This document shows positions 1 through 46,555 of a stretch of DNA of 46,555 nucleotides, piece after piece. The position numbers and the translations under genes are program-made. The stretch is from contig CAMYIZ010000051.1 of assembly GCA_947258585.1 (NCBI GenBank), forward strand, positions 1 through 46,555, given 5' to 3'. Position 1 is the stretch's first letter. Every line of letters begins with the position of its first letter. The stretch comes from an uncultured Haliea sp. (GTDB taxonomy: Bacteria; Pseudomonadota; Gammaproteobacteria; Pseudomonadales; Halieaceae). The notes under the pieces are model-generated. The model was not told the origin of the DNA. It searched no databases and saw only the letters and a list, made by a program, of their open reading frames with translations.

Positions 1-50
1 CGCTCGACCTCCAGATCGGATATGCCTAGAATGTTTCCTGCGTGGGACAT
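1..50 (-). CDS. N-terminus of a probable ISL3-family transposase, cut by window edge
   Basis: An ATG on the minus strand at 50-48 opens a frame reading MSHAGNILGISDLEVE and leaving the window without a stop. A purine-rich GGAGAG lies about 8 nt upstream of the ATG, which supports a real start. Short openings of the type 'ILGI.DLEVE' resemble the start of ISL3-family transposases, and the neighbouring terminal repeat beginning GGCTCTTC also fits ISL3. Only 16 residues are visible, so the family call rests mainly on the repeat and position. It could be another short hypothetical gene. Confidence 0.45.
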   Translation of the reverse strand, partial: MSHAGNILGISDLEVE

Positions 51-128
51 CGGTATTCTCTCCATTAAACGATCTTCGCAAAATCAGTTTAATGAATACC
101 GGTGTCCCCCGTTAATGATGAAGAGCCA
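1..128 (-). mobile_element. End of an ISL3-like insertion sequence
   Basis: Read on the minus strand, the segment starts at 127 with GGCTCTTCATCATTAAC, continues through an AT-richer leader, and reaches a ribosome site and the transposase-like start codon at 50. This layout (terminal repeat, about 75 nt of leader, transposase start) is that of the left end of an insertion sequence. ISL3-family terminal repeats commonly begin GGCTCTT or GGGTCTT. The other end and the transposase body lie outside the window. Confidence 0.45.
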
Positions 129-129
129 G

Positions 130-151
130 ACGGTCCCTCGGGGCCGTTTTT
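130..151 (+). terminator. Intrinsic terminator between the two repeat copies
   Basis: ACGGTCC pairs with GGGCCGT (7 bp with one G-T pair) around a CTCG loop, followed by five T residues. It would stop plus-strand transcripts before they run antisense into the HDOD gene. It sits directly outside the terminal repeat at 111-128. Confidence 0.5.
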
Positions 152-171
152 GCATTGGAGGGAAATTCGGG

Positions 172-201
172 GCTCTCCCTGCTCTCCCCGCGGCTCTCCC
201 C
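172..201. repeat. Short GCTCTCCC tandem repeat
   Basis: Three copies of GCTCTCCC(C/T) occur at 172-180, 181-189 and 193-201, the last after a 3-nt spacer. The repeat is non-coding and lies between the two IS-end copies. No function is evident. Confidence 0.5.
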
Positions 202-233
202 ACTTTGGCGCGCACCAATATTCAGCAAACCCG

Positions 234-250
234 GTTAATGATGAAGAGCC
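234..250 (-). repeat. Second, solo copy of the IS terminal repeat
   Basis: The minus-strand sequence GGCTCTTCATCATTAAC at 250-234 is identical to the 17 bp at 127-111 and in the same orientation; the identity extends one more base (18 bp). The flanks differ. It may be the true outer end of the element, or a relic end left by an earlier related insertion. Confidence 0.6.
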
Positions 251-281
251 ATGATGCCAGGTGACGGCTGCCCCCTGACCA

Positions 282-1286
282 TCAGGACATGGCAGACACC
301 ATGGACTGGATGTCCTCCTCGGCGGCCTGCAGGGTTGCCTGCAGTGTGCTGGCATCCATCCTCAGGCGGGCGAGGGAGTCGAGATCACCGAGATGCCCCG
401 CCGCCTTGATGCCTGCCCGGGCGATGATATTGGCGATCAACAGCACATCACTCAGGTCCGCGGCGTCGATTCGGTCTCTCTCCTTCACCTCCTGCTCGTC
501 GACCGCGTGGGCGACTATCTCCGGGAGTTCCCAGGACTCCACGATCGCCCGGGCGACGCCGGTATGCCATTGCGCGATCAGTCGGTCCAGTGCCTTGCGG
601 TCCGAAAACAGCTCGGCATGTTGGGCGGCCCTGGTGTAGATGTAGAATTTTCCCACTGAACCCAGGAGGCCGGCCAGCATGGCCTCGTCAGGCTTGCGCA
701 AGCTGCGCACTTCCCTGGCAACGACATAGGCTATCGCCGCGACCTTGACGCTGGTCCGGCGCAGGGCATTCAGTTCACTGAAACAGGCAGTGCCCGGGGG
801 TGGCTGAAAAGCCTCCCGGGCAGCGTATGACATGGCGGCGTTTTGTACCATGGTCAGGCCCACCCGCGAGATCGCGGTGGGAATGTCGGTGATTTCGATT
901 GGGCCTCTGCGCATCAGTGCCGAGTTGGCCATACGCATCAGGCGTGCGGCGAGGGCGGGTTCTGTCGCTACGACAGCGGCCAGCGAGCGGTTGTCGGAAG
1001 CGGGGTCCTGGATGCACTGCTGTATCCGCAGGGCCGTGTCGGGAAATGGTGGGAGGTCGAACTCGCCCTGCTGCAGATCTGTTGCAAGCTGCCTTACGAA
1101 TGCCATCGCAGCTTCATTGACGACCGGCAGCTGTGACGGTTGCTCGTCTTCCTCATCCTCCTTGAACGGATTGACGTGCCTGGAAGACGTTTTTTTACAT
1201 AGGTATCCATACCACACGCTCAGCGACAGGTAAATATCGAGCAGTAGTTTAAGCCAAGAGCAGCGCCCGTAGCGAGCCCCCCCCAC
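282..1286 (-). CDS. HDOD domain protein
   Basis: This 334-residue protein has one HDOD domain (about residues 70-270), a catalytically degenerate relative of HD phosphohydrolases usually linked to signalling, biofilm or stress control. Visible family traits are FDLPPFPDTALRIQQ, a helical VVATEPALAARLMRMANSA segment and the AISRVGL stretch. The frame opens with a GTG at 1286, only 4 nt after the LysR stop, so the two may be co-transcribed. The first 30 residues include a hydrophobic stretch (LKLLLDIYLSLSVWYGYL) followed by KK, which could be a membrane anchor or an over-long start call; a second GTG exists at 1217. No conserved partner is seen nearby. Confidence 0.8.
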   Translation of the reverse strand: MGGARYGRCSWLKLLLDIYLSLSVWYGYLCKKTSSRHVNPFKEDEEDEQPSQLPVVNEAAMAFVRQLATDLQQGEFDLPPFPDTALRIQQCIQDPASDNRSLAAVVATEPALAARLMRMANSALMRRGPIEITDIPTAISRVGLTMVQNAAMSYAAREAFQPPPGTACFSELNALRRTSVKVAAIAYVVAREVRSLRKPDEAMLAGLLGSVGKFYIYTRAAQHAELFSDRKALDRLIAQWHTGVARAIVESWELPEIVAHAVDEQEVKERDRIDAADLSDVLLIANIIARAGIKAAGHLGDLDSLARLRMDASTLQATLQAAEEDIQSMVSAMS

Positions 1287-1290
1287 TTGC

Positions 1291-2163
1291 CTAGTCCGGC
1301 AACACCTCCGCCAAGTGATTCACGAACAGCCGCACCTTGGCCGACAAGTGTCTGTTGTGTGGATATACCGCCCACACTGCGGTATCTGTCGGTTTGAACT
1401 GTTCCAGAACGGGCTGGAGTTGTCCCTCGTCCACCGCCCCGCGGACGTAGAAATCGGGCAGTTGCACCAGCCCCAGGCCCGACCTGGCCGCGTGGACCAG
1501 CGCCCGGCCGTTGTTGCTGCGCCAGTTGCCGTTGACTTCAAGGTCGAAATTGCGCTGCTTGTCCCTGAATCGCCAGGTGTTGAGGGTGCCGACAAGGCAG
1601 TTGTGATTCACCAGTGCGGCCACGTCCTGCGGACTGCCGTAGCGATCGAGATAGCCGGGTGCGGCGCAAGTCACCAGCCGGCGACTGCAGATGCGCCGGG
1701 CAATCAGTGAGGAGTCCCGCAGTGTTCCCGCCCGGATGGCGATGTCATAGCCCTCGGCGATCAGGTCGACCAGGCGATTGTTGAAGTCGATGTCGATGCT
1801 GATACCGGGGTGCTGGGCCACGAACGCCGCTGCGGCAGGTGCAATAAAGTCTTCCCCGAATGCTCCCGCCACGGTCATTCTCAGGCGCCCGCGGGGCCTC
1901 TCCTGCAAGTCCTGGACGGCGTCCTCCGCCTCCACCAGGGTGGTGAGAACGTCCTGGCAGCGGAGGAAGAATGCCTGGCCGACCTCCGTCACTGACAGTT
2001 TCCGCGTTGTGCGTACGAGTAGCTGTGCGCCAAGTCGGGATTCCAGCAGCGCGATCTGTTTGCTCACATGCGATTTCGACACACCCAGGGCATCGGCCGC
2101 GCGGGAAAAACTCTCGTGCTGCACCACGGCGACAAAGGCTTCAATACCCTCCCATTTATGCAT
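1291..2163 (-). CDS. LysR-family regulator, divergent from the formaldehyde genes
   Basis: A 290-residue LysR-type transcriptional regulator. The N-terminal winged helix-turn-helix is clear (about residues 1-60: FVAVVQHESFSRAADALGVS, then SKQIALLESRLGAQLL), followed by the effector-binding LysR_substrate domain (about 90-290). It is transcribed away from the glutathione-dependent formaldehyde dehydrogenase gene across a 140-bp gap that contains a 23-bp palindrome. Divergent LysR regulators beside class III alcohol dehydrogenase genes are common in proteobacteria, so control of that operon in response to formaldehyde or its glutathione adduct is a reasonable inference, not shown. Confidence 0.9.
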   Translation of the reverse strand: MHKWEGIEAFVAVVQHESFSRAADALGVSKSHVSKQIALLESRLGAQLLVRTTRKLSVTEVGQAFFLRCQDVLTTLVEAEDAVQDLQERPRGRLRMTVAGAFGEDFIAPAAAAFVAQHPGISIDIDFNNRLVDLIAEGYDIAIRAGTLRDSSLIARRICSRRLVTCAAPGYLDRYGSPQDVAALVNHNCLVGTLNTWRFRDKQRNFDLEVNGNWRSNNGRALVHAARSGLGLVQLPDFYVRGAVDEGQLQPVLEQFKPTDTAVWAVYPHNRHLSAKVRLFVNHLAEVLPD

Positions 2164-2207
2164 TGTGGTCTCGCATTGGCATGGCGGTCACTCGCAAAAG
2201 TGTTTCT

Positions 2208-2230
2208 ATATGGAAATAGTTTTTTCATAT
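2208..2230. promoter_or_regulatory. Palindromic operator candidate for the LysR regulator
   Basis: An imperfect 23-bp palindrome, ATATGnAAA and TTTnCATAT around a 5-bp centre, with mismatches only at pairs 6/18 and 10/14. It is centred at 2219, about 55 bp upstream of a predicted start of transcription for the dehydrogenase gene and 45 bp upstream of the LysR start codon, where LysR-type proteins usually bind. Confidence 0.55.
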
Positions 2231-2238
2231 TACATTGG

Positions 2239-2267
2239 TTAATCTTTATTGGAGAACAAAATATACT
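2239..2267 (+). promoter_or_regulatory. Predicted promoter of the formaldehyde oxidation operon
   Basis: A good -10 hexamer TATACT (2262-2267) lies 17 bp after a weak -35 TTAATC (2239-2244), and the palindrome sits just upstream. A poor -35 with an upstream activator site fits an activated promoter. Confidence 0.4.
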
Positions 2268-2303
2268 GAGATTCGTTCACATTAGAGTTGGTGGAGACAG
2301 TCT

Positions 2304-3410
2304 ATGAAAAGCCGGGCAGCGGTCGCATTCGAGGCGGGAAAGCCTCTGGAAGTGGTGGAAGTGGATCTGGAGGGCCCGCGCCAGGGCGAGGTACTGGTTG
2401 AGATCAAGGCCACCGGGGTTTGCCATACCGACGCATTCACCCTGTCGGGCGACGATCCTGAGGGCGCTTTCCCCGCTATCCTCGGTCATGAGGGCGCCGG
2501 CGTGGTGGTCGACGTGGGCCCGGGGGTGAAGAGCCTGCAAAAGGGCGACCATGTGATTCCGCTCTATACCGCCGAATGCCGTGAGTGCAATTTCTGCCTC
2601 AACCCCAAGACCAATCTGTGCCAGGCCGTCAGGGCCACCCAGGGCCAGGGTGTGATGCCGGATGGAACCAGCCGTTTTTCCCTCGATGGCAAGCCCATTC
2701 TGCACTACATGGGCTGCTCCACCTTTTCCAACTACACGGTGTTGCCGGAAATTTCCCTGGCCAAGGTGCGCAAGGACGCCCCGTTCGACAAGATCTGCTA
2801 TATCGGCTGCGGGGTGACCACGGGCATTGGCGCGGTCGCTTTCACCATGAAAGTCGAGGCGGGCGCCACGGTGGCTGTGTTCGGCCTCGGTGGCATAGGG
2901 CTGAATGTCATCCAGGGCGCGCGGATGGTCGGGGCGAGCCGTATCATTGGCGTGGACCTCAACCCGGCCAAGGTCCCGCTGGCCAGGCAGTTCGGCATGA
3001 CCGATTTCGTCAACCCCAAAGAGGTGGACAACGTCGTGGAACATATCATCGAGTTGACCGGCGGCGGGGTGGACTACAGCTTCGAGTGTATCGGCAACGT
3101 GAATGTCATGCGCCAGGCACTGGAGTGCTGCCACAAGGGCTGGGGCCAGAGTTGTATCGTGGGCGTGGCGGGCGCCGGGCAGGAAATTTCCACCCGTCCC
3201 TTCCAGCTGGTAACCGGGCGCTCCTGGCGCGGAACGGCCTTCGGTGGCGCCCGGGGCCGCACCGACGTGCCCAGGATCGTCGACTGGTATATGGATGGGC
3301 GGATCAATATCGACGACCTGATCACCCACACCATGCCCCTGGATGACATCAACAAGGCGTTCGACCTGATGCACTCCGGGGAAAGCATTCGCTCGGTGGT
3401 GCTGTACTAG
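2304..3410 (+). CDS. frmA: S-(hydroxymethyl)glutathione dehydrogenase (class III alcohol dehydrogenase)
   Basis: Oxidises S-hydroxymethylglutathione, the spontaneous adduct of formaldehyde and glutathione, to S-formylglutathione with NAD. The 368-residue length is typical. Catalytic zinc ligands are visible as C40 (TGVCHTD) and H62/E63 (GHEGAG). The structural zinc set is C92, C95, C98 and C106 ([11 protein letters not shown]). The nucleotide-binding GLGGIG and the class III signature [13 protein letters not shown] are present. A GGAG lies 8 nt before the ATG. The hydrolase for the next step follows 80 bp downstream on the same strand, so the pathway is continuous. Confidence 0.97.
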
Positions 3411-3420
3411 GGCGCTTTCT

Positions 3421-3477
3421 CGTCCGTTACGGTCCCTGGCCCGCCGCGCCATAGAGCGGACGGTGGGCACTTTTTTT
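3421..3477 (+). other. Hairpin-like element with T tract between frmA and fghA
   Basis: CGTCCG (3421-3426) is complementary to CGGACG (3457-3462), and a run of seven T follows at 3471-3477, after an 8-nt gap. The spacing is not that of a classical intrinsic terminator. It could attenuate expression between the two genes, or be chance. Confidence 0.3.
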
Positions 3478-3490
3478 GATGAGGGTGGCC

Positions 3491-4324
3491 ATGAACATAG
3501 TCAATGATCAGCGTTGCTTTGGTGGCAGACAGCTGCGTATTTCTCACTACGCCGGGTCGCTGGCCTGTGACATGCATTTTTCCCTGTACCTTCCGCCACA
3601 GGCAGAGCACGAGCAGGTGCCCGTGCTGTACTGGTTGTCCGGCCTGACCTGTACCGACGAAAATTTCGTCACCAAGGCCGGAGCGCAGCGCTACGCCGCC
3701 GAGCACGGCGTGGCTATCGTGGCCCCGGACACCAGCCCGCGGGGTGAGGGGGTGCCGGACGACCCGGAGGGCGCCTACGACTTCGGCCTGGGAGCGGGGT
3801 TCTACGTCGATGCAACGCAGGCACCCTGGTCCAAGCACTACCGGATGTACGAATACATTGCAGTTGAGCTACCGGGCTTTGTCGAGCAGCACTTCCCGGT
3901 GAGTGCAAGCCAGGTCGGCATTTTCGGTCACTCCATGGGTGGCCACGGCGCGCTGACCATCGCCCTGCGGAATCCAGACAAGTTCCGCTCCGTGTCGGCG
4001 TTTGCACCGATCGTCTCCCCCATGCGCTGTCCCTGGGGCCAGAAGGCCCTGGCAAATTATCTCGGCGACGATCGGGAACAGTGGCGACAGTACGACACCA
4101 CTGAATTGCTGGCCGGGGCCAGCCCCCTGCCGATGCTGGTCGACCAGGGCGACGCGGACCAGTTTCTGCGGGAGCAGCTGAAAACAGAGCTGTTGGTTGA
4201 AGCCCTCGATAGCGCGGGGTTGACTGCCGATGTGCGTATGCAGCCAGGTTACGACCACAGCTATTTTTTTATCGCCAGCTTCATGGGTGACCACATTCGG
4301 TTCCACCGCAATAACTTGGGCTGA
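3491..4324 (+). CDS. fghA: S-formylglutathione hydrolase
   Basis: An esterase-D type alpha/beta hydrolase that splits S-formylglutathione to formate and glutathione, the second step of formaldehyde oxidation. Catalytic residues are visible: nucleophile S148 in GHSMGGH, Asp in DQGDADQF and His in GYDHSYFF. The oxyanion region WLSGLTCTDENF is typical. I chose the ATG at 3491 because GAGG lies about 6 nt upstream and it gives 277 residues, the family norm. Earlier in-frame TTG (3476) and ATG (3479) are less likely. Confidence 0.95.
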   Translation: MNIVNDQRCFGGRQLRISHYAGSLACDMHFSLYLPPQAEHEQVPVLYWLSGLTCTDENFVTKAGAQRYAAEHGVAIVAPDTSPRGEGVPDDPEGAYDFGLGAGFYVDATQAPWSKHYRMYEYIAVELPGFVEQHFPVSASQVGIFGHSMGGHGALTIALRNPDKFRSVSAFAPIVSPMRCPWGQKALANYLGDDREQWRQYDTTELLAGASPLPMLVDQGDADQFLREQLKTELLVEALDSAGLTADVRMQPGYDHSYFFIASFMGDHIRFHRNNLG

Positions 4325-4424
4325 TGGAGCCCGGCAACGGCTCCCGGCATTTGGCACAGGGTCTGCCGGTGGAGGTATACTCCTTTCCACGCCGCACAAT
4401 AAGTCAATCTTCAGAGGTGGGTTC

Positions 4425-4916
4425 ATGCCTGGAGCAACCGCGCCGCAGGCCGACGTGATTCAGTCTGCCATTGCCACCCATGGTCAGCGGCCTGGCGCGC
4501 TGCTGCCGATACTGCATGCGATCCAGGATGGGCTGGGCTACATCCCTGGCGACGCCATCGCAGCCATTGCGCAAGCGCTCAACCAGAGCCGGGCAGAGGT
4601 GGCAGGCGTACTCAGTTTTTATCACCACTTCCGGACCAGGCCGCCGGGAAACGCGGTCGTGCAGATATGCCGTGCGGAGGCCTGCCAGGCGGTGGGCGCG
4701 CGGCAGCTGGAGAGCCACGCCAGGCAGCGACTGGGCACTGACTACCACGCCACTTCTCAGGAGGCACGGATCAGCCTGGAGCCCGTGTACTGCCTGGGCA
4801 ATTGTGCCTGCGGGCCTTCGGTTCGAATTGGAGATGAAGTGTATGGTCGCGTCTCCCCGGCAGTATTCGATGCGCTGCTGGAAGCACTGGACAGCGATGT
4901 GGTGGTGGTGCAGTGA
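4425..4916 (+). CDS. fdsG: NAD-dependent formate dehydrogenase gamma subunit
   Basis: A 163-residue NuoE-like subunit that carries a [2Fe-2S] cluster and helps pass electrons from FdsA to the NAD site on FdsB. Cluster ligands are C82, C87 (CRAEAC) and C123, C127 (CLGNC). The start at 4425 has AGAGGTGG upstream; an upstream in-frame extension lacks a ribosome site. Its stop codon overlaps the fdsB ATG by one base (TGATG), a sign of translational coupling. The gene is 100 bp downstream of the S-formylglutathione hydrolase gene and supplies the third step of the pathway. Confidence 0.93.
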   Translation: MPGATAPQADVIQSAIATHGQRPGALLPILHAIQDGLGYIPGDAIAAIAQALNQSRAEVAGVLSFYHHFRTRPPGNAVVQICRAEACQAVGARQLESHARQRLGTDYHATSQEARISLEPVYCLGNCACGPSVRIGDEVYGRVSPAVFDALLEALDSDVVVVQ

Positions 4917-6484
4917 TGGCTACGCGGATCTATGTGCCCTCCGACACCAGCGCCCGGTCGCTGGGCGCTGATGCGGTCGCGACGGCCATTGAGCGGGAGG
5001 CGATGGCGCGCAAGATCGACCTTGAGCTGGTGCGCAACGGCTCGCGGGGCCTGTTCTGGCTGGAGCCGCTGCTTGAAGTGGAGACGCCTGCGGGCCGGGT
5101 AGCCTATGGCCCCGTGCGCGCAGAGGATGTGGGCGAGCTGTTCGAAACGGGCCTGTGCTCGGGGGAATCCCGGCACGCGCTGTTCCAGGGGCGGCCAGAG
5201 GATATTCCCTTCCTGCGCAAGCAGCAGCGGCTGACCTTTTCCAGGGTGGGACTGGGCGATCCGCTGTCGCTGGGCAACTACGTCGAACTCGCTGGCTTCC
5301 GGGGGCTCAGCCGCGCCCTGACCATGGCCGGGGAAGATATCGTGCGCTGGGTGACGGAGTCGGGCCTGCGCGGTCGTGGCGGCGCAGCGTTTCCAACGGG
5401 CATCAAGTGGCAGACCGTGCTGGATACACCGTCCCCACAGAAGTACGTGGTGTGCAATGCCGACGAAGGGGACTCCGGCACCTTTGCTGATCGCCTGGTG
5501 ATGGAGTGCGACCCCTACCTGCTGATCGAAGGCATGATCATCGCGGGCGTCGCCGTCGGGGCCACGCAAGGCTATATTTACCTCCGCTCGGAATATCCCC
5601 TGGCGCTGCGGGTCATGAACGAGGCCATCGCACGCGCCTATGCGGCGGGCTACCTCGGTGAGGGTATTCGCGGCACGAGCTACCGCTTTGATCTTGAGGT
5701 CCGGCTTGGGGCCGGGGCCTACATCTGCGGCGAGGAAACAGCCCTGCTCGAGAGCCTGGAGGGCAAGCGCGGTATGGTGCGGGTCAAGCCGCCCCTGCCT
5801 GCCGTCAAAGGATTGTTTGGTCAGCCGACGGTCGTCAACAATGTGCTGTCGCTGGCTGCTGTGCCGTTTATCCTCGATCGCGGGCCCGCAGCCTACGCGG
5901 ACAGTGGCATGGGCCGCTCACGGGGTACCTTGCCGGTCCAGCTGGCGGGAAACATCGCCCGGGGCGGTCTGGTGGAACTGGCTTTTGGCGCCACCCTGCG
6001 CGAGCTGCTCTATGACTTCGGCGGCGGCAGCCACAGCGGCAGGCCACTGCGGGCGGTGCAGGTGGGCGGCCCCCTGGGCGCCTATCTGCCGGAGTCGCAG
6101 TGGGATACGCCGCTGGATTACGAAGCCTTTGCTGCCATGGGTGCCATGCTGGGCCACGGCGGGATTGTTGCCTTTGACGATACGGTGGATCTGCGCCAGC
6201 AGGCGCGCTTTGCCATGGAGTTCTGCGCCGTGGAGTCCTGCGGCAAGTGTACGCCCTGCCGCATCGGCAGTACCCGCGGTGTCGAGGTGATCGATCAGCT
6301 GGCGACTGCCGCGGACAGGGAGGCGAACCTGACGCTGCTGCAGGAGCTGTGCGAAACCATGACCGACGGTTCCCTCTGCGCCATGGGCGGGATGACGCCC
6401 TACCCGGTGCTGAGCGCCCTCCGGCACTTCCCCGAAGATTTCACCGTTGGCGGAGAACCGTGTGGTTCCCGGGAGCCCGTCTGA
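4916..6484 (+). CDS. fdsB: NAD-dependent formate dehydrogenase beta subunit
   Basis: A 522-residue NuoF-like subunit with a fused N-terminal thioredoxin-like/NuoE-like part (about 1-110), then the FMN- and NAD-binding core. Visible features are the glycine-rich LRGRGGAAFPTGIKW, the acidic NADEGDSGTFADR, GAGAYICGEETALLES, and the C-terminal [4Fe-4S] motif ESCGKCTPCRIG. It takes electrons from the cluster chain and reduces NAD. It is coupled to fdsG upstream (1-base overlap) and to fdsA downstream (1-base overlap), so the three subunits are probably made in fixed ratio. Confidence 0.95.
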   Translation: MATRIYVPSDTSARSLGADAVATAIEREAMARKIDLELVRNGSRGLFWLEPLLEVETPAGRVAYGPVRAEDVGELFETGLCSGESRHALFQGRPEDIPFLRKQQRLTFSRVGLGDPLSLGNYVELAGFRGLSRALTMAGEDIVRWVTESGLRGRGGAAFPTGIKWQTVLDTPSPQKYVVCNADEGDSGTFADRLVMECDPYLLIEGMIIAGVAVGATQGYIYLRSEYPLALRVMNEAIARAYAAGYLGEGIRGTSYRFDLEVRLGAGAYICGEETALLESLEGKRGMVRVKPPLPAVKGLFGQPTVVNNVLSLAAVPFILDRGPAAYADSGMGRSRGTLPVQLAGNIARGGLVELAFGATLRELLYDFGGGSHSGRPLRAVQVGGPLGAYLPESQWDTPLDYEAFAAMGAMLGHGGIVAFDDTVDLRQQARFAMEFCAVESCGKCTPCRIGSTRGVEVIDQLATAADREANLTLLQELCETMTDGSLCAMGGMTPYPVLSALRHFPEDFTVGGEPCGSREPV

Positions 6485-9384
6485 TGCTGCACATTTACGA
6501 ACCGGAGCGGGATTACGGCACGCCCGCGCCCCTGCCCGAGTACAGTGCCGGCTACGCCGCCCTGGAAACCGTGGAACTTACCATAGACGGTCGTGCGGTG
6601 GCGGTTCCACAGGGCACCTCGGTGCTGCGCGCGGCGGCACTGGCGGGGATCAACATCCCGAAGCTGTGCGCAACCGATGCCCTGGACGCCTTCGGTTCCT
6701 GCCGCCTGTGCCTGGTGGAGATCGCCGGCCGCAAGGGTTACCCGGCCTCCTGCACCACGCCGGTGGAGGCGGGCATGGCGGTTACCACCCAGACGGGCAA
6801 ACTGGCGCGCCTGCGCCGCAACGTCATGGAGCTGTACATCTCCGATCACCCGCTGGACTGTCTGACCTGCGCCGCCAATGGCGACTGTGAACTGCAGGAT
6901 ATGGCAGGTGCTGTGGGTTTGCGCGAGGTACGCTATCCCGAGTCCGGGGAAAACCACCTGCAGGCGGAAAAGGATGATTCCAATCCCTACTTCACCTTTG
7001 ACCCCGCAAAGTGCATTGTCTGTTCTCGCTGCGTGCGTGCCTGTGAGGACGTGCAGGGCACTTTTGCCCTGACCATCGCCGGCCGCGGTTTTGCATCCCG
7101 GGTGGCGGCGGGTGCGGAGCAGCCCTTCATCGACTCGGACTGCGTGTCCTGCGGCGCCTGTGTCCAGCACTGTCCGACCGCAACGCTGATGGAGAACAGC
7201 ATTATCGAGCAGGGCCAGCCCGAACACTCGGTGGTGACTACCTGTGCCTACTGTGGGGTCGGTTGCGGATTCAGGGCGGAGATGAAAGGCGAACAGGTGG
7301 TGAACATGCAGCCCTGGAAGGACGGGGGTGCCAACCGCGGCCACGCCTGTGTCAAGGGACGTTTCGCTTTCGGCTACGCCACCCACCCGGATCGGGTCAC
7401 TACGCCAATGATCCGCGCGGCCATCGATCAGCCCTGGCAGGTGGTGTCCTGGGAGGAGGCCGTGGCCTATGCCGCCAGGCGCCTGCGCGAGGTACAGCAG
7501 GCGTACGGGCGCAACAGCATTGGCGGGATTACTTCTTCGCGCTGTACCAACGAGGAAACCTACCTGGTGCAGAAAATGGTGCGCGCGGCGTTTGGCAACA
7601 ACAACGTCGATACCTGCGCACGGGTCTGTCATTCCCCGACCGGCTACGGACTCAAGATGACCCTGGGCGAGTCCGCCGGCACCCAGAACTTCGACTCTGT
7701 GGACGAGGCTGACGTGGTGATGGTGATTGGCGCCAACCCCACCGACGGCCATCCGGTATTCGCCTCCCGGCTCAAGCGTCGCCTGCGCAGCGGTGCGCGG
7801 CTGATTGTGGTGGATCCCCGGCGTATCGACCTGGTGCAATCACCCCATGTCCGCGCCGATTACCATCTGCCGCTGCGCCCGGGCACCAACGTGGCGTTCA
7901 TCAATGCCATGGCCCACGTCATCGTCAGTGAAGGGCTGGAGGACCGGGCCTTCATCGAGCAGCGTTGCGACCAGGCGGCCTTCCGGGAGTGGCTGGAATT
8001 CATTCGCGAGCCCCGCCATGCGCCCGAGCAGGTCGCGGCGGTCACCGGCGTCGATGCCGAGACCCTGCGGGCGGCGGCGCGGCTGTACGCCGGCGGCGGC
8101 AACGGTGCCATCTACTACGGCCTCGGCGTGACCGAGCACAGCCAGGGCTCCACCATGGTCATGGGCATCGCCAACCTGGCGATGCTCACCGGCAACGTCG
8201 GCCGTGAAGGCGTTGGGGTAAACCCCCTGCGCGGGCAGAACAATGTGCAGGGGTCCTGTGATATGGGTTCCTTTCCCCACGAGCTGCCCGGTTACCAGCC
8301 AATAGGCGATGACGGCGTGCGCAGCCAGTTCGAGGGCGCCTGGCAGGTAGCGCTGGATCCAGAGCCGGGTTTCCGCATCCCCAACATGTTCGACGAGGCG
8401 CTGGCGGGAAACTTCCGCGCGCTGTACTGCCAGGGCGAGGACATAGCGCAGTCCGATCCGAATACCAAACACGTCGAGGCGGCCCTGCGCAAGCTGGACT
8501 GCCTGATTGTGCAGGACATCTTTCTCAACGAAACCGCCAAGTTTGCCCATGTGTTCCTGCCGGGCGCCTCCTTCCTGGAGAAGGACGGGACTTTCACCAA
8601 CGCCGAGCGCCGCATTTCGCGGGTGCGCCGGGTCATGACCCCGCTGGCGGGCAAGGCGGACTGGGAAGCCACCATGGCGCTGTCCAATGCCCTGGGCTAT
8701 CCGATGTCGTATCAACATCCCGCCGAGATCATGGACGAGATCGCCAGTCTCACGCCCTCGTTCCGGGGGGTGAGCTATGCGCGCCTGGAGCAGCAGGGTT
8801 CCATCCAGTGGCCCTGCAACGAGGCTGCCCGCGAGGGCACCCCGGTAATGCACGTGGACGAATTCATTCGCGGCAAGGGGCTGTTTGTCGTAACCGAGTA
8901 TGTGCCGACCGAGGAGAAAGTTACCCGGCGCTTTCCCCTGCTGCTGACCACGGGGCGGATACTGTCCCAGTACAATGTGGGCGCCCAGACCCGGCGTACC
9001 GCCAACAGTACCTGGCATGCGGAGGACGTTCTGGAGATCCATCCTCACGATGCGGAGGACCGGGGCATCGGCGATGGCGACCGGGTCAGCATCGCCAGCC
9101 GGGTGGGTGAGACTTCCCTGCGCGCCAGCCTCAGCGAGCGGCTGCAGCCGGGCGTGGTCTACACCACCTTCCATCACCCCGTCAGTGGTGCGAACGTCAT
9201 CACTACCGAAAACTCCGACTGGGCCACCAACTGCCCTGAGTACAAGGTGACGGCGGTTGAGGTGCGCAGGACCACCGGGCCGGCGGCCTGGCAGCGGGCG
9301 CACAGCGAGTTCCACCGGGAGCAACAGCGTCTGGCGAAGGGTGAGCCAGCGGAGGCCAGCCAGGATGTCGCCGAAAAGTCCTGA
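6484..9384 (+). CDS. fdsA: NAD-dependent formate dehydrogenase alpha subunit, Mo-pterin catalytic
   Basis: A 966-residue catalytic subunit that oxidises formate to CO2. Order of parts: [2Fe-2S] ferredoxin domain (C62, C73, C76, C90), His-Cys NuoG-like segment (C126, C129, C135), two [4Fe-4S] sites (C177-C187 and C220-C230), then the bis-MGD domain with its own cluster (C254, C257, C261, C289). The active site is C382-H383 (RVCHSPTGYGL), so this is a cysteine enzyme rather than selenocysteine. The substrate arginine is in VNPLRGQNNVQG. The start at 6484 overlaps the fdsB stop by one base. The C-terminus is the MopB_CT domain. Confidence 0.96.
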   Translation: MLHIYEPERDYGTPAPLPEYSAGYAALETVELTIDGRAVAVPQGTSVLRAAALAGINIPKLCATDALDAFGSCRLCLVEIAGRKGYPASCTTPVEAGMAVTTQTGKLARLRRNVMELYISDHPLDCLTCAANGDCELQDMAGAVGLREVRYPESGENHLQAEKDDSNPYFTFDPAKCIVCSRCVRACEDVQGTFALTIAGRGFASRVAAGAEQPFIDSDCVSCGACVQHCPTATLMENSIIEQGQPEHSVVTTCAYCGVGCGFRAEMKGEQVVNMQPWKDGGANRGHACVKGRFAFGYATHPDRVTTPMIRAAIDQPWQVVSWEEAVAYAARRLREVQQAYGRNSIGGITSSRCTNEETYLVQKMVRAAFGNNNVDTCARVCHSPTGYGLKMTLGESAGTQNFDSVDEADVVMVIGANPTDGHPVFASRLKRRLRSGARLIVVDPRRIDLVQSPHVRADYHLPLRPGTNVAFINAMAHVIVSEGLEDRAFIEQRCDQAAFREWLEFIREPRHAPEQVAAVTGVDAETLRAAARLYAGGGNGAIYYGLGVTEHSQGSTMVMGIANLAMLTGNVGREGVGVNPLRGQNNVQGSCDMGSFPHELPGYQPIGDDGVRSQFEGAWQVALDPEPGFRIPNMFDEALAGNFRALYCQGEDIAQSDPNTKHVEAALRKLDCLIVQDIFLNETAKFAHVFLPGASFLEKDGTFTNAERRISRVRRVMTPLAGKADWEATMALSNALGYPMSYQHPAEIMDEIASLTPSFRGVSYARLEQQGSIQWPCNEAAREGTPVMHVDEFIRGKGLFVVTEYVPTEEKVTRRFPLLLTTGRILSQYNVGAQTRRTANSTWHAEDVLEIHPHDAEDRGIGDGDRVSIASRVGETSLRASLSERLQPGVVYTTFHHPVSGANVITTENSDWATNCPEYKVTAVEVRRTTGPAAWQRAHSEFHREQQRLAKGEPAEASQDVAEKS

Positions 9385-10252
9385 GCTGCCGGTCGGGACC
9401 GACGGTGACTTGCCCTCGCGCCCGGTCCAGACCTGGCGCGAGGGGGAGCTGGGCGACAGTCGGGATACCCTGGCGGACGAGACGCCCGTGGCGCTGGTCT
9501 ACAACTGCGTGTCCCACGCGGTGATGATGGCGTCGGCCTCGGACCTGGAGGATTTCGCCCTGGGGTTCAGCCTGGGCGAGGGTATTGTCGACCGCCCCGG
9601 GCAGATCTATGACATCGAGGTTCGCCACTGTGGGCAGGGTATTGAGTTGCGCATGGAACTGGCCTCCGGTTGTCTCGCTGCGCTGAAACAGCGGCGGCGG
9701 TTTTTGGCGGGCCAGTCGGGCTGCGGTCTATGCGGTGTCGAATCACTGGCGTATTTTGCGACGCCCTTGCCGGCGGTATCGGCGGACGTCGCGATCAGTC
9801 ACCGCGCGATCCAGCGCGCCCTGGCGGCACTGCCCGACTGCCAGCAACTGGGCGGCCTGACCGGCGGCATGCACGCCGCGGGATGGTGCGACCCGGCCGG
9901 GAACATCCTGCTGCTGCGGGAAGACGTTGGCCGCCACAATGCCCTCGACAAACTGGTGGGTGCCCTGGCCGTGAACGGACCGCGGCCACCGGGCTTTGCC
10001 CTGGTATCCAGTCGCGCCAGTTACGAACTGGTGCAGAAAGCCGCCAGGGCAAATATGGCGGTGCTGGTCGCCGTGTCTGCGGCCACTTCACGGGCGGTGG
10101 ACACGGCAGCCCATTGTGGCATGACCCTGGTGGGCTTTGCCCGTCAGGGGAGGCAGGTGGTGTATGCGGGGGCACAGCGGCTCGGCCAGCGGCACCTTCC
10201 CCAGGTTTTCCCTCAGCCACAAGGTCCGGACAATCGGCCCCCCGACCGGTAG
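9365..10252 (+). CDS. fdhD: Formate dehydrogenase accessory sulfurtransferase
   Basis: FdhD/FdsC carries the persulfide from a cysteine desulfurase to the molybdenum cofactor, giving the sulfido ligand needed for formate dehydrogenase activity. The 295-residue protein has the essential CxxC motif (GCGLCG) and the conserved region LREDVGRHNALDKLVG. It begins 20 bp inside the end of fdsA in another frame, so it is translated from the same operon. The usual small FdsD subunit is not seen downstream; the next frame encodes an unrelated hydrophobic protein. Confidence 0.93.
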   Translation: MSPKSPELPVGTDGDLPSRPVQTWREGELGDSRDTLADETPVALVYNCVSHAVMMASASDLEDFALGFSLGEGIVDRPGQIYDIEVRHCGQGIELRMELASGCLAALKQRRRFLAGQSGCGLCGVESLAYFATPLPAVSADVAISHRAIQRALAALPDCQQLGGLTGGMHAAGWCDPAGNILLLREDVGRHNALDKLVGALAVNGPRPPGFALVSSRASYELVQKAARANMAVLVAVSAATSRAVDTAAHCGMTLVGFARQGRQVVYAGAQRLGQRHLPQVFPQPQGPDNRPPDR

Positions 10253-10355
10253 CGCTGCCCCGACCGACAACTTGTGATTTTTGCCGCTATCGCCGCCAGC
10301 GGAAACCGTGCTACTAATAGTGCCACAGCGTAGCTTGTCCATTCAGGACCCCACC

Positions 10356-10685
10356 ATGACACCCCCCATTTCAGGCCGATCCATCACCCAGCTGGCGCTG
10401 TGCCTGCTGCTGATTGGCAATCTGCTGGTCTGGTCCACCTCCTGGAATGCACCCGCGTTCCACGGCGGGCAGTTCGAACAGTTGGGTGATGGGTCCCCGC
10501 CTTTCCTGCCGGGCAATGGGGAGGGCTTTTCCAGCGCTGATTCCGGTGCCATTCCAGTTCAGGGATGGCCGGCTGTCGGCTGGCTCACCACGCCTGTCAC
10601 GGTTGTCCTGGCCATTGCTGCCCCGGCCCGCATTCGCATCAGTCACTACCCGGTTCTGCCGCAGGCGCCGCCCTTCAACACCTGA
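10356..10685 (+). CDS. Small hypothetical membrane-anchored protein
   Basis: Unrecognised 109-residue protein. An N-terminal hydrophobic stretch (LALCLLLIGNLLVW) is followed by a Gly/Pro/Ser-rich middle and a second hydrophobic part (PVTVVLAIAA). It does not look like the FdsD subunit expected after fdhD. It lies 103 bp after fdhD and 106 bp before secF on the same strand. The in-frame extension upstream of 10356 is unlike protein. Coding status is uncertain. Confidence 0.4.
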   Translation: MTPPISGRSITQLALCLLLIGNLLVWSTSWNAPAFHGGQFEQLGDGSPPFLPGNGEGFSSADSGAIPVQGWPAVGWLTTPVTVVLAIAAPARIRISHYPVLPQAPPFNT

Positions 10686-10791
10686 GTTTTCCCTTTGTAG
10701 CGCCCCGACGGCGTCCATTGCCTGGCTTGTGCCGGCACCCGGGCGTCGCTGACGGCGGCAAGCTTACTTCATATTTCTCAGGTGAATGTTC

Positions 10792-11706
10792 ATGAAGACC
10801 ATGAATTTTATGGGTTGGCGCAAGCTGGCCCTGGCCTTTTCCCTGCTGCTGCTGATCGTGTCAGTTGGCTCCTTCTTCACCCGCCAGCTCAACTGGGGGC
10901 TCGATTTCACTGGCGGGACGCTGGTGGAGGTGCACTACAGTGAGTCTGCTGACCTGAACCAGATTCGCGCCTATCTGGACACGGCGGGCTACGCTGGCGC
11001 CGTCGTAGTCGCTTTCGGTACTGATCGCGATGTCCTCATCCGTCTGCCCCAGGGGTACACGGAGACTGCTGGACAGGCGCTGCTGGAAACACTTCAGAAG
11101 CAGGTTGAAAGCTCGGTTGAGTTGCGCCGCGTCGAGTTTGTCGGGCCTCAGGTGGGCGATGAATTACGGGAGCAGGGTGGGCTGGCCATGTTGCTTGCCC
11201 TGAGCCTGATCATGCTCTACATCGCGTTCCGCTTTCAGTTCAAGTTTGCCTTGAGCGCGGTGATAGCACTGATCCACGATGTGGTGATCACCCTGGGATT
11301 CTTCTCCATTACCGGGATGGAGTTTGACCTGACTGTGCTCGCTGCGGTGCTGGCGGTTATCGGTTATTCGCTCAACGACACCATCGTGGTCTACGACCGC
11401 ATTCGCGAGAATTTCCGCAAACTGCGCGGGGTGGCCCCGCTGGATGTTGTGAACATCTCCCTGACCGAAACACTGGGGCGAACCACGATCACCTCGCTGA
11501 CTACCGTTCTAGTGCTTGTCGCTCTGGCAATTTTCGGAGGCGACATGATCCTGGGCTTCGCCATTGCCCTGTTGGTCGGTATTACAGTGGGCACCTATTC
11601 GTCGATTTACATGGCATCAAATATCCTGCTGTTGCTTGGCGTCAGCAAGGAAGATCTGATCATACCGGTCAGGGAAGGTGCGGACCAGGACGACCTGGCG
11701 CCCTGA
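10792..11706 (+). CDS. secF: SecF-type preprotein translocase subunit, without SecD
   Basis: A 304-residue SecF homologue: six membrane segments with a large periplasmic loop after the first. Visible signatures are GLDFTGGTLVEV near the N-terminus and VIGYSLNDTIVVYDRIRENFR in the membrane core. SecF works with SecD to use the proton motive force in protein export, and normally follows yajC-secD. Here no secD is adjacent; the gene stands between fdhD and a patatin gene. An AGGTGA lies 6 nt before the ATG at 10792; an ATG at 10786 is also possible. It may be a second copy with secDF elsewhere. Confidence 0.9.
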   Translation: MKTMNFMGWRKLALAFSLLLLIVSVGSFFTRQLNWGLDFTGGTLVEVHYSESADLNQIRAYLDTAGYAGAVVVAFGTDRDVLIRLPQGYTETAGQALLETLQKQVESSVELRRVEFVGPQVGDELREQGGLAMLLALSLIMLYIAFRFQFKFALSAVIALIHDVVITLGFFSITGMEFDLTVLAAVLAVIGYSLNDTIVVYDRIRENFRKLRGVAPLDVVNISLTETLGRTTITSLTTVLVLVALAIFGGDMILGFAIALLVGITVGTYSSIYMASNILLLLGVSKEDLIIPVREGADQDDLAP

Positions 11707-11837
11707 GGAGCAGGCTGTGCCGGGGCAGCTGCCCGCCGGGACGGCGCTTGCGGAGCGTCCCTACTCTGTGTAGTCTCATTCCTCCCCAGGATGGGGAAAT
11801 AATAAGGCTTGCACGGCAGCCAAGGGGGCCAGACCAG

Positions 11838-12845
11838 GTGTCAGGCAGCACAGACCCGATACTGATTCTTTCGATAGATGGCGGTGGCGCGCGCGGAGTA
11901 ATCCCGGTGAACGTGCTGTACCTGATCGAACAGGATGCCGGTGTGGATATTCGCGCTACCTTCGATTTCTTTGCCGGTGTCAGCACGGGCGCTCTGATTG
12001 CGTCCTATTGCGCGATGGGTGGGGGCTCCCTTGAGCTGCTTGCCAAGACCAGTTATTCGTCTGACAACATGTCACGGATATTCGACAAGTCTGTCTGGGA
12101 CAAAGTGCTCGGGCGTGTCCAGAACCAGCCAAAATACGATGGCATCAACAAGCGCCAGTATCTGGATGAGGTGCTGGGGAAGGTGCGTATCAACGACATT
12201 GTCGACAAGCAACTGATGGTGATTGCCTACGATTTCATCAACCGCGAGTTGATCACCTTCAAGAACCGTCGCGGGCACGATGCCAGCTATAATCCGACGC
12301 TCGCCGAGATCTGTGACGCCGCCACGGCTGCTCCCACCCTGTATCCCCCTGTACCCACGACCGACAATTACAGCCGCTGGCTGATCGATGGCGCGGTTGC
12401 AATCAATGATCCGAGTCTCTGCGCCATCTCCGAGGCACTGGCCATGGGCTACACCATCGACCAGATCTGGATGATATCCATGGGTACCGGGCGCCCTGTT
12501 CACGATATGTCGCAGAAACAACAGGACAAGATTGGCACTGCGTCCCGGGACTGGGGCATCATTGGCTGGCTGTCAAATGGCCTGCTCGACCATATGCTCA
12601 GCGCCAGCTCCGCGGTGAGCGCGCACCAGTGCCAGCAGCTGTTGGGGGAGCGTTATATCCGGGTCGACGGCGCGCTGCCACGCGCTCTGATGAAACTGGA
12701 TGAAACCACGCCGGGCTATGTGCGCAATCTCAGGGCACACGCCGATATCTGGTACGAAGCGAATCTTGCTCAGGTACGGGCCCTGCTGGGGAATTTCCAG
12801 GCTACAAAGCAAAACGCGGTATCCGCTCAGAGTCAGTTCGGATAA
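11838..12845 (+). CDS. Patatin-like phospholipase / acyl hydrolase
   Basis: A 335-residue patatin-family lipase that cleaves acyl chains from membrane lipids. The oxyanion loop is SIDGGGARG (about residues 12-20), the nucleophile S49 is in GVSTG, and the dyad aspartate D184 is in IDGA (more often DGG). I prefer the GTG at 11838 with AAGGGGG about 9 nt upstream, because it places the glycine loop at the usual distance from the N-terminus; a TTG at 11748 would add 30 residues of unlikely sequence. There is no signal peptide, so it probably acts on the inner face of the membrane. It is 54 bp upstream of a DevBCA-like exporter on the same strand. Confidence 0.88.
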   Translation: MSGSTDPILILSIDGGGARGVIPVNVLYLIEQDAGVDIRATFDFFAGVSTGALIASYCAMGGGSLELLAKTSYSSDNMSRIFDKSVWDKVLGRVQNQPKYDGINKRQYLDEVLGKVRINDIVDKQLMVIAYDFINRELITFKNRRGHDASYNPTLAEICDAATAAPTLYPPVPTTDNYSRWLIDGAVAINDPSLCAISEALAMGYTIDQIWMISMGTGRPVHDMSQKQQDKIGTASRDWGIIGWLSNGLLDHMLSASSAVSAHQCQQLLGERYIRVDGALPRALMKLDETTPGYVRNLRAHADIWYEANLAQVRALLGNFQATKQNAVSAQSQFG

Positions 12846-12899
12846 GGCAGGGCGAACACGTCGCTGCCAACAATAAACGACGGATAAGGGAATGCAGCC

Positions 12900-13685
12900 G
12901 TGAAAAAAAATCTTCTGGGAATACTTTCTTTGACGCTCTTGATGACCTCCGCTGGCGCTGCCGCCGAGCGGGGGGTGTCCAGCCTGGGCCGGCTGGAGCC
13001 ACTGAACGGCATCATTCGCCTCTCAGGTCCATCCGGCGTGGGCATGTCCGGCTCGGTCATCAAGGAGCTCTCGGTCGAGGAAGGGGATTGGGTAGAAAAG
13101 GACCAGATTGTTGCCTATCTCGACAGCTACCAGCTGCGGCGCGCGGAAGTTGCGCGGCTGGAGGCCATTCTCGACAATGCCCGGCGGGAGATGTCGCGGC
13201 AGCAAGACCTGGCCAAGACGTCCGCCACCAGCAGGACCCAGCTGGATGCGGCCACTATGGAGCTCAGTATTGCCAGGGCTGATCTGGCTGCCGCTCAGGC
13301 CCGCCTTGAGCTGTCTGTTGTACGCTCACCACTGCGGGCCCAGGTGCTGGAGATCCACAGTTACCCGGGGGAAAGTGTCGGTCCTGACGGTATTCTGGAG
13401 CTGGCCCAGACAGATCGCATGTACGCCGTTGCCGAGGTCTATGAAACCGATATCAGCCTGGTGCAGGTCGGTCAGGCGGCGGTGGTCAAGGCCCCGGCTC
13501 TGGGCGATGGCATTACGGGCAAAGTGGAGCGTATTGCCCTGAAAGTGGGGCGGATGGATGTGCTGGGCACGGACCCCATTGCCAAGACCGACGCCCGCGT
13601 AGTGGAGGTTTTCATCCTGCTGGACAGCAGTGAGGATGTGTCGGGCCTGACCAATATGCAGGTCGAGGTGGAGATAAAGAGCTGA
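12900..13685 (+). CDS. DevB-type periplasmic adaptor (HlyD-like membrane fusion protein)
   Basis: A 261-residue adaptor of the ABC-exporter DevB group. A signal-like N-terminus (KKNLLGILSLTLLMTSAGAAA) leads into a lipoyl/biotinyl half (about 35-75), a short coiled-coil hairpin (80-140: EVARLEAILDNARREMSRQQ onward), the second lipoyl half and a beta-barrel domain. The coiled coil is short for a TolC-contacting adaptor. The start is a GTG at 12900 with ATAAGGGA upstream. The stop overlaps the permease ATG by one base. It should link the inner-membrane ABC unit to the outer membrane. Confidence 0.85.
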   Translation: MKKNLLGILSLTLLMTSAGAAAERGVSSLGRLEPLNGIIRLSGPSGVGMSGSVIKELSVEEGDWVEKDQIVAYLDSYQLRRAEVARLEAILDNARREMSRQQDLAKTSATSRTQLDAATMELSIARADLAAAQARLELSVVRSPLRAQVLEIHSYPGESVGPDGILELAQTDRMYAVAEVYETDISLVQVGQAAVVKAPALGDGITGKVERIALKVGRMDVLGTDPIAKTDARVVEVFILLDSSEDVSGLTNMQVEVEIKS

Positions 13686-14842
13686 TGTCCCGCTTTCTCC
13701 CGCTGGGCTGGCTGCAGCTCAAGCACCAGAAACTGCGGTTGCTGGCCGCCATTGTCGGGATTGCCTTCGCGGTTATCCTCATCACCGTGCAGCTCGAGTT
13801 CAGCCAGGCCCTGTCAGTCAGTGCCGTGCGCTATCACAGCGCCATGGACTACGAGCTGGTGATGGTCAGTCCCAAGACCACCTACCTGGTCTCGACCAAA
13901 CAGTTCCCTCGCGGTCGGCTCTACCAGGCCACGGGGTTCAAGGGGGTGGCAGGGGTCACGCCGGTCTATACGCAGCAGGGCAGTTGGCGGAATCCGGCTG
14001 ACAGGACCAGCGCCCGCAATATCTTTGTGGTCGGGTTCAACCCCTCGGACCGCGGCTTCGCCCGCTTGCTGACACCGGAGCAACACGATCTGGTGAAGTT
14101 GCCGGATCGCATTATCTTCGACCAGCGTGGCCGGCCGGAGTATGGACCGGTTGCCACCCTGTTCAGGAGCAACGGCCCCTATGAGGTGGATATCAACGAC
14201 CGGATGCCGATACTGGCGGGCCTGTACTCCCTCGGCACTTCCTTTGGCCTGGACGGCGGCGTGATCACCTCCGACCTTAATTTTCTGCGGGCGTTTCCCA
14301 AGCGTGACAAGTCGGCCATCGATATTGGCCTGATTCACCTTGAGCCCGGTGCGGACCCGGTGCAGCTGCAGCGTGAGATTATCGCCGGGGTTCCCGGGGA
14401 TGTCCGGGTGCTGACACGGGATGAGTTCAAGGCCCAGGAAATCAACCACTGGAGCAAGACGACCCCGGTCGGCTACATGTTCACCTTCGGTGCGATCATG
14501 GGTCTGGTCGTGGGCTTTATCATTGTCTACCAGATCCTGTTTGCCGATGTACAGGACCACGTCGGTGAATACGCGACCCTGAAGGCCATGGGTTATACCC
14601 ACGGCTTTTTGCGCGGGGTCGTGTTGCAACAGTCAGTGGTGTTGGCGGTGCTGGGCTTTATCCCCGGGATTACGATTTCGATTCTGGTGTTTGGCAAGGC
14701 GGCGGACGCCACTGGACTGCCCCTGTCGATGGATGCCCGCTCGGCCGGATTTCTGTTTCTGTTGACCCTCTTCATGTGCGCGGGCTCCGGCATTCTGGCC
14801 CTGCGCAAGTTGCGTTCCATCGATCCGGCGGAGGTGTTCTGA
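13685..14842 (+). CDS. DevC-type ABC exporter permease
   Basis: A 385-residue FtsX/MacB-like permease: one N-terminal membrane helix (about 18-38), a large periplasmic domain (40-255), then three C-terminal helices (TPVGYMFTFGAIMGLVVGFI, around 315-335, and LFLLTLFMCAGSGILAL). The ending LRKLRSIDPAEVF is typical of this fold. DevBCA exporters move glycolipids or other lipids in cyanobacteria; here the upstream patatin suggests a lipid substrate. It overlaps both neighbours by one base. Confidence 0.88.
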   Translation: MSRFLPLGWLQLKHQKLRLLAAIVGIAFAVILITVQLEFSQALSVSAVRYHSAMDYELVMVSPKTTYLVSTKQFPRGRLYQATGFKGVAGVTPVYTQQGSWRNPADRTSARNIFVVGFNPSDRGFARLLTPEQHDLVKLPDRIIFDQRGRPEYGPVATLFRSNGPYEVDINDRMPILAGLYSLGTSFGLDGGVITSDLNFLRAFPKRDKSAIDIGLIHLEPGADPVQLQREIIAGVPGDVRVLTRDEFKAQEINHWSKTTPVGYMFTFGAIMGLVVGFIIVYQILFADVQDHVGEYATLKAMGYTHGFLRGVVLQQSVVLAVLGFIPGITISILVFGKAADATGLPLSMDARSAGFLFLLTLFMCAGSGILALRKLRSIDPAEVF

Positions 14843-15939
14843 TGACTGATGAGCTGCCGCTGGTCCTGGAGGGTGTGTCCTATATCTACGGCAAGGGAGC
14901 GCTGAAGAAGCAGATTCTGTTCGACATCAGCGCCACTGTGCGTGCCGGTGAGGTGGTGATCCTGACGGGGCCGTCGGGCTCGGGCAAGACCACGCTGTTG
15001 ACTCTGATGGGCGCCTTGCGTTCGGCGCAGCAGGGCAGCGTAAAGGTGCTGGGACACGAGCTCAACCGGGCCCGCGAGCGCACCCTGGTCAAGGTGCGCC
15101 GGCAGATCGGCTACATTTTCCAATCCCACAATCTGCTCGAGAGCTTGACCATCGGCCAGAACGTGCAGATGGGATTGAAGCTCGATCCCGCGGGGCGCCG
15201 CAACGCCAGGCAGCGTATTGTAGCGGTGCTTGAACGCGTTGGCCTCGGTGAGCATATCAACAAGCACCCCGCGGAACTGTCCGGAGGCCAGAAGCAGCGG
15301 GCGGGAATCGCGCGTGCCCTGGTGAACCGGCCGCGGGTTATCCTCGCGGATGAGCCTACCGCTTCACTGGACAAGCAGTCCGGTCGCGATGTTGTGGAAC
15401 TGATCCAGGAACTGGCTCGGGAAGACGGGGCCGCCGTGGTGCTGGTGACGCACGACAATCGTATTCTCGACATCGCAGACCGTATCCTGCACCTGGAGGA
15501 CGGTCATATGAAGCCGCTCGGCGAGGCTGTATCGGAAGGTGCCAGTCGCATGCTGAACCTCCTGGGCAAACACGAGCCCGGCACCGCCAGCTATCTCGCA
15601 GCATTCTCCTTTGCCCTGGCACGCGTCGCCTATGCGGACAATGTCGTGGATGACAATGAGCGTGACGAGATGCGGCGAGTCCTGCACGACGTCGCCCAGC
15701 TTGAACCTTCCGAGGTGGAGTTCATCATGGAGCTCTCCATGATGCAGAGCCGGACCATGAACGCTGGTGACAGCAGCGAAGAGCAGCTTGGCCTGATCGC
15801 GGCCCGCAAGGCCCATTTCCTGGAATCCCTGTATGCGATCGCCGGAGCAGATGGCGAAGTGAGCGCTGAGGAGATAGAAGAAATCAGGACGATTGCGGCG
15901 GAATTTGGTATCAAGCACAGTCGGCCCATGGACACTTGA
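14842..15939 (+). CDS. DevA-type ABC exporter ATPase fused to a TerB-like domain
   Basis: Residues 1-228 form a full MacB/DevA-type ATPase: Walker A GPSGSGKT (43-50), Q-loop FQSHN, signature LSGGQ (146-150), Walker B VILADE (166-171) and switch H204. From about 250 to 360 there is an extra helical domain like TerB/DjlA: FALARVAYADNVVDDNERDEM, and near the end YAIAGADGEVSAEEIEEI, with two acidic metal-type repeats. DevA and MacB ATPases normally end near residue 230-240, so the fusion is unusual. The start ATG overlaps the permease stop by one base. Confidence 0.9.
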   Translation: MTDELPLVLEGVSYIYGKGALKKQILFDISATVRAGEVVILTGPSGSGKTTLLTLMGALRSAQQGSVKVLGHELNRARERTLVKVRRQIGYIFQSHNLLESLTIGQNVQMGLKLDPAGRRNARQRIVAVLERVGLGEHINKHPAELSGGQKQRAGIARALVNRPRVILADEPTASLDKQSGRDVVELIQELAREDGAAVVLVTHDNRILDIADRILHLEDGHMKPLGEAVSEGASRMLNLLGKHEPGTASYLAAFSFALARVAYADNVVDDNERDEMRRVLHDVAQLEPSEVEFIMELSMMQSRTMNAGDSSEEQLGLIAARKAHFLESLYAIAGADGEVSAEEIEEIRTIAAEFGIKHSRPMDT

Positions 15940-16100
15940 AGGCACATCCCCGATGTTCCCCGTTTGCTGGCCGGATGGTCGAGTAACTCGGAGAGGTTCT
16001 GGACAACAGGTCGACAGACGGTCGTGTCAACCCTGAAATTTCAGTTGCCATTGCGTTAAACTAGGCGGTTTGGCATTCGCACGGTTGAGGGAGAACGATT

Positions 16101-17357
16101 ATGGAGGTGTTTGAGCAGCACGAATCCGAGGTTCGCGGCTACATTCGGTCGTTTCCGGTAGTGTTTGACAAGGCTATTGGGGCGGAACTCTTCGATGAAA
16201 ATGGCAACCGCTATATCGATTTCTTCGCCGGCGCGGGCACCCTGAATTACGGCCACAATCCCGACGCAGCGGTGGAGGCCAGTATCAAGTACCTGCAGGA
16301 CAGGCGTATTGCGCACGGTCTGGACAAGGCCACGGTCGCCAAGCAGAAATTCATTGAAGTGTTTGTCAAGTACATCCTGGAACCGCGCGGCTACGATTAC
16401 AAGCTGCAGTTTACCGGCCCCACCGGCACCAACTGCACCGAAGCCGCGATGAAACTCGCGCGCCAGGTCAAGGGCCGCTCCAATATCGTCGCGTTCACCA
16501 ACGCCTATCACGGACACACCATGGGGGCCCTGGCGGTGACAGGCAACGAGGCCTATCGCGACGCATCCTATGGTTCACGGGGTGCGGTATCGTTCATGCC
16601 TTTCGACGGCTTCCTCGGCGATGACATCGACACCATTCACGTATTCCGCCGCTATCTGGAAGATCACGGTTCCGGCATGGAGACGCCCGCAGCGGTGATT
16701 GTGGAAACGGTACAGGGAGAGGGCGGGATCAATGTCGCCTCGACTGAGTGGCTGCAAAAACTCGCGGCCCTGTGCAAGGAGTTCGATATTCTGCTGATCA
16801 TCGACGATATTCAGGTCGGCAACGGCCGCACCGGGAAGTTTTTCAGTTTTGAAGAAGCGGGCATCGAACCGGACATGGTGTGTCTCTCCAAGTCTATCGG
16901 CGGTGGCAACCCGATGGCGGTGTTGCTGATAAAGCCGGAGGCGGACGTCTGGTCGCCGGGCGAGCACACCGGCACCTTCCGCGGCAATTCGCTGGCATTC
17001 GTGGCGGCCACTGAACTCATTCAGCAATACTGGGCCGATGACAGCCTTACCGGCGAGGTGGCACGCAAGTCCGGTATCATCATGGAAGCCCTGAATGAAC
17101 TGCGCGACGAGTTTCCCGCACTGAACTGCAAGGTGCGGGGGCGGGGGCTGGTGCTGGGAATCGAGACGCCGGTAGCCGGTTTTTCCGACAAGGTGGCCGC
17201 CAACGCATTTGAGAAAGGGCTGGTGTGCGAAACCTGCGGTGCCGACAGTCAGGTCAACAAGCTGTTCGTCGCGCTCAATATCGAAGATGAGTTGTTGCGC
17301 GAGGGACTGGAAGTTTTCCGCGAAGCATTCAGGGAAGTGGCGCGGCAGACAGCCTAG
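16101..17357 (+). CDS. ectB: EctB-like diaminobutyrate-2-oxoglutarate aminotransferase, orphan
   Basis: A 418-residue class III PLP aminotransferase closest in look to EctB, which turns aspartate semialdehyde and glutamate into 2,4-diaminobutyrate. Diagnostic stretches are FTGPTGTNCTEAAMKLAR, FTNAYHGHTMGALAVTGN and PGEHTGTFRGN. The PLP aspartate is D235 (IIDDIQVG) and the Schiff-base lysine K264 (CLSKSIGGG). GAGGGAGAA precedes the ATG. Ectoine genes ectA and ectC are not adjacent, so the product could feed a siderophore, diaminopropane or another pathway, or ectAC lie elsewhere. The name is by resemblance. Confidence 0.75.
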   Translation: MEVFEQHESEVRGYIRSFPVVFDKAIGAELFDENGNRYIDFFAGAGTLNYGHNPDAAVEASIKYLQDRRIAHGLDKATVAKQKFIEVFVKYILEPRGYDYKLQFTGPTGTNCTEAAMKLARQVKGRSNIVAFTNAYHGHTMGALAVTGNEAYRDASYGSRGAVSFMPFDGFLGDDIDTIHVFRRYLEDHGSGMETPAAVIVETVQGEGGINVASTEWLQKLAALCKEFDILLIIDDIQVGNGRTGKFFSFEEAGIEPDMVCLSKSIGGGNPMAVLLIKPEADVWSPGEHTGTFRGNSLAFVAATELIQQYWADDSLTGEVARKSGIIMEALNELRDEFPALNCKVRGRGLVLGIETPVAGFSDKVAANAFEKGLVCETCGADSQVNKLFVALNIEDELLREGLEVFREAFREVARQTA

Positions 17358-17397
17358 TCAGGACCGTCCACCGGAGTAGTGATCCATCGGCAGCGGC

Positions 17398-18708
17398 TCA
17401 GCCCTGTCGATTGAGCAGCCTGCGCACGGTGGGTGAGCAGGCGATTTCGCCGCGATTCAGGAATGCTTCGTGATGCTCCTCCACTTCCTCGAGATCGTAC
17501 TCATAGTTCACCAGCAGTCCCGCTGATTGCTGCAGGCCCTTCGGGGAGATATCACCGAGCCAGTTGAGGCGCGCGACGCTGGCGCCATTGCCCAGATGGA
17601 ACCTCGCCACCGGGTCGAGCGGAGCGCTGCCGCGTTTTTCCTGCACCAGATAGTGGGCACACAGCCACATCAGCAGCGGCTGTAGCCTGGCGGTGAGGCT
17701 GCTGTCCTGGTGCCAGTGGGGTGAGTCCAGCGCCGTGAGCAGTGCCGTGTCCCGGGCGGCCAGCAGGCTTTGCTGCTCGTCGGCCAACAGCCGGTTCAGC
17801 CAGGCTCTGAAACCCGGTATTGGCGACAGAGTGGCAAACTCCGTCAACTGTGGCATTTCCTCTTTCAGGCGCATGACCACCTGCTTGATCAGGAAGTTGC
17901 CGAAGCTGATGCCCCTGAGTCCGGGCTGGCAGTTGCTGATGGAGTAGAAGATAGCGGTCTTCAGCCTTTCCTGGGCAACTGCGCCGTCCTGCGGTGCGAG
18001 AATACTCTGTACCGAGCTGGATACCGAAGCCACCAGCGCGACCTCGACGAAAATGAGCGGCTCATCCGGCAGCGCAGGGTGGAAGAAGCCGAAACAGCGC
18101 CGGTCCTGGGCGTCCAGTCGTCGGCGCAGGTCATCCCAGCCCTGCATCTCGTGCACGGCCTCGTATTCAATCAGTTTCTCCAGAACTGCCGCCGGTGACT
18201 CCCAGTCCAGGGTTCGCAGCTTGAGGAAGCCGGGGTTGAACCATGAACTGAGCAGGTGCTGGAGATCGTCGTCCACTGCTCGCAGGGAATCATCGCCGGG
18301 TAACAAGGCCAGCAGGTCCTCGCGCATGTTGACCATGGTGCGAGTCCCCTTTGGCGCCATATTGATGCGCCGGAACAGGGTCTGACGCGGGGATTCCACT
18401 GCCCGCGCCAGCGCCCGGTAGGCTTCCAGGCTCTGGTTTGTGCCGTAGTCGACGGCACAGCGGTTGATCAGGTCCGGGTCCGGGCTGTAGTCGGCGGCCA
18501 GGGTGTGGAAAAAATCGGTTTTCTGGGCCTGGCTGAGCCCGGCATAGGCGACCGCCACCTCATCCGCCAGGGCAATACCCAGCGCCTCCCCCTTGTTTGA
18601 ATAGAGCTCGGAACAGAGTGAGGTAATGGTGTTCTTGTCGCGTGCAGAGCGGCGCAGCAGGTTCTTGCCGGCGTTGGCTACGGAGGTGAGCCAGCGATTA
18701 ATGACCAT
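17398..18708 (-). CDS. Malonyl-CoA decarboxylase
   Basis: A 436-residue MCD: an N-terminal helical domain (to about 170) and a C-terminal GNAT-fold catalytic domain that decarboxylates malonyl-CoA to acetyl-CoA. The catalytic pair is visible as S295 (ATLSPIPGFR) and H371 (ARFHLGNGA). NFLIKQVV and GISFGNFLIK are typical. No malonate transporter or malonyl-CoA ligase lies beside it, so it may regulate malonyl-CoA level or recycle propionate-derived malonate. It is last in a minus-strand gene row, 150 bp after a GGDEF gene. No clear ribosome site is seen; the start codon sits in a small palindrome. Confidence 0.93.
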   Translation of the reverse strand: MVINRWLTSVANAGKNLLRRSARDKNTITSLCSELYSNKGEALGIALADEVAVAYAGLSQAQKTDFFHTLAADYSPDPDLINRCAVDYGTNQSLEAYRALARAVESPRQTLFRRINMAPKGTRTMVNMREDLLALLPGDDSLRAVDDDLQHLLSSWFNPGFLKLRTLDWESPAAVLEKLIEYEAVHEMQGWDDLRRRLDAQDRRCFGFFHPALPDEPLIFVEVALVASVSSSVQSILAPQDGAVAQERLKTAIFYSISNCQPGLRGISFGNFLIKQVVMRLKEEMPQLTEFATLSPIPGFRAWLNRLLADEQQSLLAARDTALLTALDSPHWHQDSSLTARLQPLLMWLCAHYLVQEKRGSAPLDPVARFHLGNGASVARLNWLGDISPKGLQQSAGLLVNYEYDLEEVEEHHEAFLNRGEIACSPTVRRLLNRQG

Positions 18709-18719
18709 GGGTTACCCAT
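18707..18719. promoter_or_regulatory. Perfect palindrome over the MCD start codon
   Basis: ATGGGT-T-ACCCAT is a perfect 13-bp palindrome. Its last two bases on the minus strand are the first two of the MCD ATG. In RNA this would form a 6-bp hairpin that partly hides the start; in DNA it could be an operator half. Confidence 0.35.
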
Positions 18720-18859
18720 CTGGAAAAAACAACCCTGCATACTACTTGGGCTCGCCCGCCATGGCCATACCAGTCGTGGGGGTGGCGCTGTCCGGTTTTG
18801 GCGGTGGGTCCGGTGGGCGAATGGTTGCGGGCTGCAGTGACGGCCCCGGCGAGTGGCCG

Positions 18860-20332
18860 CTACGGTGCCTGGCAGTGGCGATTTCTTCCTTCCTGCTTGG
18901 CCCTGTACAGTGCCTCATCCGCCCGTCTCATCAGGGAGTCCGCCGTGGGTATGCGGGTCGACCCGATGGCGGGCACCAGCGTTGCCCCGCCGGTGCTCAC
19001 AGTGATGGCTGCCCGCAAACCTTCCAGTCGACTGACCAACTGGGCCAGTCGCATTGCCACGGCGCAACAGCCGGCCTCGTCGGTATGGGGCAGCAGCAGC
19101 ACAAATTCCTCCCCGCCCAGTCGAGCAACGGTGTCATTCGTCCGCGAAACGTCACTGAGAGCCGCGGCCAGTGCGCGCAGGGCCAGATCGCCTTCGGGAT
19201 GGCCATAGGTATCGTTATAGCGTTTGAAGTGGTCCACATCGACGATCAGCAGCGACAGCGGCTCCCCGGTTCGCTTGTTGCGGGACAGCTCTTCGTGCAA
19301 TCGTGCCTCCAGCGCGCGTCGATTATTGAGTTGGGTCAGAGGGTCCGTTGTGGAAAGCTGCTCCAGCCGGTCATTCAGTGCTTCCAGCTGCTTCTGTCGA
19401 TGCAGCAACTCGGTCTCGGCACGCTTCTGCGCGCTGATATCCTGGATCTGAGAAACAAAATACTCCGGCTTGCTGTTTTCGTCACGGACCATGGAAACGC
19501 TCAGCAGGGCCCAGATTTCCTGCCCGTTCTTGTGAAAGTAGCGCTTTTCCATTCGGTAGGTGTCGCGTTCCCCCGCCAGCATTTCGCGCAGCAGTTCCAG
19601 ATCCTTGTCGAGATCGTCCGGGTGAGTCAGTGCCTGGAAGTCGATGGTCAGCAGTTCGGTCTCGCTGTACCCCAGAAGTTCAATGGCCGCATTATTGACC
19701 CGCAGCCAGCGACCTTCCAGGCTGACCAGAGCCATGCCGATCGCGGCATGCTCGAACGCACTCTCGAACAGCGCTGTATTTTCACGCAGTTGGCTCATGG
19801 CCCTCTGCCGCTCGCGGTCCAGCTGGTCCTGTTCGATGATCTGGCCGATCCGACCGGCCATCAGTTCGACGAGTTCCACGTCAGTATCGTGAAAGGGGAG
19901 TTTACGCGCAGCCGGCGAGGAGAAATTCAGGGTTCCGTAGATCTCTCCGTTAACCCGAATAGGGGTCGCAAGGTACGCCTCCAGTTGCATCTCCCGGTAG
20001 GCCGGATGCCCGCACAGTGCGGCGTCCTGTCCGGCGTGGGAAACTGCCACGGTCACTTCCCTGTCGACGACTACAGAGCAATACGTTTCCCCCAGCGGCA
20101 TGGCGTCGCCGGAAGCGAGGCTCATGGTTTCCGGTTCGATGGCGAGGATTATGTACTGCCCGTCACTGATGCGACTGACGATGCCGATGGGCATCTCGAA
20201 AAATCGCATCCCTGTCCGCAGGTAGTCAGAGTAGAGCTTCGTATAGGATTCATAGTGGCCCAGACTGAGCCGGTGGAATTCCCGAAACCTGTTTGTCAGG
20301 TCATCGAGCTTGCTGGTCTGGGGAACAGTCAT
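18860..20332 (-). CDS. GAF-PAS-GGDEF diguanylate cyclase
   Basis: A 490-residue soluble cyclase that makes cyclic di-GMP. Order: GAF sensor (about 25-170), PAS (about 185-305, with the NGQEIWALLSVSMVRDE and QDISAQKRAE ends of a PAS-PAC) and GGDEF (325-488). The catalytic motif is GGEEF (406-410). The feedback site R397-TN-D400 is exactly five residues before it, so product inhibition should be intact. There is no EAL or HD-GYP domain and no membrane segment. It lies between an acyl-CoA ligase and malonyl-CoA decarboxylase on the same strand. Confidence 0.94.
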   Translation of the reverse strand: MTVPQTSKLDDLTNRFREFHRLSLGHYESYTKLYSDYLRTGMRFFEMPIGIVSRISDGQYIILAIEPETMSLASGDAMPLGETYCSVVVDREVTVAVSHAGQDAALCGHPAYREMQLEAYLATPIRVNGEIYGTLNFSSPAARKLPFHDTDVELVELMAGRIGQIIEQDQLDRERQRAMSQLRENTALFESAFEHAAIGMALVSLEGRWLRVNNAAIELLGYSETELLTIDFQALTHPDDLDKDLELLREMLAGERDTYRMEKRYFHKNGQEIWALLSVSMVRDENSKPEYFVSQIQDISAQKRAETELLHRQKQLEALNDRLEQLSTTDPLTQLNNRRALEARLHEELSRNKRTGEPLSLLIVDVDHFKRYNDTYGHPEGDLALRALAAALSDVSRTNDTVARLGGEEFVLLLPHTDEAGCCAVAMRLAQLVSRLEGLRAAITVSTGGATLVPAIGSTRIPTADSLMRRADEALYRAKQEGRNRHCQAP

Positions 20333-20382
20333 GGATGGGCGGCTGCGCTTGCCTCGTGGGCAGAAGGGTCAGGGGGCAAGGG

Positions 20383-22023
20383 TTACACAAGACCCAGACG
20401 CTGTACAAGGGCTTCCCGCAGCCGGAATTTCTGCACTTTGGTCGCGGACATCGGCCAGTCGCTGACAAACTCGACGTAGCGGGGCACCTTGAAAGAAGCC
20501 ACCTGGCCAGTACAGAACCGTATGATTTCCTCGCTGTCGCACTCGGCGCCGGGATTGAGTTCTATGAAGGCGGCCACCACTTCCTGCAGGCGCGGGTCCG
20601 GAATGCCGACCACCTGGACGAATTTGACTGCCGGGTGGGTCGACAGGAAAGACTCGATCTCCAGGGCCGCGACGTTCTCTCCGCCCACCTTGAGGGTGTC
20701 CTTGAGACGGCCGTGGTAACTCACCCGGCCCCCCTCGTCGATGGCGCAGATGTCACCGGTGCGGAACCAGCCATCCCGGGTGAAGGCTGCCGCAGTTGCC
20801 TCCGGGTCCTTGTAGTAGCCGGAGAACACCGAGTAGCCGGCGATCAGCATCTCGCCCTGTTGCCCCGCGGCAAGCGGCGCGCCGGAAGCGGGGTCCACCA
20901 CCTGCAGCAGCGTGCCGTCCAGGGGCGGCCCGATAGTTTTGGAGCGGGTCCGGTCGTCGTCTTCGAGGTCGCTGTAGCAGGACAGTCCGGTGGCTTCGGT
21001 AAGGCCGTAGGCGCTGATGTGCAGCGTGTGGGGGAGCAGTTTCATGTTTTCCCGCAGCCGCTCGGGGGGTGCCACGTTGTTGATCAGGCGGATCTGGCGC
21101 TTGTCCAGTTCGCTGAACAGGGGGTGGGTGACGAGATCCGACATGATGGTCGGAAAGGCCGGGTAGAGCACCGTGGCGTGCTCATCCATGATCTGCCGCA
21201 GGGCCTGTTCCGGCGCAAAGTGGGGCGCGGTCATGTAGCTGCCGCCGGTGCTGAACGTGGCCAGCATGGGCATGATGGACGCGAGGTGGAAAAACGGCAG
21301 TGGATTCCACTGGCGGTCAGCTGCGCTGAGACGAAGGCGTTTGGCGATCGAAAATGCCTTGCGCGTCACCATTTCATGGCTGAGGGGACAGCCCTTGGGG
21401 TGGCTGGTAGTCCCCGAGGTGTACATCATCATGCAGGGAGCGGCGAGCGCGATGCTGGCCTGTACCCGTTGCGCCTGCTCCGGGCTGGCCCGGCGAGCGC
21501 TAGCGCCCAATTGTGTGGTGTCCAGATACAGCCCGTGATCCGGCGGTGGGCGATCGCCAGTGGTCAGGATCTGCCGCAGCAGCGGCGCTGCCGCCAGGCT
21601 GTCCGCCGGTGGAGCGCCCGGGCGCAGCTCCGGGTAGATCTCTTCCAGGATCCGGGCGTAGTCGGTGGGTTGGTCGCGGGCCAGCCGGGTAACCAGCATC
21701 CGCAGGTCGGCGTTGTCGATGACATAGGCCAGCTCGCTGGCCCGGTAGCGGGCGTTGATGGCGACTGCGACCGCACCCGTGAGGGCGATGGCAAACAGCC
21801 ATTCCAGGTACTCCGGGCAGTTCGGCATCAGTAGCCCGACATGGTCGCCGGGGATGACCCCGTGGCCCTGCAGCAGCCTCGCCTTGTCAAAGCCGCTGTC
21901 GTACAGCTGTCGATAGGTGAGGGCCGTGTCCGGGAAGATCACCGCGTTGGTGTCGGGCCACTGCTCTGCACTGCGCCGCAGGAGATCACCCAGGGAGGTG
22001 GCAAAGATACCGTCAGGGCGCAT
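20383..22023 (-). CDS. AMP-forming acyl-CoA synthetase
   Basis: A 546-residue ANL-superfamily ligase that activates a carboxylic acid as its CoA thioester via an acyl-adenylate. Visible motifs: MMYTSGTTSHPKGC (phosphate loop), YGLTEATG, GWFRTGD and GRLKDTLKVGGENVAALEIE, and the catalytic lysine near the end in SATKVQKFRLRE. The ATG at 22023 is preferred because GGGAG lies 7-8 nt upstream; it overlaps the SnoaL-like gene end by 11 bp, which implies coupling. An ATG at 22056 would add 11 residues. The partner acyl-CoA dehydrogenase is two genes upstream. The acid substrate is not evident. Confidence 0.92.
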   Translation of the reverse strand: MRPDGIFATSLGDLLRRSAEQWPDTNAVIFPDTALTYRQLYDSGFDKARLLQGHGVIPGDHVGLLMPNCPEYLEWLFAIALTGAVAVAINARYRASELAYVIDNADLRMLVTRLARDQPTDYARILEEIYPELRPGAPPADSLAAAPLLRQILTTGDRPPPDHGLYLDTTQLGASARRASPEQAQRVQASIALAAPCMMMYTSGTTSHPKGCPLSHEMVTRKAFSIAKRLRLSAADRQWNPLPFFHLASIMPMLATFSTGGSYMTAPHFAPEQALRQIMDEHATVLYPAFPTIMSDLVTHPLFSELDKRQIRLINNVAPPERLRENMKLLPHTLHISAYGLTEATGLSCYSDLEDDDRTRSKTIGPPLDGTLLQVVDPASGAPLAAGQQGEMLIAGYSVFSGYYKDPEATAAAFTRDGWFRTGDICAIDEGGRVSYHGRLKDTLKVGGENVAALEIESFLSTHPAVKFVQVVGIPDPRLQEVVAAFIELNPGAECDSEEIIRFCTGQVASFKVPRYVEFVSDWPMSATKVQKFRLREALVQRLGLV

Positions 22024-22444
22024 GCCCGGCTCCCACCGTCCCTGACGCCAGGGCATTGAACTTCTGGGTATCGTGGTAGAACGGCCTGATCTCGGTGATC
22101 AGGCCGTCCCGCAGACGCCAGATTTCGCTGATGGGCATGCTGAAGGCTTCGCCGCTGGCCTTGCTTTGCCCGGTCATGGTCGCCAGGACCACGACCGTTT
22201 CGCCCTCGGCAATGTACTCATCAACGGTCACGGCGGTGTTGGCGAAAGTCGTGAACACCCGGCGCACCAGTTCAGTGAAGCCCTCGAAGCCGGACACCAC
22301 GCCACCGAAGGGAAGGGAGTCCGCCTCAATGATGCGCACCTCGGGATGGAGCAAGCTCGCCGCGGTGGTCATGTCACCCCGCTGCGCGGCGCCCAGGAAT
22401 GCCCGGACAATGTCCTTGCTGCTGTCGGTCATGCTGGACCCCAT
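22013..22444 (-). CDS. SnoaL-like / NTF2-fold protein
   Basis: A 143-residue alpha+beta-barrel protein of the SnoaL/limonene-epoxide-hydrolase type. Typical signs are the N-terminal helix IVRAFLGAAQRGDMTTAASLLHPEVRI, VDEYIAEGETVVVLATMTG and SEIWRLRDGLITEIRPFYHDT. Such proteins act as small hydrolases, isomerases or cyclases, or bind ligands without catalysis. The tight place between the acyl-CoA dehydrogenase (15 bp away) and ligase (11-bp overlap) suggests a role in the same catabolic route. ATGs at 22444 and 22432 are both possible starts. Confidence 0.85.
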   Translation of the reverse strand: MGSSMTDSSKDIVRAFLGAAQRGDMTTAASLLHPEVRIIEADSLPFGGVVSGFEGFTELVRRVFTTFANTAVTVDEYIAEGETVVVLATMTGQSKASGEAFSMPISEIWRLRDGLITEIRPFYHDTQKFNALASGTVGAGHAP

Positions 22445-22459
22445 TGCCTGTCTGAGCGG

Positions 22460-23623
22460 TCAGAATGACCGGGGCATGCCGTAGCTTTCGGCGATCATGT
22501 TCTTGGCCATCTCATTGCTGATCGGGCCCAGGCGCAGCAGCCTGGAATCGCGCCAGTAGCGTTGCATGTCGGTCTCCGCGGAGTAGCCCATGCCACCGAG
22601 TATCTGGATTCCCAGGTCGGCCGCCTTGCCCACATAGTCCGAGCACAGTACCTTGGCCATGCCCGACTCGATGGCACTGGGTTTGTCCTCGGCCTGCAGG
22701 CGGGCGGTGTGGAGGACAATCAACTCGCCCTGCTTTTGCCACATCGCCATGTCGGCGAGATAGTGCTGCAGAATCTGGAACTGGCCGATAGGCTGGCCGA
22801 AGGCGTGGCGTGACTTCATGTGCTCCACGGCGTCCTCGATCACGCCGTCCAGCATGCCCAGGCAGGTGGCGGCATTGACCAGACGCTCGTTGTTCAGGGT
22901 CTTGGTGGATTGGTACCAGCCGCGGTTGGGCTCCCCCAGCAGCAGCTCATCGGCGACGAATACATCCTCCATCAGCACGGAGCAGGAGCTCATGGCGCGC
23001 ATGCCCAGCTTGGGTAGCGGCGTCACCGTGATCCCCTTGCTGTTGCGCGGGACGAAAAAGATGGAGATGCCGTCGCTGCGCTTGGCGGCGTTCAGGTCCG
23101 TGCGCGCCATGACCAGCAGGTAGTCGGCGACATCGGCGCCGGTGCTCCAGATCTTCTCCCCGTTCAGGAGCCAGCCGCCGTCAACCCTGGTGCCCCGGGT
23201 CTTCATGCCGCCGAGCAGGTCGGTGCCACCGCCGGCTTCGGTAAAGCTCATGGCGGTCTTCAGCTCGCCACTGGCGATTCGGGGCAGGAATTCCTGCTTC
23301 TGGGCCTCGGAGCCGCAGAAGTTGATGGCCTTGGTGCCGGAAAAGGACGTGACGCCCCAGACCCAGCTCAGGCCCGCCGCGGTGCGGGAAAACTCGCGGG
23401 CAAACAGGGTCTGGTTGAGAATGGTGCCGCCCTGGCCGCCGTACTCCTCGGGCACACCGATACCGTGGGCGCCAAATTCCACCAATTTGTCCCACAGCTC
23501 GTGGGGGAAGACGTGTTCCTGCTGCTCCAGCTGGCGGCACCAGTCCTTGGGGCATTCCTTGTCGACCCATTTGCGGGTGACATCGACAAACATCTGATCT
23601 TCTTCCGACAGTTCTATGCTCAT
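22460..23623 (-). CDS. Acyl-CoA dehydrogenase with relocated catalytic Glu
   Basis: A 387-residue FAD flavoprotein that makes the 2,3-enoyl-CoA. The FAD/substrate motif MSFTEAGGGTDLLGG (about 125-140) and the helix GILGGMGYSAE are clear. The usual C-terminal catalytic glutamate of the YEGT motif is absent: RDSRLLRLGPISNE has Pro at that place (about 368). E246 in NNERLVNAA lies where isovaleryl-CoA and long-chain dehydrogenases carry their base, so that residue probably takes the role. This suggests a branched or long acyl substrate. It is 15 bp upstream of the SnoaL-like gene. Confidence 0.93.
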   Translation of the reverse strand: MSIELSEEDQMFVDVTRKWVDKECPKDWCRQLEQQEHVFPHELWDKLVEFGAHGIGVPEEYGGQGGTILNQTLFAREFSRTAAGLSWVWGVTSFSGTKAINFCGSEAQKQEFLPRIASGELKTAMSFTEAGGGTDLLGGMKTRGTRVDGGWLLNGEKIWSTGADVADYLLVMARTDLNAAKRSDGISIFFVPRNSKGITVTPLPKLGMRAMSSCSVLMEDVFVADELLLGEPNRGWYQSTKTLNNERLVNAATCLGMLDGVIEDAVEHMKSRHAFGQPIGQFQILQHYLADMAMWQKQGELIVLHTARLQAEDKPSAIESGMAKVLCSDYVGKAADLGIQILGGMGYSAETDMQRYWRDSRLLRLGPISNEMAKNMIAESYGMPRSF

Positions 23624-23686
23624 GGTTTCAGCATCCGGTTCTACTTATTCAGGAACCACGAGTTTATTTGAACAAAATTCAAAAAT

Positions 23687-26092
23687 CTACCCTTTGCGTG
23701 ACTCTGCGGCTGCCACATGGACGCTGGCCCGGGCCACTGAATCCGGGTTCAGGGAAATCGAGTCGATGCCGCAGTGGACCAGGAATTCGGCGAATTCAGG
23801 GTGGTCCGAGGGCGCCTGGCCGCAGATGCCCACTTTGCAGCCCTGTTCATGGGCCACTCGGATCACCTGCTCAATCATCCGCTTCACCGCCTCGTCGCGC
23901 GCATCGAACAGGCTTTTGAGTACCGCGGAGTCGCGGTCTATGCCCAGCACCAGCTGGGTGAGGTCGTTGCTGCCGATGGAGAAACCGTCGAAACGTCGGG
24001 CGAACTGGTCGGCGAGAATCACGTTGGAGGGAATTTCGCACATCACATAGACCTTGAGACCCGCGCTGCCGCGCTCCAGGCCCGCCTCGGCCATGGTCTC
24101 CAGCACCTGGTCTGCCTCGCCCGGTGTGCGACAGAAGGGAATCATGACGATGATGTTGTCGAAGCCCATGGCCTCCCGGGCGCGGCGAATAGCCTGGCAC
24201 TCCAGCTGGAAACCCTCCCGGTACAGCGGGTGGTAGTAGCGGGAGGCGCCGCGGAAGCCGAGCATCGGGTTTTCTTCCTCCAGCTCGAAATCCTCGCCAC
24301 CGAGCAGGCCGCGGTACTCGTTGGACTTGAAGTCCGACATGCGCACGATGACCGGCCGCGGATACTGGGATGCGGCGATCTTGGCGACGGAACGGGCCAG
24401 GGTGTCCACGAAGTAGTCGGTCGGCTCTTCGAACCCGCAGTGGAGGTCGGCAATTTGTCGCGCAACCGCGGGATCAGTCACTTTGTCCGGGTGGACCAGC
24501 GCCATGGGATGCACCCTGATCTGGCTGGAAATGATGAACTCGATCCGGGTCAGGCCGATCCCGGCAACCGGTAGCTGCCACCACTGCAGCGCACCGTCCG
24601 GCAGGGCCGCATTGATCATGAGGGCAGTTTCAGTGGTCGGCAGGTCTGCCAGGCTGATGGTCTCGCGCTCGAAGGCCAGAATACCGTCATAGACCTTGCC
24701 GGTGGCACCGTCGGCGCCGCTGATGGTGATCTCCATGCCGTCGTGCAGCAGCTCGGTGGCGTTGCCACAGCCGACAATGGCCGGCTTTTTCAGTTCGCGG
24801 CTGACGATGGCGGCGTGGCTGGTGGTGCCGCCGCTGTTGGTGACAATACCGGCGGCCTTGCGCATGATCGGCACCCAGTCCGGGTCAGTGCGTTCGGTGA
24901 CCAGGATGGCGCCCTCGGGAAAGTGTTCCACATCGTTCGGGTTCGCGACCACGCAGACCGGGCCGCAGGCGATGGCGCTGCCGACACTGGAGCCCTCCAG
25001 CAGTACCTTGCCCTTCTCCGTCAGCTTGTAGCTGACCAGCACACTGCGATCCTTCTGTGATTCAATGGTTTCCGGTCGTGCCTGGACGATGAACAGCTGG
25101 CCGCCACTGTCCTGCGCCCACTCGATATCCATGGGGCGCCCATAGTGGCGCTCGATGATCTGAGCCCAGCGCGCGAGCTGCAGGACATCGCTGTCCGACA
25201 ATACCCGTCTGCGCTGCTCGTCGGTGCTGGTGGGTACAGTCACGGTCGCTTCCGCGCGTCCGTGCTCGCCCACGCCCTCGTCGTCGGCCAGCGCGTAGCG
25301 CATCTTGCAGAGCTTGCTGCCGACGGTACTCTCTATTACCGGGTTCAGTTCCGCTCGATCCAGAAAGGGTTTGTAGGCCATGTAGCGGTCGGGGTTCACG
25401 GAACCCTTGACCACGGTTTCTCCCAGGCCCCAGGCCGCGCTGATCAGCACAATGTCCGGGTAGCCACTCTCGGTATCCAGAGTGAACATGACTCCCGCGG
25501 CGGCAGATTCCACCATCTGCTGCACCCCGACGGACAGCGCCACCTGGTCGTGGGCAAAACCCTGTTCTTCGCGATAGGCGATGGCGCGGTCGGTGTAGAG
25601 GGAGGCATAGCACTCGCGACAGGCTGCCAGCAGCGCATCGGCACCGCGAACATTGAGGAAGCTCTCCTGCTGGCCGGCAAAGCTGGCCTGGGGCAGGTCC
25701 TCGGCGGTGGCGGAGCTGCGTACGGCAACCGGCATGTCCGCAGCCTGCCGCTGTTCACAGAGGCTGTTGTAGGCATTGGCAATCTGCTCCCGCTGTTCCG
25801 GGGAGAAGCTGCCCGCGCGAATCAGCTCGCGGATCGTATGCCCGGTAGCGGCCAGCGACCGGCGCCCCGCGGCCAGCTCCGCGAGAGCGGCGCTGATGGG
25901 CTGTTGCAGGCCGTTGGCGGTGAGATAGTCGCGAAACGCCTGGGCCGTGGTGGCAAAGCCGTAGGGAACTGCCACCCCTTGTACGGCCAGCTGCTGGTAC
26001 ATTTCCCCCAGGCTGGCATTTTTGCCCCCGACCTCGGCGAGATGCTGCAAACCGACTTCGTTGAACCACAGGATACAGTTGCTCGACGCCAC
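23687..26092 (-). CDS. ppsA: Phosphoenolpyruvate synthase
   Basis: An 801-residue PEP synthase (pyruvate + ATP to PEP + AMP + Pi), the entry to gluconeogenesis from C2/C3 units. Order: ATP-grasp nucleotide domain (1-340; GGKNASLGEM, VAVRSSATAEDLPQASFAGQ), swivelling phosphohistidine domain (GGTTSHAAIVSREL, His near 425) and C-terminal TIM-barrel with catalytic cysteine (LVHCGIDSISLNPDS). The start is a GTG at 26092 with GGAGG 6 nt upstream. The PEP synthase regulatory protein gene is not adjacent. It is 63 bp upstream of the acyl-CoA dehydrogenase, in line with growth on acids. Confidence 0.96.
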   Translation of the reverse strand: MASSNCILWFNEVGLQHLAEVGGKNASLGEMYQQLAVQGVAVPYGFATTAQAFRDYLTANGLQQPISAALAELAAGRRSLAATGHTIRELIRAGSFSPEQREQIANAYNSLCEQRQAADMPVAVRSSATAEDLPQASFAGQQESFLNVRGADALLAACRECYASLYTDRAIAYREEQGFAHDQVALSVGVQQMVESAAAGVMFTLDTESGYPDIVLISAAWGLGETVVKGSVNPDRYMAYKPFLDRAELNPVIESTVGSKLCKMRYALADDEGVGEHGRAEATVTVPTSTDEQRRRVLSDSDVLQLARWAQIIERHYGRPMDIEWAQDSGGQLFIVQARPETIESQKDRSVLVSYKLTEKGKVLLEGSSVGSAIACGPVCVVANPNDVEHFPEGAILVTERTDPDWVPIMRKAAGIVTNSGGTTSHAAIVSRELKKPAIVGCGNATELLHDGMEITISGADGATGKVYDGILAFERETISLADLPTTETALMINAALPDGALQWWQLPVAGIGLTRIEFIISSQIRVHPMALVHPDKVTDPAVARQIADLHCGFEEPTDYFVDTLARSVAKIAASQYPRPVIVRMSDFKSNEYRGLLGGEDFELEEENPMLGFRGASRYYHPLYREGFQLECQAIRRAREAMGFDNIIVMIPFCRTPGEADQVLETMAEAGLERGSAGLKVYVMCEIPSNVILADQFARRFDGFSIGSNDLTQLVLGIDRDSAVLKSLFDARDEAVKRMIEQVIRVAHEQGCKVGICGQAPSDHPEFAEFLVHCGIDSISLNPDSVARASVHVAAAESRKG

Positions 26093-26371
26093 GGCTTACC
26101 TCCGGCATTGCGTGTCTGGACTCTCAGCATAGTCCAACCCGCACCGGTGGCATTGTCAGGGATCAATGGAGTGCCAATCCCGACCGCTGGTGCAGCCCCG
26201 GGTCGCGGGGTGGCAGCCGGGTGCAGGTTCCCCGCAACTAACGACAATGGGCCACCCGGGGCACACTGTCACGGCGAATTCAGGTGCCGGTTCAAGGATT
26301 CAGTCCCGGGCCGGTTGGAGCGCGACCCGGGTGGGGGTATGTTCCGGTGATTCACGATGGAGACCTAGCTT
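26093..26371. other. Divergent intergenic region between ppsA and the DUF3604 gene
   Basis: About 280 bp upstream of both start codons. It is GC-rich and I see no convincing gene, repeat or well-placed promoter pair in it apart from the ribosome sites at each edge. It should hold both promoters. Confidence 0.4.
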
Positions 26372-28279
26372 GTGCCAGATTCACGCAGTTACCCGGGCCG
26401 TACCATGGCGACAGTGTTCGCGCTCATTCTGCTTGCGGGTTGTGGGCCGGCGGAGTCCCCGGCAGCGGGGGCGCCCGCGCAGGTGCTCGCCGTAGCGGAG
26501 CTGCAGCCCGACGCCGCCAGCCCGGCTGTGCCGCACTATCCCGAACGCACGGCGCTGTTCGGCGAGCTTCACATCCACACCATGAATTCCCCCGACGCCT
26601 TCATGCTGAACGTCCGCGCGCGGCCGGAGGATGCCTATCGCTTCGCCCGCGGTGAAGCGATTGCCCATGCCGGCGGTGGTAAAGTCCAGCTGGGCCAGCC
26701 CCTGGACTTTATTGCCGTCACCGATCACTCCGAGTACATGGGTATCCTGCCCCAGCTGTTTGATCCGGACAGTGAGCTGTCGACGCTGGAAGTGGCCCGT
26801 ACCATAACTTCCGGGGATGACGCGCAGCGGCAGCAGGCCTTGTTGGGCGTGTTGATGACCATGGGCGCGGGGACGCCGCTGCCCAGCCTCGTCGAGCCTG
26901 AATTGCGCTACGGGATCTGGCAGGAGTACGTGCGCCTGGCGGATCGCTTTTATCGCCCTGGCGAGTTCACCACGCTGGTTGGTTACGAGTGGACGTCATC
27001 CGGGGCGATGGAGGAAGTCAACTTGCATCGCAATGTGATCTTCCGCACCAGCAAGGTATCCGACAAGCCCTTCTCCAGTTTTGACAGCGTCGATCCCCGG
27101 GATCTGTGGCAGTGGCTGGACCAGCAGCGTGAACTCGGCATTGAAGCGCTGGCGATCTCGCACAATTCCAACCTCAGCAATGGCCTCATGTTCCCGGATT
27201 CGGTGGCCTTTGACGGCACACCGCTGGACGCTGAATACGCGGAATTGCGCCAGCGCAACGAACCGCTGGCGGAGATCTCCCAGATCAAGGGCAGCTCCGA
27301 AACCCACCCGCTCCTGTCGCCCAACGATGAGTGGGCGGGCTTCGAGATCCTCGGTGATCTGTTGGGTGGGCGCGGCACCGAGGGCGAGGTGCGCGGCAGC
27401 TATATCCGCGACGCCTGGCTCACCGGCTTGCAGCTGGAGGCCGCGGGTGGCTTCAACCCCTACCGCTTCGGGGTGATCGCCGCCAGCGACGGCCACAACG
27501 CCACGTCGCCGGTCGAGGAAAACAACTACCACGGCAAGATTGGCGTCGCCGACGGTACGCCGGAGCAGCGCCGCGGCGGCAGTTTCATAAACGTCGAGCA
27601 CGTCAAGTATGGCGCCTCGGGGCTCGCCGGGGTCTGGGCCGAGAGCAACACACGGGAGGCGATCTTTGATGCGCTCGCGCGGCGGGAGGTCTTCGGCACC
27701 AGCGGCCCGCGGATCAAGGTTCGGTTCTTCGGCGCCTGGGAGTGGCCGGAGGACGTTCTGCAACGCCACGATGCCGTGCAGCTGGCCTATGCCAGCGCCG
27801 TCCCCATGGGGGGGGACCTTGCCCCGCGCGCCGGCGCAGAGGCTGCGCCGCAGTTCCTGGTCTCGGCCATAAAGGATCCCGCCAGCGCCTGGCTGCAGCG
27901 GCTGCAGCTGGTCAAGGGTTGGGTCGAGGCGGGGGAGAAGCGGGAGCGCGTGTACGACATTGCCTGTTCGGATGAACTGGAGCCGGACGCGGAGACCCAC
28001 CGTTGCCCGGACAACGGCGCCCGCGTGTCTCTGGAGACCTGCGATTTCGACCGCGGCAGGGGCGCGACCCAGCTGCAGACCGTGTGGCGCGATCCCGATT
28101 TCGATCCGGATCAGGCGGCATTCTACTATGTTCGCGTGCTGGAGAACCCGACCTGTCGCTGGAGTACTTGGGACAGCCTGCGGACAGGCCTGCCGCTGCC
28201 GGATTCAGTGCCGCCCACCCTGCAGGAGCGGGCCTATACTTCACCGATCTGGTACCGACCCGGGGTGCAGGGGCTGTAG
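26372..28279 (+). CDS. DUF3604 lipoprotein of the PHP-like superfamily
   Basis: A 635-residue DUF3604 protein. The GTG start at 26372 with GGAGA upstream gives an N-terminus with two arginines before MATVFALILLAGC, a lipobox with cysteine 24, so it is predicted to be an envelope lipoprotein. The later ATG (26405) would remove the positive residues. Metal-site motifs like those of PHP phosphoesterases are visible: GELHIHT, AVTDHSEYMG, ISHNSNLSNG and AASDGHNAT. The substrate is unknown for this family. A phytanoyl-CoA dioxygenase-like gene follows 65 bp downstream on the same strand. Confidence 0.88.
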   Translation: MPDSRSYPGRTMATVFALILLAGCGPAESPAAGAPAQVLAVAELQPDAASPAVPHYPERTALFGELHIHTMNSPDAFMLNVRARPEDAYRFARGEAIAHAGGGKVQLGQPLDFIAVTDHSEYMGILPQLFDPDSELSTLEVARTITSGDDAQRQQALLGVLMTMGAGTPLPSLVEPELRYGIWQEYVRLADRFYRPGEFTTLVGYEWTSSGAMEEVNLHRNVIFRTSKVSDKPFSSFDSVDPRDLWQWLDQQRELGIEALAISHNSNLSNGLMFPDSVAFDGTPLDAEYAELRQRNEPLAEISQIKGSSETHPLLSPNDEWAGFEILGDLLGGRGTEGEVRGSYIRDAWLTGLQLEAAGGFNPYRFGVIAASDGHNATSPVEENNYHGKIGVADGTPEQRRGGSFINVEHVKYGASGLAGVWAESNTREAIFDALARREVFGTSGPRIKVRFFGAWEWPEDVLQRHDAVQLAYASAVPMGGDLAPRAGAEAAPQFLVSAIKDPASAWLQRLQLVKGWVEAGEKRERVYDIACSDELEPDAETHRCPDNGARVSLETCDFDRGRGATQLQTVWRDPDFDPDQAAFYYVRVLENPTCRWSTWDSLRTGLPLPDSVPPTLQERAYTSPIWYRPGVQGL

Positions 28280-28344
28280 CAGTCTGGAGCGGGTCTCGCG
28301 CAGCAGGCAGGCTCCCCCGGGTTTCAGTCTGAAGGAGAGTGGCG

Positions 28345-29220
28345 ATGAACAGCAACGTGCTGGTGAGACGGCCCACGGCGGACGAGGTGGCGGCCTTTTG
28401 GGAGGACGGGGTGGTCTGCCTGCGCGGGGTGCTGGATCCCGCCTTTGTCCTGGGGATGGCCCCCGCGGTCGATCGCCTGGTGCGGGAGGCCATTGGCGGC
28501 ACCATGTATGACATGTCCGCAATGGGGGCCGAGATCGCCGGCAGCGGTGGCGATGTGCTGACCGGTGGGCGCCGGGGCCGGGGCCGGTTTGTCTCCGGTA
28601 CCGACCACTGGCGCGTCGACGCGGATTGTCGGGCCTTCGCCCTCAACCCGGGGCTCGGCGAGATCGTTGCGACTGTGTTGCGCACCCACAAGGTCAACCT
28701 GTGGGAGGACAGTGTGCTGGTGAAGGAGCCGGATACCGCCGAGCGCACGGCCTGGCACCAGGATCTGTCCTATTTCCATGTCAGCGGCGAGCAGGTCTGC
28801 ACCACCTGGATTCCGCTGGACGTCGCCGATGCGGAAACCGGGGCCATGAGCTTTGTGCGCGGTTCCCACCGCTGGCGGGGCCAGTACCGGCCCAACTGGT
28901 TTGTCTCCAACGTGCCGATGCCGGGCACGGAGGGAGAGGTGATTCCCGATATTGACGCCCTGGCTGCCTCCGGCGAGGTCGAGTTGGTGCAGTTTGCGCT
29001 GGGCCCCGGGGACATGACCGTACATCATGCCCGTACCTTGCACGCCGCGGGCGGCAACCTCAGTCTTGTCCGACGGCGCCGTGCCATCAGCCTGCGCTAT
29101 TGCGGTGATGACGCGGTCTACCACTTCCGCCCGGGGGCACCGCGCAAGCCCCATCACGAATTCGTCCGCGAGGGGGATGTGCTGGATGGTCCCGACTGCC
29201 CGGTGGTCTGGCGGGCCTGA
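28345..29220 (+). CDS. Phytanoyl-CoA dioxygenase-family Fe(II)/2-oxoglutarate enzyme
   Basis: A 291-residue PhyH-like oxygenase. The facial triad is visible: H138 and D140 in AWHQDLSYF and the distal His in VHHARTLHAAGGN (H233 most likely). The basic run RRRR after it should bind 2-oxoglutarate. The start at 28345 follows GAAGGAGAG by 5 nt; a GTG at 28339 lies inside that site and is unlikely. The family hydroxylates many substrates, so the reaction is not known. It is downstream of the DUF3604 gene and convergent with the copper receptor gene. Confidence 0.88.
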   Translation: MNSNVLVRRPTADEVAAFWEDGVVCLRGVLDPAFVLGMAPAVDRLVREAIGGTMYDMSAMGAEIAGSGGDVLTGGRRGRGRFVSGTDHWRVDADCRAFALNPGLGEIVATVLRTHKVNLWEDSVLVKEPDTAERTAWHQDLSYFHVSGEQVCTTWIPLDVADAETGAMSFVRGSHRWRGQYRPNWFVSNVPMPGTEGEVIPDIDALAASGEVELVQFALGPGDMTVHHARTLHAAGGNLSLVRRRRAISLRYCGDDAVYHFRPGAPRKPHHEFVREGDVLDGPDCPVVWRA

Positions 29221-29238
29221 GCCAATCCCGGGCGGCTG

Positions 29239-31266
29239 TCAGAATTGGTAGCGCAGTTTCAGCCAGCCCTGGCGTCCGGGTTCATTGACCCGGATCGCCT
29301 CCGGGTTGAAGGGGTCGGCGTTGCCGGCATTCACGTGATAGGCGTAGCTGCGGTCGAACAGGTTCTCGACCCCCGCTTCCAGGGTGAGGCGGGTACTCAG
29401 ATTCCAGTGGCCGTACAGGTGCAGGACCCCGAAGCCCGCGGTCGGCGAAGCGACATCCACCGCCGGGTTGAAGTTGTTTTGACTGGCGGAGGCCACCCAC
29501 TCGGCCCCCAGCGCCCAGCTGCTGTGCAGGTAGTCCAGGTTCAGGCGCGCTTCCAGCGGGGCGATCTGGGCAAGATCGCCGTTGTCGCCATGGCCGCGGG
29601 TCCAGGCGAGTCCGAGTCGCGTGCTGAGGTGTTCGCTGAGGGCCAGGCTGGCATCGATCTCGGTGCCGAACAGGGTGGCCCGGGTGTTGCGGTACAGGTC
29701 CGCGCTGCCCGCCTGGTAGCGTTCGATATAGTCATCGACAGCGTCCACGAACAGGGTAGCGCTCCACTCCAGCGGGCCTCGGTCGCGGGCCAGGGTCAGA
29801 TCCAGCTGCTGGTGGGTTTCGGGCGCCAGGCCGGGATTGCCCACCCAGAAGGCGCCACCGGCGCTGCGCGCTATCCACTGCTCGGAGCTGTCGGGAGCGC
29901 GCAGGGAACGGCTGAGGTTGGCGCTGAACAGGGTCTCGGGATCAAGCTGCCGGTCCCAGCCCACCACGGCGCTGATGCCGCTGTGGTTGTTGCTGGTAGC
30001 CGTGCTGCCGTAGAACTGCTCGTAGAGACGCACCGGCGTGGAGCTGCCCATCATGCCGGCACTCAGGTTTGCTTCCTCCGCCCGGGAGTCGTGGTCGTCC
30101 AGGCGCAGGCCCAGGCGCAGGGAATCCCGGGCGTTGAGGCGATGATCCAGCTCCGCGAACAGGCCGGCCTGCCGCTGCTGCGCATCCGGCCACATCCGAG
30201 CCACCAGCATGTCGTAGCTGCCGTCCTTGCCCAGGTCCATGAAGAGGTCGGCGCTGCGGTCGTTGACGCGGTAGTCGATGCCCGCTCGCCACTCGCTGGC
30301 GTCGGCAAGGAAGGTGGCCAGAAGGCGCCCTCCCCAGGTGGTGGAGGAGGAGGGTGCCGCCATGCCGGCGGGCTGGGTGCTGCGCTGGCGCACGCTGTAG
30401 TTGTCCATCAGGTGGTCAACGTCGCTGTAATACAGGGTCAGTTCGACCTCGTCCGCGGGCCCCAGGTCCTGTTGCAACCACTTTGCGCTGGTACTGGCGG
30501 AGTCGGCGAACACCGCGTCCATGCCGTTGCCTGCATACCAGACATCGTCTTCTGCCGCGCGCTCGTGGCTGAGTTCCAGCCAGGTCTGCGGCGTCAGGTC
30601 GATACCGGCCACCAGGCCCAGGGTCCTGGAGTCGAAAGCCGAGGCCACCCTGTCGCCATTGCCGTCCCGGTAGTTGTCGCCGTGCCTGGTGGCAGCAAAC
30701 AGGCGCAGATAGCCGCGCTCATTGCCCGCTGCGACATCCGCCGCCAGGCTCCCGAGGCCGGAGTTGCCGGTATAGCCGGTGGTCACCGATCCCGCCGTGC
30801 CGCCGCTGTTCAGTTCCGGGCGCCGGTGTTCGAACAGCAGGGTGCCGCCGCTGCCGCCCGCACCGTAGAGCACCGAGCGGTGACCCTTGATCACGGAGAC
30901 CGAATCAAAACTCTCGACACCGATGTAGGTGCTGGGCGGGTCCATGCGCCCCGGGCAGGCGCCGTAGCTGAAGGCACCGTTGGCAATCACGTTGAGATTG
31001 GCCTGGCTCTGGCCACGGACGATCGGATCGAAACCGCGGCCGCCCCGGCGCAGCGCAGTCATGCCGGTTACCGAGCGCAGCAGCTCCCCGGCATCATGGG
31101 TAGGACGGGTAATGGCTGCCTCGCTCAGCAGCTGGTCCGCGACCTGGTCGGCGCGGGCAGTAACCTCCACCAGTTCAATGGCCAGGTCGTGGCCGGCGCC
31201 CAGGGGGCTGATTGCGGCCAGCAGCGCTGTGGCCAGGGCCCGGGGTAACAGTTTGCTCGGCTCCAT
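29239..31266 (-). CDS. OprC/NosA-like TonB-dependent copper receptor
   Basis: A 675-residue TonB-dependent outer-membrane receptor: signal peptide (MEPSKLLPRALATALLAAIS), plug domain, 22-strand-type barrel, and terminal aromatic residue (KLRYQF). The plug contains YGACPGRMDPPSTY, the CxxxM motif (C104, M108) that binds copper in OprC, and a barrel loop has DHLMDN, the matching HxM (H285, M287). Both halves of the OprC copper site are therefore present. No copper chaperone or regulator gene is next to it. The ATG at 31266 is chosen for its signal peptide; the upstream frame to 31353 is probably untranslated. Confidence 0.88.
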   Translation of the reverse strand: MEPSKLLPRALATALLAAISPLGAGHDLAIELVEVTARADQVADQLLSEAAITRPTHDAGELLRSVTGMTALRRGGRGFDPIVRGQSQANLNVIANGAFSYGACPGRMDPPSTYIGVESFDSVSVIKGHRSVLYGAGGSGGTLLFEHRRPELNSGGTAGSVTTGYTGNSGLGSLAADVAAGNERGYLRLFAATRHGDNYRDGNGDRVASAFDSRTLGLVAGIDLTPQTWLELSHERAAEDDVWYAGNGMDAVFADSASTSAKWLQQDLGPADEVELTLYYSDVDHLMDNYSVRQRSTQPAGMAAPSSSTTWGGRLLATFLADASEWRAGIDYRVNDRSADLFMDLGKDGSYDMLVARMWPDAQQRQAGLFAELDHRLNARDSLRLGLRLDDHDSRAEEANLSAGMMGSSTPVRLYEQFYGSTATSNNHSGISAVVGWDRQLDPETLFSANLSRSLRAPDSSEQWIARSAGGAFWVGNPGLAPETHQQLDLTLARDRGPLEWSATLFVDAVDDYIERYQAGSADLYRNTRATLFGTEIDASLALSEHLSTRLGLAWTRGHGDNGDLAQIAPLEARLNLDYLHSSWALGAEWVASASQNNFNPAVDVASPTAGFGVLHLYGHWNLSTRLTLEAGVENLFDRSYAYHVNAGNADPFNPEAIRVNEPGRQGWLKLRYQF

Positions 31267-31370
31267 CGTGCTGCTCTCTTGCTCTGGTAACAGGCCGGGC
31301 ATTATAGGAAGCCACGGCTGCGGCGGGATGTGACATATTGGCGCAGCCTTCACCCAAATGAGGGAGGACA

Positions 31371-33383
31371 GTGTTCCCCCCGACAGGCACTATGCGGGGA
31401 CGACAAGATTGGAGATTTGTGTCAATGGTGCTTCCACTCGCGCCCCAGCTGTCCCCGGTTACCGAAGATCCTGCAACCATCGCGGGATATCTGCCGGAAC
31501 TGAATACCGCCGCCCTGATCATGTCCATCGTGCACATGACCGGGGACACCGGCATCCTCAATGAACTGCCCAGCCCGCGGACCCTGGATGTTGTGGCCGC
31601 CGGAGCCGAGACCGGAGAAGCCCTGCTGGAGGGCGGGTACACGGCGTCCCAGGTGGAGTTCGTGCGGGAGCGGGCGCTGGCGGCCATCGCTGACTGGCAA
31701 GCGCGCGGCGGCCAGTTGCCGCCGCTGACCGCGGCAACCATGGATGCGCTCTACCGCTTCATGTGTGGCCCTGACGTGGACGCGGAGTACCTGGAATTCA
31801 TCAACGAGGAAGTGGCGCTGGACGGGGTCGACCGCCGCGGCCTGCAGCTGCAGGACCCGTCCTTGCAGGCGCGCGCGGCAAACTTCCCGGTGGTTATTAT
31901 CGGTGCGGGGATGGGTGGCGTTCTGGCCGGCATTCGTCTCGGTGAGGCTGGCATACCCTACACCATCATCGAGAAGAATCCGGGCGTCGGTGGCACCTGG
32001 TACGAGAACCGCTATCCGGGCTGCCGGGTCGATGTGCCGGGCCACAGTTACAGCTATTCGTTCGCGCCCAATCACGGCTGGAGCAGCCATTTCCCCCTGG
32101 CCGATGAAATCCGCGCCTACTTCGATACCTGTGCGGAGCGCTTTGGCGTGAAACCGCATATCCGTTTCGAGACCGAGGTGGTGGCCGCCGAGTTCCGGGA
32201 TGCCAGCGACGACTGGGCGGTGCGGGTCAAGGGCGCAGACGGCGCCGAAGAAGTGCTGGAAGCCCGTGCGGTGATCAGCGCCGTGGGCCAGCTGAACCGG
32301 CCGAAGATGCCGGCTATTGCGGGGCTGGAACAGTTCCAGGGGCCGCTGGTGCACTCCGGGGCCTGGCCCCGGGGGCTGGATCTCGCCGGCAAACGGGTGG
32401 CGGTCATCGGCTCCGGTGCCAGCGCGTTCCAGATTATCCCGGAACTGGCGCAGTCCGCCTCCCGGCTCACGGCGTTCCAGCGCTCGCCCGTATGGATGTT
32501 TCCCAATCCCGAGTACCACTCCCCGGTGGGGGAGGGCCAGCGCTGGGCGCTTGAAAAGTTGCCCTACTACTCCAAGTGGTACCGGTTCTGGCTGTTCTAT
32601 ACCTCCGTAGAGGGCGTCTACGACAAGACCCTGGCTGACCCTGAATGGCACAGTACCCGCTCCGTGAGCGCGGCCAACGATGGCATGCGCGAGGTGCTGA
32701 GCGCCTGGATTGAGTCGCAGGTGCGAGCCCCGGAATTGCTCGCCAAGGTGCTGCCAACGTACCCTCCCTTTGGCAAGCGCATCCTGCAGGACAACGGTAC
32801 CTACCTGGCAGCGCTGCAGCGGGACAATGTCGAGGTGGTCACGACAGGGATAGTGGCCGCGGACGCCCGCGGCCTGGTCACTGCCGACGGCGTCCACCAT
32901 GAGGTGGACGCCATTGTCTGCGCGACCGGCTTTCACGCCGACCGTTTCCTGTTTCCCATGCAGATCACCGGTCGGGGCGGGATCAGTCTCAATGACCAGT
33001 GGTCGGAGACCAACGGTCGCGCCTATCTGGGTATCACGGTGCCCAACTTTCCCAACCTGTTCTGTATCTACGGGCCCAATACCAACCTGGTCGTGGCGGG
33101 GAGTATCGCCCACAACGCGGAGTCCCAGGTGCACTACATCCTGGAGTGCATCCGCCTGCTGCTGGAGCGCGATCAGCAGACGCTGGAGTGCCGCCAGGCG
33201 GTGCACGATGCCTACAACACCAGGGTCGATGCGGTGAACGCGGCGACAGCCTGGGGTTCGCCGCTGGTCGAGAACTGGTACAAGAACGAAGCGGGCCGGG
33301 TGACCGCCAACCTGCCGTTCCGGATTATCGAGTACTGGAAAATGACCCATCGGGTCGAACCCGGTGACTTCCTGATCCGCTGA
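31371..33383 (+). CDS. Baeyer-Villiger-type flavin monooxygenase with N-terminal extension
   Basis: A 670-residue FAD/NADPH monooxygenase. After an N-terminal domain of about 170 residues, like the one of 4-hydroxyacetophenone monooxygenase, come the FAD fingerprint GAGMGG (178-183), the BVMO fingerprint FxGxxxHxxxWP (322-333, FQGPLVHSGAWP), the NADPH fingerprint GSGASA (347 on) and ATGFH. These fit conversion of ketones to esters; the substrate is unknown. The GTG start at 31371 follows AGGGAGG by only 3 nt; the ATG at 31425 is an alternative. It diverges from the copper receptor across 104 bp. Confidence 0.9.
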   Translation: MFPPTGTMRGRQDWRFVSMVLPLAPQLSPVTEDPATIAGYLPELNTAALIMSIVHMTGDTGILNELPSPRTLDVVAAGAETGEALLEGGYTASQVEFVRERALAAIADWQARGGQLPPLTAATMDALYRFMCGPDVDAEYLEFINEEVALDGVDRRGLQLQDPSLQARAANFPVVIIGAGMGGVLAGIRLGEAGIPYTIIEKNPGVGGTWYENRYPGCRVDVPGHSYSYSFAPNHGWSSHFPLADEIRAYFDTCAERFGVKPHIRFETEVVAAEFRDASDDWAVRVKGADGAEEVLEARAVISAVGQLNRPKMPAIAGLEQFQGPLVHSGAWPRGLDLAGKRVAVIGSGASAFQIIPELAQSASRLTAFQRSPVWMFPNPEYHSPVGEGQRWALEKLPYYSKWYRFWLFYTSVEGVYDKTLADPEWHSTRSVSAANDGMREVLSAWIESQVRAPELLAKVLPTYPPFGKRILQDNGTYLAALQRDNVEVVTTGIVAADARGLVTADGVHHEVDAIVCATGFHADRFLFPMQITGRGGISLNDQWSETNGRAYLGITVPNFPNLFCIYGPNTNLVVAGSIAHNAESQVHYILECIRLLLERDQQTLECRQAVHDAYNTRVDAVNAATAWGSPLVENWYKNEAGRVTANLPFRIIEYWKMTHRVEPGDFLIR

Positions 33384-33454
33384 CGCCAGCGGCGCGACCC
33401 GTGCCAGGCAAGCGCATGGCACAATGGGCCAAGATAACAAAGGAGAACACAGCC

Positions 33455-34318
33455 ATGCACCTGGGCTTCAGTTTCATGAATACGCCCCACGACCCCGACC
33501 CGCGGGATCTGGCCCGCGCCCTTGAGGAGCGCGGTTTCGAGTCACTCTGGACCGGCGAGCACAGCCATATCCCGGTTTCCCGCAGGACGCCCTATCCGGC
33601 GGGGGACGAGCTGCCGGAAGCCTACAAGCTGATGGGCGACCCCTATGTCACCCTCATGGCGGCGGCCGCGGTGACTACCACCCTGAAACTGGGTACTGGT
33701 ATCGCCCTGCTGATGGAGCGCGAGCTGTTCTCCCAGGCCAAGACGATCGCCAGCCTCGATCGCCTGAGCGGAGGCCGGCTGATGATTGGCACCGGTGTGG
33801 GCTGGAACGAAGAGGAGTTCAGCAACTGTACCCGCCAGCCCTGGGGCAAGCGCTATGGCGTGATGCGGGAGACGGTCGCCGCCACCCGCGCCCTGTGGCG
33901 GGATGAGGAGCCCGAGTATCACGGCGAGTACCTGGACTTCGACCCGGTCTGGTGCAACCCCAAGCCAGCCCAGGCCGGGGGCCCCCCGATCATTTTTGGC
34001 GCGATGGGGGCTCTCGGTGTGAAACATGCCGCCCAGTGGGCCGACGGCTGGATGCCGGTGGACGTGGCCATGGGCGATGTCGCTACCTCGGTCGCCGCCT
34101 TTCGCGGTCAGGTTGCGGACAATGGACGCGATCCCGCAGCGGTACCCATTACCCTGCAGACGCTGATCACCCCGGACCTGGATACCCTGAAGCGGTATCG
34201 CGACATGGGTATCGAACGCGTGGTCATTGGCGTGGCGGTGGACATGTGGGACCAACCGGAGAAGATCATGCCGATGATCGACCGCTTTGCCGGGCTGATC
34301 CCGCAGCTGGATGCCTGA
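33455..34318 (+). CDS. LLM-class (luciferase-like) flavin/F420 oxidoreductase
   Basis: A 287-residue TIM-barrel oxidoreductase of the bacterial luciferase superfamily, close to the TIGR03619/Rv2161c-like group. Seen: FESLWTGEHSHIPV, LGTGIALLMERE, LDRLSGGRLMIGTGVGWNEEEF and GVKHAAQWADGW. Members use F420 or FMN; the latter is more likely outside F420-producing lineages. The ATG at 33455 has AAAGGAG 10 nt upstream. It follows the BVMO-like gene by 71 bp, so the two flavoenzymes may act in one catabolic route. Confidence 0.88.
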   Translation: MHLGFSFMNTPHDPDPRDLARALEERGFESLWTGEHSHIPVSRRTPYPAGDELPEAYKLMGDPYVTLMAAAAVTTTLKLGTGIALLMERELFSQAKTIASLDRLSGGRLMIGTGVGWNEEEFSNCTRQPWGKRYGVMRETVAATRALWRDEEPEYHGEYLDFDPVWCNPKPAQAGGPPIIFGAMGALGVKHAAQWADGWMPVDVAMGDVATSVAAFRGQVADNGRDPAAVPITLQTLITPDLDTLKRYRDMGIERVVIGVAVDMWDQPEKIMPMIDRFAGLIPQLDA

Positions 34319-34333
34319 ATCCGGTCCCTCGCG

Positions 34334-35635
34334 CTACAGCCGGTTGCTCCCGGGGTAGTCGAGGGCGAAGCCTACCAGGGTCCGCACGCCGACCATCAGT
34401 GCCTCTTCCTGCACGGTAAAGAAAGGGGAATGGTTGGAGGGCCGCTGCTCTCTGGGAACCGCGGGATCGCCGGCGCCCAGCATCAGGAACAGACCGGGGA
34501 TTTGCTCCTGATAGAACGAAAAGTCCTCGGCGCCGGTGATCAGGTTGCCCTCGTAGACACGGTCCTCCCCCGCGGCCCTGCGCAGGGTCGGCATCATTGC
34601 CTGCAGCAGCTCGGGGTGGTTGCCGGTAACCGGGTTGGAGTCCGTGACGGTGAGTGCAGCGCTGGCGCCATTGGCCTCGGCGATGCCCGTTACCGTGGCC
34701 TCGAGGCGCGCCAGCAAACGCTCGCGTTCGCCCCTGTCGAAGGTTCTGACCGTGCCCAGCATGGTCACCCCGTCGGGTATGATATTGCCGCGTACCCCGC
34801 CCTGGATACTGCCGATGGTGACCACCGCCGGCCCCCGGGTGATGTCAACGTGGCGGCCCGGGATACCCTGCAGAGCTGCCAGGATCTGGCCAGACACATA
34901 GATCGGGTCGACGCCGAGCCAGGGTGACGAGCCGTGGGTCTGGCGCCCGGTGACCTTGATTTCGATGCCGTCCGAGGCCGCCATGAAGCTGCCGCTGCGA
35001 TAGCTCAGGGTGCCGGCATCGTTGGGCCAGACATGCAGCCCGAGAATTGCCTTCGGGGCATCCGGTCCACTCAATACCCCCTCTCGAACCATCAGTTCCG
35101 CGCCCCCCTCCTCGCCGGGCGGTGCGCCCTCCTCGGCGGGCTGGAAGATGAATTTCACCGTGCCGGCGAGCTCCTCGCGGCGCTCGGCGAGCACTTCCGC
35201 CGCGCCCATCAGCATGGCGACGTGGGCATCGTGACCGCAGGCATGCATGACCGGGACGTCCTGGCCCATGTATTCTCCCCGGGCCTGGGAGGCGAAGGGC
35301 AGGCCGGTCTGCTCCAGCACCGGCAGCGCATCCATGTCCGCGCGCAGCGCAATCACGGGGCCCGGCTTGCCGCCCCGCAGGGTGCCGACCACACCGGTGT
35401 GGGCTATCCCGGTTGTTACCTCGTCAAGGCCGATACTGCGCAGGTGGGCCGCAACCTTTTCCGCGGTGCGGAACTCCCGGTTCGACAGCTCGGGATTGGC
35501 GTGCAGGTCGCGGCGCCACTCGATAACCTTCGGTTCGACGGCCGCAAAGGCCGCATCCAGGTTGGCGGGTTCATCTGCGTGGGCAGCAATACCGACCAGG
35601 CTCAGGGCGGAAAGCAGTTGGGTGAGTTGGCGCAT
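34334..35635 (-). CDS. Exported M20-family amidohydrolase
   Basis: A 433-residue metallo-amidohydrolase of the M20D (IAA-amino acid hydrolase/hippuricase) type. The N-terminal signal peptide (MRQLTQLLSALSLVGIAAHA) suggests a periplasmic enzyme. Metal and catalytic residues: C133, H135 and H138 in HACGHDAHVAM, and E168/E169 in QPAEEGAPPGEEGG. The late SFYQEQIPG is typical. AAGGAGAT lies before the ATG at 35635; the longer frame to 35677 is not needed. It cleaves an N-acyl amino acid or peptide bond; the substrate is unknown. It is convergent with the LLM gene. Confidence 0.92.
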   Translation of the reverse strand: MRQLTQLLSALSLVGIAAHADEPANLDAAFAAVEPKVIEWRRDLHANPELSNREFRTAEKVAAHLRSIGLDEVTTGIAHTGVVGTLRGGKPGPVIALRADMDALPVLEQTGLPFASQARGEYMGQDVPVMHACGHDAHVAMLMGAAEVLAERREELAGTVKFIFQPAEEGAPPGEEGGAELMVREGVLSGPDAPKAILGLHVWPNDAGTLSYRSGSFMAASDGIEIKVTGRQTHGSSPWLGVDPIYVSGQILAALQGIPGRHVDITRGPAVVTIGSIQGGVRGNIIPDGVTMLGTVRTFDRGERERLLARLEATVTGIAEANGASAALTVTDSNPVTGNHPELLQAMMPTLRRAAGEDRVYEGNLITGAEDFSFYQEQIPGLFLMLGAGDPAVPREQRPSNHSPFFTVQEEALMVGVRTLVGFALDYPGSNRL

Positions 35636-35738
35636 GCTCGATCTCCTTTGCGAGAGCCGAGTGTAGCGCGGGCCCAACGCCGGGAACAGGTCGCCGGCGC
35701 AGGGATTCCCCGAGCTGTGGTTCCTGCCGCGCTTCCGC

Positions 35739-36158
35739 TCAGTAGCACTGGGACAGGGGTACGCTCACCCGCCGCTCGCTGCCGTCGGCGAATCGCTCGA
35801 TCCGGTGGCATCCCACCACGTCGTAGCGGCTGCTGTAGCGGTCGCGATAATCGTGGCTGTCGCGATAGCCGTGGCTGTCGTGGCAGACGGCACCGTTGTG
35901 GTGATGGAACAGGGTATAGGTGATCGCCGAGCCCAGCAGGGCGGCGCCCAGGTAGCCGGAATAGTCACTGCGATAGTGTTTGTGGATATGGGTTATCCGG
36001 TGCCTGGGGGGCTGCCAGCGCTTGTGGTCGTAGCGCGTGTCGTAATGGTGGCCCTGGTAGTGCCGGTAGGCCTTGTGGTGCTTGCGATCCGCCATGGCCG
36101 CCGCGCTTGCAGTACCCAGAGTGATCGCCATGAAGCAGGCTGTCAGTTGTTTGTACAT
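35739..36158 (-). CDS. Exported His/Tyr-rich small protein
   Basis: Unrecognised 139-residue protein with a signal peptide ending at AMA before DRKHHKAYRHY. The mature part is rich in His, Tyr, Arg and Asp (KHHK, YQGHHYDTRYDHK, HIHKHYRSDY, FHHHNG) with one hydrophobic glycine-containing segment (SGYLGAALLGSAITYTLF) and two late cysteines (VCHD, VVGCHR). The composition suggests metal binding or an envelope role. AAGGGAGAA precedes the ATG. It diverges from the two-component operon, sharing a control region with paired TTCAGC sites. Confidence 0.75.
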   Translation of the reverse strand: MYKQLTACFMAITLGTASAAAMADRKHHKAYRHYQGHHYDTRYDHKRWQPPRHRITHIHKHYRSDYSGYLGAALLGSAITYTLFHHHNGAVCHDSHGYRDSHDYRDRYSSRYDVVGCHRIERFADGSERRVSVPLSQCY

Positions 36159-36207
36159 TGCGGTTCTCCCTTGTCTGCCGCCACCGTGGCCAGACTACCC
36201 AGGAGCA

Positions 36208-36225
36208 GCTGAATCGAAGCTGAAC
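36208..36225 (-). promoter_or_regulatory. Response-regulator-type tandem site, left copy
   Basis: On the minus strand this reads GTTCAGC-N4-ATTCAGC, two heptamers repeated at 11-bp spacing, as OmpR-family regulators bind. It is 50 bp upstream of the His-rich gene and oriented toward it. The right copy is at 36251-36268. Confidence 0.6.
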
Positions 36226-36250
36226 AGCGGCCGGAAATTTGCCCCCAGTC

Positions 36251-36268
36251 GTTCAGCGTTCATTCAGC
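36251..36268 (+). promoter_or_regulatory. Response-regulator-type tandem site, right copy
   Basis: GTTCAGC-N4-ATTCAGC on the plus strand, the same 14 fixed bases as the copy at 36208-36225 but in the opposite orientation, 66 bp upstream of the operon's first start codon. Probable target of the response regulator encoded at 37127. Confidence 0.6.
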
Positions 36269-36333
36269 AATTGGCACCTAAGCTGCAATAACGGGTATCG
36301 CGCCAGGGCTGGACGATTGTCGGGAGGAGAGTT

Positions 36334-36846
36334 ATGAAAAAGCACGTTTTCGGCTTGTTGCTGCTGGCGCCGGCGGCGACTCTGGCTGAGGGCCAGTACA
36401 GTGTCATTGAGGCCCCCGTGGTGGGGGTTGAACCGCTGGTACGCACTGTCACCCAGCGTATCCCGCACGAATCCTGCTGGGATGAGCGGGTTCGTGTGGT
36501 GGAGCGCGGCCGCGGCCACTCGGCTACCCCGGGTATCCTGGGCGCGGTTGTCGGGGGTACCGTCGCTGGTGCGCTGGGTCACAACAGCCGTCATCAGCCG
36601 GTTATAGCTGGCGCCGGGGCCCTGCTCGGTGCCTCCGTGGGCCACGATGTCGGTCACCGCCGCAGCGAGCGCAGCTACTACGTCACCGAACAGCGGTGCG
36701 AGGTAGACTATGAGCTGCGCGATGTCGAGGAAGTGACCGGCTATCGCATAAGCTATCGCTATGGCGGTAATATCTACCATACCCACAGCAGCCGTCATCC
36801 CGGCGACACCATTCGCGTCCGGATCCAGCTGCAACCACTGGATTGA
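36334..36846 (+). CDS. Exported glycine-zipper 2TM domain protein
   Basis: A 170-residue envelope protein: signal peptide (MKKHVFGLLLLAPAATLAEG), a conserved WDERVRVVERG part, a glycine zipper with two short hydrophobic runs (GILGAVVGGTVAGALGH and VIAGAGALLGASVGHDVG) as in the 17-kDa surface antigen family, and a C-terminal CEVDYELRDVEEVTGYRISYRYGG part. GGGAGGAGAG precedes the ATG. First gene of a five-gene row leading to a two-component system and SIMPL protein. Confidence 0.82.
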   Translation: MKKHVFGLLLLAPAATLAEGQYSVIEAPVVGVEPLVRTVTQRIPHESCWDERVRVVERGRGHSATPGILGAVVGGTVAGALGHNSRHQPVIAGAGALLGASVGHDVGHRRSERSYYVTEQRCEVDYELRDVEEVTGYRISYRYGGNIYHTHSSRHPGDTIRVRIQLQPLD

Positions 36847-36862
36847 GACCTCGAGGGCCGCA

Positions 36863-37123
36863 ATGCCGAACAGGATACTGCTTGTCCCCCTGATGGCGCT
36901 GCTGCTGGCAGCAGGCCCGGGACTGGTTGCGCCGCAGCAAGTGCTGGCCCAGCAGGGCAAGGCCGCCGCGCAGAAGGGGGGCCTGACGCCACGGGAGGCA
37001 GCGGCCCGGGCACAGGCCCAGCACGGAGGAAGGGTGCTGAGTGTGTCCCGTAAAGGTGAGGCCTACAGGGTAAAACTGCTCCTGGATTCAGGCCGGGTGA
37101 TTACCGTGACCGTCAAGGGCTGA
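36863..37123 (+). CDS. Exported PepSY-like small protein
   Basis: An 86-residue protein with a signal peptide (NRILLVPLMALLLAAGPGLVAP) and one PepSY-type unit: LTPREAAARAQAQHGGRVLSVSRKGEAYRVKLLLDSGRVITVTV. Such proteins often sit beside PhoP/QseB-type regulators and may sense or adjust the periplasm. GAGGG lies 6 nt before the ATG at 36863. It is 16 bp after the glycine-zipper gene and 3 bp before the regulator. Confidence 0.8.
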   Translation: MPNRILLVPLMALLLAAGPGLVAPQQVLAQQGKAAAQKGGLTPREAAARAQAQHGGRVLSVSRKGEAYRVKLLLDSGRVITVTVKG

Positions 37124-37126
37124 GCC

Positions 37127-37810
37127 GTGCGCATGTTGGTAGTGGAGGATGATGCCCGCCTGCGCCTGCAGCTGGCGCGGCACTTTCGCGCGGCGAGCTG
37201 GGTGGTGGAGGAGGCAGCCCGGGGTGCCGATGCCCGCTATCTGGCTGCCCAGTTCCCCTATGATATGGTCATAGTCGACCTGGGCCTGCCCGATGAGCCG
37301 GGCATTGGTCTGGTCTCCTCCTGGCGGTCCGCAGCCCTCGACTTTCCGGTGCTGATTCTCACCGCCCGGGCGGACTGGCAGGAGAAGGTGCAAGGTCTGG
37401 AGGCCGGGGCCGACGACTACGTCACCAAGCCGTTTTACCTGGAAGAGCTGGAAGCTCGCGTCAACGCGCTGTTGCGGCGTGTTGCCGGTCGCGCCACTGC
37501 GGAGGTCTGCTATGGCGATATCGCCATAGATTTCAGCGCCCGGCGGGTAGTGCGCGCGGGCTTGGTGCTTGATCTCACCGCCTTCGAATACAACACACTG
37601 GCCTATCTCGCCCACCGCGCGGGAACCGTGGTTTCCAAGAGCGAGCTCACCGAGCACCTGTACGCCCAGGACTATGATCGCGACAGCAATGTCATTGAGG
37701 TATTCGTCGGGCGATTGCGCAGAAAACTGGATCCGGAAGGTGCCCTGCAGCCGATAGAAACCGTGCGCGGCGCCGGTTACCGCTTTGCACTGAGCCCGCG
37801 TACCGAGTGA
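37127..37810 (+). CDS. OmpR/PhoP-family response regulator
   Basis: A 227-residue regulator with a receiver domain (1-115; acidic pocket VVEDD, phosphoacceptor D51 in VIVDLGLPDEPG, conserved KPF) and a winged-helix DNA-binding domain (about 130-225; FEYNTLAYLAHRAGTVVSKSEL, VEVFVGRLRRKLD-type end). The start is GTG at 37127 or ATG at 37133. Its stop overlaps the kinase GTG. By position it should bind the TTCAGC tandem sites upstream of the operon. Confidence 0.95.
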   Translation: MRMLVVEDDARLRLQLARHFRAASWVVEEAARGADARYLAAQFPYDMVIVDLGLPDEPGIGLVSSWRSAALDFPVLILTARADWQEKVQGLEAGADDYVTKPFYLEELEARVNALLRRVAGRATAEVCYGDIAIDFSARRVVRAGLVLDLTAFEYNTLAYLAHRAGTVVSKSELTEHLYAQDYDRDSNVIEVFVGRLRRKLDPEGALQPIETVRGAGYRFALSPRTE

Positions 37811-39138
37811 ACCCCGGGGCCCACTCCCTCACCGCGCGCCTGTTGCTGGCCAGTGCCCTCCTGCTGCCTCTGTTTCTGGGTGCAACCGGCTGGTACCTGG
37901 AGCGCAGCCATCGCCTCAGTATAGAAGCTGCCCAGGCGGAGCGCCTGCATCTACAGTTGTTGGCCCTGCTGGCTCAGGCCGAGTACGAAGATGAGCTGAG
38001 CATGCCAGGGCAGCTGCTGGAGCCGCGTCTCGGTCAGCCCAACTCCGGGCTCTATGCCCTGATCAGCAATGGCGCGGGTGAGCTGTTGTGGGCGTCGCCA
38101 TCGGCGCTGACCCTGGACCCCGCCAGGGTGCTGGCGGCGATTCCGGACCTGGCGCCGGGTGCCCGCAGCCATGCCCGCGACAATGGCCGGCTGCGGGTGT
38201 CCCTGCAGGTGTTGTGGCAAACCGATTCCGGGGCTGACGTACCCCTCAGGTTCACGATGCTGGAGACCACCGCGCCAATCGAAGTGGAGGTGGCGAAGTA
38301 TCGCCGCAGTTTGTTGCTGTGGCTGGGGGGCTCCGCGCTGTTGTTGTTGGGTTGCCAGGTGGTCATCCTGGTATGGGGTTTGCGCCCACTGCGCGAGCTG
38401 GCGGCGGACATCGCCAGGATTGAGGCAGGGGAGGCGCTGTTTCTGCAGCGGCCCTACCCCCGGGAGGTCCAGACCCTCACCCGCAACCTGAACGCCCTGC
38501 TGCAGGGAGAATTGCAGCGGCGTGAGCGCGTGCGGCGTACCATGGGCGATCTCGCCCACAGCCTGAAGACGCCGCTGGCGGTGATCCGGACCGCGGACCC
38601 GGACGCGGACAGTTTCCCCGGGCTGGTGGCGGAGCAGACGGATCGCATGGAAGATATCGTGTCCTACCAGCTGCAACGGGCGGTGGGCGGCGGCAACCGC
38701 CTGTTGCAGCAGGTCGCGGTCGAGCCGGTGCTCGAGCGCCTTCGCAGCAGTCTGCTCAAGGTGTACGCTGTTCGCGAGCTGGACATCCAGTTGCTGGTAG
38801 AGCCCGGGTGCCGCTTTCGCGGTGACGAGCGGGATCTCATGGAAATCATGGGCAACCTCATGGACAATGCCTGCAAGTACGCGGCGCACCAGATTCGTGT
38901 CAGCGCCGCGGGCGGGGGCGATCATCCGCTGGACATTCTTGTCGAGGACGACGGTCCGGGCGTGGCTCCGGCCCTGCGCGCCGCCATCCTCCAGCGGGGC
39001 TTCCGCGCTGACAGTCGGGGCGAGGGCCAGGGCATTGGCCTGTCCGTGGCTGCGGACATCGCCGCAAGTTATTCCGGCAGCCTGAGTATCGACAGTGGTG
39101 GTCTCGCTGGCGCCAGGGTCCGCCTGCGCTTCGCCTGA
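37807..39138 (+). CDS. PhoQ-like sensor histidine kinase
   Basis: A 443-residue membrane kinase: helix 1 (about 10-30), a periplasmic sensor of about 135 residues, helix 2 (168-190), HAMP, the dimerisation domain with H251 (MGDLAHSLKTPLAV, the PhoQ-type H-box) and an ATPase domain (MGNLMDNACKY N-box, EDDGPGV G1, GQGIGLSVAADI G2). The GTG start overlaps the regulator stop (GTGA). The sensor part is not rich in acidic patches, so a divalent-cation signal as in PhoQ cannot be assumed. Confidence 0.94.
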   Translation: MNPGAHSLTARLLLASALLLPLFLGATGWYLERSHRLSIEAAQAERLHLQLLALLAQAEYEDELSMPGQLLEPRLGQPNSGLYALISNGAGELLWASPSALTLDPARVLAAIPDLAPGARSHARDNGRLRVSLQVLWQTDSGADVPLRFTMLETTAPIEVEVAKYRRSLLLWLGGSALLLLGCQVVILVWGLRPLRELAADIARIEAGEALFLQRPYPREVQTLTRNLNALLQGELQRRERVRRTMGDLAHSLKTPLAVIRTADPDADSFPGLVAEQTDRMEDIVSYQLQRAVGGGNRLLQQVAVEPVLERLRSSLLKVYAVRELDIQLLVEPGCRFRGDERDLMEIMGNLMDNACKYAAHQIRVSAAGGGDHPLDILVEDDGPGVAPALRAAILQRGFRADSRGEGQGIGLSVAADIAASYSGSLSIDSGGLAGARVRLRFA

Positions 39139-39192
39139 CAAGCTGCTTTCCAGCGGGCAATGGGCCCGGACACCTGCATAGGAGTACCTGTA

Positions 39193-39924
39193 ATGAACAT
39201 CACGCTGCCGAAGATTGTGGGCCTGTGTGCCCTGCTGCTTGGAGTTGTCGCCAGTGCCCAGGCCAGTGACGCCCCGCTGCAGCCGCAGATCCGGGTCACC
39301 GGTGAGGGCCGGGCGACGCTTGTGCCCGACATGGCCCTGCTGCAGCTTGCGGTAACTCGCGAGGGAGCAACGGCGAGGGAGGCGCTGGATGCCAACTCCG
39401 CGGCCATGGAGGAGGTCCTGGGAGCCATGCGCAAGGCGGGAATTGGCGAGCGGGACCTGCAGACGGCCCAGTTCGAGATCCAGCCCCGCTATCGCCACCA
39501 TCGGCCAACGGCGTCGGGCCAGCAGGAGCCGCCCGAAATCGTGGGATACACGGTGAGCAACAGCCTGATGGTGCGGGTTCGCAAGCTCGGGGAGGTGGGC
39601 GGGATTCTCGACCGGGCCGTGTCACTGGGGGTGAACCAGGGCGGCAATATCCAGTTCCTCAACGATGACCCGTCGGCGGCGCTGGAGCAGGCGCGTACCG
39701 CGGCGGTAAAGGACGCCCTGCAGCGGGCCGCCACCCTGACGGCGGCAGCAGGGGTAAAGAGCGGCCGGATCCTGGAAATTTCCGAACAATCCTACCAGCC
39801 GCGACCGCTGCCCATGACGCGAGCCGAAATGATGATGTCCGCGGATGCCGGGGCTGTACCGGTCGCGGGGGGCGAGAACAGCTATACCGTGACGGTCAAC
39901 CTGATCCTGGCCCTGGAACAGTAG
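39193..39924 (+). CDS. Exported SIMPL (DUF541) domain protein
   Basis: A 243-residue periplasmic protein with signal peptide (IVGLCALLLGVVASAQA) and the SIMPL/DUF541 domain: IRVTGEGRATLVPDMALLQLAV at the start, GYTVSNSLMVRVRKLGEVGGIL in the middle, and a C-terminal YTVTVNLILALEQ. The family is linked to envelope and oxidative stress without a defined reaction. GGAG lies 8 nt before the ATG at 39193. It is 54 bp after the sensor kinase and may be the last gene of its operon. Confidence 0.88.
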   Translation: MNITLPKIVGLCALLLGVVASAQASDAPLQPQIRVTGEGRATLVPDMALLQLAVTREGATAREALDANSAAMEEVLGAMRKAGIGERDLQTAQFEIQPRYRHHRPTASGQQEPPEIVGYTVSNSLMVRVRKLGEVGGILDRAVSLGVNQGGNIQFLNDDPSAALEQARTAAVKDALQRAATLTAAAGVKSGRILEISEQSYQPRPLPMTRAEMMMSADAGAVPVAGGENSYTVTVNLILALEQ

Positions 39925-39945
39925 CTACCGGCCCGGGGTCCCCGC

Positions 39946-39993
39946 GGCCGGCATCCCGGTGGCCGGCACTCCGGTGGCCGGCATCCCGGTGGC
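39946..39993. repeat. 15-bp minisatellite, 3.2 copies
   Basis: GGCCGGCATCCCGGT at 39946-39960 and 39976-39990, with a two-base variant (GGCCGGCACTCCGGT) between them and three further bases after. It lies just after the SIMPL stop codon and is non-coding. Confidence 0.75.
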
Positions 39994-40013
39994 AAAAAAG
40001 TTCTGATTTCCCC

Positions 40014-40040
40014 GGAATAAACTGGGGGCCCCGTCCGTCT
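40014..40040 (+). promoter_or_regulatory. ECF-type promoter candidate firing into the non-coding gap
   Basis: GGAATAAA (-35 type, from 40014) and CGTCT (-10 type, 40036-40040), with 17 bp between GGAAT and CGTC. It matches in pattern and spacing the two elements flanking the ECF sigma gene at 41556-41581 and 41589-41614. An A/T-rich stretch precedes it. Transcription would begin near 40047. Confidence 0.5.
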
Positions 40041-40126
40041 TAACATTGGAAGTGGAGTGAAACCCAAACTTGAGGGGGCAGTATCAGGCGTCCTGGATGG
40101 TAAATCGGGTGCCTTAAAGGGAATTC

Positions 40127-40210
40127 ATGCGCCCTTCGCTGCCCGCCTCCATTTTCGTTGGGATACCGCTGAGGTTGACTGAGCAAAAGGTGCTAACCAA
40201 CCGGCTGTGA
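40127..40210 (+). CDS. Possible 27-residue small protein inside the candidate RNA
   Basis: An ATG at 40127 preceded by AAAGGGA (5 nt away) opens a frame of 27 codons, beginning MRPSLPASIFVGIPL and ending VLTNRL, then TGA. It has a good ribosome site and basic-hydrophobic content but no recognisable similarity. It may be chance; the RNA could be regulatory, coding, or both. Confidence 0.25.
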   Translation: MRPSLPASIFVGIPLRLTEQKVLTNRL

Positions 40211-40281
40211 AGGATTCCTGGGTCAGGGAACTCGATGCCTCTGGACAGGGTGGGGACCGCTAGCCCTCCAGCCCTGAACTA

Positions 40282-40326
40282 CAGGGTTTATTGCCAGCTT
40301 CTGGTGATAAGCCCTGCTTCTTTTTT
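40282..40326 (+). terminator. Strong intrinsic terminator overlapping the anti-sigma 3' end
   Basis: Arms at 40282-40297 and 40301-40316 pair over all 16 positions (13 Watson-Crick, 3 G-T) around a CTT loop, then CTTC and six T. The T run is on the plus side only, so it ends plus-strand transcripts, not the anti-sigma mRNA. Confidence 0.75.
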
Positions 40327-41016
40327 CGCCCCTAACACATCTCCCGCAGCGTTCTGGTCAATGAAGCTGGCTATACTACCGCTGTCGCCGGCGCTGGCAG
40401 GCCGGTAGGCTTCCTCGTCACGCCCGGGAAGCAGGTTGTGCGGCACAGCGATCCGGGTGGTCCAGTTGCCGCCATCACGGCAGGCGACGCCGCGGACCGA
40501 GCTGCCGGCACCTGTGAGGACATATTCGCGGCACCAGCTGCCTGCGTGGTTGGGGAAGCTGAGAACCGCGCGCAGCCGGCGACCGTCTTCCAGTGTGTCC
40601 CAGCCCGAGGCGCGGGAGGGCAGGGTTTCCAGGGCGGCAGCAAGCAGCACATCCTGCCCCGCAATGTCGTGCCCCGCTTGCCACCTGGGAGCCAGCAGCA
40701 GGGCGGCGACGGCCGTCAGTGATGCGGCGATCGCAAGCCCCTGGCGCAGATTGCCGGGGAAGAGGGTGAGGCGATGGAGCAGGGGTCGAATAGCGGTGGG
40801 CTGTGGTTGCAGCAGTTCCCGGATGCGAGCGGGGAGAGGGGTCGTGTCGTTGGCCCCGGCGGCCTCCCGGAGTTGACTCTGCAGGGTCTCAAGCTCTGCC
40901 AGCCGGGCGCGCAGGGCTGGCTCCCGGGCCAGTCGGGATGTCAGCGTCGCGGCGACCTCAGGCTCCAGTTCACCATCGATGTAGGCGGATAAAAGCTCGA
41001 AATCTCGGTCTGTCAT
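40288..41016 (-). CDS. Anti-sigma factor, single-pass membrane protein
   Basis: A 242-residue protein next to an ECF sigma gene. The N-terminal cytoplasmic part (MTDRDFELLSAYIDGELEPE onward) is typical of anti-sigma domains but lacks the HxxxCxxC zinc motif. One membrane helix (92-110, GLAIAASLTAVAALLL) is followed by a periplasmic domain of about 130 residues with two cysteines (SWCREY, VACRDG) that may form a disulfide. The ATG at 41016 has GGAAGAG upstream and lies 14 bp after the sigma stop. It should hold the sigma factor at the membrane until an envelope signal arrives. Confidence 0.85.
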   Translation of the reverse strand: MTDRDFELLSAYIDGELEPEVAATLTSRLAREPALRARLAELETLQSQLREAAGANDTTPLPARIRELLQPQPTAIRPLLHRLTLFPGNLRQGLAIAASLTAVAALLLAPRWQAGHDIAGQDVLLAAALETLPSRASGWDTLEDGRRLRAVLSFPNHAGSWCREYVLTGAGSSVRGVACRDGGNWTTRIAVPHNLLPGRDEEAYRPASAGDSGSIASFIDQNAAGDVLGAKKEAGLITRSWQ

Positions 41017-41030
41017 AGTCTCTTCCACGT

Positions 41031-41534
41031 CTATTCCCATTCCGGGGCTTCCCGGCACTTCAACAGCTGCGCCCTGGCGCGGGCGATGCGACTCATGATG
41101 GTGCCCACCGGCACTTCCAGGATGTCTGCGGCCTCGGCATAACTCTTGCCTTCGACCGCCACCAGAGTCAGGGCGAGGCGCTGTTCCGGTGGCAGTTTTC
41201 CCAGTGCCGCGGTCAGGGCTTCCAGGGCCCTTTCCTGTCCCGCACTCTCCTCCGCCGACGGTACCTCGTCGCTGTCCCACGCCATCTGCTGGGGATAGCG
41301 CTGCCTGACTTCCCGGGACCGGAGTTCATCGATCCAGGCGTTCTTGCAGACCCGATAGGCCCACTTGACAGCATCCGCATCAGCAGGCATACCCTTCTCC
41401 AGGATACGCTCCACTGTCATCTGCAGCAGGTCGTCCGCGTCCGAGGCTGACCCGCTCAGTGACTGACAGAAGCGGCGCAAGCTGCCGAGTTCTGCCAGTA
41501 GAAGTTCTCGCTGTGGGGTGCTCAGCGATGGCAT
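41031..41534 (-). CDS. ECF-type RNA polymerase sigma factor
   Basis: A 167-residue sigma factor with region 2 (SASDADDLLQMTVERIL, YRVCKNAWIDELRSR) and region 4 (LPPEQRLALTLVAVEGKSYAEAADIL, VGTIMSRIARARAQL). The ATG at 41534 with AGGA upstream gives standard ECF length; the longer frame to 41660 is not needed and would span its own promoter candidate. It directs the polymerase to a small regulon, probably through the GGAAT-N16/17-CGTC elements on each side. The group within ECF families was not determined. Confidence 0.93.
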   Translation of the reverse strand: MPSLSTPQRELLLAELGSLRRFCQSLSGSASDADDLLQMTVERILEKGMPADADAVKWAYRVCKNAWIDELRSREVRQRYPQQMAWDSDEVPSAEESAGQERALEALTAALGKLPPEQRLALTLVAVEGKSYAEAADILEVPVGTIMSRIARARAQLLKCREAPEWE

Positions 41535-41555
41535 AATGGTCCTGTTACTGGATAT

Positions 41556-41581
41556 GACGGATAGCTGCGTGATTCTATTCC
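41556..41581 (-). promoter_or_regulatory. ECF-type promoter candidate of the sigma/anti-sigma operon
   Basis: Minus strand: GGAATAG from 41581 and CGTCA from 41559, with 17 bp between GGAAT and CGTC. It lies 22-47 bp upstream of the sigma start codon and fits autoregulation. Confidence 0.55.
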
Positions 41582-41588
41582 ATTTGCT

Positions 41589-41614
41589 GGAATTATTCGC
41601 GTTCTGATTCGTCT
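41589..41614 (+). promoter_or_regulatory. ECF-type promoter candidate of the subtilisin-like protease gene
   Basis: Plus strand: GGAATTATT from 41589 and CGTCT at 41610-41614, with 16 bp between GGAAT and CGTC. It is back-to-back with the sigma operon promoter, only 8 bp from it, and about 31 bp before the first start codon of the protease frame. Confidence 0.55.
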
Positions 41615-41644
41615 CAAGTGTAGAGGCGTCTACCGACGCGAGGG

Positions 41645-43336
41645 GTGAAGATCGTGCCACAGTGTAACGGTTTCAGAATGCGCTCTGTTTGTGAGCGGTC
41701 AAGACTGGGCGCGCAGCGCGCACTGCTTGCCATGCCGCTCGCCATGATCCTGCTGTGGGCGGCCCCGCCATTCCTGCACAGTGCCCAGGCCCAGGTTCCC
41801 TGCTGCATGGATGAATCCGAATTCGAGGAGCGCGTCGAGGAGGAGGTAGAAGAGGAAGTCGAGGAACAGATCGAGGGCCGTGTGGATCAGGCGGTCGGTG
41901 AGACCATTGAGGAGTCGATAGAGGAAACCATCCAGGACAGTATCGACGACTCCGTGGAATCGACGATCGAGGAGACCGTCGCCGGCGTCGTTGAGGAAAC
42001 CGTCGAGGAATCGGTCGAGGAATCAGTCGAAGATTCGGTCGAGGAATCGGTGGCGGCTACGGTGGAAGAGTCGGTCGAGGAGTCCGTTGAAGAGACTGTA
42101 ACGGGCAAGGTCGAGCAATCCGTGGCGTCCTCGGTGGAGGAATCGATCGAGGATACGGTGGAGGAAACAGTGGCGGTCTCGCTGGAGGAGACGGTAGAGT
42201 TTTCCCTGGCCGATGCCATCGAAGAGCGGCTCGAGACCGAAATCGACAGCGTGGTCGATGAGCTTGAAAGCCGCCTGGAAATCGACGAGGCGCGCATCAA
42301 CACCCAGCAGTGGCTGGTCATGGCCGAACCGGAAGTGTTCGATGAGCTGGCGGTCAAGGGTTACCTGTTCGACCGCGTGACCGACCTGCCGGGAATGGGC
42401 CTGCTGCTGGCGGAGGTGGAAGCGCCATCAAGCTTTGAGATCTACGATGTTCGCGAAGGGGTCATCGATGTAGTAGGCCGGGGGCGCGCAGAAGTGGACC
42501 TCAATCACGTCTACACTGCCGGGGCCCCGGTACAGCACACCGTCGAGGGCAGCACTCCTCGCTCGGTCCTGCGCTTCCCTGCGGACATCGAGGATATGCC
42601 CCTGCGCCTGGGCATGATTGACAGTCTGGTCGACATTGCACACCCGGCGCTCAACCGGGCCAATATACACCGGCAGGCGTTTGCCAGCGAAGAAGCCAAC
42701 ATGCCGTCTGCTCACGGTACTGCCATCGCCTCGATATTCATTGGTCGTGACCAGAGCTACCTGGGTCTTGCGCCCCAGGCGGAGCTGTATGCCGCCGCTG
42801 TGTTTGAGCAGGACCCCACTCGCGGCGAAATTGCCAGTACGGTCAGTCTGGTACGGGCGCTGGACTGGCTGATGTCCTCCGGCGTCAATGTCATCAACAT
42901 TTCCCTGGCCGGGCCGCCCAACCGCCTGCTGGAAAAAGCCCTGGACCGCGCGGCTCTGCGCGGGGTGGTGATTCTCGCGGCGGCGGGTAACGGTGGCCCG
43001 ATGGCGAAACCCATGTACCCCGCGGCTTACACGTCGGTAATTGCGGTAACCGCGGTTGACGCCAGTGGCCGGATTTTCCGCCTGGCCAACCGGGGCGATT
43101 ACGTTGATCTTGCAGCCCCGGGTGTGGGTTTGCTGCACGCGCGTTCGGGAGGGGGCTACGCGACCTCTTCAGGGACCTCTTTCGCAGTGCCTTTCGTCGC
43201 GACGGCGGCCGCACGCCTGCGGCTGCTGTCACCGTTGGAGGATATTCGAGCCGCGCTGATTCGCAGCGTCCAGGATGAAGGTTCTCCCGGGAGAGACGAT
43301 ACCTACGGGTATGGCGTGTTGCGGTTCGCGGGCTGA
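41645..43336 (+). CDS. Exported subtilisin-like (S8) protease with acidic tetrapeptide-repeat region
   Basis: A 563-residue protein. A signal peptide (to about residue 49, LLWAAPPFLHSAQA) precedes a very acidic region (57-215) made of four-residue units such as EESV and EETV, then a linker (220-310) and a compact subtilase domain with D326 (GMIDSLVD), H357 (SAHGTAIAS), N449 (AAAGNGG) and S512 (SSGTSFAVPF). The catalytic triad looks intact. The GTG at 41645 or ATG at 41678 may be the start. It diverges from the ECF sigma gene behind a matching promoter, so it is a likely member of that regulon. Its stop abuts the stop of the barrel gene. Confidence 0.88.
   Translation: MKIVPQCNGFRMRSVCERSRLGAQRALLAMPLAMILLWAAPPFLHSAQAQVPCCMDESEFEERVEEEVEEEVEEQIEGRVDQAVGETIEESIEETIQDSIDDSVESTIEETVAGVVEETVEESVEESVEDSVEESVAATVEESVEESVEETVTGKVEQSVASSVEESIEDTVEETVAVSLEETVEFSLADAIEERLETEIDSVVDELESRLEIDEARINTQQWLVMAEPEVFDELAVKGYLFDRVTDLPGMGLLLAEVEAPSSFEIYDVREGVIDVVGRGRAEVDLNHVYTAGAPVQHTVEGSTPRSVLRFPADIEDMPLRLGMIDSLVDIAHPALNRANIHRQAFASEEANMPSAHGTAIASIFIGRDQSYLGLAPQAELYAAAVFEQDPTRGEIASTVSLVRALDWLMSSGVNVINISLAGPPNRLLEKALDRAALRGVVILAAAGNGGPMAKPMYPAAYTSVIAVTAVDASGRIFRLANRGDYVDLAAPGVGLLHARSGGGYATSSGTSFAVPFVATAAARLRLLSPLEDIRAALIRSVQDEGSPGRDDTYGYGVLRFAG
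41903..42199 (+). repeat. Degenerate 12-bp coding repeat (four-residue units)
   Basis: Encodes about 25 units of the form (S/T)(V/I)E(E/D), residues 87-185 of the protease. A branched aliphatic residue recurs every fourth position almost without break. The DNA units are diverged in the third codon positions (GTCGAGGAA, GTGGAAGAG), so the protein pattern is kept by selection or old expansion. Confidence 0.8.
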
Positions 43337-44284
43337 TTACCAGCGGTATACGAAACGGGTGCCAAGGATTCCCTGCTCGTAATCGCTGATCTGGAAGTTG
43401 GATTTGTAGTCGCTGTACGCCGCGTATAGCTGCAGGGCGCTGCTGGCTGTCAACGGGTATTCAAGGTCGATCTGCCAACGGTGGCGCTGGTCTGCGCGCT
43501 CGTCCCCCACGTCGTTGCCGATGCCGGGCGTGATTCCGCCGTAGTCGCGCTCCTCGTAGCGATAAGCCAGTTCCAGTTTCAGGGATTTTCCATCGAGGTC
43601 GATACGGCGGATATAGCGCAGTTTGGCGGCGTGGGCCTGGTAGTCCAGGCGCTCCAGCGCTGCGTCTTCAGCCTTGTAGCGATAACCAAAGTTGAAGTAG
43701 CTGCGCAGGCCCCGGGAAAAGTAGTAAAGGTCCAGCTCGCCATTGTGGGTTTGCGCATCCCGCTCGGGCCGATCCACGATCCGTTTGTCGGCCAGCACAT
43801 AGGCCACCCGGGTGAACAGCTTGCGGTTGATGAAGCCGGACAGTGAGGGCGACACCCGGTACAGCTCGAGGAAACCCTTGCCGTCCAGCAGCGAATTCAC
43901 GTAGAACAGTGACAGGCCGGTGTCCACGGCTTGCATCTTCACGCCAAGGTTGGCGCCAAGGATGTGGGATTGGCGGTTGAGGCGTGAGAACTCCTGAAAC
44001 AGGTCCTGGCTGAAATCGTAGGTTAGTCGCAGGTCGGTGTCCTGGGTGAAATACGTTCGCAGGCTGAGCTTGGCATCCAGCGCCAGCGCGTAGTCTCCCT
44101 GGCGAATGCTGGTGTCGAGTTCATCAATGGTGACGTTGCTGTCGTACTCGCCGCCGACACCGATTTCCGCCGAGTAGCTGGTTGGCGGTGGAGCGGGGGG
44201 CGCGTCATCTGCCAGGCACCACACCGCGGTCAAGCTCAGGGGCAGGGCAGCTAGCCTGTAGAGGATGGGGCAGGGCCGTTGCAT
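43337..44284 (-). CDS. Outer-membrane beta-barrel protein, unknown role
   Basis: Unrecognised 315-residue protein with a signal peptide (YRLAALPLSLTAVWCLA), a proline-rich linker (PPAPPPTSY) and many amphipathic strands with alternating aromatic residues (YALALDAKLSLRTYF, LRLTYDFSQDLF, RSYFNFGYRYK, LKLELAYRYEERDY), ending in RFVYRW, the C-terminal aromatic signature of outer-membrane barrels. EIGVGGEYDSNVTID near the start recalls surface-lipoprotein-assembly-modifier-like barrels. It meets the protease gene stop to stop with no gap. No ECF-type promoter was found upstream of it. Confidence 0.78.
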   Translation of the reverse strand: MQRPCPILYRLAALPLSLTAVWCLADDAPPAPPPTSYSAEIGVGGEYDSNVTIDELDTSIRQGDYALALDAKLSLRTYFTQDTDLRLTYDFSQDLFQEFSRLNRQSHILGANLGVKMQAVDTGLSLFYVNSLLDGKGFLELYRVSPSLSGFINRKLFTRVAYVLADKRIVDRPERDAQTHNGELDLYYFSRGLRSYFNFGYRYKAEDAALERLDYQAHAAKLRYIRRIDLDGKSLKLELAYRYEERDYGGITPGIGNDVGDERADQRHRWQIDLEYPLTASSALQLYAAYSDYKSNFQISDYEQGILGTRFVYRW

Positions 44285-44431
44285 GCCTGGCTTCCTGAGG
44301 GCTGTCGTGAGGGAAACAGGAGACTACCCAATGGTGCCGGGAGGAACAAGGCTTTGTGTTGGCTTTGTAGTGATTTGCCGCTAGCGCTGATGGCCGTGCG
44401 GTGTTTGCCCGCAGGGACGAATCGGCGCAAA

Positions 44432-45331
44432 ATGCTGGATCTGATATGCCCGCGAGCCCCCGTGACCGACCTGCAATCCCCCCTGCGCTACCTGCCCCAT
44501 ATGCACGCCCCGGAATTGTTGCGCATGGGTCTTTCGCCCATGCCGACCGAGGCCTGGACGGAGCCCGATGCGGACGCGCTGCTATTCTATCGCCACAAGC
44601 TGCAGCAGCGTCAACGACTGGGTGACCGGGTGTGGCGGGCGTTGCCTGAATCAGTCCCCGCGCAGATGGAAACCGCGCAGCTGCTGGCACGGCACCTGCG
44701 GCAGGATTATCCGGCGCTGTACTCGCAGCAGGGCCCCGTGCTGCAGTGCGCAGGGGGCGCGTTCGAAGTGCCCATGGAGAGCAGTGAGCCCCTGTGGAAC
44801 AGCTCCCTGTGGATAGCCGACGACCTGGTGCTCATGGAGCGGCGCGGCGGAGAGTACATCCTGACTGCCGCCAGCCTGTGCAGCCCCAGCCACTGGCTGC
44901 TGGAGGACAAGTTCGGGCGCGGCATGAGTGCAATCCACGAGCTGATTCCCGGTTTTGCCGCCGCCCTCGGGCCCAGGGTCGAGCGCTTTTTCTCGCATCT
45001 TCGGGTGGAGCATCCCGTGGTGCGCCACAACTGGAGTGTGCAGGCGGGCAGTGCGCTGTGCGCGCGGCCCGGAGACGACAGCCCCGGCGCCGAGGATGCA
45101 ATTTACTACCGCAGCGAGCGCCAGTCACTGCGGCGCTTGCCGCGGACGGAAGCTATCGTATTCACTATCAGGGTTTACCTGCATCCACTGGCTGCGCTGG
45201 CGGCGGTGCCGGGTGCGATTCCGGAACTGCTGGCGGCTATTGATACCTGCCCGCCGGCGCTGTACGAGTACAAGGGGTTTGGCAAGGTGGAACACGCCCT
45301 CGCAGCCTGGCGCAGCGGCGGCGCTGATTGA
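44432..45331 (+). CDS. Heme-dependent oxidative N-demethylase-like protein (DUF3445)
   Basis: A 299-residue DUF3445 protein. Seen: LLRMGLSPMPTEAWTEPD, LTAASLCSPSHWLLEDKFGRGMSAIHELIPGF and VRHNWSVQ, then an RSERQSLRRLPRTEAIVFTIRVYL block typical of the family. Known members bind heme and take part in oxidative removal of methyl groups from secondary amines, releasing formaldehyde. Its other subunits are not adjacent. The start at 44432 is the first that keeps the whole domain, without a strong ribosome site. It overlaps the permease ATG by one base. Confidence 0.8.
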   Translation: MLDLICPRAPVTDLQSPLRYLPHMHAPELLRMGLSPMPTEAWTEPDADALLFYRHKLQQRQRLGDRVWRALPESVPAQMETAQLLARHLRQDYPALYSQQGPVLQCAGGAFEVPMESSEPLWNSSLWIADDLVLMERRGGEYILTAASLCSPSHWLLEDKFGRGMSAIHELIPGFAAALGPRVERFFSHLRVEHPVVRHNWSVQAGSALCARPGDDSPGAEDAIYYRSERQSLRRLPRTEAIVFTIRVYLHPLAALAAVPGAIPELLAAIDTCPPALYEYKGFGKVEHALAAWRSGGAD

Positions 45332-46128
45332 TGGCCGATCTCGCGCTTTGGCAGTACCTGGTCATTGCCCTGCTGTTTGTCTGGGGTGGGTTTGTGCGTT
45401 CGGGCCTGGGATTCGGCGGAGCGGTACTGACGCTGCCTTTCCTGTTGATGGTGCACAATGCGCCGCTGGTATACCTGCCGATCATCTCGGTGCACCTGCT
45501 GCTGTTTTCCGCGCTCACCGTGGTGCAGGCCCATTTTCGCAGCCGTGGGCAAGCTGCAGTCGCAAACGGCGCGGTAACCACCACCGTCAACTGGGCGTTC
45601 CTGCGCTATGCGTTCCCGTTGATGCTGATTCCCAAGCTGATCGGCGTCGCCGGTGTTATCACACTGCCGGCAACCGTAGTCAGCAGCTTCATCTTCGTCG
45701 TGGTGGCGGTCTACGCCATCAGCTACATCCTCGAGCGGCCGTTCAAGAGCAATAGCCGCAAACTGGATGCGTTCTTCATGATTCTGGGGGGCTATGTCAG
45801 CGGGACATCCCTGATTGCCGCACCCCTGGTAGTGCCCGTGGCGGCCAGCAGGGTCGCCCGGCACGAGTTACGCGACACGCTGTTCGTGCTCTGGTTTGTG
45901 CTGGTCGCCATCAAGCTCATTGCATTTGCATGGACTGGAATCGACCTGCAGTGGCGCCACCACCTGTGGCTGTTGCCCTGTGCGGCAGTGGGGCATGGGT
46001 TCGGCCTGCGCTTTCACGACTACACCCTGCGGGGAGACACGCGCCTGTTCTTCCGGGTGCTGGGTGCGGGCCTGCTGGTAGTGAGCCTGGCGGGCCTGGC
46101 GCGCATGTTGGCGCAGGCCCTTTCCTGA
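45331..46128 (+). CDS. TauE/SafE-family permease
   Basis: A 265-residue membrane protein with about seven to eight helices and the family N-terminal motif GFVRSGLGFGGAVLTLPFLL; the second repeat begins GGYVSGTSLIAAPLVV. Members export sulfite, sulfoacetate or related organic anions, but the substrate here is unknown. Its ATG overlaps the stop of the DUF3445 gene by one base, so the two are co-translated and may share a substrate or product. The gene is convergent with the helicase. Confidence 0.88.
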   Translation: MADLALWQYLVIALLFVWGGFVRSGLGFGGAVLTLPFLLMVHNAPLVYLPIISVHLLLFSALTVVQAHFRSRGQAAVANGAVTTTVNWAFLRYAFPLMLIPKLIGVAGVITLPATVVSSFIFVVVAVYAISYILERPFKSNSRKLDAFFMILGGYVSGTSLIAAPLVVPVAASRVARHELRDTLFVLWFVLVAIKLIAFAWTGIDLQWRHHLWLLPCAAVGHGFGLRFHDYTLRGDTRLFFRVLGAGLLVVSLAGLARMLAQALS

Positions 46129-46140
46129 CTGCTGTGGGGC

Positions 46141-46555
46141 TCAGGCCCGGGGCTTGAACTTCGGCTTGGGCTTCCCGGCCTTTTTCGCTCCCGGTGGCTT
46201 GCCGGCCTTGGGCTTTGGTCGGGATGGACTGGTGGCATCTGCTGTCGTACTGTCGAGGCGGGCGATGTTCAGTCGCTGCCCGCTGACCCAGACCCCTCGC
46301 AGGTGGTCGAATATCTCCGGTGGCATACCTTCCGGGAGATCCACCGTGCTGTGATCGTCGTGAATCACAATGCGGCCGATGTGCTCGCTGTCGATATCCG
46401 CCTCGTTGGCGATGGCGCCGACGATATTGCCCGGCTTGACCCCGTGATCGTGCCCCACCTCTATCCGGAAGCGCTCCATGCCCTTGCCGGGGGCGCTGTC
46501 GCGCTGGGCCGTCGGCGCGCCGCGGGCAGGGCGCTCACGCTCGCGGTGCGGCCGC
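46141..46555 (-). CDS. deaD: C-terminus of a DeaD/CsdA-type DEAD-box RNA helicase, cut by window edge
   Basis: The visible frame runs to the window edge without a stop. It starts in an Arg-rich linker (HRERERPARG) and then shows the DbpA-type RNA-binding domain: FRIEVGHDHGVKPGNIVGAI, NEADIDSEHIGRIVIHDD, VDLPEGMPPEIFDHLRGVWV. This is the DeaD/CsdA signature for a cold-shock and ribosome-assembly helicase. A Lys/Pro-rich tail of about 35 residues ends the protein. The helicase core is outside the window. Confidence 0.88.
   Translation of the reverse strand, partial: RPHRERERPARGAPTAQRDSAPGKGMERFRIEVGHDHGVKPGNIVGAIANEADIDSEHIGRIVIHDDHSTVDLPEGMPPEIFDHLRGVWVSGQRLNIARLDSTTADATSPSRPKPKAGKPPGAKKAGKPKPKFKPRA

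Follow-up and report, generated by a model that had tools for sequence, protein, structure and literature searches.

A conserved and structured RNA gene beside an ECF sigma factor operon in Halieaceae

A conserved RNA gene, which seems to represent an undescribed RNA family, adjoins the operon of an ECF sigma factor and its anti-sigma factor in many Halieaceae. It is described here from a stretch of 46,555 nucleotides of an uncultured Haliea sp. (contig CAMYIZ010000051.1), which is called the window in the following and to which all coordinates refer. Because this conserved RNA stands next to the sigma operon under the sigma factor's own kind of promoter, it is best read as a regulatory output, and the genomic evidence makes it probable that it is a sigma-dependent noncoding RNA that serves as output arm of the ECF regulon and acts in trans. 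The promoter motif, the conserved structure, the linkage to the sigma gene and the absence of a conserved reading frame, on which this reading is built, can be taken directly from the compared sequences.

In the window, an ECF-type promoter on the plus strand (GGAAT-N17-CGTCT, 40014-40040, found by pattern search) precedes the RNA gene at 40047-40326, both ends of which are predicted, the 5' end from the promoter and the 3' end from the T run. The 5' module (40049-40158, plus strand) consists of a P0 hairpin with AGUGGAGUGAAAC followed by the helices P1 to P3 and was matched with 30.6 bits (E 4.9e-5) by the covariance model R2, from which the window's own sequence is absent. The 3' module (40244-40324, plus strand) was matched with 91.8 bits (E 2e-20) by the model R1, which includes the window's sequence, and comprises the hairpin H3 (40246-40276, from alignment A1), with GCUAGC in the loop at 40259-40264, as well as the intrinsic terminator (40282-40326), in which a 16-bp stem (40282-40316, loop of 3) is followed by the T6 run CTTCTTTTTT. 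On the minus strand, the anti-sigma gene (40288-41016), recognized by weak RseA_N and zf-HC2 matches below the Pfam cut-offs, and the ECF sigma factor gene (41031-41534; Pfam Sigma70_r2 and r4_2) follow a promoter read off the sequence as GGAAT-N17-CGTCA (41555-41581, minus strand). A subtilase-family (S8) protease gene (41645-43336, plus strand; Peptidase_S8, E 4.2e-30), which is context outside the RNA, is divergent from the sigma gene and stands behind its own GGAAT-N16-CGTCT promoter (41589-41614, plus strand, pattern search); further neighbours encode a SIMPL protein and a sensor kinase according to Pfam. The plus-strand unit that an earlier note on this DNA had described at 40014-40326, i.e. 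a promoter and a 16-bp terminator with T6 that are separated by about 240 bp lacking a usual gene, was found as claimed, and the stretch of about 240 bp contains short frames only, including one of 41 codons from a GTG. The same promoter type is likewise present before the sigma gene (41581-41555, minus strand) and the protease gene, and the 3' end of the RNA is antisense to the end of the anti-sigma coding region over 39 nt, which the note had given as 40 nt.

Within the window, GGAAT-N16-18-CGTCT gave 2 matches compared to 0.19 expected, and at least 2 matches were obtained in 2 of 100 shuffles. The number of terminator-like sites between 37000 and 43500 is not above chance (3 found vs 3.5 expected); the 16-bp terminator stem is beyond chance, the longest stem in 40 resampled copies being 11. 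The feature as a whole goes beyond chance because it is conserved, as was revealed by blastn and the covariance models. Immediately upstream of the RNA promoter, a tandem repeat with 3.2 copies of the 15-bp unit GGCCGGCATCCCGGT occupies 39946-39993.

When 97 genomes were searched by blastn with positions 40000-40340, 22 of them gave matches, that of the window among them; these belong to 10 genera, and none lies outside the family. The promoter combined with AGYGGRGTGAAAC retrieved 29 stretches from the GTDB contig collection (84,980 species), 24 of them titled Halieaceae or a genus therein, where some of the genus placements are presumed by us, and 5 titled just gammaproteobacterium. The 3' model R1 matched 39 of 140 family genomes in 18 of 28 genera, with one full-length match each, to which a partial one from the other strand of that hairpin is added in G039, and the 5' model R2 matched 36 of the 140 genomes in 17 of the 28 genera, once each, thereby contributing G020, G042, G028 and G021 beyond R1. 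G010 and G055 were added by eye, and the R1 match in G015 (L112) was dropped, since a promoter is missing there and, judged by eye, the match coincides with the end of another gene. With these changes the RNA is found in 44 of 140 Halieaceae genomes and in 21 of 28 genera; the covariance search that had been proposed in the earlier note thus places it in the family beyond the blastn set. In a sample of 390 genomes of the order, which may not include Acinetobacter, R1 matched 10 family genomes and gave no match outside the family. In the same sample, R2 matched 12 genomes of the family and, at E 0.004, two from outside it; both lack the layout of the locus and are regarded as chance matches: no promoter is seen in L148 (G245) within the 100 nt inspected, and L149 (G259) has neither GUGGAGUGAAAC nor a promoter with the right spacing.

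The RNA is linked to the sigma factor by its genomic position. The RNA and a homologous ECF sigma gene are located on one contig in 42 of the 44 RNA genomes; they lie near the ends of different contigs in G103, and the sigma gene was not found in G016, a 66% complete genome with the RNA near a contig start. The sigma protein was detected at E <= 1e-40 in 69 of 140 family genomes, among them 43 of the 44 with the RNA. The remaining 26 sigma genomes without a recognized RNA comprise 23 of genus g13, of which 8 were inspected over the full region, G043, where the contig ends, G099, the region of which lay outside the inspection, and G015.

The promoter provides the second link to the sigma factor. 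The motif GGRATAR-N13-17-CGTY was found upstream of 38 of 39 R1 matches compared to 0 of 117 control stretches, which is to be read with the facts that R1 itself contains no promoter, and that most R1 matches are model members, part of which were originally found via the promoter pattern. The motif is also present in all 22 loci obtained by blastn, i.e. by a search free of promoter-based selection, and in 6 of the 7 R1 matches that were reached by neither blastn nor the promoter pattern (present in G100, G025, G160, G036, G011 and G059, absent in G015). A GGRATAW / CGTY site stands upstream of the sigma gene in 22 of 26 sigma-bearing loci; the promoter of the RNA resembles that of the sigma gene itself, which is one mark of an ECF-sigma-dependent sRNA. 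The earlier note had made its reading depend on the conservation of promoter and terminator in relatives that keep the sigma and anti-sigma genes, and promoter, stems and mostly also the terminator are indeed kept in near and far relatives. Genome-wide, the strict promoter motif occurred 2 to 8 times per genome compared to 0 to 5 times for the reversed control in 7 genomes; the size of the regulon is unproven, because the two counts are close in G000 (3 vs 2). At locus L072 of G039, a GGAATAA-N15-CGTC site starts 66 nt upstream of the start of a pseudopilin-like gene (GspG-like by eye), which is possibly a further target of the sigma factor in that genus.

The anatomy of the RNA was analyzed with 32 distinct copies, which were extracted by a pattern requiring the promoter, the 5' motif and GCTAGC/G; L023 and L024 were left out as second pieces of L005 and L006, and L034, which judged by its length is the contig of G028/L121, is not among the copies either. 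Alignment A1 contains 31 of the 32 copies, L048 being omitted for its differing terminator, while A2 and A3 contain 28 and 14, respectively. The P0 hairpin at the predicted 5' end carries the near-invariant AGUGGAGUGAAAC, and is followed by P1 (GAGG/CCUC), P2 and P3 with a UUGGGU bulge, which is near-invariant in the relatives and degenerate in the window copy. The middle of the RNA, between the 5' module and H3, is variable. GCTAGC in the H3 loop is invariant in 31 of 31 A1 rows and 32 of 32 distinct copies, which had been extracted through GCTAGC/G, and GCUAGC recurs in L108, L109, L110, L111 and L122. The GCUAGC hairpin is lost or unrecognized in G010, G020, G042, G055, G028 and G059, and scanning of L118 and L121 from such genomes gave no convincing terminator on the RNA strand. 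Hence, no part of the RNA is universal except the promoter and a 5' or 3' structure. The terminator loop reads CUACAUGGG in 17 of 32 copies and differs in Haliea, where it also encodes the end of the anti-sigma factor.

Helices of both modules covary. In the 3' module (A1), 94.0% of the cells pair compared to 87.3% in shuffled alignments, 54 cells are changed on both sides vs 19.4 in shuffled ones, and 9 of the 15 pairs of the terminator show double changes; the number of further pair types does not exceed that in shuffles (24 vs 23.0). In the 5' module, alignment A4, which was aligned to the 5' model and hence leans towards that structure, showed double changes at 16 of 19 pairs and in 74 cells vs 18.9 in shuffles, and slid partners reduced every measure. 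Free folding of unfitted alignments with RNAalifold strongly supported the terminator and gave weak support for the 5' alignment (8 pairs, -0.35 kcal/mol). An intrinsic terminator ends the apparently noncoding RNA in the window as well as in the 31 A1 rows. The RNA occurs in several natural forms, namely the full form, the 3' module only, the 5' module without the GCUAGC hairpin, and a tandem arrangement. Promoter, H3 and terminator alone are present in G004, G011, G036 and G160, most of the 5' module is missing in G002, and in G021 the RNA is arranged in tandem instead of being convergent with the anti-sigma gene; in several lineages the 3' module has been retained where the 5' module was lost.

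Homologous sigma/anti-sigma pairs exist at 13 loci in other families of the order, all 13 with a similar promoter before the sigma gene when a looser pattern was applied. No RNA was found beside these 13 pairs with filters off, the best E values being 0.47 for R2 and 2 for R1. When mapped on the sigma tree (58 rows), the forms of the RNA require 8 changes compared to 26.9 on average after shuffling, and the outgroup falls on one side. Because the outgroup stands apart, the RNA forms are clustered and none was found beside the outgroup pairs, it looks as if the RNA was gained in, or at the base of, the Halieaceae and was then reduced or lost in parts of the family.

We infer from these observations that the RNA is transcribed, that its transcription depends on the sigma factor, that it acts in trans and that the regulon is small. 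The neighbouring ECF sigma factor together with RNA polymerase would transcribe a noncoding RNA of about 280 nt, the promoter motif used by the sigma factor would also serve the sigma operon and the divergent subtilase gene, transcription of the RNA would stop at the intrinsic terminator, and the RNA might then pair through its exposed loops with other RNAs in trans. Action in trans is preferred to action in cis, because most loci lack an overlap with the anti-sigma gene and one locus has the tandem arrangement.

Possible pairing partners were searched with the conserved segments. The exact 11-mer complement of the H3 loop was found 12 times in 8 genomes; 8 of these occurrences represent the RNA gene itself and 4 lie elsewhere, and no mRNA site was shared; the reversed control (48 matches) is an unfair comparison, since CTAG is depleted. 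In the window, CTAG was seen 11 times vs 46 expected, so that the word in the GCUAGC loop is a rare one in this genome. When GGCTAGC was sought within 25 nt of an ATG, the reversed control matched more often in all 6 of 6 genomes. Matches of GGCTAGCGGT before ATG are scattered over 74 of 140 family genomes, RNA genes included, and the three start-proximal sites that were opened (two in G040, one in G100) were unconvincing, with mutually unlike frames of 106, 29 and 26 codons. The middle segment GUGCUAACCAA (40190-40200) is common to seven Haliea genomes and G039 (L001-L007, L009), and its complement was found in the RNA gene only in 8 of 8 genomes. These null searches for exact complements are weak evidence, because real pairings are short and imperfect and most GGCTAGCGGT sites remained unopened. 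The GCTAGC sites close to the window's outer membrane barrel gene were rejected as pairing sites, since the relatives compared do not share them. A conserved block, TTGTCG-N17-TAGTCT, stands ahead of this barrel gene (44284-44350) and of its equivalents in several relatives, and judged by eye it is probably the gene's own housekeeping sigma-70-type promoter and not a pairing site.

The lack of a shared mRNA complement in the searches for the H3 loop and GUGCUAACCAA also fits another explanation, namely that the RNA works mainly via its structure by binding a protein or pairing with itself, in which case the GCUAGC loops would kiss and the bulge together with the P0 loop would hold a protein. 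We consider this rather unlikely, although the invariance of GCTAGC in all A1 rows and copies, extracted as they were through this word, and the near invariance of the P0 sequence and UUGGGU are consistent with it. Self-pairing of the palindromic GCUAGC hexamer would yield -8.2 kcal/mol; however, the self-duplex energies of whole loops are not clearly better than those of shuffled loops (fractions as low of 0.486, 0.134 and 0.466 for three loops), GCUAGC is missing in the six genomes named above, and the candidate protein partner is hypothetical. A role as CsrA decoy, to which GGA motifs seen by eye had pointed, was considered and set aside.

The earlier note had suggested that the RNA may dampen or tune its anti-sigma factor, or act elsewhere. 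An overlap of RNA and anti-sigma gene, 38 or 39 nt long, exists in all 8 of 8 genomes of g1 (Haliea; read by eye in L003 and L004) and in g11 (G039), and the tail-to-tail arrangement might lower the anti-sigma output, or read-through from the sigma operon might silence the RNA. The latter would be antisense to the RNA, and a search behind the anti-sigma gene gave no intrinsic terminator of at least 6 bp in the 4 overlap loci tested (L001, L002, L005, L009). In contrast, the RNA end is 69-430 bp away from the anti-sigma stop in 24 distinct loci of other genera with a measurable RNA end (251 bp in L029); the RNA end of L121 is unsure, and five loci are without a recognized RNA end. L114, which has an atypical terminator, shows a gap of 4 bp. 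The sigma operon has a terminator of its own in the gap between the genes in 7 of 23 non-overlap loci, and the RNA of G021 is in tandem. The overlap is thus confined to g1 and g11 and is not kept across the relatives as would be expected for a cis-antisense RNA; it looks like a lineage-specific compaction of the locus. The proposed tuning of the anti-sigma factor therefore keeps its overlap in Haliea, where an antisense effect is possible, but it cannot be the shared function of the RNA, since most loci lack the overlap and one is in tandem. As explanation of the RNA, cis antisense appears improbable.

A bolder idea, to which we would give little credence at present, is that the RNA, instead of being a pairing sRNA, is a structured ligand, perhaps a dimer kissing through GCUAGC, that binds the sigma factor, the anti-sigma factor or the holoenzyme and thereby exerts an RNA feedback on its own switch. 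If true, it would explain the fixed place beside the operon, the two structured modules and the absence of mRNA complements.

That the transcript is instead an mRNA for a small protein, starting from the GTG in AGUGGAGUGAAAC, is very improbable. In all 7 of the 7 Haliea sequences with the GTG, the TAG of GCTAG follows it at a distance that is a multiple of 3 (40057-40263 in the window), and three of them keep the frame open, namely L003 and L004 (67 codons) and L007 (39 codons). However, it is interrupted in the other 4 of the 7, i.e. in the window (TGA at 40180-40182), L002, L005 and L006, and outside Haliea it is in phase in 4 of 24 sequences and both in phase and stop-free in L012 only. The longest frame exceeded 95% of the shuffles in 1 of 32 sequences (L029), and no reading frame is conserved between genera. 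Outside Haliea the small protein is rejected, since neither phase nor openness of the frame is kept. Convergent gene ends frequently have terminators, and the match in G015 looks like such a case, but a mere terminator with a stray promoter and no functional RNA is hardly credible in view of the covariation, which includes helices far from the terminator, the conserved promoter and the clustering on the sigma tree.

The preferred reading, a sigma-dependent noncoding RNA acting in trans, can be compared with known systems. The sigma-E-dependent sRNAs RybB, MicA and MicL of Escherichia coli are noncoding RNAs made by an envelope-type ECF sigma factor as well; they are shorter, are not encoded beside rpoE and pair with mRNAs of outer membrane proteins, whereas the Halieaceae RNA is encoded next to the sigma operon and includes a large 5' module with covariation. 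The window gave no match to Rfam 15 at gathering score, and the region 39930-40420 gave none up to E 5; among 7 related loci, two weak matches were found (E 2.6 and 4.7), both in L014, on the other strand and below the gathering scores. The statement of the earlier note that the RNA belongs to no known family is borne out in that Rfam 15 holds no credible match, and no published description of a Halieaceae RNA with an ECF sigma factor was found in the open-licence literature. According to the report on Acinetobacter baumannii, the ECF sigma factor SigAb directly controls itself, relA and the sRNA SabS, and is called Acinetobacter-specific (PMC12153292). Both systems have an ECF sigma factor with anti-sigma genes in an operon; the small direct regulon of SigAb includes the sigma factor itself and a noncoding RNA (PMC12153292), and that of Halieaceae is predicted to be of this kind. 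The SigAb promoter, GTCAAC / CGTT, differs from the GGAATAA / CGTC of Halieaceae. The Halieaceae circuit thus appears comparable to SigAb-SabS, to which it is likened by the circuit and not by RNA sequence. The earlier note had called an RNA feedback loop unusual for ECF systems; given SigAb-SabS and the sigma-E sRNAs, a sigma-dependent RNA in an ECF regulon is not unusual in itself (PMC12153292).

With the present data, a structured RNA spread over most of the sampled genera of a family is tied genetically to one ECF sigma system, hence the likely controlling sigma factor is known at once. Cultured members, for example Haliea salexigens DSM 19537, make the RNA directly testable, and its natural forms represent ready-made deletion variants. 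The findings raise the question whether an RNA, instead of a set of proteins, is the main output of some ECF systems.

Finally, some observations concern the protease gene next to the sigma operon. At three loci outside Halieaceae (L163, L164 and L165), the sigma gene likewise has a distant subtilase-like gene with 24-25% identity as divergent neighbour, towards which a similar promoter motif is directed. The subtilase of the window has a long acidic, E/V-rich stretch (41815-42280) preceding the protease domain, and an apparently similar E/V-rich stretch was seen by eye in the protease genes of L035 and L046.
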